From the NCBI GenBank assembly GCA_028370155.1, contig CP116670.1, positions 3,162,001 to 3,226,000 of the forward strand: a stretch of 64,000 nucleotides of DNA, in the 5' to 3' direction. This document shows positions 1-64,000 of the stretch, in pieces. Under the pieces are notes generated by a model. It was not told the DNA's origin and searched no databases. It was given only the letters and a program-made list of their open reading frames with translations. The number at the start of each line of letters is the position of its first letter. Position 1 is the stretch's first letter. Source of the DNA: Arthrobacter sp. OVS8. GTDB lineage: Bacteria; Actinomycetota; Actinomycetes; Actinomycetales; Micrococcaceae. A program made the translations under genes and the position numbers.

Positions 1-2
1 CC

Positions 3-2216
3 GAAAGCGGCGCAGCAAACCGAAAGCGACCCTTCTGGCTGCGCTGGCTGGTTCCCGTGCTGCTGGTTTTCACCTGGCTGGCCATCGCCGGGATCGGCGG
101 ACCCACCTTCGGCCGTTTGGAGGAGGTCTCCTCGAACGACCAGGCGTCCTTCCTCCCGGCGGGGGCCGAGGCCACGGCGGCCCAGGACTGGCAGGCCAAG
201 TTCCGCGACACCAATGAGATCCCCGCCGTCATTGTCATCGAGAGCGACTCCGCCTTCACCCCGGCCCAGCTTGGTGAGGTGGCAGCCCTCAAGGGAGATC
301 TTGAGGCCGTGGGTGCCGGCAGTACTGTCATCGGCCCCATCCCGTCCGAGGACGGCAAGGCCGTGCAGTTCGTTGTGCCGATCGATTCGGCCGGCGAAGT
401 GAAGGAAGTCGTCGCGGAACTCCGCGACGAGGTGCAGGCGTCCGCCCCGGAGGGCATGCAGACCTTCGTGACCGGCCCGGCCGGGCTGACGGCGGATCTG
501 GTCAGCGCCTTCGCCGGCATTGACGGCATCCTGCTGCTGGTGGCTCTGGGCGCCGTCTTCCTGATCCTGCTCATTGTCTACCGCTCGCTGCTACTGCCGA
601 TCGCTGTGCTGTTCACGTCCGTCTTCGCCCTGTGCGCCGCCATCCTGCTGGTTTTTGGCATGGCGAAACTGGGCTGGATCCAGCTCAACGGCCAGAGCCA
701 GGGCATCCTGTCCATCCTGGTGATCGGCGCCGCCACGGACTACGCGCTGCTCTACGTGGCACGGTTCCGCGAAGCCCTGACGCACACCACCAACCGCACG
801 GCAGCCGTACTGACCGCGTGGAAAAACTCCTGGGAACCCATCGTTGCCTCCGGCGCGACGGTCATCATCGCCCTGCTCTGCCTGCTGTTCTCCGACCTCA
901 ACTCCAACAAGGCCCTCGGACCGGTGGCCGCAGCGGGCATCCTCTGCTCGCTCTTCGCCGCGCTGACCCTGCTGCCGGCGCTGATGGCGCTGCTGGGCCG
1001 CGCCGCTTTCTGGCCCTTCGTGCCCAAGCTGCTCCCGGAGACCGAGCGCGAGCCTGAACTCGTCACCGGCCTTGAAGGGCAGAAGGGCGTGTGGCGCGCC
1101 ACCGGCTCCCTCGTTTCCCGCCGGCCCCGGACCGTCTGGATCGCCTCCGTGCTGCTGCTCCTCGTGGCCTCGGCCGGCGTCCTGCAGCTCAAGGCCAACG
1201 GCGTCCCGCAGACCGACGTCATCCTCACCGCCTCCAACGCCGTCGACGGCCAGGACGCCCTGGCCCGGCACTTCGACGCCGGCTCCGGCAGTCCCGCCGT
1301 GATCGTCACCGACGAAGCGAAGGCCCAGGAAGTGCTGGAACAGACCAAGGCGACCGACGGCGTCGGGGACGCCTACCTGCTGGCCGACGGCGGCGCGCCG
1401 ATCACCGGCGCACCGGCTGCTCCCGGCGCTCCCGCGGCTCCCACGGAACCGGCGGTGCGGGACGGCAAGGTCCTGATCAACGCCACACTGAACTTCGCCG
1501 CGGACTCCAACGAGGCGGAAAACGTTGTGGTGGCCCTCCGCGAGGACCTCAAGAAGATCGACGACGGCGCACTGGTGGGCGGCGTGACCGCCACTGCCCT
1601 GGACACGAACACCACCGCCCAGCGCGACCTCGTCACCATCATCCCGGTGGTCCTCGCGGTCATCCTGGTTATCCTGATGCTGCTGCTGCGCTCGGTGCTG
1701 GCGCCGGTGCTGCTGGTGGCCTCGGTGGTCCTGTCCTACGGCGCCGCGATGGGCGTCTCCGCCGTCGTGTTCAACAACGTCTTCGGCTTCCCGGGAGCGG
1801 ACGCCACGGTCCCGCTCTTCGGGTTCGTCTTCCTCGTCGCGCTGGGGGTGGACTACAACATCTTCCTGATGAGCCGGGTCCGGGAGGAGTCCCTGAAGCA
1901 CGGCACCCGGTCCGGCGTCCTGCGCGGCCTGGGCGTCACGGGCGGGGTGATCACGTCCGCCGGTGTGGTGCTCGCGGCCACCTTCGCGGCCCTGGGCGTC
2001 ATCCCCATCATGTTCCTGGTGCAGCTGGCCTTCATCGTGGCCTTCGGCGTGCTGCTGGACACCGTCCTGGTCCGGTCCCTGCTGGTCCCGGCCCTGGCCT
2101 ACGACATCGGCCCCCGGATCTGGTGGCCCAGCAAGCTGGGACGCCCCGAGGCGGATGCTGCCGCCCGCACGCTGCCCGCCGCGGAGCCGGAAGCCGCGGA
2201 GGCAGGCATCCGCTAG
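3..2216 (+). CDS. MMPL/RND family transporter, 5' end outside window
   Basis: Large membrane transporter of the MMPL (MmpL/YdfJ-like) branch of the RND superfamily, which exports lipids or hydrophobic compounds using the proton gradient. The open frame runs in from the left edge, so the true start is missing; the GTG at 57 lies inside the first membrane segment and is not the start. The visible 737 residues show the family layout: an N-terminal membrane helix, a soluble loop of about 120 residues, a block of about five helices, a cytoplasmic linker, another helix, a second soluble loop with an Ala/Pro-rich stretch, and a final block of about five helices. The last helix block contains GVDYNIFLMSRVREE, a typical MMPL motif. 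The substrate cannot be read. It converges on the epimerase gene. Confidence 0.9.
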   Translation, partial: ESGAANRKRPFWLRWLVPVLLVFTWLAIAGIGGPTFGRLEEVSSNDQASFLPAGAEATAAQDWQAKFRDTNEIPAVIVIESDSAFTPAQLGEVAALKGDLEAVGAGSTVIGPIPSEDGKAVQFVVPIDSAGEVKEVVAELRDEVQASAPEGMQTFVTGPAGLTADLVSAFAGIDGILLLVALGAVFLILLIVYRSLLLPIAVLFTSVFALCAAILLVFGMAKLGWIQLNGQSQGILSILVIGAATDYALLYVARFREALTHTTNRTAAVLTAWKNSWEPIVASGATVIIALLCLLFSDLNSNKALGPVAAAGILCSLFAALTLLPALMALLGRAAFWPFVPKLLPETEREPELVTGLEGQKGVWRATGSLVSRRPRTVWIASVLLLLVASAGVLQLKANGVPQTDVILTASNAVDGQDALARHFDAGSGSPAVIVTDEAKAQEVLEQTKATDGVGDAYLLADGGAPITGAPAAPGAPAAPTEPAVRDGKVLINATLNFAADSNEAENVVVALREDLKKIDDGALVGGVTATALDTNTTAQRDLVTIIPVVLAVILVILMLLLRSVLAPVLLVASVVLSYGAAMGVSAVVFNNVFGFPGADATVPLFGFVFLVALGVDYNIFLMSRVREESLKHGTRSGVLRGLGVTGGVITSAGVVLAATFAALGVIPIMFLVQLAFIVAFGVLLDTVLVRSLLVPALAYDIGPRIWWPSKLGRPEADAAARTLPAAEPEAAEAGIR

Positions 2217-2220
2217 CGAA

Positions 2221-2282
2221 CCCCGCTGGCCGGAAACGTGCCAGCCGGAAACCCCGCTGGCCGGAAGCGTGCCAGCCGGAAC
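2221..2282. repeat. Two tandem 31-bp hairpin units after the MMPL gene
   Basis: Two nearly identical 31-bp units, 2221-2251 and 2252-2282, follow the MMPL stop codon directly. Each holds a 6-bp inverted repeat, GCTGGC...GCCAGC (2225-2230 with 2240-2245, and 2256-2261 with 2271-2276). They sit between convergent genes and could act as a terminator, though no T-run follows. The string CCGGAAGCGTGC in the second unit recurs in the palindrome near 46938. Confidence 0.6.
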
Positions 2283-2299
2283 TCACGCCGCAGCCGCCG

Positions 2300-3318
2300 T
2301 CACCGTTCTTGGTCCCCCCACCACGCGACCGTGGCGGCGGCTGCCTCTGTGAGCGGGGTGGGCTGCAGCCCCAGGGCGGCTTCGCTGGCCCGCGAATCCA
2401 TCACAAACGGGCGCTCGAACTGGTACAGGGTCTCCGCCAGTTCCCGCATACCGGGGAGAACATGCCCATGGTCCGCAGCGCCCAGCCCGGGACGGCGGAC
2501 ACACGCGGTGCCGGAGCGACGGCCGCGGTTGCGAACGCCGCCGCGATCTCCCGCTGGCTCAGCGCGGGGCCGGTCGGCGCGTGCCACACCGTGTTCCACA
2601 GCGTTCGGTCCTGTGCGGCCACGATCATGGCGGCGGCCAGGTCCGGCACATACGTGAAAGAGTGCGGCATTCCCGCATTGCCGATCACCATCAGGGACTT
2701 GCCCGCCACCACCGGCTTCACCATGCGCTCGCCGGCGTGCGAATTACGGACCCTGGGGCCGAAAAAATCGCCCGCCGCCACGCTCACGGTGTCCGTCGCG
2801 GACGCCGCCCGGGCCTTCAGCAGCGCGGTGCGGACACCCCGCTTGCCGCCCTGCGCCTCGCGCGGCCCCTCTTCGGTCATCGGCCGGCCCGGCTCGCTGT
2901 ACGAATACAGGCTCTCCGGGAAAACGACGACGGCGCCTGCCTCGCCTGCCGCGGCCAGAACCGCCTGCTCGGCGCCGGGCAGTTCCGCTGCCCAGACCTT
3001 CGCGCTGTACTGCGAGCCGTGGATGCAGTGGAACACGGCCGTTGCGCCGCGGAACAGGCCGCCGAGCCGTGCCGGGTCGGACACGTCCGCTGCCTGCTTC
3101 TCGACCAGCGGGTGATCGGGCCCGCTGCCTGATCGGGTCAGCACCCGCACGCGGTGGCCCGCCGCAGCGAGCTGTTCGGCAACCGTCCAGCCCACCGGCC
3201 CGGCTCCGTTGACAACAAACAGGCCCGGCGGCCGGGCTTCCGGGGATTCGAACTGCGGCACGGTCTTCTCACTTTCGCTGGTCAGCTGGGGGCATCGGCA
3301 GGGTTTGCGCATGAACAT
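2300..3318 (-). CDS. NAD(P)-binding epimerase/dehydratase-like protein (frameshifted)
   Basis: Atypical short-chain dehydrogenase/epimerase with an N-terminal Rossmann fold: the nucleotide-binding motif GAGPVGWTVAEQLAAAGH lies near residue 38. The later YSYSEPGRPMTEEGP and HSFTYVPDLAAAM segments are typical of NAD-dependent epimerase-like proteins. One missing base near 2455, in a CCGGGG run, splits the gene; repairing it joins MGMFSP to GMRELAETLYQFERPF and gives 339 residues. The ATG at 3318 is assumed; a downstream start nearer the Rossmann fold is possible. It is divergent from a TetR regulator, and the operator-like palindromes between them suggest that the regulator represses it. Substrate unknown. 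Confidence 0.8.
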
Positions 3319-3350
3319 TTTTGCCCTCGCCGGCTGTTTTAGATTGCTTG

Positions 3351-3432
3351 AGAGCAGTGCTCTCTGAATACAGAATGCGGCCGCTGCCGGACAATGTCAA
3401 GAGCACTGCTCACATTTGTTGACACTGCTCTG
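3351..3432. promoter_or_regulatory. Probable TetR operators between epimerase and tetR
   Basis: The divergent intergenic region has a perfect odd-centred palindrome, AGAGCAGTGCTCT (3351-3363), a second near-copy AGAGCACTGCTCA (3400-3412), and a third half-site, CACTGCTCT (3423-3431), just before the likely tetR start. Repeated palindromes in a tetR divergent promoter are the usual arrangement for autorepression and control of the neighbour. Confidence 0.7.
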
Positions 3433-3436
3433 TTTT

Positions 3437-4213
3437 ATGAAAAGCTGGGTCAGTGCCACAGAACCCCAGCCCCCGTCCCGGAAGCCGACCACGCCCCGCG
3501 AGCGGGCCCGGGCCCGGACTATCGAGGACATTGTGCGCCTGGGCCGGGAGCATCTGGCCCTGCACGGGGCTGCCGCGCTGTCGCTCCGCGCCGTGGCCAG
3601 GGATCTCGGCGTCGTCTCTTCGGCGGTTTACCGCTATGTGGAGAACCGGGAAGAGTTGTTGACCCTGCTGCTCGTCGACGCCTACAGCGAACTGGGCGAC
3701 GAAGTGGACGCCGCGGTGGCAGCCCTTCCCGAGGCTGATTTTTCCGGCCGGTTCACCGCCCTCGGCTCTGCGGTGAGGCGCTGGGCGTTGCGCGAACCGG
3801 CCCGCTACGGACTCCTCTTCGGCAGCCCGGTGCCCGGATACCGTGCGCCGGCCGAGCGGACCACCGGCCCGGGCACGCGGGTCATTTACGCATTGATGGC
3901 GCTCCTCGACGGCGCCTACCGCGCGGGTAGGCTGGCCGTGCCCGGCGGGCAGGCCGCCGTCGCCGCACCGCTGGCCGCCGACCTGGAACGCATCCGGGCC
4001 GGAATGGGGCTGGCCGTGCCTGACGGTCTGCTGGCGCGCGGTGCGCTTGTGTGGACTTCACTGTTTGGCGCCATCAGCTTTGAGGTGTTCGGCCAGTACG
4101 GCGCCGGCACCTTCGCCGCTCCGGATGAGCTCTTCGCCCACCATCTGGCCACGCTGGCGGACCTCGCGGGCCTGGGCCACTCGGCGGGCCCGGCCGGAGG
4201 CCGCCCGGAATAG
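3437..4213 (+). CDS. TetR family transcriptional regulator
   Basis: TetR repressor of 258 residues. The N-terminal helix-turn-helix is clear (LSLRAVARDLGVVSSAVYRY, about residues 50-70), followed by a ligand-binding domain of the WHG type with LFGSPVPGY and WTSLFGAISFEVFG. The frame is open from a TTG at 3416, but that region contains an operator half-site, so the ATG at 3437 is preferred. It is divergently transcribed from the epimerase gene and probably represses it and itself. The ligand is unknown. Confidence 0.85.
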   Translation: MKSWVSATEPQPPSRKPTTPRERARARTIEDIVRLGREHLALHGAAALSLRAVARDLGVVSSAVYRYVENREELLTLLLVDAYSELGDEVDAAVAALPEADFSGRFTALGSAVRRWALREPARYGLLFGSPVPGYRAPAERTTGPGTRVIYALMALLDGAYRAGRLAVPGGQAAVAAPLAADLERIRAGMGLAVPDGLLARGALVWTSLFGAISFEVFGQYGAGTFAAPDELFAHHLATLADLAGLGHSAGPAGGRPE

Positions 4214-4354
4214 CCGCCCGGAATAGGCCGCCGGATAGCCGCCCCGGAATGGCCCGGGCGGGCTTTCCCCGCCCCCTGTTGCCTCCCGCCGGTGCTCGAT
4301 AGACTGCCACTGCGCCTGCCTGGGCGCGCCGAGGCTTCCAGGAAGGATCCAAAC

Positions 4355-4677
4355 ATGTCCGAAAACAACGAGTTTGATCGCAAGGCGGCGGAAGCCGACG
4401 TCGAATCCGCCGAAGGCCAGTATGTCGAGGAGACTACGGCGCGGCGGGCACTGCCGGGGAAAATCCGGCCGAAGCCGTGGAAGGCGAATACCCTACCGGG
4501 GACTATGGCGCGGCAGGCACTGCCGGCGCCACCGCTGTCGGCACCGAAGAGGGCGACTACCCCGAGGGTGACTACGGGGCGGCCGGCGGCACCGGCGCGC
4601 CGCCGGCTGAAGCAGAAGAAGGCGAGTACCCCGAAGGCGACTACGGAACCGCCGGGGCCGCCGGAACCGACCGCTAG
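4355..4677 (+). CDS. Small acidic protein with EGxYPxGDYGxAG repeats (frameshifted)
   Basis: A 107-residue protein after repair of one missing G near 4430. The N-terminus, MSENNEFDRKAAEADVESAE, is charged. The rest consists of four degenerate copies of a Gly/Glu/Tyr-rich unit: the first ends in EGDYGAAGTAG, the next three follow the pattern EGEYPTGDYGAAGTAG. It has no signal peptide, membrane helix or cysteine, and looks unstructured. A ribosome-binding sequence (AGGAAGGATC) precedes the ATG. The function is not recognised. It lies just upstream of the heat-shock promoter but is probably a separate unit. Confidence 0.65.
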
Positions 4678-4791
4678 CTGCGGACTTCGCGCACAGCGAA
4701 CAGGGCGGCATCCCGCCCGTTGCCGCCCTGCTACGCCCGGAAATCCGGGAAAAAATGCCTCTCCGAGAGCGCTCCGTGACGTCCGAAATTC

Positions 4792-6796
<2,005 letters not shown>

Positions 6797-6798
6797 TC

Positions 6799-7456
6799 AT
6801 GCCGCACCACGGTAACGAAGAAGAGCACGGATCTTCCGAGAGCCGTCGCGACGCCGCCAATCAGGAAGGCGAGCCGCAGAAGCCGATCATCCACGACAAC
6901 CGCAAGGTTGATCCGAAGACCGGCCAGGCCCGCCACCCCGACCAGGAGCACGCGGAGTCCGGGGACGCCCTGTCCCAGGCGGAGGACATCCTCAACAGTG
7001 TTGAGGTGCCCGCCGCGGAATCCGTGGCCCAGGGTGTCGACGGCGCGGAGGCGGAGGAGCTCAGGAATGATCTCCGCCGTCTGCAGGCCGAGTACGTCAA
7101 CTACCGCAAGCGCGTCGAACGCGACCGTGCCGTGGCAGGAGATGGCCGTCATTGGCGTCCTGAACTCCCTGCTCCCGGTCCTGGACGACGTGGACGCCGC
7201 CCGCCAGCATGGTGACCTCACGGACGGACCGTTCGCCGCGATCGCCGCCAAGCTGGAGAACGCGCTGAAGACGTACGGCCTGGTGCGCATCGATGAGACC
7301 GGCGTGGAGTTCGACCCCACGATCCACGAGGCCCTCATCCAGCAGCCCGGCCCGGATGTCGAGATCGACACCGTCAGCCAGGTCCTGCGCTCGGGCTACA
7401 AGTCCGGTGAACGTGTGCTCCGCGCAGCACAGGTCATCGTGGCAGTGCCGGCGTAA
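6799..7456 (+). CDS. grpE: GrpE nucleotide exchange factor (frameshifted)
   Basis: GrpE releases ADP from DnaK. The acidic N-terminal region leads into the coiled-coil segment LRRLQAEYVNYRKRVERDR and then the conserved C-terminal half (VLNSLLPVLDDVDAAR, FDPTIHEAL, GERVLRAAQVIVAVP). The reading frame changes near 7135 (GTGGCAGGAG), where either one base is extra or two are missing, so one or two residues are uncertain. The ATG lies 2 bases after dnaK, indicating translational coupling. Confidence 0.95.
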
Positions 7457-7473
7457 CTACCTCCACGCCTCCG

Positions 7474-7574
7474 CGGATGAGGGGCCCCGCCCCTACGCGT
7501 GGTGGCAAAGTCCTAACGGACTTTGGCCACCACGCTCCGGTAGGCCCGATGCCACTCCCGGGCCCCCTCATCCG
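7474..7574. repeat. Long imperfect palindrome between grpE and dnaJ
   Basis: Two nested inverted repeats. The outer arms, CGGATGAGGGGCCC (7474-7487) and GGGCCCCCTCATCCG (7560-7574), differ by one extra base. The inner hairpin spans 7497-7535: about 17 paired bases closed by a TAAC loop, with a single bulged G. It lies inside an operon whose genes are normally co-transcribed, so it may be a partial terminator, an mRNA processing site or a mobile palindromic repeat. Confidence 0.7.
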
Positions 7575-7631
7575 CTCCGGCGTTCAGCGGTAATCTCGCC
7601 TTAACTCTTTGTACTTTGAAAGGAAACGCCA

Positions 7632-8618
7632 TTGGCTAGCCAGGACTGGGTGGACAAGGACTTTTACAAGATCCTTGGAGTCGCCAAGGACGCTTCCGAC
7701 GCCGACATCAAGAAGGCCTACCGGAAGCTCGCGCGGCAGCACCACCCGGACACCAACGCGGGGAACACCGCTTCGGAGAAGAAGTTCAAGGACATCTCCG
7801 AGGCCTACTCAGTGCTCTCCGATCCCGACGAGCGCCAGCAGTATGACGCCATCCGGGCCATGGGCGGCGCACGGTTCGCCCCCGGCGGCGGAGGCGGCGG
7901 CGCCGGTGGCGGGGCTGGCTTTGAGGACCTCTTTGGCGGTCTGTTCACCGGCGGCGGCGGTCGCCACTCCGGCGGCTACAGCACGTCCGGCGGCATTCCG
8001 CCGGAGTTCGCGGACCTCTTTGGCGGAGGCGCCGGCGGCTTCGGCGGCGGGCAGTCGTTCCAGCGGGCGGCGCAGAAAGGCGCGGACCGGACGGCGTCCA
8101 CCTCCATTTCCTTCGCCGGCTCCATCCGCGGCACCACCATCGGCCTGCGTGAACCCGACGGAGAAGTCATCGACGTGCGCATCCCGGCCGGCATCAAGGA
8201 CGGCCAGAAGGTCCGGGTCCGCGGCAAGGGCCAGTACGGTCCGGCCGGCAACGGGGACCTGATGGTCACGGTCTCGGTGAAACCGCATGACTTCTACGTC
8301 CGCGACGGCGACAACCTCCGCATCCACGTGCCGGTCACGTTCCCGGAGGCAGCACTGGGCGCCGACATCGAGGTTCCCACCATCGACGGCGACAAGGTCA
8401 AAGTACGGGTCCCGGCCGGCACGCCGTCGGGCCGCACACTGCGGGTCAAGGGACGCGGCGTCAAGCACGCCAAGGCTACCGGGGACCTGCTGGTGACCAT
8501 CGACGTCGCCGTCCCGCGGAAGCTGAACAAGGACGCCGAAGCCGCCGTCAAGGCCTTCTCCGCGGCCACCGCCGGCGAGGATGTCCGCGCCGAACTGGCA
8601 GCCAAGGCCCGGCTCTAG
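7632..8618 (+). CDS. dnaJ: DnaJ-type co-chaperone without zinc finger
   Basis: J-domain co-chaperone of 328 residues. The J domain is at the N-terminus (about residues 10-75), with the HPD motif in RQHHPDTN. A Gly/Phe-rich linker follows, then two C-terminal beta-domains ([38 protein letters not shown]). The CxxCxGxG zinc repeats of classic DnaJ are absent, so it is a class II (CbpA-like) DnaJ. The start is a TTG at 7632 behind AAAGGAAAC; no ATG fits the family N-terminus. Unlike its operon neighbours this gene is intact. Confidence 0.93.
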
Positions 8619-8633
8619 GAACGGGCGCCCGCC

Positions 8634-9054
8634 ATGGCCTTCGACTACGAGCAGCCGATTTTCGTCATCTCCGTCGCCGCGGAGCTGGCGGACATGCACC
8701 CCAGACGCTGCGGCAGTACGACCGGCTGGGCATCGTCTCGCCCAGCCGCGCCCCGGCAAGTCCCGGCGTTACTCGCAGCGGGACATCACCATGCTCCGCG
8801 AGGTGCAGCGGCTCTCGCAGGAGGGCGTGTCGCTTGAAGGCATCAAACGGATCCTCCAGCTGGAAAACCAGGTGGCCGCCCTGCAGCGGCGCGTCACCGA
8901 ACTGAGCGAGGAACTCGAACGGCGCCCCCGCGCCCTCGACTCCCGCATCTTCGCGGCCGGAGCCGCCGGCGACGTCGTCAGCCTGGCCCGCGGCAAACGC
9001 CCCCGCGCCCGCTCCCAGGCCGTTGTGGTGTGGCGGCCGCGGAACAGCGAGTAG
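8634..9054 (+). CDS. hspR: Heat-shock repressor HspR, MerR family (two frameshifts)
   Basis: MerR-type repressor of the dnaK operon that binds the HAIR sites upstream. After adding one base near 8700 and one near 8753 the protein has 140 residues and reads [30 protein letters not shown], then SRRYSQRDITMLREVQRLSQEGVSLEGIKRIL, the standard HspR DNA-binding domain. A coiled coil follows (LENQVAALQRRVTELSEELE) and then a basic tail. It starts 15 bases after the dnaJ stop and closes the operon. Both breaks sit at C or G runs. Confidence 0.92.
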
Positions 9055-9311
9055 CCGAGCCTGATGCCGGCTCCTTCCACGTAGTCAACGCCCCGGCGTG
9101 AGTACCGGCTCCCGGGGACCGGGTAGCCCCCGTCCGCAAAGTCGGGTACAGCGTTTGCGTGACTTACAGGCCGCCCGGCCGTTTGAATTGTTCATGGCAG
9201 GAAGCTGGCGTCATTGCCAGGGAGCAGCGAAGACAGCCGGGGGCACCGCATGTTTAATCCAACTTCGCCGGATAAATCGGCACCTGGACCCGCACTGATC
9301 GCGGGCAGGTC

Positions 9312-9713
9312 ATGAACTCCGGGCTCCAGGTCCTTGCCATGTTCGCGGGGTCCCTGACGGGCTCGATCCTGCTGTCCATTGGCCAGACGATCGTGGTGGT
9401 GTGTGTCTGCTTCGACATGGTCCGTGCCCTGTCGGTGCCGCGGTCCCACCGCCGCTACGTGGCCAACACCGTCTTCACAACCCTGGCCTGGCCGTCCATC
9501 CTGATCTGCGCGGTGAGTGTGCTGATCGACGCGGCCAGCGGAACGTGGCAGAACGTCGCAGGCGGAGTCTTCGTGATGGTCATGGTGATCTTCCGGTGGC
9601 GCCACGGCGGCGACGAGGACAGTTGGTGGAAGGGCAAGGGCAAGGCGCTCCGGCGCTGGGCGCGGGGCAAGCTGGCCGCAGCGGGGCCGCTCGTTGCTCC
9701 GGCGGCTGCCTGA
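9312..9713 (+). CDS. Small hypothetical membrane protein
   Basis: Protein of 133 residues with three probable membrane helices: about residues 5-33 (LTGSILLSIGQTIVVVCVCF), 50-68 (TTLAWPSILICAVSVLIDA) and 74-90 (VAGGVFVMVMVIFRW). The basic tail (WWKGKGKALRRWARGK) is probably cytoplasmic. I do not recognise the family. The ATG has a modest GGGCAGG upstream. No functional link to its neighbours is visible. Confidence 0.6.
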   Translation: MNSGLQVLAMFAGSLTGSILLSIGQTIVVVCVCFDMVRALSVPRSHRRYVANTVFTTLAWPSILICAVSVLIDAASGTWQNVAGGVFVMVMVIFRWRHGGDEDSWWKGKGKALRRWARGKLAAAGPLVAPAAA

Positions 9714-9767
9714 GCCGCCGTTCCCGAAGACTCCCGCTCCGGCTGTACCCGCTCCTGGCGGCGCCGT

Positions 9768-11392
9768 CTAGAAGATGGCGTTCATGATGTTCCAGCCGGT
9801 CCCGGCACGGACCCGGGGCAGCCACTTGCCGGCTCCGTTGCCCGGATAGAGCCACAGCACCCCGGCGCTGTCGCGGGCCAGGACGTCCGGGGTTCGGTCG
9901 CCGTTCAGGTCGCCGGGGCTCATCACCGCGGTCAGGGCATTCCAGCCGGTGCCGAGCAGCACGCGGGGCAGCCAGCTGCCGGTGCCGGTTCCGCGGTACA
10001 GCCACAGCCGGCCGTTGGCCGCTTCCCGTGCCAGCACGTCGGGCGCTCCGTCGCCGTCAAAATCCCCGGGGCCACCAAGGCGTTGAAGGCGTTCCAGCCG
10101 CTGCCCACCCGCACCCTTGGCTGCCAGCCGCCGGTGCCGGTGCCGGGGTAGAGCCACATGATGCCGGTTGCCGCCTCGCGGGCCAGCACGTCGACGCGTT
10201 GGTCGCCGTTGAAGTCTCCCGGCCCGACGATGGCACTCATCGCTTGCCAGCCGCTGCCTATCAGGATGCGGGGCAGCCAACCGCCGAAGCCGTTACCCCG
10301 GTACAGCCACAGCCGCCCGGTGGACGACTCCCGGGCCAGCACGTCCAGCGCCCCGTCCCCGCTGAAATCCCCGGGCGTTTCGAGGGCGTTGAAGCCGGCC
10401 AGCCGGTGCCGATCTTGAGGCCCGGGGAAAGCCCGCCGCGCCCGGTCCCTGCGTACAGCCGCATCTCCCCGGTGGCCGCGACCCGGGCCAGCACGTCATT
10501 GTTCCAGTCGCCGTTGAAGTCCGCCGTGGCCCCGGAGAGCGCGGAAGCCGGCATGGGCAGCGGTGTGAACGCGTACGGGTCGCAGGTGAGGTCATAGTCG
10601 CGGATGTCGTCGTACCACTGCGAGAGGTAGACGCGTCCGCCGGAAAAGCTCGGCTGCCGGCATCGGTCGAGCGCCTCGGTAGGGTAATCCAGGCGCCCTG
10701 CGGTGGCCCAGACCGGGACGCCCGGCAGCCGCCAGGAGCCGGTGATGGACTGCCAGCCAGAGGCGAAGGAGTACAGGCCGTGGGAGAAGCCGGCGTCCCG
10801 CAGGCCCCGCATGAGGCCCTCGACGATGTACCGGTTCTCCCGCTGCTGCACGGCGGTGGCGGTCGGCCAGGGCTGGGCGGCCGCGGCTCCACATCGATCC
10901 AGACGACCGGGGGCGGAACCCGGCGCGCTGCAGGCTCGCGGCGGCGTACCGGGCCTCGGCGTAACCGACATTCGAAAGCTGCCCGGCCCGGGTCGCCGCG
11001 GACCAGGGTCCCTGCGTGCGGTACGTCGTCAGCTGGGCCGCAGTGGGGAAGGCGGCCATGGTGTAGGCGTGGGCGCGTTTGTTGTTGCTGCTTACCCAGC
11101 CCACCTGGCTGGCCAGGCAGGGATTCTCGGTGAAGGGAAGTCCCCGGGTCAGCCCGACCACGACGAACTGCGTCGTCGCCGGCGGCAGCGGGAGCCCCAG
11201 CCCGCCGACCGCCGTCGGACATTGGGGCCAGGAAATATCGTGGCCGTAGAGGGTGGCCGCCTGGGCTGGCGGAGCGCCCGCGGGCAGCATCACGGCCAGG
11301 AGCGCCAAGACGGACAGGACCGACCCCAGCATTGCGAATAACCGCCGCCGCGGGCGACCCGAAGCGCCCCTGAATCCGATCCGCGCAGCCAT
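9768..11392 (-). CDS. Secreted hydrolase-like protein with FG-GAP/VCBS repeats (four frameshifts)
   Basis: Exported protein of about 542 residues after four single-base repairs (two near 10870-10930, one near 10400, one near 10075). The N-terminus has a signal peptide (basic start, LSVLALLAVMLPAGAPPAQA). A glycosidase-like domain resembling the DUF1906/GH25-like group follows, with GHDISWPQCP, VVWIDVEPR and LYSFASGWQSITGSW. The C-terminal half has at least five repeats of about 46 residues with GDFNGDQRVDVLAREAATG and LWLYRGNGFGGWLPR, the FG-GAP/VCBS beta-propeller type. It may act on or bind cell-wall or extracellular polysaccharide, but the substrate is not visible. Confidence 0.75.
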
Positions 11393-11535
11393 GGCCAGCT
11401 CCTTCGCCCGCGCTCCTACCGTTACGGACTATTGGACACCCGTCGGGGCAGGACCGGTAGGGCCGAACGGAGGGCGGGCCAGGGGCTGTTTCCTCGGCGG
11501 ACCGGCGCAGGAACTCGGCATACGTCCTTGGAAAG

Positions 11536-12355
11536 TCAGTAACTGGTGGGGGTGGCGCCGGAGGCCGGTGTCACGAATCTCGCAGCGAGGGCTTCGCTGC
11601 CCCGGGCGAGGAGGGCGACATCGGCGCCCACCAGAACAAAGGCCGCGCCGGAGGCCAGATAGTGGTCCGCGGTGGCCGGGTTGAAGGCGTTTACGCCGGC
11701 GGGTTTGCCGGCGGCCGCGGCCGCCGCGAGGCAGTGTTCGACGGCGGCACGCACGTCCGGGTGTTCCTGCTGCCCCAGCACGCCCATGGACGCGGCGAGG
11801 TCCGAGGGCCCCAGGAAGATGGCGTCCACGCCGTCGACCGCCAGGATCTCCGCCACGGCCTCGACGGCCGCGGCGGATTCAATCTGGACTGTGACGCTGA
11901 CAGTGCCGGAGGCCCGGCCAGATACTCGGGGACCCGGTTCCAGCGGGATGCACGGGCCAGCGCGGAGCCCACGCCGCGCACGCCCTGCGGCGGGTACCGG
12001 GTGGCGGCCACGGCGGCTTCCGCCTCGGCCGCCGAGTTCACCATGGGGATCAGCAGGTTCTGGGCGCCCAGGTCCAGGTACTGCTTGATCAGCACGGTGT
12101 CGTTGACCGGCGGCCGGACCATCACCTGGACCGGATAGCCGTTCACGGCCTGCAGCTGCGCCAGGATGGACTCGAGGCCGTTGGGGCTGTGCTCAGCGTC
12201 GATCAGGAGCCAGTCCAGTCCCGAACCGGCGCAGATCTCCGCCACCAGGGGGCTGCCCGAGCACACCCACATCCCGGCCAAGGACGGCCGGCAGCGCCCG
12301 TTTGATTGTGCAGGGCGTCCCGGAAGGTGGCGTCGGGTTCTACTCGAAGCGGCAT
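11536..12355 (-). CDS. hpaI: HpcH/HpaI aldolase (two frameshifts)
   Basis: Class II pyruvate aldolase that splits 4-hydroxy-2-oxoheptane-1,7-dioate into pyruvate and succinate semialdehyde, the last step of homoprotocatechuate meta-cleavage. The family signatures are present: [10 protein letters not shown] near residue 45, the metal-binding Glu in [11 protein letters not shown] and Asp in LGPSDLAAS. Missing bases near 12283 and 11917 break the frame; repair gives 273 residues. The start chosen ([15 protein letters not shown]) overlaps the end of hpaH by 16 bases, supporting co-transcription. It is the last gene of the operon. Confidence 0.9.
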
Positions 12356-13125
12356 GTGATGCTCCCCAGGGGTCCGTAGTCGGCGTGGACGGTATCGCCC
12401 TGGTACACCCAGAGCGGCCGGGTAAACGAGCCGGCCAGGATGATATCCCCGGCTTTCATGGCGTCACCGTGGGCGGCGATCTTGTTCGCCAGCCAGTGGA
12501 CGCCCGCGGCCGGATGGTCCAGGACCCCTGCCGCGACGCCGGTTTCCTCCACGGTCTGGTTCTTGTAGAGAATGGCGGAGACCCAGCGCAGGTCCACGGC
12601 GTCGGGACGGACGGGGTTGCCGCCCACCACCATGGCGCCCATCGCCGCGTTGTCCGCGATGGTGTCCACGATGGTCCGGCCCTCCATTTCGATCCTGGAG
12701 TCCAGGATCTCGAGGGCCGGCACCACGTAGTCGGTGGCGTTCAGGACGTCGAAGATGGTGCAGCCGGGTCCGGACAGGTCCTTCTTCAGCACGAACGCCA
12801 GCTCCACTTCCACACGGGGGTGGGTGTACCGGTCCCACTGGACCGCGCAGCCGGTCTCGAGCACCATGTCATCGAAGATGGCGCCGTAGTCCGGTTCGGT
12901 GATGCCGGTGGCCGCCTGCATGGCCTTGGAGGTGAGGCCGATCTTGCGGCCCACCAGCGTCCGCCCGGCCTCCTCGTTGCGCCGGCGCCACAGCTGCTGC
13001 ACGGCGTAGGAGTCCTCCACCGTCATGGCCGGGTAGCGGGCAGTCAGGCGGGGGACCGGTGTCCGGCTGCGGCCCGCTTCCAGCAGTTCGTCGGCGATGG
13101 CCTCGATCGTCTTGGCATCCAGCAT
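12340..13125 (-). CDS. hpaH: 2-oxo-hept-4-ene-1,7-dioate hydratase
   Basis: FAH-fold hydratase of 261 residues that adds water to 2-oxohept-4-ene-1,7-dioate in homoprotocatechuate breakdown, using Mg2+. Family features include [28 protein letters not shown] and [10 protein letters not shown], with the metal-binding acidic residues in the EVELAF region. The frame is open far upstream, but [17 protein letters not shown] (ATG at 13125) is the usual N-terminus and lies 2 bases after the hpaD stop. The gene is intact. Confidence 0.93.
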
Positions 13126-13127
13126 GG

Positions 13128-14233
13128 CTACAGCTGCGCGCCGAGCTTGAAACCGGTCTTTTCCCCGGTGTGGCCGTCCTCTTCCTTGCGGGTGTAGGAG
13201 AAGCCGTCGGCCCCCACGGTCACGGCCATTTCGCTCTTTTCCTCCCGGACGACGACGGGCTGCGGGTTGCCGTCGAGATCCAGCACCAGGGAAGCCTCGG
13301 TGTACCAGGACGGGACCACGGGGTTGCCCCACCAGTCGCGGCGCTGGTTGTCATGGACGTCCCAGGTGATGGTGGGGTTGTCCGGGTCGCCGGTGTAATA
13401 GTCCTGCGTATAGATCTCCACGCGGTGCCCGTCCGGGTCCAGGATGTACAGGTAGAAGGCGTTGGAGACGCCGTGCCGGCCGGGACCGCGTTCGATCCGG
13501 TCGCTGATGCGCAGGGCGCCCATCTTGTCGCAGATCTGGATGATGTTGTGCTTCTCGTGGGTGGCGAACGCGACGTGGTGCATGCGCGGGCCGTTGCCGC
13601 CGGTCAGGGCGGTGTCATGCACGGTCTGCTTGCGGTGCATCCAGGCGGCGTAGGTGACGCCGTCGGAGTCCTGGATGTCCTCGGAGACTCGGAAGCCCAG
13701 ATCCTCCAGGTACTTCCGGCCGCGGGGAACGTCCGGGGTCACCTGGTTGAAGTGGTCCAGCCGGACCAGCTCGCCGGCGGAGTAGAGGTCGTAGCGCTGG
13801 GTGAGGCGTTCCACGTGCTCCACCTCGTAGAAGAACTCGTAGGGGAAGCCCAGCGGGTCCTCCACCCGGACGGAGTCGCCGACCCCCTTGGTGAAGCCGT
13901 CCTTGCGGCGTTCGGTGCGGCAGCCCAGCTCCTTGTAGTACGCCTCGGCGGCGTCCACCTCGGCGGGGACTTCACCCGGTACGCGAAGGCCGCGACGGCG
14001 GCGATGGGGCCTTTGCGGAGCACCAGGTTGTGGTGGATGAACTCCTCGAGGGAGCGCAGGTAGATGGCGTTTTCGTCCTCTTCGGTGACGTGCAGGCCCA
14101 GGAGGTCCACGTAGAACTCGCGGGACTTGGCGAGGTCGGTGACCACGATCTCCATGTAGGCGCAGCGGACGATGTCCGGCGCCGGGACCGTGGGGGTGGG
14201 AACGAAGTTGTGCTGTGAAACTTGGCTGGTCAT
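13128..14233 (-). CDS. hpaD: Homoprotocatechuate 2,3-dioxygenase (one frameshift)
   Basis: Ring-cleaving extradiol dioxygenase of the vicinal oxygen chelate (type I) family, like the Brevibacterium fuscum enzyme. It opens 3,4-dihydroxyphenylacetate to 5-carboxymethyl-2-hydroxymuconate semialdehyde. The metal ligands are recognisable: His in VRLDHFNQVTPD, His in RMHHVAFATH and Glu in DGHRVEIYTQDYY. One base is missing near 13967, in a run of G; repair gives 368 residues. The ATG at 14233 opens MTSQVSQHNFVPTPTVPAPDIVRC in the usual frame. It lies between hpaE and hpaH in the operon. Confidence 0.93.
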
Positions 14234-14272
14234 GGGATTCTCTCTTCGTTGAAAGGGGGCCGGTGAACGCTG

Positions 14273-15785
<1,513 letters not shown>

Positions 15786-15811
15786 TGTTGTCTTCCTAAC
15801 TAACTGATAGT

Positions 15812-15876
15812 GCAACGCGGGGTCACTTACGGCCCGTGTGGGGCCCCTTAATGGGCGCTAAGTGACCCCGCGTTGC
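15812..15876. repeat. 65-bp palindromic repeat, copy A
   Basis: Perfect 18-bp inverted repeat GCAACGCGGGGTCACTTA (15812-15829) and its complement (15859-15876), enclosing a 29-bp GC-rich centre. A second copy of exactly the same length is at 28047-28111. This copy overlaps the last codons of the GntR gene, whose C-terminus (SNAGSLSAH) is encoded by the repeat. It could work as a terminator or as a REP-like element. Confidence 0.85.
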
Positions 15877-16521
15877 TTTGGGCAAGGTACGCGTCCAGGG
15901 TGGCGGAGCGGTGCAGGCGGGCTGCTTTTTCGATGTCGTCCGCGCCGGCACCGGTCTCGATGAGCTTCAGGAGCGCCTCGTGTTCGTCCACGGACTCGTG
16001 GGCGCGGCCGGGGACGAACCGGAACGTGGAGGACCGCAGCGAGGCGAGCCGGTTCCAGCCCCGGTGGACCAGGTCCAGGATGTGCGGATTGGGGCAGTGC
16101 TCGAACAGGACGCTGTGGAAGTCCTGGTTCAGCGCGGTGAAGCGGACGGGGTCGAAGTGCTGCAGGCATTCGCGCATCTCGGCGTTCACGGCGCGTGCGC
16201 GCGCAATGTCCGCCGCCCCGATCAACGGGGCAGAGAGGGCCGTCGCGGCGCCCTCGACGATGCTCAGGGTCTGCATCGTGTAGAGGTATTCGGTGGGGTC
16301 GATCCCGGCCACGGTGGCGCCGACGTTTCGTTCGAACTTGACCAGCCCTTCAGCTTCGAGGCGGCGGATGGCTTCCCGGACCGGGACCACGCTGACGCCC
16401 AGGTCCTCGGCGATCTTCGCCAGCACCAGCCGGTAGCCGGGGAGTAGGTTCCGTCCACGATCCGGGTTTTGACGGAGGCGTAGGCCCGCTCGGATTTGCT
16501 TCCGACGGCGGTGTCAGTCAC
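15848..16521 (-). CDS. GntR family regulator, FCD type (one frameshift)
   Basis: Transcription factor with an N-terminal winged helix (AYASVKTRIVDGTYSPG; AKIAEDLGVSVVPVREAIRR) and a C-terminal FCD ligand-binding domain with histidines in FHSVLFEHCPNP and DEHEALLKLI. One base is missing near 16443; repair gives 224 residues. The GTG start at 16521 overlaps the stop of the FAH-RraA gene by 8 bases, so it belongs to the hpa operon. It probably controls that operon through the GTATAC palindrome upstream of the first gene. Effector unknown; a hydroxyphenylacetate or a ring-cleavage product would be logical. Confidence 0.87.
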
Positions 16522-18024
16522 CGGAGGCCCCTTCCCGCACCTCGGAGGTCCAGGCCTCGTACCGGGCGCGCCAGGCGGCGTTCATGGGGAAGAGCCCGTC
16601 CACGCCGTGGCCTTCCTTGACCATCTGGAAAATGAACTCCTCTTCGCGTTCCTGGGCGAGGCAATCATCGGCCAGCTCTTCCGCGAGTGCCGGGGGATCA
16701 CCAGGATGCCGTCCGCATCGGCCACGATGATGTCCCCCGGCTGCACGGTCGCCCCGCCGCAGGCGATGGTGATGTCCGTGTCCCAGGGAACGTGCCGCCG
16801 ACCGAGCACCGCGGGGTGCGGGTTGGCGAAATAGGTGGGCATGTCCAGTTCGGCCACGGCCGTGTAGTCCCGCACGCCGCCGTCGGTAATGATCGCCGCA
16901 GCGCCGCGCACCTGGGCACGCAGCGCGAGGACATCGCCCAGAGTGCCGGTGCCCTTTTCGCCGCGGGCCTCCATCACCAGAATTTCGCCCTCGTTGACGG
17001 ATTCGATGGCTCGCTTCTGGGCATTGAAGCCGCCGCCGTGTGTCTTGAAGAGGTCTTCGCGGTTGGGCACGTAGCGCAGGGTCCGGGCCAGCCCGACGAC
17101 GCGGCGGTCCGGGCGGGTGGTCTGCAGGCCGTCGATGCTGACGTTGTTCAGTCCGCGCTTGCGCAGCTGGGAAGACAGAGTTGCGGTGCAGACCCTTTCC
17201 AGCTTCGCCTTCAGCTCCGGGGACAGGACATGCCCGACGGCGGCCTCCGGCGCCTCCGGTGCCAGAGCAGGAAGCCCCGCCGCTTCGCGGGAACCGTAGG
17301 CTTCCTCCCGCTGCAGATCGTCCGTCTTGGGCCGGGCGCCGAAGTCCGCGAACGGCGTCGTGCCTTCCTCCACCCGGGTGACCAGCCGGCCGGTGGTCAG
17401 GTCAGCGCTGCTGACCTCGACCTCGACGACGTCGCCCGGCGTGGCGACCGAGGCCCCGGCCGGGGTGCCGGTGAGGATGATGTCCCCTTCTTCGAGGGTG
17501 AGCAGCTGGGAGAGGTCGGCCACGAGCCGGGCGAACGGGAAGAGCAGGTCGTGGGTGGTGTCGTCCTGGACCAGTTCGCCGTTGTGCCAGGTGCGGATCC
17601 GCAGTGCGGCGGGGTCCACGGCGTCCGCCGCGATCAGGCCCGGGCCCACGGGCGTGAAGCCGTCGCCGCCCTTGGACCGGAGGTTGGAGCCCTTGTCCGC
17701 ATAGCGGAGATCGTATACGCCGAGGTCGTTGCTGGCCGTGACCCACTCGACATGGCTCCAGGCGTCCTCGAGGCTCACGCGCCGGGCGGCCTTGCCGATG
17801 ATCAACGCGATTTCGCCCTCATAGCCGAGGAGTTCGCAGCCGGCGGGACGCTCCACTGTTGAGGGTGCCTGTGCCGAACCGACTGCCAGGGAGGACGATG
17901 GCTTCAGGAAGTAGGAAGGCTGCTCCGGCGTACGGCCGCGCTGGGCGGCCCGGCTGGGGTAGTTGATATGCACCGCGATGACCTTGCGGGCCGCGGCCAG
18001 GGTGTGGTCGGTGACCTGTTCCAA
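16514..18024 (-). CDS. FAH-RraA fusion, probable HpaG-type isomerase/decarboxylase (one frameshift)
   Basis: Two-domain protein of 503 residues. Residues about 1-250 are a fumarylacetoacetate hydrolase-fold domain of the HpaG isomerase type (GYEGEIALIIGKAARRVS, DLRYADKGSN, LLTLEEGDIILTGTPAG). Residues about 275-500 are an RraA-fold domain resembling HMG/oxaloacetate aldolases, with TLSSQLRKRG, IITDGGVRDY (the Arg-Asp pair used for metal and substrate) and WDTDITIACGG. Escherichia coli HpaG instead joins two FAH-fold units. Here the RraA domain could supply the decarboxylase half; that is inference. One base is missing near 16685. The TTG at 18024 is chosen because GAGGAG lies 7 bases upstream. 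Confidence 0.85.
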
Positions 18025-18048
18025 GAATGTCTCCTCATCGAGTACGAA

Positions 18049-18060
18049 ATCGTATACGAT
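18049..18060. promoter_or_regulatory. GntR-type operator before the hpa operon
   Basis: Perfect 12-bp palindrome ATCGTATACGAT, 25 bases upstream of the first operon gene. The GTATAC core is typical of sites bound by FCD-type GntR regulators, one of which is the second gene of this operon. Confidence 0.65.
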
Positions 18061-18166
18061 GACTATGACCGAGGAATGGCGGATCGTCAACCCCTGATTC
18101 CGGGGTCTTCAAAGCACTTGTAACCCACGTCATATCTGCCGTACAGTTCTGAATCACAGACAATAT

Positions 18167-18202
18167 TTCGATTATCGAACACTAAATTCTATTATCGAAC
18201 AC
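18167..18202. promoter_or_regulatory. Operator-like repeats before the flavin hydroxylase gene
   Basis: A perfect odd-centred dyad, TTCGATTATCGAA (18167-18179), overlaps the first of two direct 12-bp repeats, ATTATCGAACAC (18171-18182 and 18191-18202), spaced 20 bp apart. They lie 45-80 bases upstream of the hydroxylase start. The spacing, about two helical turns, suggests a dimeric activator or repressor, possibly IclR type; no such gene is in the window. Confidence 0.55.
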
Positions 18203-18246
18203 GCTAGACGGCGACAGGCCGCCACACAACGAAGTGAGGAAAGCCC

Positions 18247-20169
18247 GTGCATTTCCACCACCACGGATACGTATCCGGTGACCCGCGCGTCCAGCCGGCT
18301 GCCGGCGTCGGCATCGACCGCCCCACCCAGCTTCCTGACGAGGTGGACGTGCTCATCGTGGGCACCGGGCCCGCAGGTATGCTCGCGGCCGCCCAGCTGT
18401 CCCAGTTCCCGGGCGTCACCACCCGCATCGTGGAGCGCCGCGCCGGGCGGCTCGCCATCGGCCAGGCCGACGGCATCCAGGCCCGGGTGTCGAGACCTTC
18501 CAGGCCTTCGGCTTCGCGGAGCGGATCATCGCCGAGGCCTACCGCATCACCGAGATGGCATTCTGGAAGCCGGACCCCAGAACCCCGCGAAGATCGTCCG
18601 CAGCGCGCGCACCTCGACGACCCGGGCGGGATCAGCGAGTTCCCGCACCTCATCGTCAACCAGGCCCGCGTGCTGGATTACTTCGGCGAATTCATGGCCA
18701 ACTCGCCCTCCCGCATGGCGCCCGACTACGGCTACGAGTTCGTCGGGCTCGAGGTCGGCGAGGGCGAGTACCCCGTCTCGGTGACGCTCCTCCACACCGC
18801 CGGCCCTGACGAGGGCCAGACCCGCACAGTCCGGGCCAAGTACGTCGTGGGCGCGGACGGCGCGCGCAGCAGGGTCCGTGCTTCGATCGGCTGCACCATG
18901 GCCGGTGACCAGGCCAACCACGCGTGGGGCGTTATGGACGTGCTGGCCAACACGGACTTCCCCGACATCCGCCTCAAGTGCGCCATCCAGTCCCACGACG
19001 GCGGCAGCATCCTGCTGATCCCGCGCGAGGGCGGGCACCTCTTCCGGATGTACGTCGACCTCGGCGAGGTGCCCGCAGACGACAAGGGGGCCGTCCGCAA
19101 GACCACCATCGAGCAGATCATCGCCAAGGCCAACGCGATCATCCACCCCTACACGCTGGACGTGCGCAACGTGGCGTGGCACAGCGTCTATGAGGTGGGC
19201 CACCGCCTCACCGACAGGTTCGACGACGTCCTGCCGGAGGACCTCGGCACCCGCACGCCGCGTGTGTTCATCACCGGCGACGCCTGCCACACGCACAGCG
19301 CCAAGGCCGGCCAGGGGATGAACGTTTCCATGCAGGACGGCTTCAACATCGGCTGGAAGCTCGGCCACGTGCTGGAGGGCCGCAGCCCGGAGAGCCTGCT
19401 CTCCACGTACTCGGCCGAGCGGCAGGTCGTCGCGAAGAACCTCATCGACTTCGACAAGGTGTGGTCGACGCTCATGGCGAAGAAGCCCGAGGAGTTCGAG
19501 AACCCTCCGAGCTCGAGGACTTCTATGTGCGCACCGCCGAGTTCCCCGCGGGCTTTATGACCGAGTACTCGCCGTCGATGATCGTCGCCGAGGCGACGCA
19601 CCAGAACCTGGCTACCGGCTTTCCCGTCGGCAAGCGCTTCAAATCCGCGCCGGTGGTGCGGGTGTGCGACACCAACCCGGTCCAGCTCGGCCACCAGGCC
19701 ATGGCGGACGGCCGCTGGCGCATCTACGTCTTCGCGGACGGGGCGGCGCCGGGTGAGTCGGCGGCGGCCCCGTCGCCGACCGCGGACCTGGCTGCGTGGC
19801 TGGCGAACGCTCCGGACTCGCCGCTCGCCGCCACCCCGGGGGCGCCGACAGTGACGCGTGGTTCGATGTGAAGGTGGTCTACCAGCAGGACCACACGGGC
19901 ATCGATATCGGCGCGGTGCCTGCGGTGTTCAAGCCGGAGGTGGGGCCGTTCAAGCTCACCTACCTGGAGAAGGTCTACGGCACCGATCCGGCGGCGGACA
20001 TCTTCGAGCTGCGCGGCATCGACCGCGGCGGCGCAATGGTGGTGGTGCGCCCGGACCAGTACGTGGCGAACGTCCTGCCGCTGACGGCGACGGCGGAGCT
20101 CGCCGCGTTCTTCGCGCCCCTCCTGCGTTCCGGCAACCGCACCCCGAATTGCAGGATCACGCGGGCTGA
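18247..20169 (+). CDS. FAD-dependent aromatic hydroxylase, MobA/phenol hydroxylase type (about six frameshifts)
   Basis: Flavoprotein monooxygenase of about 642 residues. It closely resembles 3-hydroxybenzoate 4-monooxygenase (MobA): an N-terminal dinucleotide fold (VDVLIVGTGPAGMLAAAQL), GQADGIQAR, the NAD(P)H/FAD motif YVVGADGARSRVR, the FAD motif VFITGDACHTHSAKAGQGMN, and a C-terminal thioredoxin-like domain ending near ELRGIDRGGAMVVVRPDQYV. Missing bases near 18490, 18580, 18612, 19503, 19850 and 20150 are needed to restore the frame. The GTG at 18247 has GAGGA upstream. It is divergent from the homoprotocatechuate operon, so its substrate may be a hydroxyphenylacetate rather than 3-hydroxybenzoate; the sequence does not decide this. 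Confidence 0.85.
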
Positions 20170-20178
20170 GCCCCGGCG

Positions 20179-20218
20179 CGGGCACCCCATCCGACGGCGT
20201 GCTGACGCTCCTGCCCAG
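20179..20218. repeat. 40-bp dispersed repeat, copy 1
   Basis: Forty bases just after the hydroxylase gene match 27871-27910 at 36 positions; the last 20 (GTGCTGACGCTCCTGCCCAG) are identical. Both copies lie at the 3' end of a plus-strand gene. Confidence 0.7.
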
Positions 20219-20254
20219 ACCAATACCGCTGCGGAAAATGTCCCGTGACACGGC

Positions 20255-20295
20255 AACGGCCCAGCGCTACGGATCCACCGCAGCGCTGGGCCGTT
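20255..20295. terminator. Bidirectional terminator between hydroxylase and aldehyde dehydrogenase
   Basis: Perfect 14-bp inverted repeat, AACGGCCCAGCGCT (20255-20268) with its complement (20282-20295), around a 13-base loop, between convergent genes. Short A and T runs flank the arms. Confidence 0.75.
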
Positions 20296-20359
20296 TGCGC
20301 GTCGCAAGCCCGGACCCGTGGCGAACCAGGTGTACGACGGCGGGCGGTCCCTGGTCCGG

Positions 20360-21769
20360 TCAGCCGTTGATCACCTGCGGAACACCCAGGGCTTTGAGGC
20401 CTTCGACGCCGAACTCGAGTCCGTAGCCGGACTGCTTGGCACCGCCGAAGGGGATGCGCGGGTCCACGGCGCCGTGTTTGTTGATCCAGACAGTGCCGGC
20501 CTCGAGCCGGGCAGCGACGTTGCGGGCTGCCACGGCGTCGGCGGACCAGACGGAGGCGCCGAGGCCGACGTCGAGCGCGTTCGCCATCGTGACCGCCTCG
20601 TCCACGGTGCCGTACCGGACGATCGGGAGCGCGGGGCCGAACTGTTCCTCGGCGACCAGCGGGTTGGTGTTGTCGATGTCGGCGACCAGGGTGGCGGGGT
20701 AGAAGTGCCCGGGCCGGTCGGCGTCCGGGTTGCCGCCCAGGAGGATCCTGGCCCCCGACTCGCGTGCCGCTTCCACCAGCCGGGCCACGACGTCGTACTG
20801 CTGCTTGTTCTGCAGCGGGCCGAGGACGTTGGTCTCGTCCAGTCCCACGCCCATGGGCATCGCGGCGGCCACGGCGGTGAGCTCTTCGCAGACGGCGTCG
20901 TAGATGTCGGTGTGGACGTAGAGGCGCTTGAGCGCCGCGCAGGTCTGGCCGGTGTTGATAAACGCGCCCCAGAACAGGCCCTCGGCGATGGCCTTGGGGT
21001 CGGCGTCGGGCAGGACGATGCCGGCGTCGTTGCCTCCGAGTTCCAGGGTCAGGCGTTTGACGGTGTCCGCGGAGGATTTGATGATGGCCTTGCCGGTGGC
21101 GGTGGAGCCGGTGAACATGACTTTGCCGATGGCCGGGTGCCCGGCCAGGGCCTCACCGACGTCGCGGCCGCCGGAGACGACGCTCAGCAGCCCGTCGGGG
21201 AGTTCCTCGTTGATGACCTTCGCCAGGGCCAGGACGGACAGCGGCGTGTATTCGGAGGGTTTGACCACCACGGCGTTGCCCATCCGCAGGGCGGGGGCGA
21301 GCTGCCAGATGGTGATCATCATGGGCCAGTTCCAGGGCCCGATCGCGCCGACGACGCCGATGGGCCGGTAGTGCAGTTCGGCGCGGGTTTCGCCGTCGTC
21401 CACGACGGTTTCCGGGTCCAGCGGGGTGCCGGCGGCGGCGCGCAGCCAGGCGGCGCAGGCGCCCACCTCGAACCGTGCGTTCGGGCCGTTGAGCGGCTTG
21501 CCCTGCTCGCGTGAGAGCAGCCGGGCCAGTTCTTCGGCGGAACGTTCGACGGCGTCGGCGGCCCTCAGCAGGGCGGTGCTCCGGGCGTCGTGGCCCAGCG
21601 CCGCCCAGGCCGGCTGGGCGGCTTCGGCGGCGGCAATTGCCTGCTCGAGGTCCTGGACGGTGTGGACCGGGGCTGCGCCGACGACCGTGCCGGTGGCTGG
21701 GTCAAAGATGGTCCGGGTTTCGCCGGCGTCCGGGGTGATCGAGGCCAGGAGGGCATCGTAGGTTTCCAT
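20360..21769 (-). CDS. NAD(P)-dependent aldehyde dehydrogenase
   Basis: Intact 469-residue aldehyde dehydrogenase. Family marks: GAIGPWNWPMMITIWQLAPAL, the catalytic Glu region LTLELGGNDAG, the catalytic Cys in NTGQTCAALKRLY, and PFGGAKQSGYGLEFGVEG near the end. The ATG at 21769 has GGAG upstream. It lies between the ring-degradation genes and the permease/amine oxidase genes, so the natural substrate would be the phenylacetaldehyde or 4-hydroxyphenylacetaldehyde released by the amine oxidase. That assignment is inferred from context. Confidence 0.9.
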   Translation of the reverse strand: METYDALLASITPDAGETRTIFDPATGTVVGAAPVHTVQDLEQAIAAAEAAQPAWAALGHDARSTALLRAADAVERSAEELARLLSREQGKPLNGPNARFEVGACAAWLRAAAGTPLDPETVVDDGETRAELHYRPIGVVGAIGPWNWPMMITIWQLAPALRMGNAVVVKPSEYTPLSVLALAKVINEELPDGLLSVVSGGRDVGEALAGHPAIGKVMFTGSTATGKAIIKSSADTVKRLTLELGGNDAGIVLPDADPKAIAEGLFWGAFINTGQTCAALKRLYVHTDIYDAVCEELTAVAAAMPMGVGLDETNVLGPLQNKQQYDVVARLVEAARESGARILLGGNPDADRPGHFYPATLVADIDNTNPLVAEEQFGPALPIVRYGTVDEAVTMANALDVGLGASVWSADAVAARNVAARLEAGTVWINKHGAVDPRIPFGGAKQSGYGLEFGVEGLKALGVPQVING

Positions 21770-22087
21770 GGGTACTCCACTTCGAGTAGGAACGGCGCAC
21801 TGGCCGGCATGGCCTGAGGCTCTGCCTCGAGTCTGCCCGCCCGGCAGGAAGGCGTGTTGTGGATCCGCGAACGGCCCTTGGCTAGAAGTGCACAGTTGCG
21901 GTCGCATCCGCAGGGCCGGTCTTCCGCTCCGGCCCGCCGCTGCGCCGGACGGCACTGCGCTCAGGCACAACAACTGATCGCTGCAGGACAAGGCCTGGCC
22001 CGCACCCGCTGCCATGCTGGATTCCAGGTGCCTGAACCACCGTGCGCCACCATTTCCCCAGCGCTCATGACCGTTAAGAAGGATCCA
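21770..22087. other. Divergent promoter region of aldehyde dehydrogenase and permease
   Basis: This 318-base gap separates two divergently read genes and must contain both promoters. No strong palindrome or complete sigma-70 promoter stood out. It is a likely place for the AraC-type regulator encoded nearby to bind. Confidence 0.4.
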
Positions 22088-23556
22088 ATGAGTATTTCGA
22101 ATTCCGAGTCCCGGACCACTGAAGCCGCTCCCCGCAAGGAGCATTCAACCGCGCTCCGCGCCGGCAGCATCGGCGTGATGGGCATCCTGTTCTTTGTCCT
22201 GTCCGCCCAGGCACCCCTCACCGGAATCGTCGGGGCGTCCCCCTGGCGGCCGCGCTCGGCAACGGCGCCGGCGCTCCCGGCGCCTACCTGATTGTCGGCA
22301 TCGTCATTGTGATCTTCGCGGTGGGATTTGTCGCCATGAGCCGGAAAATCCAGGCGAACGGCGCCTTCTACGCCTATGTGACCGCCGCGTTCGGGCGTCA
22401 GATCGGCGCCGGCGCGGCCTGGCTGGCGCTGCTGGCCTACAGCACGGTGCAGGCCGCCATGTACGGACTCTACGGTGCCGCCTTCTCCGGCCTGCTGGAG
22501 TCCGCCGGGGTCAGTGTTCCCTGGTGGCTGCTGGCCCTGGTCACCATGGCCGGTGTGCAGGTGCTGGGGTCCCTGAACATCGAACTTGGCGCCCGTGTGC
22601 TGGCGCTGCTGGTGGGGCTGGAAGTGGCCGTCCTGCTGATGTTCGGGTTCAGCGTCCTGTTCCGCGGCGGCGGCCCTGAAGGACTCAGCCTCGCGGCGTC
22701 CTTCTCCCCGGAGGCGATCGCCACCGGCGCCCCCGGTGGCCATCATGTTCGCCGTGGCCTCCATGTTCGGCTTCGAATCCACGGCGATCTATTCCGCCGA
22801 GGCCAAGGACGCCCACCGCACGGTGGCCCGGGCCACCTACCTGTCGGTCGTGGTCATCGCCGTGTTCTTCTCCTTCATCTCGTGGATGCTGGTCAGCTAC
22901 TACGGCCCGTCCCAGGTGGCCGCGGCCGCCGGTGCGGCTTTGGAGTCCGGCGACTCCACTGCCTTTGTCCTGACTCCGATGGTGGAAATGTTCGGGCCGT
23001 GGGCGGGAATCACCACGGGCATCCTGCTGGTGACGTCCCTGCTGGCAGGAATCATCGCCTTCCACAACGGCATCAACCGCTACCTCCATTCACTGGCGCT
23101 CCGGGGCTCCCTGCCCGGCGCTGTGGCCGGACCAACCGGCACTGCGCGCCGGCCGCAGCCGCCTGGATCCAGACCGCCACCGCCGTCGTCCTGGTGGTTC
23201 CCTTCGCCGTGCTGGCCCTGGACCCGGTTCTGACCCTTTTCTCCTGGTTCAGCGGACTGGCTGTCGCGGCACTGCTGGTGCTGTACATGCTGTGCTCGAT
23301 CGCCGTCGTCGGCTTCTTCCGCCGCGAACGTGCGGAAGGACAGCTCTGGCAGACCCTTATAGCTCCGTCGCTCGCATCGCTCCTGCTGGCCTGGGTCCTG
23401 TACCTGGTGGTCAGCAACTTCACGTCGCTGATCGGTGGCAGTGCCGAGACGGCCGCTGCCCTGCTGGCGGCGGTTCCGGTGGTGTTCGCCGCGGGTGTCC
23501 TGGTGGAGCGGCAAGTGGAGAAGCGCGGGGCCGCGCTCGCGGCGGTCCCCGCCTGA
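22088..23556 (+). CDS. APC family amino acid/amine permease (three indels)
   Basis: Membrane transporter of about 489 residues with some 12 helices. It starts MSISNSESRTTEAAP, and its first helix, MGILFFVLSAQAPLTGIVGA, is typical of APC permeases. AMYGLYGAAFSGLLE, MFAVASMFGFESTAIYSAEAKD and HNGINRYLHSLALRG also fit. Bases are missing near 22245 and 23140, and one C appears extra near 22733. The gene sits between the aldehyde dehydrogenase and the regulator/amine oxidase genes, so an aromatic amine or amino acid is the probable cargo. Confidence 0.87.
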
Positions 23557-23575
23557 CAGTCCGCTCTAAAAGTGA

Positions 23576-23605
23576 GGGGCGGTGCCGGACATCCGGCGCC
23601 GCCCC
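23576..23605. terminator. Terminator between permease and AraC regulator
   Basis: GGGGCGGTGCCGG (23576-23588) pairs with CCGGCGCCGCCCC (23593-23605) around an ACAT loop, with one G-T mismatch. It lies between convergent genes. Confidence 0.7.
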
Positions 23606-23681
23606 GGTGCGTTCCGGCTGGCGCCGTCAACGGCTGGTGCGGTCAACTGCGGGTGCTGTTAACCGCAGGTGAAAGTCGTCC

Positions 23682-24653
23682 TCAGGCGCCGCGGCGCCAG
23701 TCGGTGGGTGATTCGCCGAAGGCGTCCCGGAAGGTGCGGCTGAAGTGTGCCGCGTCCAGGAAACCCCACCGGGCGGCGACGGCACCCACGGACTTTCCGG
23801 CGTGAAGCGGGTCCCGCAGTTCCCGGCGGGCGCCCTCCAGCCGCTGGCTCCGGATCCAGCAGGCAACGGTGGTGCCTGTTTCGTGGAAGACGTTGTGCAG
23901 GTGGCGGGTGGAGATGAAATGGGCCGCCGCGATGGAAGCCGGCGACAGCAGGGGATCCGCCAGGTTTGCCTCGATGTACTCCCGGACGGAAACGGCCAGC
24001 AGGGCCTGCGGTTTCATCCGGTCGGGGGACATGTCCAGTTCCGCATGCAGCATCGTGGAGACGAGATCGAGGGCATTGGTGGCGAGGCGGGACCCGCTGG
24101 GGCCGCCCAGCGCATCCAGGTTCTCCGCGAGGTGGGCGATGAACGGCCCGACGATGGCGGCGAGGCCGCCGTCGGAGGCCATCCGCACGGCCGAAAGCTG
24201 CGCGATGCAGTCCGGCGGCAGGGACAGTGCGTCCCAAGGAAACATCACCACCATGAGCCGGGCGTCGCCTTCGAAGGCAAGCGTGTAGGGGCGGCTGGTG
24301 TCATAGATCGAGAGATCGCCCGGGTGCAGGACTGCCTCGCGGTTGTCCTGGATGAGGAGTCCGGTGCCCTCCAGCTGGAGGTTGAGCTTGAAATAGCGCT
24401 GGCTGGACTGCGCGATCAGCGCCGGCGTGCGGTGGACCTCGTGACTCGTGGAGGAGACCTCGACAAGTGCCACACGGTCCAGCCTGCGGGCCCGCATGCG
24501 ACCGTGGAAGTTATCCGCATCCCCGCTCGAGGCGGCGAGGGGAACGAAGGACTCCGCGACGAGGTGCCGCCAGTGGTCGAAGGATTCGGCCGTGCTGGTT
24601 CGGACGTCCTGTCCGGCGGGACCGAGCGAGGGACGGGCTGCAACTGCGGTCAT
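23682..24653 (-). CDS. AraC family transcriptional regulator
   Basis: Intact 323-residue regulator. The N-terminal half is an AraC-type sensor domain of the AraC_binding_2 kind (FKLNLQLEGTGLLIQDNREAVLHPGDLSIYDTSRPY). The C-terminal hundred residues carry two helix-turn-helix motifs (SPASIAAAHFISTRHLHNVF and SVGAVAARWGFLDAAHFSRT). Related regulators control aromatic amine and aromatic acid catabolism. Its position between the permease and the amine oxidase region suggests that it activates these genes when amine or aldehyde is present. Confidence 0.88.
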   Translation of the reverse strand: MTAVAARPSLGPAGQDVRTSTAESFDHWRHLVAESFVPLAASSGDADNFHGRMRARRLDRVALVEVSSTSHEVHRTPALIAQSSQRYFKLNLQLEGTGLLIQDNREAVLHPGDLSIYDTSRPYTLAFEGDARLMVVMFPWDALSLPPDCIAQLSAVRMASDGGLAAIVGPFIAHLAENLDALGGPSGSRLATNALDLVSTMLHAELDMSPDRMKPQALLAVSVREYIEANLADPLLSPASIAAAHFISTRHLHNVFHETGTTVACWIRSQRLEGARRELRDPLHAGKSVGAVAARWGFLDAAHFSRTFRDAFGESPTDWRRGA

Positions 24654-24745
24654 AGAAGATCCTGACGCCGTCGTAATTCTGGGCCTGATTCTGGGAATGT
24701 GTCATGGGACACAGTCCTTTCAGGGTAGCGCCGGCGTCGGCCGCT

Positions 24746-24779
24746 GTCATCTTTTTCGACAACCGGCGAAAAAGATGAC
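24746..24779. terminator. Strong hairpin after the TetR gene
   Basis: Perfect 13-bp inverted repeat, GTCATCTTTTTCG (24746-24758) and CGAAAAAGATGAC (24767-24779), with an 8-base loop, between two reverse-strand genes. The run of five T's or A's within the stem fits a terminator for tetR; it could also be an operator for the araC gene downstream. Confidence 0.65.
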
Positions 24780-24797
24780 CGGCTCGACTGTTGGGGC

Positions 24798-25388
24798 CTA
24801 GCAGCCGAGCAGGGTCAGGAATCCCTCCAGCTGCTCGTTCAGCCCGAGTTCCACCTGGCCTTCCGGGGCAAGTGCCGCCGCGATCTGCGCGCCGAGGAGG
24901 AGGTTGAGCAGCTGTCCGGCGAGGGCGGCGTCGTTGACGGCGGTGGTGACGGCGCCGGCGTGCCGGGCTTCGGCGAGGTACTGGCGCATTGCCGTAAGCC
25001 ACTGCTCCATCGAATCCCGGTGGATCCGGGCCTTGTCGGGGTCGTTGATGGCCTTCTGCCAGAACGGGATGACAATCCGGGCTTCGTTGATCCGCTCCTC
25101 ATCCAGGGGCAGCACCTCAAGGCAGAATGCCCGCAGGGCCGCGAGCCCGGTATGCCCGGCGGTGACTTCCGCGATCCTCTCGTTGGTGCGGTTGAAGACG
25201 TGCCCGAACGCGAAGGTCAGCAGGTCATCCTTGGTGGGAAAGTAAGGCTTGAGGGCGCCGTTCGCAAAGCCAGCCTCGAGGGCAATCTCCCGCATGGTGG
25301 CGCTTTCGATCCCGAGCCGGGCGATGATCCGCCACGTGGCGTCGACGAGTTCGAGCCGCCGCTGGTCGTGGTCGACAATCTTTGGCAC
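24798..25388 (-). CDS. TetR family regulator (BetI-like)
   Basis: Repressor of 196 residues if read from the GTG at 25388; the frame is open to 25430, but GGGGAG lies upstream of the GTG and [20 protein letters not shown] is the usual N-terminus. Helix-turn-helix: [21 protein letters not shown]. The C-terminal domain resembles that of BetI-like regulators ([35 protein letters not shown]). It is divergent from the amine oxidase and separated from it by an operator-like palindrome, so it probably represses amine oxidase expression. Confidence 0.87.
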
Positions 25389-25444
25389 GGGACAGCTCCC
25401 CAATTTTCTTGCGTCGGACTCTTGTGGCACAGCTTACATTTCCG

Positions 25445-25468
25445 TATTCTCTACAACTATAGAAAATA
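25445..25468. promoter_or_regulatory. Operator-like palindrome between TetR and amine oxidase
   Basis: TATTCTCTA (25445-25453) and TAGAAAATA (25460-25468) form a 9-bp inverted repeat with one mismatch and a 6-base spacer, in an A/T-rich divergent promoter. This is a good candidate binding site for the adjacent TetR. Confidence 0.55.
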
Positions 25469-25506
25469 AAGTTCTGACCCGCCAGGGTCCCCGAACGAAG
25501 GCCGTC

Positions 25507-27429
25507 ATGATGACCGCACAAACCGAAACCAGCACCTCGTACACCCCGTACCGCCTGGCCGCGGACGCCGAAATCACCGAAGTCCGGGCCATCCTGCGCG
25601 CGGCGGGCCTGCTGGGCGAGACCAGGCGCATCGCCTACCTGGGCCTGATGGACCCCACCAGGAACGCGCCGGAGGGATTCGAGGACCGCCGGTTCCGCAT
25701 CTTCATCCACGACATCTCCGGCGGCGCACCCACGGACGCCGTGGTCTCGGTGACCGGGCGGGACGTGGTCTCCGCCGTCGAACTGGACACCGCCGTCACG
25801 GGCGAGCTTCCGGTGCTCGAGGAGGAGTTCGAGGTGGTGGAGGCACTCCTCGCCGCGGACGAACGCTGGCTCAACGCGCTCGCAGCGCGCGGGCTCGACG
25901 TCAGCAACGTCCGCGTCGCACCCCTGTCTGCGGGGGTCTTCGAATACCCGGAAGAAAAGGGGCGCAGGATTCTGCGCGGCCTTGCCTTCGTGCAGGATTT
26001 CCCCGCGGACAGCGCCTGGGCCCACCCTGTGGACGGTCTCGTGGCCTACGTCGATGTGGTCAGCCGGGAGGTGACGCAGGTCCTGGACCTGGGCGCCGTG
26101 CCTGTCCCGAAGGAACACGGCAACTACACCGACCCTGAACTCACGGGCCCGCTCCGCACCACCCAGAAGCCCATCAGCATCACCCAGCCGGACGGGCCCG
26201 GCTTCACCGTCAGCGGCGGAAACCACGTCGAGTGGGAAAAATGGAGCCTCGACGTCGGCTTCGATGTCCGCGAGGGCGTGGTGCTGCACAACATTGCTTT
26301 CCAGGACGGTGACCGGAAGCGGCCCATCATCAACCGGGCGTCCATCGCCGAGATGGTGGTCCCGTACGGCGACCCGTCGCCGATCCGGTCCTGGCAGAAC
26401 TACTTCGACACCGGCGAATACCTCGTGGGCCAGTACGCCAACTCCCTGGAACTGGGCTGCGACTGCCTCGGCGAGATAACCTACCTCAGCCCGGTCATCA
26501 GCGACGCGTTCGGCAACCCCGGGAGATCCGCAACGGCATCTGCATGCACGAAGAGGACTGGGGAATCCTGGCCAAGCACAGCGACCTGTGGACGGGCATC
26601 AACTACACCCGACGCAACCGCCGCCTGGTGATCTCCTTCTTCACCACCATCGGCAACTACGACTACGGCTTTTACTGGTACCTCTACCTCGACGGCACCA
26701 TCGAGTTCGAGGCCAAAGCCACCGGCGTGGTCTTCACCTCCGCCTTCCCGGAGGGCGGATCGGACAACATCTCCCAGCTGGCCCCCGGCCTGGGGGCACC
26801 CTTCCACCAGCACCTCTTCAGTGCCCGCCTGGACATGGCCATCGACGGCTTCGCCAACCGGGTCGAGGAGGAGGACGTGGTCCGCCAGGCGATGGGCGCC
26901 GGCAACGAGCGCGGCAACGCCTTCTCCCGGAAGCGCACTGTCCTTTCCCGGGAATCCGAGGGGTCCGTGAGGCAGACGCCGCACGCGGCAGGACCTGGGT
27001 CATCTCCAACCCGCAGTCCCTGAACCGTCTCGGCGAGCCCGTGGCCTACAAGCTCCACTCCGGGAATCAGCCCACCCTGCTGGCGGCCCCGGAATCCTCG
27101 ATCGCCCGGCGCGCCGCTTTCGCCACGAAGGACCTGTGGGTGACCCGCTACGCCGACGATGAGCGCTACCCCACGGGCGACTTCGTGAACCAGCATGCCG
27201 GCGGGGCGGCCTGCCGGCCTACATCGCCCAAGACCGCGACATCGACGGCCAGGACATCGTGGTGTGGCACACGTTCGGCCTCACCCACTTCCCGCGTCCC
27301 GAGGACTGGCCCATCATGCCGGTGGACACCGTGGGCTTCAAGCTCCGGCCGGAGGGCTTCTTCGACCGCAGCCCCGTGCTGGATGTGCCCGCGAGTGCGC
27401 AGCCGGCCGGCGGCCACTGCCACGGCTAG
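25507..27429 (+). CDS. Copper amine oxidase, phenylethylamine/tyramine type (three frameshifts)
   Basis: Topaquinone copper amine oxidase that converts primary aromatic amines to aldehyde, ammonia and hydrogen peroxide. From memory it is very close to the Arthrobacter globiformis phenylethylamine oxidase throughout. The cofactor tyrosine is in [11 protein letters not shown], the catalytic base Asp in [10 protein letters not shown], two copper His in [16 protein letters not shown] and the third in [15 protein letters not shown]. Missing bases near 26520, 26960 and 27210 break the frame; repair gives 641 residues. The start is one of two adjacent ATGs (25507 or 25510). It is divergent from a TetR gene; tyramine, phenethylamine or histamine would be candidate substrates. 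Confidence 0.95.
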
Positions 27430-27438
27430 GCCGGCACC

Positions 27439-27897
27439 GTGACTGTCGCAGCAGGGGTGGATCGCCGGCCCGGCCCGGTCCTCCATTCCCGGATCTGCGC
27501 CGCCGTGACGGCGGCGTCGTGCCTCGTGCACGTATGGCTTGTGGCCGGCAACCATCACGGGCTGTGGCTGAACCTGGTGATGCTTGCCATGGTGGCGGTG
27601 TGCGTCCCGTGTACCGTGCATATCTGGCGCCACGGGCAGGTCACGGCCCTTCGCCGGGTTATGGCCTCGGCCCTGGCGATGACCGGGGTGCACGCGCTGC
27701 TGCTCCTTGGTGCCGGGGCCGGCGCCGGGGCGTCCGGCCACATCCACCACGCTGCCGCTGCCGCTCCCGCCTCAGCCGGCGCGGCGTCCTCGGGTGCCGG
27801 AGCGCTGCTGGTGATCATTGCGGTGGAACTGACGACGGCGATGCTCGCCGCGACGCTCCTGGCCCGGCTCCGGGCACCCCTGCCGAGGGTGTGCTGA
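27439..27897 (+). CDS. Small hypothetical membrane protein downstream of amine oxidase
   Basis: A 152-residue protein with about four hydrophobic helices and an Ala/Gly-rich loop containing HIHHAAAAA; further His residues sit at helix ends ([15 protein letters not shown]). The GTG start is only 9 bases after the amine oxidase stop, so the two are probably co-transcribed. The family is not recognised. The His clusters and the neighbouring copper enzyme raise the possibility of a role with copper, but no CxxC or Met-rich motif supports it. Confidence 0.55.
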
Positions 27898-28017
27898 CGC
27901 TCCTGCCCAGTTGCTTCCCGCTGCACGTCTGCGCACACCCAGGACCCGCGGAATCCCGCGGTTTCCGGGCGCGGAGTCGGGGTACGGCGCCGAGTAACCG
28001 GGCGGGAGCGTCGCCAC
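27871..28017. repeat. 40-bp repeat copy 2 within a larger inverted repeat
   Basis: Positions 27871-27910 match the repeat at 20179-20218 at 36 of 40 positions and encode the C-terminus of the membrane protein. The segment 27891-27914 also pairs imperfectly (19 of 24) with 27994-28017, so the unit looks like an element with inverted ends about 80 bases apart. A related string, GGGCGGGAGCG, occurs near 56895. Confidence 0.6.
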
Positions 28018-28046
28018 GGGCGGCGGGAACGACCGCTGCAGCCGCG

Positions 28047-28111
28047 GCAACGCGGGGTCAGATCCGGCCCATCTGCAGGGGGCTTACCGGCGCTAAATGA
28101 CCCCGCGTTGC
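28047..28111. repeat. 65-bp palindromic repeat, copy B
   Basis: Same length and ends as copy A at 15812-15876. The perfectly paired arms here are 14 bp, GCAACGCGGGGTCA (28047-28060) with its complement (28098-28111). The centre differs from copy A but keeps CGGCCC and GGCGCTAA. It lies between convergent genes, just after the SNF2 helicase stop. Confidence 0.85.
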
Positions 28112-28128
28112 TGTTTGGATCAATCTCG

Positions 28129-31100
28129 TCAGTCGGTGAACAGCCCGGCCAGGTCCTCCGCGGTGAGCGCCCCGCCGGAGAGCGCGTCGCCCTCCATGAC
28201 GTCGGCGAACAGCCGGGACTTCCTGGCCTTGAGCGCCATGACCTTTTCCTCGATGGTGTCCTTGGCGACCAGCCGGTAGACCATCACGTTCCGCGCCTGC
28301 CCGATCCGGTGCGTGCGGTCCACGGCTTGCGCTTCCGAGGCGGGGTTCCACCACGGGTCCAGCAAGAACACATAGTCCGCCTCCGTCAGGTTCAGGCCGA
28401 AGCCGCCGGCCTTGAGGCTGATCAGGAACACCGGGGCGGCGCCGTTCTTGAACTCGTTGACGACGTCGGTGCGGTTGCGGGTGCTGCCGTCGAGGTAGCA
28501 GAACTCGATGTTCTCCTCGACCAGCCGCTCGCGGACCTTGCCCAGGAAACCGGTGAACTGGCTGAAGATAAGGGCGCGGTGACCTTCCGCCACGAGGTCC
28601 TCCAGCTGCTCGAAGAGAACATCGAGTTTGCTGGAGCGCACCCCGGAGAGCGAGGGATCGATCAGCGAGGGGTCCAGGCTGAGCTGCCGCAGCAGCGTGA
28701 GCGACTGGAAGATGGTGAAGCGGTTCTTGTTGACGTCATCGATCAGTCCCAGGATCTTCTGGCGTTCGCGCTGCAGGTGGGTCTGGTAGACCTTCTGGTG
28801 CCGCGGGTTCAGCACCACCTCGAGGATCTGCTCCTGCTTCGGCGGCAGGTCGTGAATGACCTGTTCCTTGGTGCGCCGCATCATCAGCGGACGGACCCGG
28901 CGCCGGAGCTTGTCCAGCTGCGCCTTGTCCCCGTTCTTTTCGACCGGCTTCTGGTAGTACTCGGCGAAGCGCTTGGGGCTGGAGAAGAGCCCCGGCGCCA
29001 CAATCGAGGTCAACGCCCAGAACTCCATCAAGTTGTTCTCGAGCGGGGTGCCGGTGATGGCGAGTTTGAACACCGCCGGGAGCTTCCGGGCGCACTGGTA
29101 GGCCTTGGACTGGTGGTTCTTGACGAACTGGGCCTCGTCCAGGACCAGGCCGCCCATTCCTTGGATGCATAGGCCTCGTAGTCGATCCGGAACAGGGCGT
29201 AGGAGGTGATCACGATGTCCGCGCCCGCGGTGGCGGCCACCGGGTCCGAGCCGCTCTTGGCGAACGTCTCGCTGATGGCCCGTACCGTGAGGCCCGGGGC
29301 GAACCGTGCGGTCTCGGCCTCCCAGTTGCCCACGACACTGGTGGGGGCCACGACGAGAAAAGGCGCAGCGCCAGGGGCAGCGCCGGCAGGCTCAGTGGCG
29401 GCAGCGCCGCCGTCGGCCGCTTCAGTGAGCTTCCCGGCCGCTTCCCGGCCGCCGCCTTGGCGGCGCAGATCAGCGCCAGTGCCTGCACGGTCTTGCCCAG
29501 GCCCATGTCATCGGCCAGCACCCCGCCCAGGCCGTGGCGGTAGAGGAAACTGAGCCAGTTGAACCCTTCCAGCTGGTACGGGCGCAGCTCCGCGTTGAGC
29601 GTGGCCGGCAGCGGCAGGCCCACGACGTCGCCTTCGAGGAGCCCTCCGACGGACTCGCGCCACGCCGCGGCCTGCTGGTCCACGATGCCGAGTTGCGCCA
29701 GTTCGTCCCAGAGTCCGGCCTGGAAGCGGCTGATCTGCAGCGGGGCGTCCTTGTTGTCCTGCAGCTCCCGCGCCTCTTCAATGAGGGCCCGCAGCTGGTG
29801 CAGTTCGGGCAGGTCCAGGGAGAAGTAGGCGCCGCTGGGCAGCAGCATCTTGGTCTGGCCTGCGGCCAGGGCGGAGAAAACGGCCGCGAAGGACACCGGC
29901 TGGCCCTCCAGGGAAATCTGGATGCCCAGGTCGAACCAGTCGCGCTGCTCGGTGGCCTTCGTGGAGATGGAGACCACCGGGGCCTCCTCCGCCTCGCGGT
30001 AGTCGGCGATCTCGCCGGCGGTGTCCACAGTGACGCCGGGGACCTCGCGGAGGCGGGGAGCAGCTCCTCGGTGAAGGCCAGGGTGTCGAGGCCGCTGAGT
30101 TCAGCCGAGGCCGCCAGCCGCGGTGTTCCCCAGCCGCCGGTGGCCGACTCGCCCAGCGCCGGCACGACGTCCCATGGCTGCCCGACGGCGTCGAGGATGC
30201 GGGCTTCGGCGGGGTCGTCCCGGTAGCCGTGATCGCCCGGGTGGCGCCACAGCGGCTGGGCCGTGACGAGCTTGCCGGACTTGTAATGCCATTCCCAGTG
30301 CAGCCGGACCCGGTGGTCGGCGCCGTAGTTCGCCAGCAGCGACAGGGTGGGAACGGCCAGCTGGGGCAGTTCCACGGACTCGTCGGTGGCCGTGACCCGG
30401 GCGCTCTGCTTGAGCTTCGGGTAGAAACCGGTCAGGAACCGGCTTTCGTCCCGGGCAGGTATATGCAGTGTGGTCCCGGCCGTGACGAAGGTCAGGAGTT
30501 CCTCGCTGAGCCCGCCCTCCAGCGGGGCGAGCGTGACGACGGAGTCCCCGGTGCGGTGCCGGGCAGGGCGTCCTGTCCGGACGTCAGGAAGATCCCGTGG
30601 GCCGGGCGTCCGATCGTCCCGACGGATGCCGGATCAACCACCTCTCCCTCAACCGTGATGGTGGGTGCGAGCGACAGCCCGCCGTCGTCCCCGCCGGCGG
30701 CACCCTGCACGACGGCGTCGGATCCTTCGGCCGGGACCGGCGCGGTCCCGAACCGGGTCAGGTTGAGCCCGACGGCGGCCGGCTGCTCCACGAGGCGCAC
30801 GGGGTCCGAACCCCGGCTGTGGACCAGCGCGACGCCGACCTTCCGGGCCTGGGCCAGCAGGCTCCACAGGTTCTTGCCGGCATAGGTGTTCAAGCCCAGC
30901 CACAGCCCGGTCCCGGCGTGCTGGCGGTTGGCCTGGGCGGTGTGCGCGGCGAGGAATTCCTGCATCCACTCGACGTGGGCCTCGTTGCATTCGCGCCGGT
31001 AGCTCAGGTAGCTCAGGGTGTTCCACGAGACATCGCCGCGGATCCACTTGCCCTTGGCGCCCATGATGACGGGACGCGCTTTCAGCTGCCGGACGCTGCG

Positions 31101-31616
31101 GAGCGGATCGCGGCGGCCGGTGTAGGAGAAGTGCGGCGCGGGTTCCTCGATCTCGAACTGCAGTGCGAGCGGGATGCCGTTGGTGGACTGGGTGATCCCC
31201 GGCTGGGCGATCAGCGGGCTGAGGGCCTGTTCCCAGTCCGGGACGTCCAGCGCCGGGACCTGCCGGGACAGCCGGCTCACATCGGCGGGGGCGAGCAGTT
31301 GGACCCGGATCGCAGGGTTGTCTTCGGCGGAGAACAGCAGGGCGGCAACATGCTTGCAGTCCTTCCGGACCGGGCAGCTGCAGACGCCCACGGTGCAGCT
31401 CCAGCCGCCCGCCTTCCGGACCAGTTTCGCCGTCGTCGAGTACGGCACATCGGCGCCGCCGCGCACCTTGCCGAGCATGAGGCCGGTGGCGGCGTCGAAG
31501 GAAATCCCGGAAACGCGGCTCCCCATGGCGTAGGCAAGTCCGGCCGCAAGGGAGCGGTCGTTGATCGCGGGAGTCTGTATTGCCAGTGCCGCACTCTCGT
31601 CCGGATGGGATGGCAT
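28129..31616 (-). CDS. SWIM zinc finger SNF2/HepA-type helicase (four frameshifts)
   Basis: Large Swi2/Snf2 ATPase of about 1163 residues that probably remodels protein-DNA or RNA polymerase complexes. An N-terminal SWIM zinc finger ([15 protein letters not shown], near residue 80) is followed by a long bacterial SNF2 region and then the helicase core: [16 protein letters not shown] (Walker A), [10 protein letters not shown] (motif II), ITGTPLENN (III), [10 protein letters not shown] (IV), [10 protein letters not shown] (V) and [11 protein letters not shown] (VI). Missing bases near 30561, 30058, 29458 and 29160 are required to join the parts. Such proteins occur in many actinobacteria, often without a known pathway. 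Confidence 0.93.
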
Positions 31617-31846
31617 GTGCGCACTACTTTCAGCAGTTGGTCATCTGATCCATCTTAGCGAGCGTGGCCGGGCTCCCCGTACCCGGGCCGGCCGGGGACA
31701 CGAGGGTGTGCTTCGACGCACGGACAATGACCGGCGCCGGGCGCGGGTCCGAAGTCTCCCTGTTAGCTGGCTCATGGGCAGAAGGCCACGCGGGCGCGGA
31801 GGGCAGGACGGGGCCCGGGGTTAACTGCGCTGATTCTTGCTGGTGG

Positions 31847-32197
31847 TTATGCCGCCAACTCTGTGTCGAAGAGCCGCTCGGCCAGCCGGATCAGGTGTGC
31901 TGGGGCATCCGCGTCGTCGCCGTTGCTTCCGTGTCCGAGGAACACCGCCGTCCCGCTAAGGGTCTCCTCGAGATGCAGACCCGCTTCGCGGACCAGCACT
32001 TCGGCCCGGGCGTTCAGGGGCAGGGGGATGAAGTCTGCCTCGTCGTTCAGGTAGACGTGCCAATCCTTAGACGTGATTGCTCCGACGTTTCCTTCAACCA
32101 GGGCCTGCCGCGTAGCCAGAGAATTGTCGATCTGTTCGACGCGAATGGGATGGCTGAGGCGGGCCGGAATAATCAGGGCAGTACATATCTGGCGCAT
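31847..32197 (-). CDS. DUF3846-like small protein
   Basis: Protein of 116 residues resembling the DUF3846 family, which is common in actinobacterial phages and mobile DNA. It has TALIIPARLSHPIRVEQID near the N-terminus, then WHVYLNDEADFIPLPLNARA and GTAVFLGHG. The frame also allows a start at 32236, but the ATG at 32197 puts the conserved strand at the usual place. It stands at the edge of an A/T-richer patch and is divergent from the DMP19-like gene. Function unknown. Confidence 0.65.
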   Translation of the reverse strand: MRQICTALIIPARLSHPIRVEQIDNSLATRQALVEGNVGAITSKDWHVYLNDEADFIPLPLNARAEVLVREAGLHLEETLSGTAVFLGHGSNGDDADAPAHLIRLAERLFDTELAA

Positions 32198-32861
32198 GAC
32201 AGGGTCTTTCTGTGTCTGAACGGTCGACAATTTCACGGGTTCGAAACGTTATTCAGCCGGGAATCACCCGGTGCCCGGTGAGAGCCTTGTGAAACACCCG
32301 ACTCGTTCGCTTGACGAGAATTGGGCCGGTTGGCAATAACCTGGACGTTTTGCCAGTAGTTTGCGGTCAGCCGATCACGGCTAGGAGTCTCGCGTCCGGC
32401 TGCCCGCAGTTCTTGGGTGCGTCAGGGCCGAGGTGTTATCTCTGGTTTTTGCGCGGCTTTGCAAACAGGGTTTCACTGGATTCGTTTTTTGCCTTTTTTC
32501 GGCCCTCTTTTCGAGGATCGACTTTCCCGTTTTTTTCGCAGTGATATTTCTGGGAGACTTTCCTGACAATGGAATCACGCCTTTCTAAACGCTATCTACC
32601 CATCACCATACCCACTTATATTTTAAATGCCAGTCCACGGGTTTAGCGCAAATTTTGGGCGGGGCCCAAACGCAAAAGGACCCGAAAATTCACCGGCCTA
32701 ACGGTCCGCCCAGCGGCCCGCCCAACGGACCCTCGGACGTGCCGCCCCGGGACACCCAAACTTCGCCGGACGTTCAGCTCCGGCTCAACCGCAGAGCCGG
32801 CGGCGCCACGTACGTTGAAAGGGTTCGGAGCGCCACCCGCCTTCTGTAGTGAGGATCTTCC
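32198..32861. other. A/T-richer gene-free region between divergent genes
   Basis: About 660 bases without a credible gene. The part from roughly 32290 to 32680 is visibly richer in A and T than the rest of the window and has several T-runs (near 32450, 32483, 32492 and 32531) and TTATATTTTAAATG near 32614. It must contain the promoters of the DUF3846 and DMP19-like genes. The base composition suggests foreign origin. Confidence 0.6.
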
Positions 32862-33734
32862 ATGAGCAACGGCCTTGCCACCACCCTTCCCGCCACCAAC
32901 TACGCGACGGTCCTGCCGCGGGAGTGCATCAAAGGCAGCGACGCCGACGTCGTCGACGCGAACGTGGACGTGGTCAACACGATGTACGCGGAGCTGCTGG
33001 ACATCGAGGAAATCGCGACGACTGCACTGCGCAGCTACTACGTTGACTTCTACCTGACGCAGTCGCTGGGCGGCGGGTTCGCGCAGTACGTGTTCACAGC
33101 GCCCGAACGCGAAGAGATCGACGCCTTCATCCGGGCGGGCCTGGAAGGGATGGGCGCCGCCGCGCACCTGGACCTCTTCAACCGCAGCACGGCGGCCTTC
33201 GACTCACTCTCCGAGGAGGAAGCCGCCGCGTACCTCGACGGGGACACGGACCTGGACGGGGACACCGACGGCGGCGTCCCGGACGGCGTCCGGGTCATGG
33301 AAGAACTCGACGGCGAGTTCGACACCCTGCTGGAGACCGAGGACATCGTCGCGCTCAACGCTGCCTGGCTCCGGAGCCAGGCAGACCTCCTCATCCTGGA
33401 CGAGGAGGAAATGGACCACCACATCGCCGAACGTGTGTCCCGCATCCCCAACCTCGCGGAACGCCAGGCCGAGGCGGCCGAGGATGACCTGCTGGACGCC
33501 CCGGAGTTCGAAGTGATCATCCGCGAGCTCTGCGACGTCGCCGGCCACACGCTCGTGAAGATCACCATGGGCGACCCCAACTATGAACATGACGGACAGA
33601 CCTCCCTGGCCTGGCATTTCACCACGGACCAGGGCGAGTTCCTCATGCTGGACGGTGAGGATGAAGCGGTCATGATCCACCCGGACACCAAGGAGATTCT
33701 GGCCGCCGTCGAGTTCGCGCACCAGGACGACTGA
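32862..33734 (+). CDS. DMP19-like (DUF4375) protein
   Basis: Intact, strongly acidic protein of 290 residues. The segment YVDFYLTQSLGGGFAQYVF and the following region (about residues 55-115) match the DMP19/DUF4375 domain, whose Neisseria member is a DNA-mimic protein that captures a repressor. A Glu/Asp-rich stretch (YLDGDTDLDGDTDGGV) follows, and the C-terminal part (HEDGQTSLAWHF-like, EFLMLDGEDEAVMIHP) is unassigned. The ATG is preceded by GTGAGGATC. Whether this protein mimics DNA is inference from family and charge. Confidence 0.75.
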   Translation: MSNGLATTLPATNYATVLPRECIKGSDADVVDANVDVVNTMYAELLDIEEIATTALRSYYVDFYLTQSLGGGFAQYVFTAPEREEIDAFIRAGLEGMGAAAHLDLFNRSTAAFDSLSEEEAAAYLDGDTDLDGDTDGGVPDGVRVMEELDGEFDTLLETEDIVALNAAWLRSQADLLILDEEEMDHHIAERVSRIPNLAERQAEAAEDDLLDAPEFEVIIRELCDVAGHTLVKITMGDPNYEHDGQTSLAWHFTTDQGEFLMLDGEDEAVMIHPDTKEILAAVEFAHQDD

Positions 33735-33739
33735 GCCCA

Positions 33740-33756
33740 GTCCCGGCCGCCGGGAC
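33740..33756. terminator. Short hairpin between DMP19-like gene and lipoprotein
   Basis: Perfect 7-bp stem, GTCCCGG/CCGGGAC, with a 3-base loop, between convergent genes. Confidence 0.55.
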
Positions 33757-33770
33757 GGGCCGACTGCAGG

Positions 33771-34339
33771 TCAGTACCCGGCGGCCGCGGTGATCATTTC
33801 ACCGGAAGGCGCCACGAGATACCAGACGCCGCCGACGCCCTGGCCCGTGATGTCCCCGGCTGCCTTGTCCTCGGCGTAGTAGTACACGGGCATCCCGTTA
33901 ACGGTCAGTTGTTTCTTGCCATCGGGGTGGTGATTGTGCCCACGGTGCCGGTGACGCCGTCGACCGTTGGTGTGTCAGACGCGGCGAGGACCGGGGGCCA
34001 CGCTTCGAGGCAGCCGCCGGTGCAGGCGCTTGTCCCGGAGTCCTTGACGTCCTTCGTGTAGTAGTAGACGCTCATGCCCTTGCCGTCCACCACGATCGGC
34101 CCGGCGGTGGATTCCGCGATTTTGAGGTCCGCGGTGGCCGCGGCCGGAGCGGACGTCGCCGGAGTGGACGTCGACGCCGGAGCCGGCGTGCTGCCGGGCG
34201 CCGACGTGCTGCCGGGCGCCGACGTGCTGCCGGGCGCCGTCGTCGTCGGTGACGTGGTGGTTCCGCCCGTGCCGGCGCAACCGGACAGCAGGGCGGCGAG
34301 GGCGAAGGTGGACAGACCGATGCTGAGGCTCTTTTTCAT
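33771..34339 (-). CDS. Secreted lipoprotein with Yx(F/W/Y)xxD repeats (one frameshift)
   Basis: Surface lipoprotein of 189 residues (COG4315 type). The signal peptide MKKSLSIGLSTFALAALLSGCA has a clear lipobox (LSGC). A Ser/Thr/Pro/Gly linker is built from near-identical 18-bp DNA repeats (34187-34240). Two repeats of the lipoprotein YxYxxD type follow: GMSVYYYTKDVKDSGTSAC with the CTGGCLEAWPP motif, and, after a missing base near 33928, GMPVYYYAEDKAAGD. The frame extends to 34420, but the lipoprotein signal fixes the ATG at 34339. It is divergent from an ECF sigma factor gene, which may control it. Confidence 0.87.
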
Positions 34340-34551
34340 CTGCTGATCCTTGACTCGGACCGGCCGGCTGGCCCGGACGGCGCTAACCGTTACGACGCCG
34401 CCCGGGGAAGAATGGTTCACAGCGGGTCCGGGACTTTGCCCGGAACCAGGGGACGTGAACCTTTCCGGCGGCCCGCACGTCGTAGGAGCAGAAGCGCCGA
34501 AACCGGAGAGCGCGGAACTGTGCGGAAACCTGAGAGCCAGGGAGGGTGGTC

Positions 34552-35051
34552 ATGCCGCTGGACGAAGACGTGGTGGCAGCGATCTACCGTGACCACGGGA
34601 CCGCCCTCCGGCGTTTTGTCCTCAGCGCCTGCCGGGATCCGCAGCTGGCAGACGACATCGTGCAGGAGACCGTGCTGCGGGTCTGGCAGCAGGCCCCGCA
34701 CATCACGGGAAGCCTGCGGAGCTACCTGTTCAGGACGGCCCGGAACATCATGATCGACAACTACCGCAAGGCCCAGCGCCGGCCCGCGAGACGACGGACC
34801 GCGAACTGGCCGACCCTGCGGGCGGCGCGGAACGCGTGGATGAACTCCTCAACAAGGTCCTGATGGAAGAGGCGCTGCTGCGGCTCAGCGCGGAGCACCG
34901 GGACGTTCTGGTGGCACTCCATTACCGCCGCTACACGGTCCAGGAGGCGTCGGTCAGTTTGAACATCCCGAGCGGAACGGTGAAGTCCCGGGCGTTCTAC
35001 GCCGTGCGGGCCCTCCGGACGATCCTTGATGAAATGGGGGTGCAACGGTGA
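34552..35051 (+). CDS. ECF sigma factor (one frameshift)
   Basis: Sigma-70 factor of the extracytoplasmic function type, 166 residues after adding one base near 34792. Region 2 has DPQLADDIVQETVLRVWQ and the -10-binding FRTARNIMIDNYRK; region 4 has LSAEHRDVLVALHYRRYTVQEASVSLNIPSGTVKSR. The ATG at 34552 has GGAGGG upstream. Its stop overlaps the anti-sigma start by 4 bases, the usual coupling. The pair resembles SigK/RskA-type systems. Confidence 0.92.
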
Positions 35052-35725
35052 GTGCCACAGACCCGCACCAGTTGCTCGGTGCCTACCTGCTGGGCGGCTT
35101 GGAGCCTGAGGAGGCCGCCCTCTTTGAGCAGCACCTGGGCCGTTGCCCGGAATGCCGGCGGGAGCTGGACGAACTGGCCAGCCTCCCGGCGCTCCTGGAC
35201 GCGCTCCCGGTGCCCGACGCCGTCGCCCTCGGCGCGGCGGCCGGGCGGGAACCGGCGACGTCGGTTCCCGCGCCGGCTGCCGCGCCGCGGCGGCTGCTCG
35301 ACGAGCTGGCCGCGCGGCGGCGGAAAGCACGGCTCCGCTGGACCGCGGCGCTGGCTGCGGCGGCTGCGGCGTGCCTCGCGCTGGGGATCCTGGCCGCGCC
35401 GCTGTTCAACCCGCCGCCCAAACCGGACGCCAGCTATTCCGTCCAGGCCGGCGACGGATTACAGGTCACGGTGGGCATGGTCAAGAAGACCTGGGGCACG
35501 GAGCTCGCAGTTGAGGGCCGGAGCCTGCCGGTGGACGGCACCTTGTCGCTGTGGGTGACCGACAGCGACGGCGGCGAAGACCGGGCCTGCTCCTGGACGG
35601 CCACGCCCAGCGGCAGGGTCCGGATCACCGGGGCCACGCCCCTGCAGCTGACCAACATCGCCAGCGTCGAGATGCGGAACGCGCAGCAGGAGACCATGGC
35701 CGTCATCGCCGTGCCGCACGGGTAG
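35048..35725 (+). CDS. Anti-sigma factor with zinc finger and RskA-type domain
   Basis: Intact 225-residue membrane protein. The cytoplasmic N-terminus has the zf-HC2/ZAS motif (LFEQHLGRCPECRRELDEL), which holds the sigma factor. One membrane helix follows (TAALAAAAAACLALGILAAPLF, near residue 110), then an extracytoplasmic RskA-like sensor domain (YSVQAGDGLQVTVGMVKKTW). The GTG start lies inside the sigma gene's stop (GTGA). It would release the sigma factor on proteolysis; the signal is not known. Confidence 0.9.
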   Translation: MSATDPHQLLGAYLLGGLEPEEAALFEQHLGRCPECRRELDELASLPALLDALPVPDAVALGAAAGREPATSVPAPAAAPRRLLDELAARRRKARLRWTAALAAAAAACLALGILAAPLFNPPPKPDASYSVQAGDGLQVTVGMVKKTWGTELAVEGRSLPVDGTLSLWVTDSDGGEDRACSWTATPSGRVRITGATPLQLTNIASVEMRNAQQETMAVIAVPHG

Positions 35726-35745
35726 CGGCGGCGGGAGCGCCGCCG
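35726..35745. terminator. Hairpin between anti-sigma gene and DUF1206 gene
   Basis: CGGCGGCG (35726-35733) and CGCCGCCG (35738-35745) with a GGAG loop, directly after the anti-sigma stop and between convergent genes. Confidence 0.65.
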
Positions 35746-35752
35746 TCGGGTC

Positions 35753-36633
35753 CTACATCTTGGCGAGTTTCGCCCGCACCATCATGAAGACGCCGTAGCA
35801 GATCAGGCCGATACCGACGGCGGCCAGCATGTACACGCCGAAAGGCTGTTCGCGGAGGGCCTTCAGCCCGCCGTCGATCCCCGTTGACTCCTCGGGGTTC
35901 GCTTTAACGGTTGCGATGATGACCAGCAGCCCTACCAGCAGCAGGGCGACGCCTTTGGCCGCATAGCCGACGACGCCCAGGACCGTCACCGCTTTCCGCG
36001 CCTTCTCCGAGGCCGGGAGGCGGAGGTGTTTGGCGAAGGACTGGCGGAAGCCCCGGATGGCGTACACGACGCCGGTGACTGCCACGGCCGCTCCGATGGC
36101 GAGCAGCAGGGCGACGCCTCCGGGGGCCTTCAGCAGGGACGCCGTGAGATCGCTCGTGGAGCTCCCTTGGTCAGCGCCGGCGCCGCGGGCGAACGAGAAC
36201 AACGTGACGGCGAGGCCGGCATAGACGACGGCCTGGAGTGCGGCTTTGAGCTTCTTGGCCAATTTCTTCTTGGCCGGCAGGTGTTCAAAATCAAAGATGG
36301 CGTCGCTGACCTGCCAGATGGCAAGGGCCACACACGCCGCGAACGATGTCCACAACAACAACGGACCGGCCGGCTGACCGCCGAGCTGCTCCACGGCTCC
36401 GCTGACGTCGGCCTTGCCCTGGCCGCCCATGGCGAGCCGGATCGCGACGACTCCGATGAGGAGGTGCAGGATGCCGCTGACGGCAAAACCGGCCCGGGCC
36501 ACCACTTCCAGCGCACGGGAATTAGTGATGCCTTCCGCAGTGTCCGCGGCGGTTTTCAGTTCTCTTTTGATGGCGGATTCCTCAGCTGACTCGGTGGTTC
36601 TGCCGGGCTTCCGATTCCGCCCGGTTCTTTCAT
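35753..36633 (-). CDS. DUF1206 membrane protein (probable frameshift near the start)
   Basis: Membrane protein of 293 residues with three DUF1206 units of two helices each: ARAGFAVSGILHLLIGVVAI, LQAVVYAGLAVTLFSFARG and LGVVGYAAKGVALLLVGLLV begin the three. The function of the family is unknown. No start codon fits the intact frame; adding one base near 36610 joins the ATG at 36633 (MKEPGGIGSP) to GRTTESAEESAIKREL and makes the length a multiple of three. That start is therefore inferred. Confidence 0.8.
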
Positions 36634-36761
36634 CTTCGGTAATCGTGCCACGTGGAGCCGCCCGGGAACAGCACCCCCGAATCCGGGCCCCGGCAGGGCG
36701 GCAACACGGGGGTCGCCGGAGAAGGTCCTGGCCTAGCGGCGGCGGTAGCTGAGGTCGAAGA

Positions 36762-37652
36762 TCAGCCGCCCGCCTCGTGCGCCTTGTTCTCAAAACTCGT
36801 CAGGATCCGGCCATCGAACCGCGGCGCCCAGCCGCCTGCCTCGTCGATGCCCTCGTTGGGTCCGGTGTGTTCGGTGCTCACCGGGGCGCGGCCCTCCTTG
36901 ACGGGGGCACCGCCCACAAGGGACTCGACGCCGGACTCCCACACCTGGGTCAAGGGGCTCTCCGGGCCGCTGCGCTCGCCGTCGTGCAGGTTCTCGAACT
37001 CGGCGGAGCCGCCAGGACCTCCCGCACGTGGACGGCATAGTTGGACCAGTCCGTCGCGATGCGCCAGAGGCCGCCCGGCTTGAGGGCGCGTGCGGCGAGC
37101 TCGGCGAACGCGGGCTGGATGAGCCGGCGCTTGTGGTGCCGTGACTTGTGCCAGGGGTCCGGGAAGAAGACCCAGAGTTCCGTCACGGAACCGGGCGGCA
37201 GCATCGTGGCGAGCACCTCGGGGGCATTCGCCTCCACGACGCGGACGTTGCTCAGGCCGCGGCTGTTGATTTTGATCAGGGTGTTGGCCAGTCCCGGGGT
37301 GTACACCTCGACGGCAAGGAAGTCCTTGTCCGGGTTCTCCTCGGCGGCGTGGCAGACGGCGTCGCCGAGCCCTGAGCCGATCTCCACGATCAGCGGGGCC
37401 TTGCGGCCGAACTCGGCTTCGGCGTCGAAGACGTAGTCCGGATGCACGGACGTGTTGGCGACGTGGCGCGGGACCTCGACCGCCCACCGGTCGGAATGCT
37501 CCTCCCACGCAACCTGCCGGCGGCCTGCAGCCTGGTGCCGCGGCGCACAAAGCTGACCGGACGGCCTCCGTACGTGCCGAAGGAGGCCTGGCTGCCGGGG
37601 GTCACCGGGCGCGGTGGCTGCGGCGTTTCGGGGATTCTGGGGATTCACTCAT
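36762..37652 (-). CDS. trmB: tRNA (guanine-N7)-methyltransferase (three frameshifts)
   Basis: SAM-dependent enzyme that makes m7G46 in tRNA. The SAM-binding motif is VEIGSGLGDAV, and the TrmB signature FFPDPWHKSRHHKRRL is intact, as is GGLWRIATDWSNYA. Bases are missing near 37628, 37517 and 37015; repair gives 297 residues, beginning MSESPESP, with a longer N-terminus than in Escherichia coli. The C-terminus includes FDGRILTSFENKAHEAG, usual for actinobacterial TrmB. Confidence 0.92.
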
Positions 37653-37738
37653 CCCTTCCAGAATAGTGGAGTTCCGCCGTCCGGCAGGCTGGGGCCGGTG
37701 CAACTGTTCCTGTCCGGGGTCCGTGGCAGACTGTCCGC

Positions 37739-38346
37739 ATGATCGACGCAACACGGGAGTACTGGGACGGTCAAGCAGCGCACTTCGACCGGGAAGCCGA
37801 TCACGGCCTGCTGGATCCCGTCGTCCGCCGGGCCTGGGCGGAGCTGATGCTGCCGCTCATTCCCCTGCCCGGCAGCGAGGTGGCGGACTTAGGCTGCGGG
37901 ACCGGCAGCTTGTCCGTGCTGCTGGCGGAGGCGGGGCACCGCATCAGGGGCCTGGACCTCTCGGGCCGGATGGTGGAAGCCGCCCGTGCCAAGGCCGCCG
38001 AGGCAGCCAGCGCGGGAATTCCTGCAGCGGTTGAGTTCCTGCAAGGTGATGCCTCTGAACCGCCCTACCCGCCGGCAAGCTGCGACGTTGTGCTGGTCCG
38101 CCACGTGCTGTGGGCGCTCCCGGATCCGGACGACGCCCTCGGCCGGTGGACGCGGCTCCTGCGGACCCCGGAACCATGCTCTTGGTGGAAGGACTGTGGG
38201 GCGCCGGCGCCGGCATTCCGTCGGGGACGTGCCAGGAACTTGTCCTCCGGCACCGCCGCCACGCCGACGTCGTGCCGCTGACCGACCCGGCGCTGTGGGG
38301 AAAGGAGATCAGCGACGAACGCTACCTGGTCATCAGCCGGAGTTGA
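37739..38346 (+). CDS. Class I SAM-dependent methyltransferase (one frameshift)
   Basis: Methyltransferase of 202 residues after one added base near 38172 (a C/G run). Motif I is VADLGCGTGSLSVLLAEAGH; the acidic end of beta-2 is IRGLDLSGRMVEAAR; motif IV is SCDVVLVRHVLWALPDPDDA. It resembles the UbiE/small-molecule methyltransferase group, but the substrate is not visible. It is read divergently from trmB, with about 90 bases between. Confidence 0.85.
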
Positions 38347-38423
38347 CGGGACCGCCCGCAGGGCACTGGTGGCACGGTGGCTGTTGACAACGCCTGCGGC
38401 GACGGGCCTGCCAGAATGGGTCC

Positions 38424-39721
38424 GTGACTGTACCGAAGAACTCCCAGGAGTCCGCCGTCAGCGGCATCGAGGTCGGGGGCCGCCGGGGCACGCTGGTGGA
38501 CGCCGAAATCGACGACGTCCCCGCGGCGGAACCCACGCGGGTGGCCAGCCGCCGCGCACTGGCCTACCTCGGTGTGTGCCTGGTCCTGATCGGACTGAAC
38601 CTTCGTACGGTCTTCTCCAGCTTCTCCGCCGTGCTTCCGGAGGTGACGGCCGACGCCGGGCTGCCTGGCTGGGCGGTGGTGGTCCTCACCACGGTGCCGG
38701 TGACGTTGCTGGGAGTCTTCGCGCCGCTGGCTCCCGTCCTGGCCCGCCGCTTCGGCGCCGAACGTGTGCTGCTGGGCGCCATGGCAGTGCTCACCGCCGG
38801 ACTGCTGCTGCGGCCCTTGGACGCCGGCGACGCCGGACACCTCCCCGCGCTGCTGGCCGGGACGGCGGCCTGCGGCGCCGCGATCGCGCTCTGTAACGTG
38901 CTGTTGCCCGGCCTGGTGAAGCGGGACTTCCCGCACCGGCTCGGCCTGATGGGCGGCCTCTACACCACGGCGATCTGCGCCTCCGCGGCCCTCGGCGCCG
39001 GTTTCACCTACCCGGTGTTCATCGCGACGGGGAGTGGACCGCGGCGCTGCGGTTCTGGGCGCTTCCCGCCGGCGTCGTTCTGCTGCTGTTCCTGCCGGTC
39101 GCGATCCGGCAGCGCCACGGCCGGCACCGGACTTCGCACGGCGGCGTGAACGTGTGGCGCTCGGGCATCGCCTGGCAGGTGACCACCTTCATGGTGCTGC
39201 AGGCGATGATGTCCTTCAGTGTGTTCGCCTGGCTGGCGCCGATCCTGCGCGAACGCGGCGTGGACGGCGGCACGGCCGGGGTGATCGTCTCCGTCTCGAT
39301 CGTGCTGCAGATGCTGGGGTCACTGTTTGCGCCGGCGCTCGCCACCCGCTTCCGGGACCAGCGCGGCATCAATACCGTGGTGGCGCTGATGACCGGTGCC
39401 GGCTTCGCGCTGAGCGTTTTCGGGCCGCTGGAGCTGATCTGGCTGTGGACCGGGCTGCTGGGCCTGGGCCAGGGCAGCCTGACCGCCGTCGCGCTGACCA
39501 TGATCATGGTCCGCACCCGGGACGGGCACACCGCGGCGCACCTGTCCGGCATGATGCAGGGCGTGGGCTACGGCGTGGGCTCCACCGGCACTTTGATGGT
39601 GGGGCAGTTGCACCAGGCCACGGGGTCCTTCGCGGCCGCCGGCGTGCTTTTCCTTATTGTGGGCTCGCTGGCCGCGGTGTTCGGCTACCGCGCCGGGCGG
39701 AACCGGTTCATCGGCGGCTGA
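38424..39721 (+). CDS. MFS transporter, CynX/NimT-like (one frameshift)
   Basis: Major facilitator transporter of 432 residues, about 12 helices, related to the cyanate/nitroimidazole (CynX/NimT) group: LVLIGLNLRTVFSSFSAVLP at the first helix, MGGLYTTAICASAALGAG, and in the second half MVLQAMMSFSVFAWLAPILRE and SGMMQGVGYGVGSTGTLMVG. One base is missing near 39033. The start is a GTG at 38424 with a 45-residue polar N-terminus, so a later start is possible. Substrate unknown. Confidence 0.85.
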
Positions 39722-39768
39722 CGCCCGGCGGCGGCTCAGCGCCGGCTCAGTGGCGAATCAGCGCCTGC

Positions 39769-40020
39769 TCAGCGGTTCGGGCCGCGGGGGCCGGTCAGTA
39801 TCCATCCGGTGACTCCGCCCAGCACGGTGAGGACGGGAACAAGGTTCCACGACAGTCCCTGAAGCTCCCGGATCCATCCCGGGCTGGCTTCCAACACCGG
39901 CGTCATCAGCAGGTAGGCCACCGATGCCAGCACGAAGCCTGCCGCCGCGCCTCCGATTGCTCCCCAAAGCCTGCGGCGACGTCCGGACCGCTTCGGGGCG
40001 GGAGGCGGTGACTGGTTCAT
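39769..40020 (-). CDS. Small hypothetical membrane protein
   Basis: An 83-residue protein: a basic, Pro-rich N-terminus (MNQSPPPAPKRSGRRRRLW) and two hydrophobic helices (AIGGAAAGFVLASVAYLLM and LVPVLTVLGGVTGWILTG). The frame is open further upstream, but the ATG at 40020 gives a sensible membrane protein. It follows the L-2-hydroxyglutarate oxidase gene on the same strand. Function unknown. Confidence 0.55.
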   Translation of the reverse strand: MNQSPPPAPKRSGRRRRLWGAIGGAAAGFVLASVAYLLMTPVLEASPGWIRELQGLSWNLVPVLTVLGGVTGWILTGPRGPNR

Positions 40021-40099
40021 GGGTCCTCCCGGTTGATTCGTGGTGTCGCAGTGCACTGGGGGCGCCGTTCTGGGGGCGCCGTCCTGGGGGCGCCAACTT

Positions 40100-41303
40100 C
40101 TAGGAACGCCGGGCCTGCAGGTACTGGTCGACGAGGTAGTCCGCGATGGCCAGGCAGGACGTGGCCGCGGGCGACGGCGCATTCCTCAGCAGTGTCACGG
40201 GCCCCACCTGGTCCACGGCGAAGTCGTCGAGCAGCGACCCGTCGCGGCCCCAGGCCTGGGCCCGCACACCGGAAGCCGTCTTCGCCGTCAGGTCCGCCAT
40301 GGTGAGTTCGGGAATGAAACGCCGGGCCTTCCGGTAGTAGGCCGATTTGAAGAGTGACGCGCTGACCTCGTCGGCACCCATCCGCCAATGCTTTCTCGCC
40401 AGCGGGCGGCACCGGGCCACCGCACCGACTCCCAGGTGTCCTTCACGGAGACCGAGAGCCAGCCGTAGCCCTCGCGGGCGAGGGCCGGGACGGCATTGGG
40501 ACCCACGTGCACCTCGTCGTACACGCCGCGGGTGAAGTGCACGCCAAGGAACGGGAACCGGGGTCCGGCACCGGGTAGATCATCCCCTGCACCAGGTGGT
40601 TCCGCGCCGGGTTGAGCGACCAGTATTCGCCCCGGAAGGGCAGGATTTTCGGCGAGGGGTCGGCGCCCACCAGGCGGGCAACCACGTCGGACTGCAAGCC
40701 GGCGCAGGCGATCACCCGGTCGAAGACGTGCTCGGTCCCGGCGGTTCCTACCCGGACGGTCCCGCCTTCGACAGCAATCGCGACCACCTCCTGTCCGAGC
40801 AAGATGGTGCCGCCAGCCGCTCGGACGTCCTGGCCCATCGCTTCGGTAATCGCCGCGAAATCGACGACGGCGGTGTGCGGCGAATGGACCGCCGCCACCC
40901 CCGTGACGTGCGGTTCGATCTCGTGCAGCCGCGCGGCGCCGTTGATCCGGGCCAGGCCGGGCACGCCGTTCGCCCGGGACCGCCGTTCGATTTCGGCAAG
41001 GGCAGGCAGCTCGGACTCGTCGACCGCCACCACCAGCTTGCCGACTTCCCGGTACGGAAGGTTCTTCTGCAGGCAGAAGTCCCGCAGGGCGGCGCGCCCG
41101 GCAACGCACAGCTGCGCTTTCAGCGATCCCTCGGCGTAGTAGAGGCCAGCGTGAACGACGCCCGAGTTGTGGCCGGTCTGGTGGGCGGCCAGCCGGTGCT
41201 CTTTCTCAAAGACCGTGACGTCACCGGCCCCGGCCTGGGCAAGGGCACGTGCCAGCGCGATGCCAACAATCCCGCCACCGATGATTCCGATTCGTTCAGT
41301 CAC
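40100..41303 (-). CDS. lhgO: L-2-hydroxyglutarate oxidase (two frameshifts)
   Basis: FAD-dependent oxidoreductase that converts L-2-hydroxyglutarate to 2-oxoglutarate and passes electrons to the quinone pool. The FAD motif is IGIIGGGIVGIALARAL at the N-terminus; other conserved parts are HQTGHNSGVVHAGLYY, FRGEYWSL, VGPNAVPALAREGY and GVRAQAW near the end. Missing bases near 40562 and 40415 break the frame; repair gives 401 residues. The start is taken as the GTG at 41303 (MTERIGIIGGG). It is divergent from no nearby gene; the TetR gene behind it reads the same way. Confidence 0.88.
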
Positions 41304-41404
41304 GTCATTGCGTCCTTGTCGCCGCGGTCTTCCCGCGAGTATAGACCGCTGCCGCCCGGCGGGGCCTGCGTCCAACAGCGCCCCGGACGTGCAGCGATTG
41401 CGGC

Positions 41405-42048
41405 TTAGCCGGTCGGGGCTGCGGCCGCCGCTTCGACGCCGGCCAGCAGCTGGTCCAGCACACGCTCATAGTGCGCGGTGCTGCCGTAGCCGGCGAGCCG
41501 GCAGCCGCGAGGCTCAGCGGATACTCGGGGAGCGGGCGGCAACGTGGCCGGGGCCTCCCGTCCGCGGGCCAATACGAACGACGACCAGCCGTAGTTCAAG
41601 GCGATGATCCCGCTGAAGGTCGCGACGGCGGCGTCCCCGGAGATGCCGCCGCGGCCCAGGATCCGCAGGGCTGTTTCGCCGATAGGCAGTGCGTTAGGGC
41701 CGGGGTAGGGGTGGCCGATGAGGGCCCCGATGGCCCAGGGGTGGCCGTTCAGGAGCTCGCGATGGCGGCGCGCAAAGTCCCGCAGCTCGTCGATCCAGCG
41801 GGCCGACCCCGGCGGCGGGCAAAAGCGTCCCAACACCCGGTTCAGCAATGCGTCGACCAGTTCGTCCTTGGTGTCGAAGTGCCGGTAGAGCGCCATGGGT
41901 GAGGCCTCCAGCTCGGTGGCAACAGCGCGGATGGTCAGGTTCTCGAATCCGCGGGCTGCGACCCCTCGGCCGCATCGAGGATCGCCTCCATGGTGAGGGT
42001 GTTGCGGGGGCGGCGGGATCGGGGAGCCGCTCGGACGTCATGGGGCAT
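41405..42048 (-). CDS. TetR family regulator (one frameshift)
   Basis: Repressor of 214 residues after one base is restored near 41960 (a CCCC run). The N-terminus, MPHDVRAAPRSRRPRNTLTM, leads into the helix-turn-helix LTIRAVATELEASPMALYRH. The C-terminal domain is of the tetracycline-repressor-like type (TetR_C). It is divergent from a two-gene membrane protein operon, and the region between contains a perfect CGTACA-G-TGTACG palindrome, the probable operator. Confidence 0.87.
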
Positions 42049-42074
42049 GATTCGGCTTTCTTCGAAAGGTCTTG

Positions 42075-42114
42075 CGTACAGTGTACGTTATGGCTTAGCG
42101 TACAACGTATACAA
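42075..42114. promoter_or_regulatory. TetR operator region before the DUF4386 operon
   Basis: Perfect odd-centred palindrome CGTACAGTGTACG (42075-42087) and a second, weaker site starting CGTACA at 42099 and continuing ACGTATACAA, between the divergent tetR and membrane protein genes. Confidence 0.7.
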
Positions 42115-42135
42115 CTTGCCTATAGGAGGCTGAAG

Positions 42136-42696
42136 ATGTCGTTATTCCGCTGGTTACTGACCTTCCTGGGATTTCCGCTGGGCGGCTGGCTTGCCGCCGT
42201 CGTGGTCGGCCCGGTCCATGATCCGGCCGCGGCGGCCGGGGCCGGAGCGGTCGCCGGCGCCGTCATTGGCCTGGTCCAGTGGTGGGCCCTGCGGCCCATG
42301 GTTGGATGGCGCTGGCCCGCCGTCACTGCCGCAGGCATGGCGGCCGGAAGCGCCGTCGCCATCGTGGTGACCGGAGCCGCCACGACTCCCGGCGCCCTGG
42401 CGCTGGGCGGCCTCGTGTCCGGAGCCGTTGTGGGAGCACTGCAGGGACTCGCCCTGCAGTGGGGCCTGCGTGCTGCCGCGGTCTGGGCTGCCTCCGTGGG
42501 GCTGAGCTGGGCTGCGGGCTGGTTTGTCACGGGCAACGTCATCGTTGACGCGGAGCGCGGGTATGCCGTCTTCGGATCAAGCGGCGCCGTGGCAGCCACC
42601 GTGCTGACCGGGCTGGTCCTCCGCCGAATGCTCGGTCCGGCGGGGAAACGGACCGTGCCGCCGGCCGCCTCGGCAACGCCAGGGTTCGCCCGTTGA
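42136..42696 (+). CDS. Hypothetical membrane protein
   Basis: Protein of 186 residues with about six hydrophobic helices; Gly/Ala-rich, with WWALRPMVGWRWPAVTAAGM and LQGLALQWGLRAAAVWAASV. It resembles a duplicated small-helix membrane domain seen in bacterial hypothetical proteins; I cannot name the family. An excellent ribosome-binding site, AGGAGG, precedes the ATG. It is translationally coupled to the DUF4386 gene (stop and start overlap) and probably repressed by the adjacent TetR. Confidence 0.7.
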   Translation: MSLFRWLLTFLGFPLGGWLAAVVVGPVHDPAAAAGAGAVAGAVIGLVQWWALRPMVGWRWPAVTAAGMAAGSAVAIVVTGAATTPGALALGGLVSGAVVGALQGLALQWGLRAAAVWAASVGLSWAAGWFVTGNVIVDAERGYAVFGSSGAVAATVLTGLVLRRMLGPAGKRTVPPAASATPGFAR

Positions 42697-43385
42697 GCGC
42701 CACCGTCACCGCCGCAGTCCTGCTGATCGCGTTGCCGGTCGCGTTCAACGTGGCCTTCGCCCTGCTGGCCGCCAGGTTCGACTACCCGGACATCCTGCGC
42801 CGACCCACCGCCGAGATTCTTGAACGCTTCCGGAAAGGCGGTTCGGGGCTGGTCCTGCTGTGGTGGGGCTTCGCCCTGACGGCCGTGCTGCTGGCGCCTC
42901 TGGCCGTGCTGCTCGCTGCAGCCCTCGACGGCGCCGACCCGGCGTTGCTTGGCACAGGCGTCACCGTGGGCGTGCTGGCCGCTGTTGTGCAGTTCCTGGG
43001 GCTCATCCGCTGGCCGTTCCTCGTTCCGTACCTCGCCAGGGCCGACGCCGAACCGGGTGCGACGCCTGCCCGCCGGGAGGCGATCGACGTCGTCTTTCAA
43101 TCCTTCAACAGATATCTGGGCGTCGCGGTCGGCGAGCACCTCGGCTTCCTCTTCACCGGGGCCTGGAGCATCCTGGCCGGCGCGGCCATGACGCAGGGCA
43201 CGGCGGTACCCGGCTGGCTGGGGGTGGTGGGAATCGCCGTCGGCGCCGTCCTGGTGGTCTGCTCCCTCGAATTCGTCGGGGCGTTCGAGCTGCAGGGGTG
43301 GAAGCTCGCCGGAACGCTGACGCCGGTCGCCTACGTGGTTTGGTCCCTCTGGCTCGTCGGCGCAGGCGTCGCGCTGCTGATCTGA
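42693..43385 (+). CDS. DUF4386 family membrane protein
   Basis: Intact protein of 230 residues with about six membrane helices, matching DUF4386 (FNVAFALLAARFDYPDILRRPTAEILERFRKGG near the start; FNRYLGVAVGEHLGFLFTGAW in the middle). The TTG start at 42693 overlaps the preceding stop (TTGA), so the two are co-translated. Family function unknown. Confidence 0.75.
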   Translation: MSATVTAAVLLIALPVAFNVAFALLAARFDYPDILRRPTAEILERFRKGGSGLVLLWWGFALTAVLLAPLAVLLAAALDGADPALLGTGVTVGVLAAVVQFLGLIRWPFLVPYLARADAEPGATPARREAIDVVFQSFNRYLGVAVGEHLGFLFTGAWSILAGAAMTQGTAVPGWLGVVGIAVGAVLVVCSLEFVGAFELQGWKLAGTLTPVAYVVWSLWLVGAGVALLI

Positions 43386-43498
43386 GCAGGCGCCGGCTCC
43401 CTGCGTCGCAGCCTGAGGGGCTGCGTCCGGGCCGCCGGCTGTGGCATGCTTCCCCTTGAGTCGAACGTCCCGGCTCCACGGGTTTCACTCGCCCGTCC

Positions 43499-44952
43499 AT
43501 GACCACCGATCAGGCCGCCACCTTGCCCCGAACCACCCCCGCGCCGACCCTCGAATCAGCAGGCATCTTTCACCGCAACTACCTCCTGGTGACCCTGGGA
43601 GCCTGCGCCCTCGTATTTCTGGCCGCCTTCGAATCCCTGGCGGTGACCACGATCATGCCGCTGGTCAGCCGCGAGCTGGACGGGGCCGCCCTCTACGCTC
43701 TGGCGTTCGCCGCCCACTCGCCACGGGGGTCATCGGTATGGTGGCGGCCGGCAACTGGTCTGACCGGCGGGGGCCGGTGGGGCCGCTGTACGCGTCCGTG
43801 GCCATGTTTGTGCTGGGCCTGCTGATCGCCGGGACTGCAGCGAACATGCCTGCCCTCGTGGCGGGCCGGCTGGTCCAGGGATTGGGCGGCGGCGCCATGA
43901 CCGTGGCGCTGTATGTGGTGATCGCCCGGGTCTACCCGCCTGTGCTGCACCCGAAGATTTTCGCCGCGTTTTCGGCGGCCTGGGTGATTCCCTCGCTGGT
44001 GGGGCCCTTCGCCGCGGGCGTCGTGGCGCAGATGCTCAGCTGGCACTGGGTGTTCCTCGGCGTCGTGGGGCTTGTGGTGCCCGCGTTGCTGATGATTGTG
44101 CCGGCGCTGCGCGGACTGCGCGGAGCTCGAAGCGGATCCCCAGCCGGAACCCCAGCCGGGTCCCGCGGGACGTCCGCGCCGGAGGACATGTCCACTCCTG
44201 CGCCGCGCAGGCACTCGGGCTCGCACAGGCTGGCCTGGGCCGTCCTCGCGGCGCTCGCCGTGCTGGGCCTGAACCTCTCCGCCCGGCTTCCGGTGGCGGG
44301 TGGAGTTGTTGCTGTGGCGGCCGTCGCCGTAGCCCTCATCGCCGTCCGCCCGCTGGTGCCGCAGGGAACCCTGGCGGCCCGCCGCGGCCTCCCCAGCGTT
44401 ATCCTCACGCGCGGCCTGGCCTCTGCCGCGTTCTTCGGTGCCGAGGTGTATCTGCCTTATCTGCTGGTGGAACGCTACGATTTTTCGCCCACCTTCGCTG
44501 GCCTGGCGCTCACGGGCGGAGCCGTCTCGTGGGCGGCCGGCTCGGCGGTCCAGGGCCGGCTCGGGTCGCGCCTGGATCACCGCCGCGCGGTCCGGATTGG
44601 AGCGGCCCTCGTCCTCGGTGCCGTCGTCCTGGTGCTGGTGACCACGCTCCTCAGCTGGCCGGCCGCCGTCGCGATCGCCGCCTGGGTGTTCGCCGGGGGC
44701 GGCATGGGGCTGATGTACGCGCGCCTGAGCGTCATGACCCTGGCCCTGTCCAGCAGGGACAACGAGGGCTTCAACAGCTCGGCGATGTCCATTTCCGATT
44801 CACTCGGCGGCGCGCTGTCCCTCGCCACCACGGGGATCATCTTTGCCGCGTTCCCGACGACGGCGGCGTCCTTCGGCGGCGTCTTCGCCCTGACAGCGGT
44901 GATCGGCGTCGCCGCCGTCGTGGTGGCCCCGCGGGTTGCCGGGCGCCGGTAG
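43499..44952 (+). CDS. MFS drug/metabolite transporter (one frameshift)
   Basis: Major facilitator transporter of 484 residues, of the EmrB/DHA2-like type: LGACALVFLAAFESLAVTTIMPLVSREL in the first helix, NWSDRRGPVGPLY after helix 2 (motif A), VAGRLVQGLGGGAMTVALYV, and FGAEVYLPYLLVERYDFSP in the second half. A base is missing near 43722. A Ser/Pro/Gly-rich loop separates the two halves. The ATG at 43499 is the plausible start. Substrate unknown; multidrug export would be the family default. Confidence 0.87.
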
Positions 44953-44972
44953 GCCGGCGCGACGACGGAGCC

Positions 44973-44994
44973 CCGGCCGGTTGGATCCGGCCGG
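44973..44994. terminator. Terminator between MFS and APC transporter genes
   Basis: CCGGCCGG (44973-44980) and CCGGCCGG (44987-44994) around TTGGAT; the stem extends imperfectly with GGAG and GCTCC outside. Convergent genes on both sides. Confidence 0.7.
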
Positions 44995-45035
44995 AGCTCC
45001 CAGAAGGTGTGCCCTCCCGGGCAGGCGGGTTTGGC

Positions 45036-46517
45036 CTAACCCGCCACGGGGACTGTTTCGGCGTCGCGGATTGCCTTCCATTCCGCCATCCGGGCCTGCT
45101 GGAGCGGCGTCTGCCGGTTGAAGTACCAGGCTCCGCCGAGCAGCAGGAACCAGAGCGGTGCCACCAGCAGCGCCAGCCGCGTGTCGTCGGCCTGGCCCAG
45201 TGCCACCAGCATGAAGCCGAAGAAGGCGAGCACCACGTAGGGCATAAAGCCCGAGCCGGGCATCTTGAACTTCGAGGCCGCGTGCAGCTCGGGACGGCGG
45301 TGGCGGAACACGATGTAGCTGATCAGGATCATGGACCAGACGAACATGGTGAGCACGGACGCCACCGAGGTAACCACGGTAAAGGCCCCGATCACGGAGT
45401 CACCGGAGTAGAGCAGCACCAGGCCCGCCAGCAGGAAGATGCAGGAGAACAGCAGGGCGTTCTGCGGAACCTTGCGGATGCTCAGCTTCCCGAAGGCCTT
45501 CGGGGCACTGCCGTCCTGGGCCAGGCCGTAGACCATGCGCGAGGTCGAGTAGATGCCCGAGTTGGCGCTGGACGCCGCGGACGTGAGCACCACCAGGTTG
45601 ATGACCACTGCGGCGATGCCGAGTCCGGCCAAGGTGAACATGCCGATGAAGGGGCTGCTGGCGGCATCGATGGTGCGCCACGGGTTGACCGCCATGATGA
45701 CCACCAGGGCGCCCACGTAGAACAGCAGGACCCGGATGGGGATCGAGTTGATGGCGCGGGGCAGGTTCTTCTCGGGATCCTTGGTTTCTGCTGCCGCGGT
45801 GCCCACCAGCTCGATGCCGGCGAAAGCGAAGATGGCGATCTGGAAGCCCAGGATGAAGCCGAACATGCCGTGCGGGAACATGCCGCCGTCGTTCCACATG
45901 TTGGCCAGGCTGGCCACCGCGCCGTTGGGCGAGGTGAAGTTCGTGGCGATCATAACGATGCCGGTGCCGATCAGCGCGAGGATGGCCACCACCTTGATGA
46001 TGGCGAACCAGAATTCGGCTTCGCCGAAGGCCTTGACGGTGGGGAGGTTCAGCAGGATCAGCACAACCGGCGTGATCAGGGCCGGGATCCACAGCGGTGT
46101 GCCGGGGGCGAGCTTGTCCACGTACCCAGCGATCGCGACGATGTCTGCCACGCCCGTCACCACCCAGAAGAACCAGTAGGACCAGCCCGTGAAGAATCCT
46201 GCCCATGGGCCCAGGAGGTCGCCGGCGAAGTCGCTGAAGGACTTGTAGTTCAGGTTGGAGAGCAGGATCTCGCCCATGGCCCGCATGACGAAGAACAGCA
46301 TGAAGCCGATGATCATGTAGACGAAAATGACGGACGGGCCGGCCAGCGAGATGGTCTTGCCGGAGCCCATGAACAATCCGGTGCCGATCGCGCCGCCGAT
46401 GGCCAGCAGCTGGATGTGGCGGTTGCCCAGGGCGCGGGCGAGGTGCGGTTCCTGGCCTTGGCTGCTGGGGGACTCCTGGGCGGTATTCGGGACAGCCGTG
46501 GTGGTGCGTTCAGACAT
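45036..46517 (-). CDS. APC family amino acid permease, CycA/AnsP-like
   Basis: Intact 493-residue permease with 12 helices. The N-terminal helix-1 motif LLAIGGAIGTGLFMGSGKTI, FFVMRAMGEILLSNLNYKSF, and FAFAGIELVGTAAAETKDPEKNLPRAIN are characteristic of the amino acid transporter family of CycA, AnsP and GabP. The closest match by eye is the D-serine/D-alanine/glycine type (CycA), but I would not assign the substrate from this alone. Confidence 0.9.
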   Translation of the reverse strand: MSERTTTAVPNTAQESPSSQGQEPHLARALGNRHIQLLAIGGAIGTGLFMGSGKTISLAGPSVIFVYMIIGFMLFFVMRAMGEILLSNLNYKSFSDFAGDLLGPWAGFFTGWSYWFFWVVTGVADIVAIAGYVDKLAPGTPLWIPALITPVVLILLNLPTVKAFGEAEFWFAIIKVVAILALIGTGIVMIATNFTSPNGAVASLANMWNDGGMFPHGMFGFILGFQIAIFAFAGIELVGTAAAETKDPEKNLPRAINSIPIRVLLFYVGALVVIMAVNPWRTIDAASSPFIGMFTLAGLGIAAVVINLVVLTSAASSANSGIYSTSRMVYGLAQDGSAPKAFGKLSIRKVPQNALLFSCIFLLAGLVLLYSGDSVIGAFTVVTSVASVLTMFVWSMILISYIVFRHRRPELHAASKFKMPGSGFMPYVVLAFFGFMLVALGQADDTRLALLVAPLWFLLLGGAWYFNRQTPLQQARMAEWKAIRDAETVPVAG

Positions 46518-47014
46518 TAGGCTTCTTCCTTGTTACAGGCAGGCCACGGGGCGGAGGACATTCCGCCGGGCCCGCACGGATCCATCGAAGGTGTGACGGA
46601 GGTAACACTTTGTCGTGTGGATTAAGCCTACGGGCGGCATTCGGGGACCCCGCGCCGCCGGCGGTCGCCGGCCGGTCGCCGTCGTACTCCCCATGGCGGG
46701 GTTTGTCGGGGTGGTCCGCGCCGTCCCCGTCGGGCCGGAAGAATGCCTTCTCCGGTGCGAGTCCGGGGATTTCCCGAGGCCGGCAGCGGCCCGCCGCCGC
46801 CGGTCCGGCGCGCACCGCGGGGCGGGTGTGCGCCGCCGTCCTTGGGTCGACATCTGTCGACAAACCTTGCCTCAGTTGTCGTCCTGTGTCCCATGTCATA
46901 TCTGAAGCGGCCGACGGCTCCGAAACGTGCGAAGTCGCCGGAAGCGTGCGGGGTCGCGGGAAGCTTCCGGCGACCCCGCAGGTTTCCGGCGATCTCGACG
47001 GCGGGACGACGTCT
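46518..47014. other. Gene-free region with palindromes
   Basis: About 500 bases upstream of the permease and downstream of the Asp23 operon; open frames here have no credible codon pattern. It holds a perfect 7-bp dyad, GTCGACATCTGTCGAC (46846-46861), and a GC-rich palindrome at 46947-46980. Confidence 0.5.
46947..46980. terminator. GC-rich palindrome at the end of the Asp23 operon
   Basis: TGCGGGGTCG (46947-46956) and CGACCCCGCA (46971-46980) pair perfectly, and the 14 bases between are themselves nearly palindromic around AAGCTT. It lies about 35 bases past the last gene of the operon. Confidence 0.6.
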
Positions 47015-47349
47015 CTAGCGGACCTGGACAAGCTGCACCCGGACGGTGGCGGTCCGCGGGCCCAAGTGCTCCCGGATGGCCGCCGCCACGGACCTGGCCA
47101 CGGCAGGAGCAGGAGGGCGGTGCTGACGCCGATGCGCGTCAAGACGTCCACGGTCTCCCCGTCGAACTCGACCTGCACAACCGGCAGAGGTTCCCCTGTC
47201 ACCGCCGAGCGGGCCGCACCGGCGATGTTCTGCCACAACGGCCGGGCTGGGAACACCTCGGCGACGCCGTCGACGTCCAGGATCACGTCGCGCAGTGCGG
47301 CGGCCAGGCCCGCGGGTGTGGTGTCCCCGGGAAGAAGGGACTGGTTCAT
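47015..47349 (-). CDS. Small Asp23-cluster protein (one frameshift)
   Basis: Protein of 111 residues after one base is restored near 47110. It reads MNQSLLPGDTTPAGLAAALR, then VILDVDGVAEVFPARPLWQN, VEFDGETVDVLTRIGVSTALLAPAV and ends VRVQLVQVR. The alternation of conserved short strands and an amphipathic helix resembles the small alkaline-shock-like proteins that accompany Asp23 genes. It is the last gene of the envelope-stress operon. Confidence 0.7.
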
Positions 47350-47426
47350 GGCTTCTCCTTGGGGGCCTGGGACGGGTCGGAGGACCGGGCGTCGTCGGGG
47401 ACTCGGACGGGCGGGCTGGTCCGGCA

Positions 47427-48006
47427 TTAGGCCCGGGAAACCCGGGCTCAAGGACGTCGGCGACCGTGACGTCGATCGCTGCGATGTTCAGCTCGGTGTG
47501 CCGGGCAAGCGTCGCCGCAATGCCGCGGCGGACGGCGGCGGCACGTTCCTCCAGCGGATGGCCGAAGACGACGGCTACGTCGACGCGCACTGTGATGGGG
47601 GACCCGGGTGTGCTGATGTCTCCTTCCAGCCGGCACTTGCCGGCGGCGGTCCCGGGAAGGGAATCGGCGGCGGAGCGGATGAGTGCGGAGATGGAACCTT
47701 CCGTTTCAGTCAGGATGTCCCCGGGGTGTCCGGGCGCACGGGAATGTCCCTGCCGGGCCGCAGCTCCAGCCGCAGATTGTCCAGGATGGACTGCATCCAG
47801 TCGTCGGTTCCGCTGCCGGCCGCGGCAATGTCGGCGTTGACCAGTTCATCGCCCAGGACGGCCAGGCGGCGCAGCGAGGCCAGCCCGGCCTGGCACTCGG
47901 GGCATTCCGTCAGGTGGCCCGGATCGCTGAACTCGCCCGTATCCACGTAGACGCTTAGCTCCTCGAGGCTGTGTCCGCATTCGAGGTTGCTGCCGGAAAC
48001 GCTCAT
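47427..48006 (-). CDS. Zinc-finger/Asp23 fusion protein (two frameshifts)
   Basis: A 193-residue protein after bases are restored near 47718 and 47432. The N-terminal part looks like an anti-sigma zinc finger (LECGHSLEELSVYVD, HLTECPECQAGLASLRRLAVL). The C-terminal part is an Asp23/Gls24-like domain (GSISALIRSAADSLPGTAAG, VRVDVAVVFGHPLEERAAAVRR, HTELNIAAIDVTVADVL). Its ATG overlaps the sigma factor stop (ATGA). It could bind that sigma factor and tether it to the Asp23 envelope complex, but that is inference. Confidence 0.75.
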
Positions 48007-48590
48007 CGCCATCCCTCCATTTCTCGGGCCAGGGTAACCCGGGCCCGGGCCAGGCGGCCGCGGACGCTGGCAACGCTGATGTTCAAAGTCTGTGCGATTT
48101 CCTCATAGCTTTGGTCGTTGAACTGTTTCAGCACCCAGCATCGTCGTTGTTCCTCCGGCAAGGAGGCTACAGCGCTTTTCAGAGCCTCCATCCGGGAGCC
48201 GCTTAGGGCAGCGGTTTCGGGGTTCCCGCCCTCAGCCCGGCCGGACCCGGCGTCCGCCTTCTGATCGAGGTCGCCGAGGTCGGAATGGGTCTTTCTTCTG
48301 CGCACGTGGTCGATGCTGCGGCTGCCGGTGATCCGAAGGAGCCAGCTTTTGACGGCGTCGCCGTCGCGGAGGGCGTCCAACTGCTTCCAGGCCTGGACCA
48401 GCGATTCCTGCACGACGTCGTCGGCGTCGGCATGGGATCCGGTCATCCGGCGCGCGCAGGCCCGCATCAGGGGGCCGTAACGCCGGGCGAGGGCCTCGAA
48501 GGCGGCGGTGTCGCCGTCGGCCGCCCGTCCGGCGAGCAGCGCGTCGGGAACGAGGTCAAATTGGTCCGATGCCGGTGGGGAACCAGTCAC
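48003..48590 (-). CDS. ECF sigma factor
   Basis: Intact 195-residue ECF sigma factor. Region 2: DADDVVQESLVQAWKQLDALR and SWLLRITGSRSIDHVRRRK. Region 4: LPEEQRRCWVLKQFNDQSYEEIAQTLNISVASVRGRLARAR. The GTG start is at 48590. It sits inside the Asp23 operon and is overlapped by the zinc-finger/Asp23 gene, whose product is a probable anti-sigma factor. Confidence 0.92.
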   Translation of the reverse strand: MTGSPPASDQFDLVPDALLAGRAADGDTAAFEALARRYGPLMRACARRMTGSHADADDVVQESLVQAWKQLDALRDGDAVKSWLLRITGSRSIDHVRRRKTHSDLGDLDQKADAGSGRAEGGNPETAALSGSRMEALKSAVASLPEEQRRCWVLKQFNDQSYEEIAQTLNISVASVRGRLARARVTLAREMEGWR

Positions 48591-48706
48591 GTTTCCCTGC
48601 TTTCATACGATCGGGACCGCCAGCGTCGTCTTCGGGAGGCGTCTGCAGCGGCGGTGCAAGGCGCGGAACGGATCCGCCGTGGCGGAACCGTTCCGGCGCT
48701 CGCAAC

Positions 48707-48937
48707 CTAGTCCCTGCTGAAGCCCTGCTTGAGCTTGCGGGCGGCGTCCTTGATGTTTTCCCCGACGTCCGCCGCCGCGTCCTTCATCTTCTCGCCGGCC
48801 TCCTGCAGTTTGGCCTGGGCCTGGTCATGCTGGCCCTCACGCTTGAGCTCGTCGTTGCCGGTGAGCCTTCCGGCTCCTTCCTTGGCCGCGCCGAGGTGGT
48901 TGATGACCGTGTTGTTGACCTTGTCGTCCATTGCCAT
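48707..48937 (-). CDS. CsbD-like stress protein
   Basis: A 76-residue hydrophilic, helical protein of the CsbD family: INHLGAAKEGAGRLTGNDEL, then KREGQHDQAQAKLQEAGEKM and a Lys-rich end. CsbD proteins are produced under general stress and their function is unknown. It lies in the envelope-stress cluster, same strand. Confidence 0.87.
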   Translation of the reverse strand: MAMDDKVNNTVINHLGAAKEGAGRLTGNDELKREGQHDQAQAKLQEAGEKMKDAAADVGENIKDAARKLKQGFSRD

Positions 48938-49002
48938 GATCTTGCCTTTCCGGTGATTCCTTGATGTAGCGGTTTATCTGTGGTGCGCTGCGTCCCCGGC
49001 GG

Positions 49003-49608
49003 TCAGTGCACCCGGTTAACTCCGGCCAGCCTCGATCGCGTGCCGCTGGTGATTCGAACCAGAACGGGAACCGGATGGCCCAGCAGCCGGTCCAAGCCCA
49101 GCACCAGTTCCTCGGCCGTGTCGGCGATCTCCCGCGGGGACGCGCCCTTGCGGGCCTCAAGCCGCAGCCGCAGGCCCGTCGTGCCGTGAACGCGCCAGGC
49201 CGACACCGAGGTGCCGAGCACCTGGAGGTTGCCGGCAAGAGTTGCGCTGACGCACGCGGCGACGAACTCAATGTCCACGACGGTGCTGCCGCGGTCTCCG
49301 TCCAGGTCGGTGGCGGCGCGGGGCGTCCTGCCTCCGCCCTGCGATGCCAGCCAAGCGACGCTGAGACCCGAGGCCAGGAGGAGCCCGGTGACGGCAGCCA
49401 CGGCCCACCAGCTGCGGGCGGCGCCGGGGAGCGGTGCTGTCGACAGCAGCTCACCGGACCGGTCAAGACCGGCAGCCGCCGTCGCGGTCCAGGCTGCCGC
49501 GACCTCAGGAACGAGGCCGGCGGCGGCGGTCAATACACCGGCCGCCAGCAGCACGAGGCCCAGGAGCGCCAGGAGACTGCGGTTGAGCGCTCGGTTGGTC
49601 TGTCTCAT
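49003..49608 (-). CDS. AmaP-like membrane protein of the Asp23 cluster
   Basis: Protein of 201 residues with two N-terminal membrane helices (LLALLGLVLLAAGVLTAAAG and WWAVAAVTGLLLASGLSVAW) and a cytoplasmic C-terminal domain with ARKGASPREIADTAEELVLG. This is the layout of AmaP, the membrane anchor of Asp23 in firmicutes, though the similarity is only general. Its ATG overlaps the stop of the preceding DUF6286-type gene by 4 bases. Confidence 0.7.
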   Translation of the reverse strand: MRQTNRALNRSLLALLGLVLLAAGVLTAAAGLVPEVAAAWTATAAAGLDRSGELLSTAPLPGAARSWWAVAAVTGLLLASGLSVAWLASQGGGRTPRAATDLDGDRGSTVVDIEFVAACVSATLAGNLQVLGTSVSAWRVHGTTGLRLRLEARKGASPREIADTAEELVLGLDRLLGHPVPVLVRITSGTRSRLAGVNRVH

Positions 49609-50186
49609 TGCCCCAGGACCCCTTCCCTGCTGATGGTGACGCGCGGTGCTATTCGGCGGTCTATCGCGTAGCCGGTGAGTTCACGTTCCACCGCTGTGCT
49701 GATGGCTGCGCCATCCACCGGCATGCCCGACGTCGGCCGGACTTGGACGTGGACGGAACGTCGCCCGACGGTTGTGGTGACTTGCCCCGGGGCCAGGCGG
49801 GCGGTGCGCCGTGCCCGCGCGGAGACGGCCGCGGCAATGACTTCGTCATCGACCACGACGGCGCTGCGCTCGCTGTCCAGCGCGTGACGCGGGCGGCGGC
49901 CTGCCCGGAGGGCGGTGCCCAGCAGGAGGACGCCCAGCAAGGCGATCCCGGCACCGGCAGCCACGAGGCCGGCCGGAACGGTGGTTCCCGGGACTCCGGC
50001 GAGCCAGCTCCCCAGTTGCGCGGGACTTGCCAGCAGCGTGCTCCCGCCCAGAAGCGCCAGCACGGCTTCGACAGCCAGCCACAGGAACGCGGCAGCGAGC
50101 ACCACGGCCGCGACGATGGAGGTCGCGGCCCGTGAGGAGTGGGTTTCCCTGCGTATCAGGCGCCGGAGGCTTCGTTCCCTGCTCAT
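49605..50186 (-). CDS. DUF6286-type membrane protein of the Asp23 cluster
   Basis: A 193-residue protein with a basic N-terminus (MSRERSLRRLIRRETHSSRA), two membrane helices (IVAAVVLAAAFLWLAVEAVL and GLVAAGAGIALLGVLLLGT) and a soluble C-terminal domain (VDDEVIAAAVSARARRTARL, VHVQVRPTSG). It fits the DUF6286 group that accompanies actinobacterial Asp23 genes. The frame is open far upstream, but the ATG at 50186 overlaps the preceding gene by 4 bases and is preferred. Confidence 0.7.
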   Translation of the reverse strand: MSRERSLRRLIRRETHSSRAATSIVAAVVLAAAFLWLAVEAVLALLGGSTLLASPAQLGSWLAGVPGTTVPAGLVAAGAGIALLGVLLLGTALRAGRRPRHALDSERSAVVVDDEVIAAAVSARARRTARLAPGQVTTTVGRRSVHVQVRPTSGMPVDGAAISTAVERELTGYAIDRRIAPRVTISREGVLGQ

Positions 50187-50554
50187 CGGCCCCTCCCTTC
50201 CTGACGTCGGTTCTGCGTTGCGTCGACCCTGCCGGCCGGTGCGGCGTGCTTGGCTCCGGTGAGCCGGATGTCGACCCCTCCCAGCGTCATTCCGGTGATG
50301 GCCAGGCCTTCGCTGATGATCGTGGAGCGTGCCTCGCGGGACCGCTGCACAATGCTCTTGCCTGCCTCCCCGCGCGGTTCCAGCAGGGAGGGCACCGCCA
50401 GAGGCACCGACACGGCGACCGCGAGCTTGCCGGAATCGTCGTCCAGCCTGGCCGAGACCCCGGAGGCTTGAACACCAAAGGCCCGGGCCGTGATGGCTTC
50501 CACCGTGTGCCGCAGGGCCGCCGGGCTGATCCGGGTGTGGCCCGTGCGCGTCAT
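50183..50554 (-). CDS. Asp23-like protein
   Basis: Intact 123-residue protein: MTRTGHTRISPAALRHTVEA, ITARAFGVQASGVSARLDDD, LAVAVSVPLAVPSLLEP and GMTLGGVDIRLTG. The pattern resembles a short Asp23/Gls24-like domain. It overlaps both neighbours by 4 bases, so the whole cluster is one transcription unit. Confidence 0.7.
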   Translation of the reverse strand: MTRTGHTRISPAALRHTVEAITARAFGVQASGVSARLDDDSGKLAVAVSVPLAVPSLLEPRGEAGKSIVQRSREARSTIISEGLAITGMTLGGVDIRLTGAKHAAPAGRVDATQNRRQEGRGR

Positions 50555-50742
50555 ACGGAGGAGCGCTTGCCGCGCAGTGCGTCGAGGACCCCGCCCAGAT
50601 CCAGCCGCCGCTCAGCGGTGCGGCCCAGCACGGCGCCGATCCCCATGAAGAGCGCTGCGAGCAGGAAACCCCAGAGGCCGAACGCGAGGGCCACAACGGC
50701 GAGGACCGCACCGACAGCCATGCCGGCGACCGTCGGGGTCAT
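50551..50742 (-). CDS. Small DUF2273-like membrane protein
   Basis: A 63-residue protein with two hydrophobic helices (VAGMAVGAVLAVVALAFGLW and GFLLAALFMGIGAVLG) and a short soluble tail (ERRLDLGGVLDALRGKRS). It matches the small DUF2273-type membrane protein found next to Asp23 in Gram-positive bacteria. ATGA overlap with the Asp23 gene. Confidence 0.75.
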   Translation of the reverse strand: MTPTVAGMAVGAVLAVVALAFGLWGFLLAALFMGIGAVLGRTAERRLDLGGVLDALRGKRSSV

Positions 50743-51235
50743 GCCACCCTCGGCTCGGCTGCGGAGTCGGCGTCAAGGTCGTCGTCGGACGGAACGTGGA
50801 TATCGGTGATGGTGACGTTGACTTCCGTGACCTCCATGCCGACGAGGTCCTCGATGGCCCGGTAGACGGCCTCGCGGGCGTCGTCCGCGACCTGCTGAAG
50901 GGGTGGGGATACTCGACCACGAGGGTGACATCGACTGCAACCTGGGTCTGGCCGACTTCCACGCTGACGCCCTGGGTCAGGTCTTTCTGCCCGACCTTCT
51001 CCCGCAGGTTGCCCAGCGCCCGGGCCGCTCCGCCGCCCAGCGCGTAGACGCCGTCGATCTCCTGGATTGCGATGCCGGCGATCTTGGCCACCACGCCGTC
51101 GGCGACCGTGGTGGCGCCGCGGCCGTCGGGGCTGGCAGCCTGGCCGGCTGCCGCGGGGGTCTTGGCGGCGTTACCCAGGGCGTTCTTCGGGGCAACATCT
51201 GCGGGGGTGTGCGTCTGGATCGTCAATGCAATCAC
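50739..51235 (-). CDS. Asp23/Gls24 envelope stress protein (one frameshift)
   Basis: Alkaline shock protein of 165 residues after a missing base is restored near 50899. Conserved parts: VADGVVAKIAGIAIQEIDGVYALG, GVSVEVGQTQVAVDVTLVVEYP and LVGMEVTEVNVTITDIHVP. Asp23 forms a cytoplasmic layer at the membrane and is involved in envelope homeostasis. It is the first gene of the operon; its promoter should lie in 51236-51447. Confidence 0.9.
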
Positions 51236-51447
51236 TCCTGATCGGATCGGTGGCGCCCGGTGGCGCCGTCATAAGTAAGACGGTGCCCGCACGGGAAACC
51301 TCACGGTCCACTTGGGGTGAGCTGCGTCACACCGCCTTCGGCCAGGGTGCCCCGAGGCTGCCGGCGCCAGGACACCGGCGCCCGGGAAAGCGACCCGGCA
51401 GGCAACCGGCGACCCCGACGGCGGATGAGGCGTTTCCGGCGCCGCGC

Positions 51448-52113
51448 TCAGCGGGCGGCGAGGCGGGTGGCGCGCAGCACGGCGTCCGTCAGCGCGGCAG
51501 CCTCGCCGTCGGGTCCGGTGGCACTGCGGTGCCGGGTGTCGACGACGTCGAGCCGCCACTCGGGTGACTCAAGGCCCAGTTCGCCGGCCAGCTGCTCCGC
51601 CGTGTAGAACCGCTCCGGCCCGTGATCATGATGCTGGCCCCACGGCGGCAGGCCGTCCGGGTGGTGGCCCACAATCAGCAGCGTGCCGCCGGTCCGCACG
51701 GCCGCGGCGGCGAGCTGCAGGGCCTGCTGCCAGGGCATCACGGTGGAATGCAGGAACTGAGCCGTCACCAGATCGAAGAGCTCCCCGGGCACCCAGGCGG
51801 CGAGGTCCTGCCGCACCCACGTGATGTGCCCGCCCTGGCCGCGTTCCTGCGCGTGCGCTTCGGCCCGTTCCAGCGCGACGGCGGAGACGTCGACGGCGGT
51901 GACCTTCCAGCCGCGGCTGGCCAGCCAGATGGCGTCCGCGCCCTCGCCGCAGCCCAGGTCAAGGGCCGTCCCGGGAGGAAGCGGGGCGGCCTCGGCAATC
52001 AGCTGCGGGTTCGGCTCGCCGCTCCAGATCCTGGCCCGGCTGCGGTACATCTCGTCCCATACCTGCGCCGCGCTGACGTCGCTGTTGTCCGCTGAGTGAT
52101 CATGCTTAGCCAT
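51448..52113 (-). CDS. Class I SAM-dependent methyltransferase, TehB/thiopurine-like
   Basis: Intact 221-residue methyltransferase with motif I ALDLGCGEGADAIWLASRGW, post-I TAVDVSAVALERAEAHAQER and WVRQDLAAW. The WDEMYRSRARIWSGEPNPQL N-terminus and GHHPDGLPPW are typical of the TehB/tellurite-resistance-like group. Substrate not known. Confidence 0.85.
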   Translation of the reverse strand: MAKHDHSADNSDVSAAQVWDEMYRSRARIWSGEPNPQLIAEAAPLPPGTALDLGCGEGADAIWLASRGWKVTAVDVSAVALERAEAHAQERGQGGHITWVRQDLAAWVPGELFDLVTAQFLHSTVMPWQQALQLAAAAVRTGGTLLIVGHHPDGLPPWGQHHDHGPERFYTAEQLAGELGLESPEWRLDVVDTRHRSATGPDGEAAALTDAVLRATRLAAR

Positions 52114-52313
52114 GGTTGTCCTTGCAGCTCTGTAGGTGTCGGGTTGGGGGCGTTTCCCACATCATGGCAGGGGAAGGCTGCCCGCGAAACCGGCGAATAG
52201 GCGACACGAGAAAATCACCCCACGGAAACGCCGTCGAAACCTTTCTGGTGGAGGCTGGAGCCGGAGAGCGGAATGACACTGGGGTGAATCCGGATCCGGG
52301 GAAGGAGCAGGCC

Positions 52314-52685
52314 ATGACTGCAGAGGTATCGCGGCAGGTTCAATCGTGTGGGGAGTTGTCGGTGGGGGACCAGATTGAAGCTTGGCACAACGGCAGACTC
52401 TTCCATCGGGGCGAGGTGATCCGGACTGTCGCGGCTACGGACCTGTTCTGGATCCTGGATGAGCGGACCGGAACCCGGCGGCTGATCGATTCCGAAGCCC
52501 TGGTCATCGTGCGCGCGGCTGCTCCGGCGGCCACGATCGGCGCGGCGGGTACCCGCGGCGCGGCGCCCGGGCGCGGTTCGGCGGCCGGGAGCGTGCTGCG
52601 TGGGCTGCCGGCAGCGGAGGCCCCGGAGCCCGTGCGCCCGGCGTCGCACGTCCCGCTGTTCCAGGCCCCGGCACTGGTGCCCTGA
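52314..52685 (+). CDS. Hypothetical protein
   Basis: A 123-residue protein: an N-terminal part LSVGDQIEAWHNGRLFHRGE VIRTVAATDLFWILDERTGT with the look of a small beta-barrel, then a low-complexity Ala/Gly/Pro tail. A strong ribosome-binding site (GGGGAAGGAG) precedes the ATG. No family is recognised. The next gene is the DEAD-box helicase, about 330 bases downstream. Confidence 0.6.
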   Translation: MTAEVSRQVQSCGELSVGDQIEAWHNGRLFHRGEVIRTVAATDLFWILDERTGTRRLIDSEALVIVRAAAPAATIGAAGTRGAAPGRGSAAGSVLRGLPAAEAPEPVRPASHVPLFQAPALVP

Positions 52686-53016
52686 GCGGGCGGAAACGGC
52701 TCTGGCCTCGCCGGATGATAGACTGAGGGAACTTGATGTGCAGTGATGCCCACTTTGGTCTTGAATGATCGGTCCGGTTCATCAACCGGTTCCCCTGCTG
52801 GATTCCTTCCGGAATCCGTCCACAGGGAGTGGGATTTTTTCATGTGAGAGGCACATCCTGCGTCGATGAACGCGTTCTATTTGGTCCCGGCCGCCACTGC
52901 CGAAAGGTTGGTAGCAGCCCGGTTGATCACCTGACTTTTCTTCGGCGAACCCTTGGGCCAACCGGCACCGGGGGCCGATATCCGCATGGATACCGCCTGA
53001 AAGACCTTTGAAACCT
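52686..53016 (+). promoter_or_regulatory. DEAD-box helicase leader with terminator-like hairpin
   Basis: A 331-base leader before the helicase. A hairpin, GGATTCC (52800-52806) with GGAATCC (52811-52817), extended by CCCTG (52793-52797) with CAGGG (52823-52827), is followed by AGTGGGA and six T's (52835-52840). This looks like an intrinsic terminator placed before the coding region, so it may act as an attenuator, as in other cold-shock helicases. It could also end the upstream gene. Confidence 0.6.
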
Positions 53017-54915
53017 ATGACTACTTTTGCTGCCCTCGGCACGCCCAAGGCTCTCGCCGACACCCTCACCGCCCAGGGGATCGTGGAACCGTTCCCCATC
53101 CAGGTCAAGACCCTGCCGGACACGCTGGCCGGACGCGACGTCCTGGGCCGCGGCCGCACCGGCTCCGGCAAGACCATCGCCTTCGCCATCCCGCTTGTAG
53201 CGCGACTCGCTGAGCGGGAAGCCAAGCACTTCCGCAAGCCCGGCCGCCCGATGGGCCTGGTCCTCGCGCCGACCCGCGAACTGGCCACCCAGATCAACGC
53301 GACCATCGAGCCGATGGCCAAGGCCATGGGCCTGAACACCACCGTGATCTACGGTGGCATCTCCCAGGCCCGCCAGGAAAAGGCCCTGCGCGCCGGCGTC
53401 GACATCGTCATCGCCTGCCCGGGACGCCTGGAGGACCTGATCCGCCAGCGCATCCTGACCCTCGAAGGCGTCGAGATCACCGTGCTGGACGAGGCCGACC
53501 ACATGGCAGACCTGGGCTTCCTCCCCGTGGTCAAGAAGCTGATGGATATGACCCCCAGCCAGGGCCAGCGCCTGCTGTTCTCGGCCACCTTGGACAACGG
53601 TGTGGACAAGATCGTCCAGCGCTACCTGTCCAACCCGCTGACCCACGCCGTGGATGAGTCGCAGGCCGCCGTGACCACCATGGAACACCACGTCCTGGTG
53701 GTCAACGACCAGACCGTCAAGAAGCAGCTGATCGTCGAGCTCGCCTCGGGCTCCGGCCGCCGCGTGCTCTTCCTGCGCACCAAGCACCACGCCCGCAAGC
53801 TTGCCAAGACCCTGACCGACGCCGGCATCCCCGCCGTCGACCTTCACGGCAACCTTTCGCAGAACGCCCGCGACCGCAACCTGGCCGAGTTCTCCTCGGG
53901 TGAGGTCCGCGTCCTGGTCGCCACCGACGTCGCCGCCCGCGGCGTCCACGTCGACGACGTCGAGCTGGTCATCCACGTGGATCCGCCCACGGAGCACAAG
54001 GCTTACCTGCACCGCTCGGGCCGTACCGCCCGTGCCGGTTCCGACGGCACCGTGGTCACGCTGACCCTGCCGGAGCAGCAGTCCGACGTCAAGAAGCTCA
54101 TGAAGGCTGCCGGCGTCGAGGTCAACTTCGAACGCGTCACCGCGAACTCCCCGCTGGTTGCCGAGCTGGTGGGCGAAATGGCCGACAAGATCGATCCGCG
54201 CACCCGCGCCGCACTGCTGGCCGCCAAGTCCAACCAGGGCGGCGGCAGCTCCACCGGTGCCAACGCCGAGCGCAAGCGCGCCCGCCGCACCACCCAGGCA
54301 GCACCCACCGCGGGTGGCCGGGGCGGCCGTGGCGGACGCGGGCGCGTCGGGGCCGAGGCTCCGCGCACCGATCTTCCGCGCGCCGAGCGCCGCGCCGTGG
54401 CCTACGAAGGCCAGGCCGCTGCCCGCAACGCCGCAGAGCGTGTCATTGAGCGGAACGAGGACCGGATGGATGCCGAGCGCGCCGAGCGCCGCAGCGCCCG
54501 CGCCCGTTCGACGTCGTACGGCGCGCACCGCAACGATGTCCCGGCCGCTGGCGGCCGCGCATCGGCCGGCCGCGGTTCCGACGGCCGCGCAGCAGAAGGA
54601 CGCAGCGACGCCCGGGGCGCTTCGGCTCCCCGCAGCGGAGGACAGCGCTCGGGCGCTCCCCGCACGGGCGGCGCACCCCGCACGGGTGGCGCCACAGGCG
54701 GCCAGCGTGGCGGGCGTCCGGCGACGGGCCAGCGTGCAGCTGCCGGCGCCAAGACCGGAGGCAACGCGGCTGTCTGGTCCTCCAACACCGGCGGCACCTC
54801 GGGCGGATCCTACGCAGGCGGCGGCAACGGCCGCTCCGGTGAAGGCCGTCCGGCACGCAGCGGCGGACCCCGCCGCGCGTCAGCCCCGGCGTCGAACGAA
54901 CGCCGCAGCCGCTAA
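53017..54915 (+). CDS. DEAD-box RNA helicase
   Basis: Intact 632-residue RNA helicase. Q motif: GIVEPFPIQ; I: GRTGSGKT; Ia: PTRELA; II: DEAD in ITVLDEADHMADLG; III: SAT; then HGNLSQNARDRNLAEFSSG and VI: HRSGRTAR. After about residue 400 the tail is low in complexity, rich in Gly/Arg/Ala/Ser (SGGQRSGAPRTGGAPRTGG) and probably binds RNA. The frame opens at a TTG (53008), but the ATG at 53017 is preferred. No strong ribosome-binding site is seen, which fits a leader-controlled gene. A role in cold-shock or ribosome assembly is known for the family. Confidence 0.93.
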   Translation: MTTFAALGTPKALADTLTAQGIVEPFPIQVKTLPDTLAGRDVLGRGRTGSGKTIAFAIPLVARLAEREAKHFRKPGRPMGLVLAPTRELATQINATIEPMAKAMGLNTTVIYGGISQARQEKALRAGVDIVIACPGRLEDLIRQRILTLEGVEITVLDEADHMADLGFLPVVKKLMDMTPSQGQRLLFSATLDNGVDKIVQRYLSNPLTHAVDESQAAVTTMEHHVLVVNDQTVKKQLIVELASGSGRRVLFLRTKHHARKLAKTLTDAGIPAVDLHGNLSQNARDRNLAEFSSGEVRVLVATDVAARGVHVDDVELVIHVDPPTEHKAYLHRSGRTARAGSDGTVVTLTLPEQQSDVKKLMKAAGVEVNFERVTANSPLVAELVGEMADKIDPRTRAALLAAKSNQGGGSSTGANAERKRARRTTQAAPTAGGRGGRGGRGRVGAEAPRTDLPRAERRAVAYEGQAAARNAAERVIERNEDRMDAERAERRSARARSTSYGAHRNDVPAAGGRASAGRGSDGRAAEGRSDARGASAPRSGGQRSGAPRTGGAPRTGGATGGQRGGRPATGQRAAAGAKTGGNAAVWSSNTGGTSGGSYAGGGNGRSGEGRPARSGGPRRASAPASNERRSR

Positions 54916-54992
54916 TCCCCAAACGCTCCCTAACCTCGCAAGCTCGGTCAGGGAACCCGGCGGTCGTGGCCCCAGGCTTTCCGCTACACAAA

Positions 54993-55030
54993 CGGACGGA
55001 CGCTACGGGGATTCCCGCAGCGTCCGTCCG
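54993..55030. terminator. Terminator after the helicase
   Basis: Perfect 12-bp stem, CGGACGGACGCT (54993-55004) with AGCGTCCGTCCG (55019-55030), plus a GGGG/CCCG inner pairing, between convergent genes. Confidence 0.8.
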
Positions 55031-55064
55031 AAAGCGTAGCGTAAGTCTGAAAGCGCAGCGCGAG

Positions 55065-55714
55065 CTACCAGCCGCGGGCGCGCCACTCCTCCAGATGCGG
55101 GCGTTCCGCCCCCAGGGTGGTGGGCTTGCCGTGGCCCGGGTGCACCACAGTGTCATCCGGGTAGACGTCGAACAACCGCTCGCTGACATCGCTGATCAGC
55201 TGCGCGAACCGTTCGGGATCCTGCTGCGTGTTGCCCACGCCGCCGGGGAACAGCGAGTCACCGGAGAAGATATGCGCCGGGCCCTCCGGGTCCTGGTACA
55301 CCAGCGCGATCGACCCCGGGGTGTGGCCGCGCAGGTGCACTGCCGTCACGTCGAAGCCGTCGAAGTTGCCGACGTCCCCGTGATCCAGCAGGACATCCAC
55401 CGGCACCGGCAGCTCGGGGCATCGTCCGTCCCGGCCGCCGTCTTCACACCGGTGGCTTCCACCAGGCCCGGCAGCGCACGGACATGGTCCCAGTGCTGGT
55501 GGGTGGTGGCAATCAGTGCCAGCTTCGGCGTCGCGGAGGTATCCGCGGCGGCGTCGGCCAGCAGCCCCTGGATGGCGGCCAAATCATCGGCCGCATCGAT
55601 CAGGAGCTGCGCGCCCGATGCCCTGCCGGTGAGCAAGTACACGTTGTTGTCCATCTCGCTGACCGAAATCCGGCGGATGGTGATGTCACGTAACGAGTGA
55701 ATGAGCGAGTCCAT
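55065..55714 (-). CDS. MBL-fold metallohydrolase (one frameshift)
   Basis: Metallo-beta-lactamase-fold hydrolase of 216 residues. The zinc motif is THQHWDHVRAL, the second His is in HLRGHTPGSIAL, the Asp in HIFSGDSLFPGG and the last His in VHPGHGKPTTLGAE. A base is missing near 55418. The layout resembles glyoxalase II-like hydrolases. The frame is open upstream, but MDSLIHSLRDITIRRISVSE (ATG at 55714) is a usual N-terminus. It partly overlaps nothing; the aldo/keto reductase stop is 10 bases upstream. Confidence 0.85.
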
Positions 55715-55724
55715 GGGCTTCAGT

Positions 55725-56751
55725 CTACGAAAGACGCTGTTCACGGCCCTCGGACACCCAGTTGGGGTCCGCGGAGCGGGAGCCGACGACGGCGTCCGCG
55801 GCGGCGTCGAGCTTCTCCAGTTGCGCCGTGGTGAAGTCGAGCGTCAGGGCCAGGGCTCCCCAGTTTTCGTCGATCCGGGCCGCTTTGCGGGTGCCGGGGA
55901 TGGGGACCACGGGCAGTCCCAGCTTCCGGCCCTGCGCCAGCAGCCAGGCCAGTGCCACCTGGGCGGGAGTTGCAGCCTGCCCGGAGACGGTGAGCTCGGC
56001 GGCGATTGCCTGCACGGCGTCCACCACCCCTGATTGGCTTCCAGCGCCGCTTCGGCGAAGCGGGGATGTTGCGGCGGAAGTCGTTGCTGCCCAGTGACGC
56101 CGCGTCGACGGTGCCGGTGAGGAATCCCCGGCCCAGCGGCGAGTAGGGCACAAAACCCACCCCGAGTTCGGCCGCCGCGGGAACAACGCTGCGTTCCACG
56201 TCGCGGCTCCAGATGGACCATTCGCTCTGGACCGCGGCGATCGGGTGGATGCTGCTGGCATCACGCAGCTCCTCGGCCGTCACTTCCGACAGGCCAAGGT
56301 GCCGCACCTTGCCGGCCTGCACCAGCCCCGCCATGGCCTCCACGGTTTCCACTATCGGAACGCGGAGGTCACGGCGGTGCATGTAGTACAGGTCGATGGT
56401 GTCGGTGCCCAGCCGGCGCAGGCTCCGGTCCACGGCCTGCCGCACATAGTCGGCGTCGCCCCGGATATCGGAGTAGCCGGTGGACGGGGTGCCCACCAGG
56501 CCGAACTTGGTGGCCAGCTGCACCTCGCCGCGGCGTTCCTTGAGAAGCCTGGCGATCAGTTCCTCATTGCTGCCGCCGCCGTAAATGTCCGCCGTGTCGA
56601 TGAAGCTGACGTCGGCGTCCACCGCGTGGTGGAGGGTCCGCAGGGCCTCGGCCGGATCCACTTCCCCGTACACCGGGGTCAGGGCCATGCCGCCGAACCC
56701 CAGCGGACTGACCGTCAAACCGTCGCCGAGCCGGACTTTCGCTGCATTCAT
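55725..56751 (-). CDS. Aldo/keto reductase (two frameshifts)
   Basis: NADPH-dependent oxidoreductase of 342 residues after bases are restored near 56055 and 56030. The active-site Asp and Tyr are in FIDTADIYGGGSNEELIARLL, the Lys in LATKFGLVG, the His in LYYMHRRDLRVPI, and the nucleotide-binding part in VPIPGTRKAARIDENWGAL. It resembles the AKR5/13-like oxidoreductases. Substrate unknown. The start MNAAKVRLGDGLTVSPLGFG at 56751 is clear. Confidence 0.88.
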
Positions 56752-56910
56752 GGGGGTCTCCGTTCGCTGTTTCTAGCCCCAACCCCGGTCCGCTCCGGGG
56801 TATTCCAACGTTCCCGCCCGGTTGCTTCCCGCGAGCGGGCGGCAGCCACGGCGTGTCGCCCGGGATTACCCTTCCGGGCTCGGGCTAACTGGGCGGGAGC
56901 GCCGGGACGC

Positions 56911-57288
56911 CTAGGATTTCCCGGCCGGCAGCAGCTTCAGACCCGCCGCGCAGCCCACAATGCCCGCGATGAACAGCAGCTTGAGCGGGCTGGCCGGTTC
57001 GACGCCGGTCGCCATCGCCCAGCCGACCGTCAGTGCCGCGCCGATCCCCACCCAGACGGCGTAGGCCGTGCCGAGCGGAATGCGTTTCACGGCCATGCCC
57101 AGCCCCACCATGCTCAGGGTCGCGGTCAGCGCGAACACGAGGGTGGGCAGCGGCCGGGTGAAGCCGTCGGAGAGGCCCAGGGCCGTGGCCCAGACCGCCT
57201 CCAGCACGGCGGAGGCGAGCAGGATGAGCCAGGCCAGCGTGGCGGCCGGTGCTTTGTTTGTCATTTTCGTTGTGCGGTTCGCGGCCAT
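56911..57288 (-). CDS. SMR family exporter, Gdx/SugE-like (gene 2 of a pair)
   Basis: Four-helix small multidrug resistance protein of about 125 residues, with the key membrane Glu in SAVLEAVWATALGLSDGFTR; the SxGFT pattern is that of guanidinium exporters (Gdx/SugE). It continues with KRIPLGTAYAVWVGIGAALT. Starts at 57288 (MAANR) or 57264 (MTNK). It follows another SMR gene directly, and such pairs usually form heterodimers. Confidence 0.87.
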   Translation of the reverse strand: MAANRTTKMTNKAPAATLAWLILLASAVLEAVWATALGLSDGFTRPLPTLVFALTATLSMVGLGMAVKRIPLGTAYAVWVGIGAALTVGWAMATGVEPASPLKLLFIAGIVGCAAGLKLLPAGKS

Positions 57289-57290
57289 GG

Positions 57291-57614
57291 TTACGCCACC
57301 AGCTTCAGGCCGGCCACGCAGGCGACGATCCCGCCGAGCAGCAGGATCCGCGCCGCCGTCGCGGGTTCCACGCGGGTGACCATGGCGTAGGCGGAGGTCA
57401 GCACCACGCCGACGCCCACCCAGACGGCGTAGGCGGTTCCGGTCGGGATGGACTGCATGGCGATGGCGAGTCCGCCGGTGCTGGCGAGCACGGAGACAAG
57501 GAAAACTGCGGCCGGTGCAATCCGGCGGCGGCCCGTGGCCTGCGCTGTCCGGTGCAGGGCTGCAGCCCAGACGGCTTCCAACGAGCCTGAGAGAATGAGA
57601 ATTAACCACGACAT
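57291..57614 (-). CDS. SMR family exporter (gene 1 of a pair)
   Basis: Small multidrug resistance protein of 107 residues with four helices. The membrane Glu is in LSGSLEAVWAAALHR, and MQSIPTGTAYAVWVGVGVVL follows. The region after the Glu lacks the SxGFT of its partner. The ATG at 57614 opens MSWLILILSGSL, usual for the family. The stop is 2 bases before the next gene, so the two are co-translated; a heterodimeric exporter is likely. Confidence 0.87.
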   Translation of the reverse strand: MSWLILILSGSLEAVWAAALHRTAQATGRRRIAPAAVFLVSVLASTGGLAIAMQSIPTGTAYAVWVGVGVVLTSAYAMVTRVEPATAARILLLGGIVACVAGLKLVA

Positions 57615-57849
57615 GACTGCTCCTGTGGCCAGTCTTGTCGCGTGCCGGGTACTGATCCGTCGTCCGGAGGCCCAAGATGGGGCCTTCATTCCAGCTTAGC
57701 AACGCCCCGGCGCCGGGGCGAACCCGCCCCGGGCAGGCGGGCAGGGCTTCCCGAAGTTCCGGCCGGCCCAGGCTGGCTTCCGCGTGGGTCGCACAATTGT
57801 GTGTCGGTCAAAGGACCATCATCGACGCCGCACTGCGGAGCGGGATCCG

Positions 57850-58029
57850 GTGGTCTGCGAGTCCCAATGGGAGTCGGCGCGTTTGTTGTTCGCGGACTTC
57901 GATGTGTCGGTGGGCCATATTGTGGCGCAACCGTTTCTGTTGAAGGCTGAGGTCGCCGGGGCGGTGCGCAGGAACATTCCGGACAATCTGCCGCCCGTCG
58001 ATGTGGGGCCGCTGGTGGTGGAGTGCTGC
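57850..58029 (+). pseudogene. TnsA-like transposase endonuclease remnant
   Basis: A 60-codon stretch reads VVCESQWESARLLFADFDVS, then IVAQPFLLKAEVAGAVRRNI and PDNLPPVDVGPLVVEC. This is the core of TnsA-like heteromeric transposase endonuclease subunits found in actinobacteria. The usual PDFL reads PDNL and the catalytic lysine region (VDVK) reads VVEC, so it looks inactive. No start codon, N-terminus or TnsB partner is visible. It is a relic of a Tn7-like or similar insertion. Confidence 0.55.
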
Positions 58030-58054
58030 CCCCGACGGCGCGGAGGAATCGCGC

Positions 58055-58617
58055 TCAGCGCCTCGTCTCGTACCTGGTCATGATCACGCCGCCGGGAAAC
58101 GTCCGCGTCTCCACCAGGTTCAGGTTCACCCAGCTATCCAGCGAGGTGAAGAACGGCGTGCCGCCCCCACCAGGACCGGGTGGGTGGCTAGCACGTATTC
58201 GTCGATCAGCCCTGCCCTCATGGCCGCCCCGGCGAGCGTTGCGCCGCCGACGCTCATCGGGCCGCCGTCCCCTGCCTTGAGCCGGGTGATCTCGGCGATC
58301 GCGTCGCCGGTGACCAGACGGGTGTTCCAGTCCACCTTGTCGATCGTCGAGGAGAACACCACCTTCGGCGTGTCCCGCCAGTTCCGCGCGAACTCGATCT
58401 CCGCCGGGGTGGCGTTGGGCTGCTGGTCGCCGGTGGGCCAGTAGGAGCTCATGGTCTCCCAGAGCTTGCGGCCGTACAGCGACAGGCTGCTAGCCCGCTC
58501 CTGGTCGAGCCACCACTGGAACAGTTCGTCGCTCGGCCCGCCCCAGCCGATGTCGTCGCCGGCCGCGGCGATGTAGCCGTCCAGGGTCAGATTCATGCCG
58601 TAGATCAGTTTCCGCAT
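58055..58617 (-). CDS. Dihydrofolate reductase/RibD C-terminal-like protein (one frameshift)
   Basis: RibD-C-type reductase of 187 residues: MRKLIYGMNLTLDGYIAAAG, SLSLYGRKLWETMSSYWPT, PKVVFSSTIDKVDWNTRLV, and MSVGGATLAGAAMRAGLIDEYVL. A base is missing near 58167; repair joins HPVLVGA to GTPFFTSLDSWVNLNLVETR. Such proteins are NADPH-dependent, with unknown small substrates. The ATG at 58617 is clear. Confidence 0.87.
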
Positions 58618-58669
58618 GGCGCCAGCCTTCCGTCTCGTCGTGGTCGAGGGTGTCATTGAACTCTGTCGT

Positions 58670-59329
58670 TCACCCGAACTTCTTCCATTTTCCTTCGGAA
58701 ACCACTTCGACGGAGCCGTCGGCGATCTTGATAGCTGTCTGTTCGTCGATGGCGTAGGCCGGGCCGCCGAGGTCGGCGGCCCACCGCTCTGCGTGGGCCA
58801 GGGTGTTGCTCGGGAAAGCGTCCAGGTGCGGGAAGATCGAAAAGTCCACCACCCCCAGGGTGCGATCGTCCGGCGCGGACGGCCACTCGACGAAGGACTC
58901 CCCGATCCGGGGCGTCATCACCATGCTTCCGGCACTCACTCCCACCCACACCATGTCGGGAAGTGACGGCAGCAGGTCGGCCAGCCCGGACTCCCGCATC
59001 CAATGGGACAGGTACGTCGCGTCGCCGCCGTCGACCAAGAGCACGTCGGCCTCTCGAAGCCAAGGGACCCATCGCTCCGCGCCGATGGTGGGCAGCGCGG
59101 TGAGCTCGAGAACGCCGAGCGTCGCCCAGCCCAGACCGGACAAGTGACGGAAGTCGGGCTCGGCGGTCAGGAGGCCCCGCACCGATGCCGGTCCGCACAT
59201 CGGGTGACCCCACTGCGCTGTCGGGACGACCAGGGCGTGACACTGGGCGACCGGCTTGTTGAGAAGCTGCACGAGCGCCGAGTGGATGCTCGGGTTCGTC
59301 ACGCCGCCTGACGTAAGCAAGAGTTTCAA
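58670..59329 (-). CDS. Peptidase E-like (S51 family) protein
   Basis: Serine peptidase-like protein of 219 residues, of the S51/glutamine amidotransferase-like fold. The nucleophile Ser is in WVGVSAGSMVM (GxSAGS), preceded by VLLVDGGDATYLSHWM; the conserved FSIFPHLDAFPSNTLAH follows. The frame is open to 59416, but the family starts at KLLLTSGG, so the TTG at 59329 is preferred. A dipeptidase or cyanophycin-type hydrolase activity would be the family default. Confidence 0.82.
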   Translation of the reverse strand: MKLLLTSGGVTNPSIHSALVQLLNKPVAQCHALVVPTAQWGHPMCGPASVRGLLTAEPDFRHLSGLGWATLGVLELTALPTIGAERWVPWLREADVLLVDGGDATYLSHWMRESGLADLLPSLPDMVWVGVSAGSMVMTPRIGESFVEWPSAPDDRTLGVVDFSIFPHLDAFPSNTLAHAERWAADLGGPAYAIDEQTAIKIADGSVEVVSEGKWKKFG

Positions 59330-59745
59330 ACGTGCCCCCAAAATTCGCGCGTGGATGGTGGATGTGCCCGAAGCCGCGGGAACGGGCTGGAACTCACCGA
59401 CAGATCCGGCAAGCACGCCCGTCGGGTGCTCGGCCCTTCAATAGGTACACACCCAGTAAAACTTTGTCCACAGTTCGGTATGGATGCAGACCTCACGTTG
59501 ATCTGTCCATCCATGAGAGAAATACCGCTCGGGGCTGGCCGGCCCCGCTGACCGTCCCGTACGAGGGATTCCTCAGAAGGACATCACGAAGCCTGTTGAT
59601 TTGGTTTGGGTCGGCAAGACGATCGCAAAGACCGGCCCATCCGGAAGGTACGTCCTCATTCCTTGGGGTGGCTGATTCACCCGCCGGCGGTAGCCGGCTG
59701 CCTTGGCCCGGTCGCCGGTGCCCAGAGGTGTCCCGCTGAGGATGG
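59330..59745. other. Gene-free region
   Basis: About 415 bases between two reverse-strand genes with no credible coding frame. The only structure noticed is an imperfect inverted repeat around ATGGAT and ATCCAT (about 59479-59515). Confidence 0.4.
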
Positions 59746-60030
59746 TCAGGCGTTCGTATCCGGAGCGTCCCGGTGCGAACTCCCCTGAAACCTGTCGCGT
59801 TCACTCCTTGAGACAAAGCCCCGGGGAATCAGCAGGCCCACCGTAAAGCCCAGGGGAATCGCGATTCCCACCGTGTAGACCGTGAATAGCGCCACCGAGG
59901 GCCAGAAAGTAAGCCCCCAGCTTGCCACCACCAGCCATGCGAGCACGGCAAAGAAGGCTGCCCACGAAACTGACCGGATGATCCCGGTCCTCTTGGACCG
60001 CGGGGCCCGGGAATCATTTTTACTGCTCAC
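59746..60030 (-). CDS. Small hypothetical membrane protein
   Basis: A 94-residue protein with a basic N-terminus (MSSKNDSRAPRSKRTG), two hydrophobic helices (SWAAFFAVLAWLVVASWGLTF and ALFTVYTVGIAIPLGFTVGLL) and a charged tail (RSERDRFQGSSHRDAPD). It resembles no family I recognise. The region is less GC-rich than the rest. Confidence 0.5.
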   Translation of the reverse strand: MSSKNDSRAPRSKRTGIIRSVSWAAFFAVLAWLVVASWGLTFWPSVALFTVYTVGIAIPLGFTVGLLIPRGFVSRSERDRFQGSSHRDAPDTNA

Positions 60031-60439
60031 GTCCCGATGCTATATGCGGAGGCAACGCGCCGGAGGCAAGGTGTCAATTATGATCGATATTCGCCCTGCA
60101 CCCGGCACGCCTCCGAAGTGTGAGTCGCAGCGATAAATGTAGCCCCGACCGCCCGTTAGCCGATCCTTAACAGGGCCGTTGCGGGCGCCGGTTCGGGATC
60201 ACGGTGTCGCGCGAGGACGAATCCAGCTGTATTTGGGAACCAATTTCGCCCAGATGAGGGACTCAACCCCTCGGCTTATTGACATTTCTACAACAAGTTT
60301 ATGAATATGTCTGGCAGGTGACTCTCAGTGAGGCGAGTTGCTCGAATCCTGTGAGAGCCCCCAAGCGGTCGGTCGCTATGCCTTGTGTCGGCTTCGGCGG
60401 CAATGGAACACGTCAGCCTCAGTAAGTAAAGGATCCCGT
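60031..60439. other. Gene-free region with possible promoter
   Basis: Just over 400 bases, of moderate A/T content in places. TTGACA (60279-60284) followed after 15 bases by TATGAA (60300-60305) could be the promoter of the LysM lipoprotein gene; the spacing is short. Confidence 0.4.
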
Positions 60440-61089
60440 GTGACGGACCTGAAGCTATTTACCCGGGGCGGAGTGCCGGCAATACCGGAACATATCGGCG
60501 AGAAGTGGCAAAGCCACCTCCGTCCAGCGGGTGAGCCGGTAGGGCCTGTACGGATAAGGATGAGTCGCGCCTTGGCAGCGTCAATGTGCATGAGCGCACT
60601 ACTCATGACCGGGTGCGAGTACGCACAGCAACCGAGCAATCCCGCGAAAGCGACTGCTTCGGCCCCAGCCTCAACGTCCCCTCCGGTGCTGCAGGATCAT
60701 TGAACGGTAAAACGGAGCTAAATAAGTATTTCCTGGCCACTCAGTACACCTGCGTTGAAGGCGATACCTGGGAAACCGTCGCCCGCGAATTCGGCATCAA
60801 AGCGGAGATCCTCAGGACGTTCAACGAAGCCGTCACGCTCAAAGCCGGTTCGACGATCGATTTGCGCGGGACGGACATTCCCCAGCTGGGAGCCGGCGGG
60901 CCGTCTGCAGCTAACCCGGATGGAACCGCCACTTACGTTGTCACGGCCGAGGACACTTTCTCAGGAATTAGCAGCCGGTTTGGCGTTCCCGATTATGCAC
61001 TGCTGGGAGCCAATCCGTCACTCCGCGGCAACGGATCAGAGCTACTAGTCGCCCCCGGACAGAAAATCACCATCCCCAGCACTCGCTGA
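60440..61089 (+). CDS. LysM lipoprotein (one frameshift)
   Basis: Probable secreted cell-wall-binding lipoprotein. The lipobox is in MSRALAASMCMSALLMTGCE. Two LysM domains follow: one near TCVEGDTWETVAREFGIKAE, the other near YVVTAEDTFSGISSRFGVPD with LLVAPGQKITIP. A base is missing near 60695 in the linker. The frame is open from a GTG at 60440, giving 216 residues with a 40-residue extension before the signal; the ATG at 60560 (MSRALAAS) puts the signal peptide at the N-terminus and may be the true start. Confidence 0.75.
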
Positions 61090-61235
61090 GGTGCTGGCCG
61101 GAAAGTTGCAGACTGAGCCTAACGGACTTTGCCGGTGAGCGTTCCGATTACGGACAGCGGCGGCCGTGCAGACGACTTTAGACATTTCGTGCAGCCGTCG
61201 TTGGAAAATGAGACCGGGGTGAAGCGCCGTATCCA

Positions 61236-61299
61236 CCATCGAGTGCTCCGTAACTGCCCTTATAAACCCTCAAAACGGCAGTTACGGAGCACTCGATGG
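61236..61299. repeat. 23-bp perfect inverted repeat between LysM and Cache genes
   Basis: Arms 61236-61258 and 61277-61299 are perfectly complementary over 23 bp, with core GAGTGCTCCGTAACTGCC, and enclose an 18-base A/T-rich loop containing TTATAAACCC. It ends 5 bases from the stop of the Cache gene and lies between convergent genes. It may be a bidirectional terminator or a mobile palindromic repeat. Confidence 0.85.
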
Positions 61300-61304
61300 G
61301 GAGG

Positions 61305-62018
61305 TCACAGAGCTGTGGCGCCGCTCCAGATCCGGCACTTCCGGCCCGCGGGATAGACGCTGCAGCCCTCCTCGGCGGCGGTGAGGTCCCCGGCAGCGAT
61401 GTCCGGGGCTGCCGAGACGATGGCGCGGCCGTCGGAGTTCACCAGGGTGGCCCGTTCGCCGATCCGGCGCAGGCCGGGCATGGCGCCGCGCTCCAGCCTC
61501 TGTACGGTGACGTCCATCCCCACAATGCCCACTACCGGACCGTCCGGGCGGCAGAACACCGGGTGCGTGAAGGTCAGGACGTATTCGTCGGTGCACAGGA
61601 AGTCCACGTATGGCCCGGTCACGTGGGCCTGGCCGGTTTCCACCGGGACTCGGAACCACTCGGACTTGACGTAACGGCTGATGGAGTTGGGGCTGAAGTT
61701 GGCGAGGGCGTCCACATGCTCCATCTCCTCACCCTGCCACCAGGCGATGTAGCTGCGGTCGGGCCCCAGCAGCCCGGCGTTCGCGAGGAAGCCTGCGCCG
61801 GCGACGTAGCCTTCGGGAGCCCGGACCAGTTCCTCGACCACCGGCCGGATCAGCTTGTCCACGGCGGTGCCCGTGACCTTGGCGGAGAGCGCCGCCAGCG
61901 CGGTTCCCGTTTCCGACGCCCACGCCGCGAGCCTGCCCTCGATGCCGGTGATGGCGGCGTCGAGCTCTCCGGCGGCGTCCAGGGTCAGTGAGTCTGGGGA
62001 TGCGGTGGTTTCAGACAT
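61305..62018 (-). CDS. Soluble Cache-domain protein
   Basis: Intact 237-residue protein without a signal peptide or membrane helix. A Cache-like sensor fold is suggested by SYIAWWQGEEMEHVDALANF, SEWFRVPVETGQAHVTGPYV and FTHPVFCRPDGPVVGIVGMDVTV. Cache domains normally bind small ligands outside the cell at a receptor; a cytosolic one is unusual. It lies 27 bases after a GntR gene on the same strand, so it may sense the same metabolite. Confidence 0.75.
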   Translation of the reverse strand: MSETTASPDSLTLDAAGELDAAITGIEGRLAAWASETGTALAALSAKVTGTAVDKLIRPVVEELVRAPEGYVAGAGFLANAGLLGPDRSYIAWWQGEEMEHVDALANFSPNSISRYVKSEWFRVPVETGQAHVTGPYVDFLCTDEYVLTFTHPVFCRPDGPVVGIVGMDVTVQRLERGAMPGLRRIGERATLVNSDGRAIVSAAPDIAAGDLTAAEEGCSVYPAGRKCRIWSGATAL

Positions 62019-62045
62019 CGGGGGTCCTTGGCTCGAAGGAACGGA

Positions 62046-62786
62046 TCAGTAACGCTGGGATTGCTCGGTCAGCAGCCAGTCCGTGGTGGCGGCGACCAAG
62101 GCCTTCACCGCGGCTTCCGCGGCCGCCGGCCGGTGGGCTTCGACGGCGGCCGCGACCTCCTCGAGAAGGCCGATGGTCCGCGCGCGGTAGCCGGCGTCGG
62201 CGCATGGCAGCAGCGTGAGGGTGCCCAGGTCTGCCTGCAGGCGGATCAGTTCCCGGGCCAGCCTGGCCGAGCGGGCGATGGCGGCCACCTCGAGCAGGAA
62301 CTCGGAGAGCGCCAGCCGCCAGTGCAGCGGATCCTCCTCCGTCGTGGGGATGAAGGAGCGCAAGGTAGCCATGTCCGCGGCGTCGGAGCGCCGGGCCGCG
62401 ACGCTGGCGCAGGCTGCGGCAATGGCCTGGTAGTGCAGTCCCAAATCACTGATCTGAAGCCGGGTCAGTTCCCGGAGCTGGTCCAGGGCCCGTTCCCGGG
62501 ACGGCAGGACGTCATCCGCGATGAAGCTTCCGCCGTTGCGGCCCCGTGCCGTGCGGATGATGCCCGAGGTCCGGAGCTGGGACAGCGCCTCCCGGGCGGT
62601 CACCGCGGAGACCCCCAGGGCGGCGGCCAGTTCCGTTTCGTTGGGCAGCCGCTGGCCGCTGGTGAGCAGCCCGGTTTCCACGGCCTGCTCTATCCGGCCG
62701 CACACCTCATCCACCAGGCCCCGGGACTTGATTGGTGTGAACACGGCCGCCAGGCTCCGGGAGGCGCCCTGCGGTGTCAGCAGCAT
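62046..62786 (-). CDS. GntR family regulator (FCD type)
   Basis: Intact 246-residue regulator. The winged helix is GLVDEVCGRIEQAVETGLLT and LPNETELAAALGVSAVTAREALSQLR, with RGRNGGSFI completing it. The C-terminal half is an FCD-type helical domain. The frame is open to 62957, but MLLTPQGASRSLAAVFTPIK (ATG at 62786) is the likely start. It is divergent from a polyamine-type ABC ATPase and probably controls it together with the Cache gene. Confidence 0.87.
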   Translation of the reverse strand: MLLTPQGASRSLAAVFTPIKSRGLVDEVCGRIEQAVETGLLTSGQRLPNETELAAALGVSAVTAREALSQLRTSGIIRTARGRNGGSFIADDVLPSRERALDQLRELTRLQISDLGLHYQAIAAACASVAARRSDAADMATLRSFIPTTEEDPLHWRLALSEFLLEVAAIARSARLARELIRLQADLGTLTLLPCADAGYRARTIGLLEEVAAAVEAHRPAAAEAAVKALVAATTDWLLTEQSQRY

Positions 62787-63009
62787 CCGGGCCCTCCCTG
62801 GCAGTTTTTGGCGTCGCGGTTCCAGAACCAGGAGCGGGCGCTGGGGGCTGCCTGCGCCCGGTTGAAGCCATCCTAATGCGGGCTTTCGCGGGGGTCTATA
62901 CACAAAACCTATGGAGTAATAGTATTTGGCCCAGCAGCCTGTTGTGGCATGGATCACACCCTGCTGTGTCGCATCTGAGACGATCCGGCAACGGAGTTAG
63001 GCGCACCCC

Positions 63010-64000
63010 ATGACCGAAACGCTCGCCGCCGGCAGGCAGACGCAATCGGACGCGGTTCCCGCGATCCGCCTGCGGAAACTCACCAAAGTCTTCAGCGACA
63101 CCGTCGCCGTCAACACGCTGGATCTGGACATCCGGCAGGGCGAATTCTTCTCCATGCTGGGGCCGTCGGGATCCGGCAAAACCACGGTCCTGCGCCTGAT
63201 CGCGGGCTTTGAGCTGCCCACGTCGGGAAGCATCGAACTTGAGGGCAAGGACGTCACCGGGATGGCGCCCTTCGAGCGTGACCTCAACACGGTGTTCCAG
63301 GATTATGCGCTGTTCCCGCACATGTCCCTCATCGACAACGTCGCCTACGGCCTGCGTGTGCGCGGCATGGCCAGGAAGGAGCGCCACGAGCGTGCCCGCG
63401 AAGCACTGGAACGCGTGCAGCTGGGAAAGTTCCTTGGACGCAAGCCCGCCCAGCTTTCCGGTGGCCAGCGCCAGCGCGTGGCGCTGGCCCGGGCACTGGT
63501 GGTGCAGCCGAAGGTCCTGCTGTTGGACGAGCCCCTGGGCGCTCTGGACCTCAAGCTCCGGCAGCAGATGCAGGTGGAACTCAAGGAGCTGCAGCGCTCG
63601 CTCGGCATCACCTTCATCTTCGTCACCCATGACCAGGAGGAAGCCCTGACCATGAGCGACCGGATCGGCGTCTTTAACAACGGAAGCCTCGAACAGATCG
63701 GCACGGCGCACGAGATCTACGAGCGCCCCGGCGGCGCGTTCGTCGCCAACTTCGTCGGCACCTCCAACATCTTCGACGCCGGCCAGGCCCAGGAACTCTA
63801 CGGCCGCGCGGAGCAGGTCTGCATCCGGCCGGAACGGCTGCGCCTGTCCTGGACAGCGGCCCCGGAACCGCGGGCGGCGTCACCTCCCGCCCCGGCACCG
63901 TCGTCTCGCTCGTCTACGTCGGGCACGCCACCCAGGTGCGGGTGCAGCTCGACGACGGTCCCGTCGTCGTCGTTCTGGCGCCGGAAACGCTGCCCGGCGG
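63010..64000 (+). CDS. PotA-like ABC transporter ATPase, 3' end outside window (one frameshift)
   Basis: ATP-binding subunit of a spermidine/putrescine-type importer. Walker [15 protein letters not shown]-loop: [13 protein letters not shown]; signature: [15 protein letters not shown]; Walker [13 protein letters not shown]; His switch: [15 protein letters not shown]. The C-terminal TOBE-like domain starts near [11 protein letters not shown]; a base is missing near 63850 and the gene runs off the right edge. The ATG at 63010 is divergent from the GntR gene. Confidence 0.9.

Follow-up and report, generated by a model that had tools for sequence, protein, structure and literature searches.

Hydroxyphenylacetate is a product of tyrosine and tyramine, and the textbook hydroxyphenylacetate hydroxylase is a two-protein enzyme. 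In a stretch of 64,000 nucleotides from the Arthrobacter sp. OVS8 genome (positions 3162001-3226000, hereafter the window), an operon for the meta-cleavage of homoprotocatechuate (hpa) lies divergent from a gene for a MobA-like flavin hydroxylase, raising the question of whether this single polypeptide is the hydroxyphenylacetate hydroxylase of the pathway or acts on another phenol.

The gene runs on the plus strand of the window from a GTG start at position 18247 to a stop codon ending at 20169 (18247..20169), is frame-broken in the assembly and was defined by Pfam, by NCBIfam model NF006144 (PRK08294) and by comparison with an intact ortholog. Across its three frame pieces, Pfam matched FAD_binding_3 (E 7.6e-56) followed by two halves of Phe_hydrox_dim (2.4e-22 and 4.4e-24), the domain order that we used to recognize class A flavoprotein hydroxylases of the MobA/PRK08294 type. 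NF006144 matched the same pieces at 5e-200, 6.8e-43 and 3.2e-35, the matches spanning model positions 1-420, 419-535 and 530-635 respectively, with the first piece alone scoring 666 bits against a cut-off of 560. Among solved structures, the closest to the intact relative from P. aurescens TC1 was the 3-hydroxybenzoate hydroxylase 2DKH (E 5.4e-200). The gene is thereby confirmed as a MobA/PRK08294-family FAD hydroxylase of class A, and the domains, the NF006144 match and the structure all agree with the preliminary description, which had seen a single-component flavoprotein closest to 3-hydroxybenzoate 4-monooxygenase and divergent from a ring-cleavage operon.

The divergent operon, on the minus strand, starts with an HpaG-like fusion of an FAA hydrolase and an RraA-like domain (16550..17973, broken frame, NF009399), followed by a GntR-FCD regulator with its N-terminus in another frame (15848..16513, Pfam and frame comparison), HpaE, the carboxymethyl-hydroxymuconate semialdehyde dehydrogenase (14279..15776, broken frame), HpaD, the homoprotocatechuate 2,3-dioxygenase (13131..14233, broken frame, TIGR02295 above cut-off), HpaH, the 2-oxo-hept-4-ene-1,7-dioate hydratase (12346..13125, TIGR02312 above cut-off), and the HpaI aldolase (broken frame, matched part 11539..12281). 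The best matches of HpaE and HpaI, TIGR02299 and TIGR02311, were under cut-off as measured on broken frames. On the other side of the MobA-like gene, we found an aldehyde dehydrogenase (20363..21769, minus strand) with 82% identity to a FeaB-like gene of P. aurescens TC1, the TC1 counterpart being annotated as the phenylacetaldehyde dehydrogenase maoB/feaB. It is followed by a broken-frame amino acid or amine permease-like gene (22123..23556, plus strand), recognized in two frames by 30-35% identity to the TC1 permease and unmatched when this window ORF was itself scanned against Pfam and NCBIfam; a FeaR-like regulator of the AraC family (23682..24653, minus strand; Pfam AraC domains, and 147 bits to the FeaR model NF007243, below its cut-off of 199); a TetR-family regulator (24798..25430, minus strand; Pfam TetR_N and TetR_C_6); and a phenylethylamine oxidase-like (AGAO-type) copper amine oxidase (25543..27423, plus strand, broken frame; Pfam AGAO-like_N2). 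Among 31 solved relatives of this oxidase, the 14 best were phenylethylamine oxidase entries, which we take to be AGAO of Arthrobacter globiformis. Similar gene sets surround the orthologs on plasmid pTC2 of P. aurescens TC1 (hpa genes, feaB-named dehydrogenase, amino acid permease and copper amine oxidase), on a Rhodococcus plasmid (hpa genes, aldehyde dehydrogenases, MFS transporter, primary-amine oxidase and APC permease) and in A. globiformis NBRC 12137 (L226), where hpa, the MobA-like gene, a permease and an amine oxidase are found together.

Covering the MobA-like gene of the window with an intact ortholog required three frames, with an extra out-of-frame stretch at about 18490-18590 and a further frame change at about 20150. 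Only HpaH and the aldehyde dehydrogenase at 20.4 kb matched end to end in a single frame, at least two frames each being needed for HpaI, HpaD, HpaE, the GntR regulator, the HpaG-like fusion, the permease and the amine oxidase; dnaK, at 4.8-6.8 kb of the window, is also split. Since most genes of the cluster as well as dnaK are broken, the OVS8 genome is scored as 79.7% complete (and 5.65% contaminated), and a near-identical ortholog (L136 in genome G478, 98% identity over the 287 amino acids compared) is one open frame, the breaks in the MobA-like gene are likely to be sequencing errors. A pseudogene reading was set aside, as the neighbours and dnaK are equally broken and that ortholog is intact.

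According to the preliminary description, the flavoprotein stands in place of HpaBC, and a search for hpaBC elsewhere in the genome was suggested as a check. The claim held at the locus, where a single-component flavoprotein occupies the place expected for hpaBC, and did not hold for the genome as a whole. Searching the whole genome with the PF03241 (HpaB) profile gave no match in the window and one match in total, at G000:C1:114988-115584 (G000 being the window's own genome). In the window, tblastn found no match with three HpaB proteins and, with HpaC, just one of 51 amino acids (E 0.008) antisense to the MobA-like gene; no reductase gene was seen beside that gene at the locus. HpaBC combines an HpaB-family oxygenase (PF03241) with a separate flavin reductase, whereas the MobA-like protein is of an unrelated family and carries its own FAD domain on one polypeptide, the proposed reaction and the position in the pathway being the same. 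The genomic match corresponds to an hpaC-hpaB pair lying about 3 Mb from the window, with the flavin reductase gene before HpaB, an IclR gene divergent from the reductase and an MFS gene after HpaB. This HpaB is of the TIGR02309 type, scoring 349.5 bits on a broken frame, and its relative in L039 reaches 589.4 bits, above the cut-off of 480.2. The good-looking HpaB with a flavin reductase in OVS8 was counted against a hydroxyphenylacetate hydroxylase function of the MobA-like gene.

To follow the distribution of these genes, we analyzed samples of genomes at three levels. In the genus sample, the MobA-like gene was found in 37/37 genomes (36 above the family cut-off, that of G030 being in two pieces), HpaD in 37/37 (that of G030 under cut-off and likewise in pieces) and an HpaB-family gene in 18/37. 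Given these counts, the absence of HpaBC at the locus and its presence in the genome are both best fitted by a widespread MobA-like hydroxylase with HpaCB as a patchy companion. The MobA-like gene adjoins the divergent hpa operon in 29 of the 37 genomes and does not in 8, including G007, in which the copy ends a contig. Of the 218 genomes in the order sample, drawn evenly from a larger group, 57 carry HpaD, 55 carry the MobA-like gene and 52 (representing 19 genera) carry both, leaving 3 with the MobA-like gene alone and 5 with HpaD alone. The MobA-like gene was thus present in 52/57 genomes with HpaD versus 3/161 without it (Fisher P 1.5e-40, the genomes being related and not independent), at most 20 kb from HpaD in 40 of the 52, with one more pair (G490) separated by about 5.4 kb provided that its one contig is circular. 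All five HpaD genomes that lack the MobA-like gene belong to one genus, and their HpaD proteins score 324-331 bits, compared with more than 400 for unbroken HpaD elsewhere. HpaB (E up to 1e-20) was detected in 9/218 genomes of this sample, including 6 of the 52 that have both genes, and was absent from the other 46. The phylum sample of 296 genomes contained HpaD in 10, five of them with the MobA-like gene, four others without it in which less than 1 kb separates HpaB from HpaD, and one with neither. In view of these distributions, the two hydroxylases look like alternatives for one pathway step. Members of the family were also present in genomes without HpaD, four in the phylum sample (strong match) and three in the order sample. 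Linkage to, and co-occurrence with, the homoprotocatechuate cleavage genes had been chosen as the test of a hydroxyphenylacetate hydroxylase function, and both were found, which points to that function.

Between the MobA-like gene and the divergent hpa operon lie two copies, 20 bp apart, of a 13-bp palindrome that we predict to be an operator: a distal copy, TTCGATTATCGAA (18167..18179, no strand assigned, a place of the strict pattern), and, 20 bp further, a proximal copy, TTCTATTATCGAA (18187..18199, plus strand). A search of 42 whole genomes for the strict pattern TTCKATWATCGAA yielded 43 distinct places in 32 genomes and no site in the other 10, with 0 places for the reversed-pattern control. 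The pattern lay 43-101 bp upstream of the family match in a MobA-like gene, hpa-linked or not, in 36/43 places, and between a divergent IclR gene and either hpaC (5) or an MFS transporter (2) in 7/43; it was found nowhere else in the 42 genomes, so that no pca or pob gene is among the 43 places. The five genomes with the palindrome before hpaC are G000, G010, G014, G019 and G478, and the 4.18-Mb OVS8 genome holds three places, two in the window and one before hpaC. Allowing up to 2 mismatches in the 150 nt upstream, the palindrome preceded 45/71 hpa-linked MobA-like genes (0.62 expected from shuffles), 45/55 unlinked ones (0.44 expected) and 0/6 proteobacterial homologs; the 26/71 linked genes without it include Nocardia, Cellulomonadaceae and f6 rows. 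With the same mismatches it was present in 7 of 12 IclR-hpaC intergenic regions and absent from the other 5, and it did not precede hpaG at any of the 9 loci examined without an adjacent MobA-like gene. These gaps (26/71, 9/9 hpaG, 5/12 and 10/42), together with the family members in genomes without HpaD, were likewise counted against a hydroxyphenylacetate hydroxylase function.

GntR was our first guess for the protein reading the palindrome and was dropped, the hpaG upstream region lacking the palindrome in 9/9 loci and the palindrome being adjacent to IclR in 7 verified places. We propose instead an IclR regulon that would consist of a transporter and hydroxylases, apart from the hpa cleavage operon, with the palindrome as its predicted operator; a term search of PMC8222616 for a matching IclR motif gave a match in the reference list only. 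The preliminary description had named an hpaBC pair elsewhere that is induced with the hpa operon as evidence against its proposal: such a pair is present, and its palindrome is the same as that of the MobA-like gene, which would come close to that situation.

Scanning named genomes gave at least 80 MobA-like loci and, among the matches listed, the stretch fetched contained three or more core hpa genes at 34 of 80 loci. For unlinked copies, the ORFs of 7 of 42 loci were searched for in the full set of 42 and, frames overlapping the MobA-like gene itself aside, no neighbour was shared by more than 10. We built a FastTree phylogeny of 136 rows, in which 127 actinobacterial proteins and the window fragment formed one clade with full SH-like support, leaving outside 7 MobA-type rows from proteobacteria and a single further row from actinobacteria. 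This tree is rooted on MobA itself with just the 7 proteobacterial rows (stem of the actinobacterial clade, 0.64), and its protein set was filtered by motifs including residue 75, a filter that dropped some intact rows, such as Salinicola, and makes the D75 count in this set partly a matter of construction. Linked (72) and unlinked (55) copies are intermixed in the clade, with 17 changes of the hpa-linked label. A division into two classes, with hpa-linked copies as hydroxyphenylacetate enzymes and unlinked copies as true MobA, was rejected on account of this mixing and of the palindrome carried by unlinked copies.

A pca-linked homolog from Paracoccus falls outside the fully supported actinobacterial clade. 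Among 9 proteobacterial homologs, a MarR gene lies no more than about 2 kb away in 7 (L116, L117, L118, L267, L268, L270 and L273), and L118 additionally has pca/pob genes; L269 and L271 have neither MarR nor pca/pob genes in the stretch shown. The context of a 3-hydroxybenzoate 4-hydroxylase, protocatechuate genes or a mobR-like MarR regulator, was thus not found for the MobA-like gene, which differs from MobA in its linkage to hpa genes and in a palindrome that it has in common with the IclR cassettes. Outside the Actinobacteria, the gammaproteobacterium Salinicola endophyticus encodes a MobA-like hydroxylase with 74% identity to TC1, divergent from hpaE, hpaD, hpaG, hpaH and hpaI genes that share just 37-51% identity with their actinobacterial counterparts. 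An aldehyde dehydrogenase and AraC-type regulators lie alongside, and neither HpaB nor HpaC was matched in the 22-kb locus at E up to 0.01.

We then compared the family with MobA of Comamonas testosteroni (PDB 2DKH), which has the same domains, the same length and the same six substrate contacts. These contacts, D75, H135, K247, L258, I260 and Y271 (numbering and roles as given in PMC3546652 and PMC9304392), are kept in 135/135 relatives with at least 68% identity to TC1, counted over distinct proteins without the motif filter, and the window's own frames show the same letters at the six positions. The family differs from MobA at Pro356 of the re-strand, replaced by Ala in 135/135 close relatives and in 14/24 more distant rows, and at His120 at the tunnel mouth, replaced by T, A, S, G or V. 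A phenol with a carboxylate would fit this pocket, with 3-hydroxybenzoate and the hydroxyphenylacetates not told apart. As all MobA contacts are conserved, no substrate was called from the pocket and its residues were dropped as a substrate discriminator. That nothing in the pocket calls for a new substrate was also counted against a hydroxyphenylacetate hydroxylase function. Phenol hydroxylase (PDB 1PN0/1FOH) is of the same family and fold; as described in PMC3546652, the phenol-contact residues are common to MobA and phenol hydroxylase, and MobA has the carboxylate anchors His135 and Lys247 in addition, which phenol hydroxylase lacks. Both anchors are retained in the MobA-like family.

On this genomic evidence, we consider it probable that the MobA-like gene encodes a one-polypeptide hydroxyphenylacetate hydroxylase, most likely acting on 4-hydroxyphenylacetate to form homoprotocatechuate, fed by tyramine and co-controlled with hpaCB by IclR. 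HpaD argues for homoprotocatechuate as the product, and the nearby amine oxidase, FeaB-like and FeaR-like genes argue for tyramine and so for 4-hydroxyphenylacetate. In OVS8, the AGAO-like oxidase and the FeaB-like dehydrogenase would convert tyramine to 4-hydroxyphenylacetate; the MobA-like enzyme, a class A FAD hydroxylase that would take NAD(P)H itself, would hydroxylate a hydroxyphenylacetate, most likely this one, beside its existing hydroxyl, giving homoprotocatechuate that HpaD, HpaE, HpaG, HpaH and HpaI would then degrade. A regulator, putatively the IclR protein, would read the palindrome and, in a mode that we can only suggest, co-control the MobA-like gene, the patchy hpaCB pair and the MFS transporter. 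The suggestion of the preliminary description that the enzyme may hydroxylate a hydroxyphenylacetate is thus favoured by hpa linkage, co-occurrence and the palindrome.

The enzyme could instead be a 3-hydroxyphenylacetate 4-hydroxylase, using the ring positions of MobA with one more CH2 in the side chain and leaving the para isomer to HpaCB or another enzyme. Its contacts are those of MobA, whose substrate carries a meta carboxylate; the product would still be homoprotocatechuate; OVS8 has two hydroxylases with a common predicted operator; and HpaBC of E. coli accepts both 3- and 4-hydroxyphenylacetate (PMC3053370). With an active-site geometry in MobA that is suited to a side chain in meta position, and with this precedent of an enzyme acting on either isomer, 3-hydroxyphenylacetate is a possible substrate, but we consider this reading unlikely: the neighbouring genes suggest tyramine, which gives the para isomer, HpaB to serve that isomer is missing from 46 of the 52 genomes that have HpaD together with the MobA-like gene, and PMC3534580 and PMC2991359 report growth of Arthrobacter strains on 4-hydroxyphenylacetate or tyrosine and propose this route.

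An ordinary 3-hydroxybenzoate 4-hydroxylase that feeds protocatechuate, its place beside hpa being incidental, would account for the best structural match (2DKH), for the six kept contacts and for the name given to such genes in Paenarthrobacter papers, including mobA1 and mobA2. We nevertheless hold it to be very improbable given the tight co-occurrence with HpaD, the restriction of the 43 strict palindrome places in the 42 genomes to MobA-like genes or IclR cassettes, with no pca/pob gene, and the position of the pca-linked Paracoccus homolog outside the actinobacterial clade. For Arthrobacter sp. Rue61a, considered here by its phenotype only, PMC3534580 describes growth with 4-hydroxyphenylacetate, tyrosine or protocatechuate as substrate and no growth with 3-hydroxybenzoate. 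The other option of the preliminary description, that the enzyme feeds another acid into the pathway, as in the conversion of 3-hydroxybenzoate to protocatechuate, is accordingly disfavoured by context, the residues fitting either. A broad phenol hydroxylase acting on phenol, tyrosol, tyramine or other phenols and not on the free acid, as the name of the NF006144 model (phenol 2-monooxygenase) and the phenol hydroxylases among the solved relatives might suggest, is hardly credible with His135 and Lys247 invariant in 135/135 proteins and with ring-cleavage partners that are those for homoprotocatechuate.

Beyond OVS8, we lean towards the view that across much of Arthrobacter's order the usual 4-hydroxyphenylacetate 3-hydroxylase would be a MobA-type single polypeptide, a non-orthologous replacement of HpaBC that would also have crossed into a gammaproteobacterial hpa cluster, that one IclR regulon would join both hydroxylases where they are co-present, and that mobA labels would be misnomers. 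From these distributions, it appears likely that a single-component enzyme replaces HpaBC in many genera of Actinobacteria, and genes of the family are probably misannotated as mobA in published genomes. In PMC8369764 and PMC11719660, Paenarthrobacter genes are annotated as 3-hydroxybenzoate 4-monooxygenase, their membership in the MobA-like clade being presumed from the genus. A 2024 review (PMC10816480) defines 4-hydroxyphenylacetate 3-hydroxylase as two-component, and the titles and abstract openings listed in searches of the open literature, which leaves subscription journals mostly outside, contained no one-component or MobA-type hydroxyphenylacetate hydroxylase. Arthrobacter arilaitensis uses tyrosine, although its genome paper reports that the gene for 4-hydroxyphenylacetate 3-monooxygenase could not be located (PMC2991359); the MobA-like family provides a candidate for this missing gene, the genome of that strain lying outside our samples. 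We find the wider distribution pattern of more interest than the single OVS8 locus. If the proposal is true, biocatalysis would gain a one-gene ortho-hydroxylase for hydroxyphenylacetates, and the MobA pocket could be compared with one that, its contacts unchanged, takes a substrate one carbon longer.

Outside the window, the OVS8 genome (G000) carries a cassette in the order IclR - hpaC - hpaB - MFS, located at about 113.0-117.2 kb of G000:C1 (positions 7955-12192 of L056), and the palindrome found upstream of the MobA-like gene is also present before its hpaC. Like the MobA-like gene, hpaB and the MFS gene of this cassette contain frame breaks. Within the window (4821-8615), dnaK, followed by dnaJ, is likewise broken across two reading frames; this split speaks for indel errors being widespread in the sequence.

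In the tree, the nearest proteobacterial relatives of the actinobacterial clade were proteins from Caballeronia (L116) and Paraburkholderia (L267), both encoded on plasmids next to a MarR gene and both with Ala at position 356 (MobA numbering); genes for a Rieske protein and a VanB-type reductase lie near the Caballeronia homolog. A more distant homolog (49% identity to the TC1 protein) was found on a Pseudonocardia sp. plasmid (L119, 5560-11503), preceded on the same strand by genes for an IclR regulator, an MFS transporter and a zinc-binding dehydrogenase. The hpa cluster of the gammaproteobacterium Salinicola endophyticus (L265, 2.8-16.6 kb) includes an actinobacterial-type MobA-like gene, apparently gained across phyla.

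By domain matches, window positions 16550-17973 encode an HpaG-like fusion of an FAA-hydrolase and an RraA-like domain, relatives of which were found in most hpa loci seen. For the RraA-like half, no role in the hpa pathway is evident.

Five genomes of one genus (G412, G440, G468, G496 and G521) had neither the MobA-like gene nor HpaB and encode an HpaD that is lower-scoring (324-331 bits) and may act on a different substrate. In genome G322, a second HpaD scores similarly.
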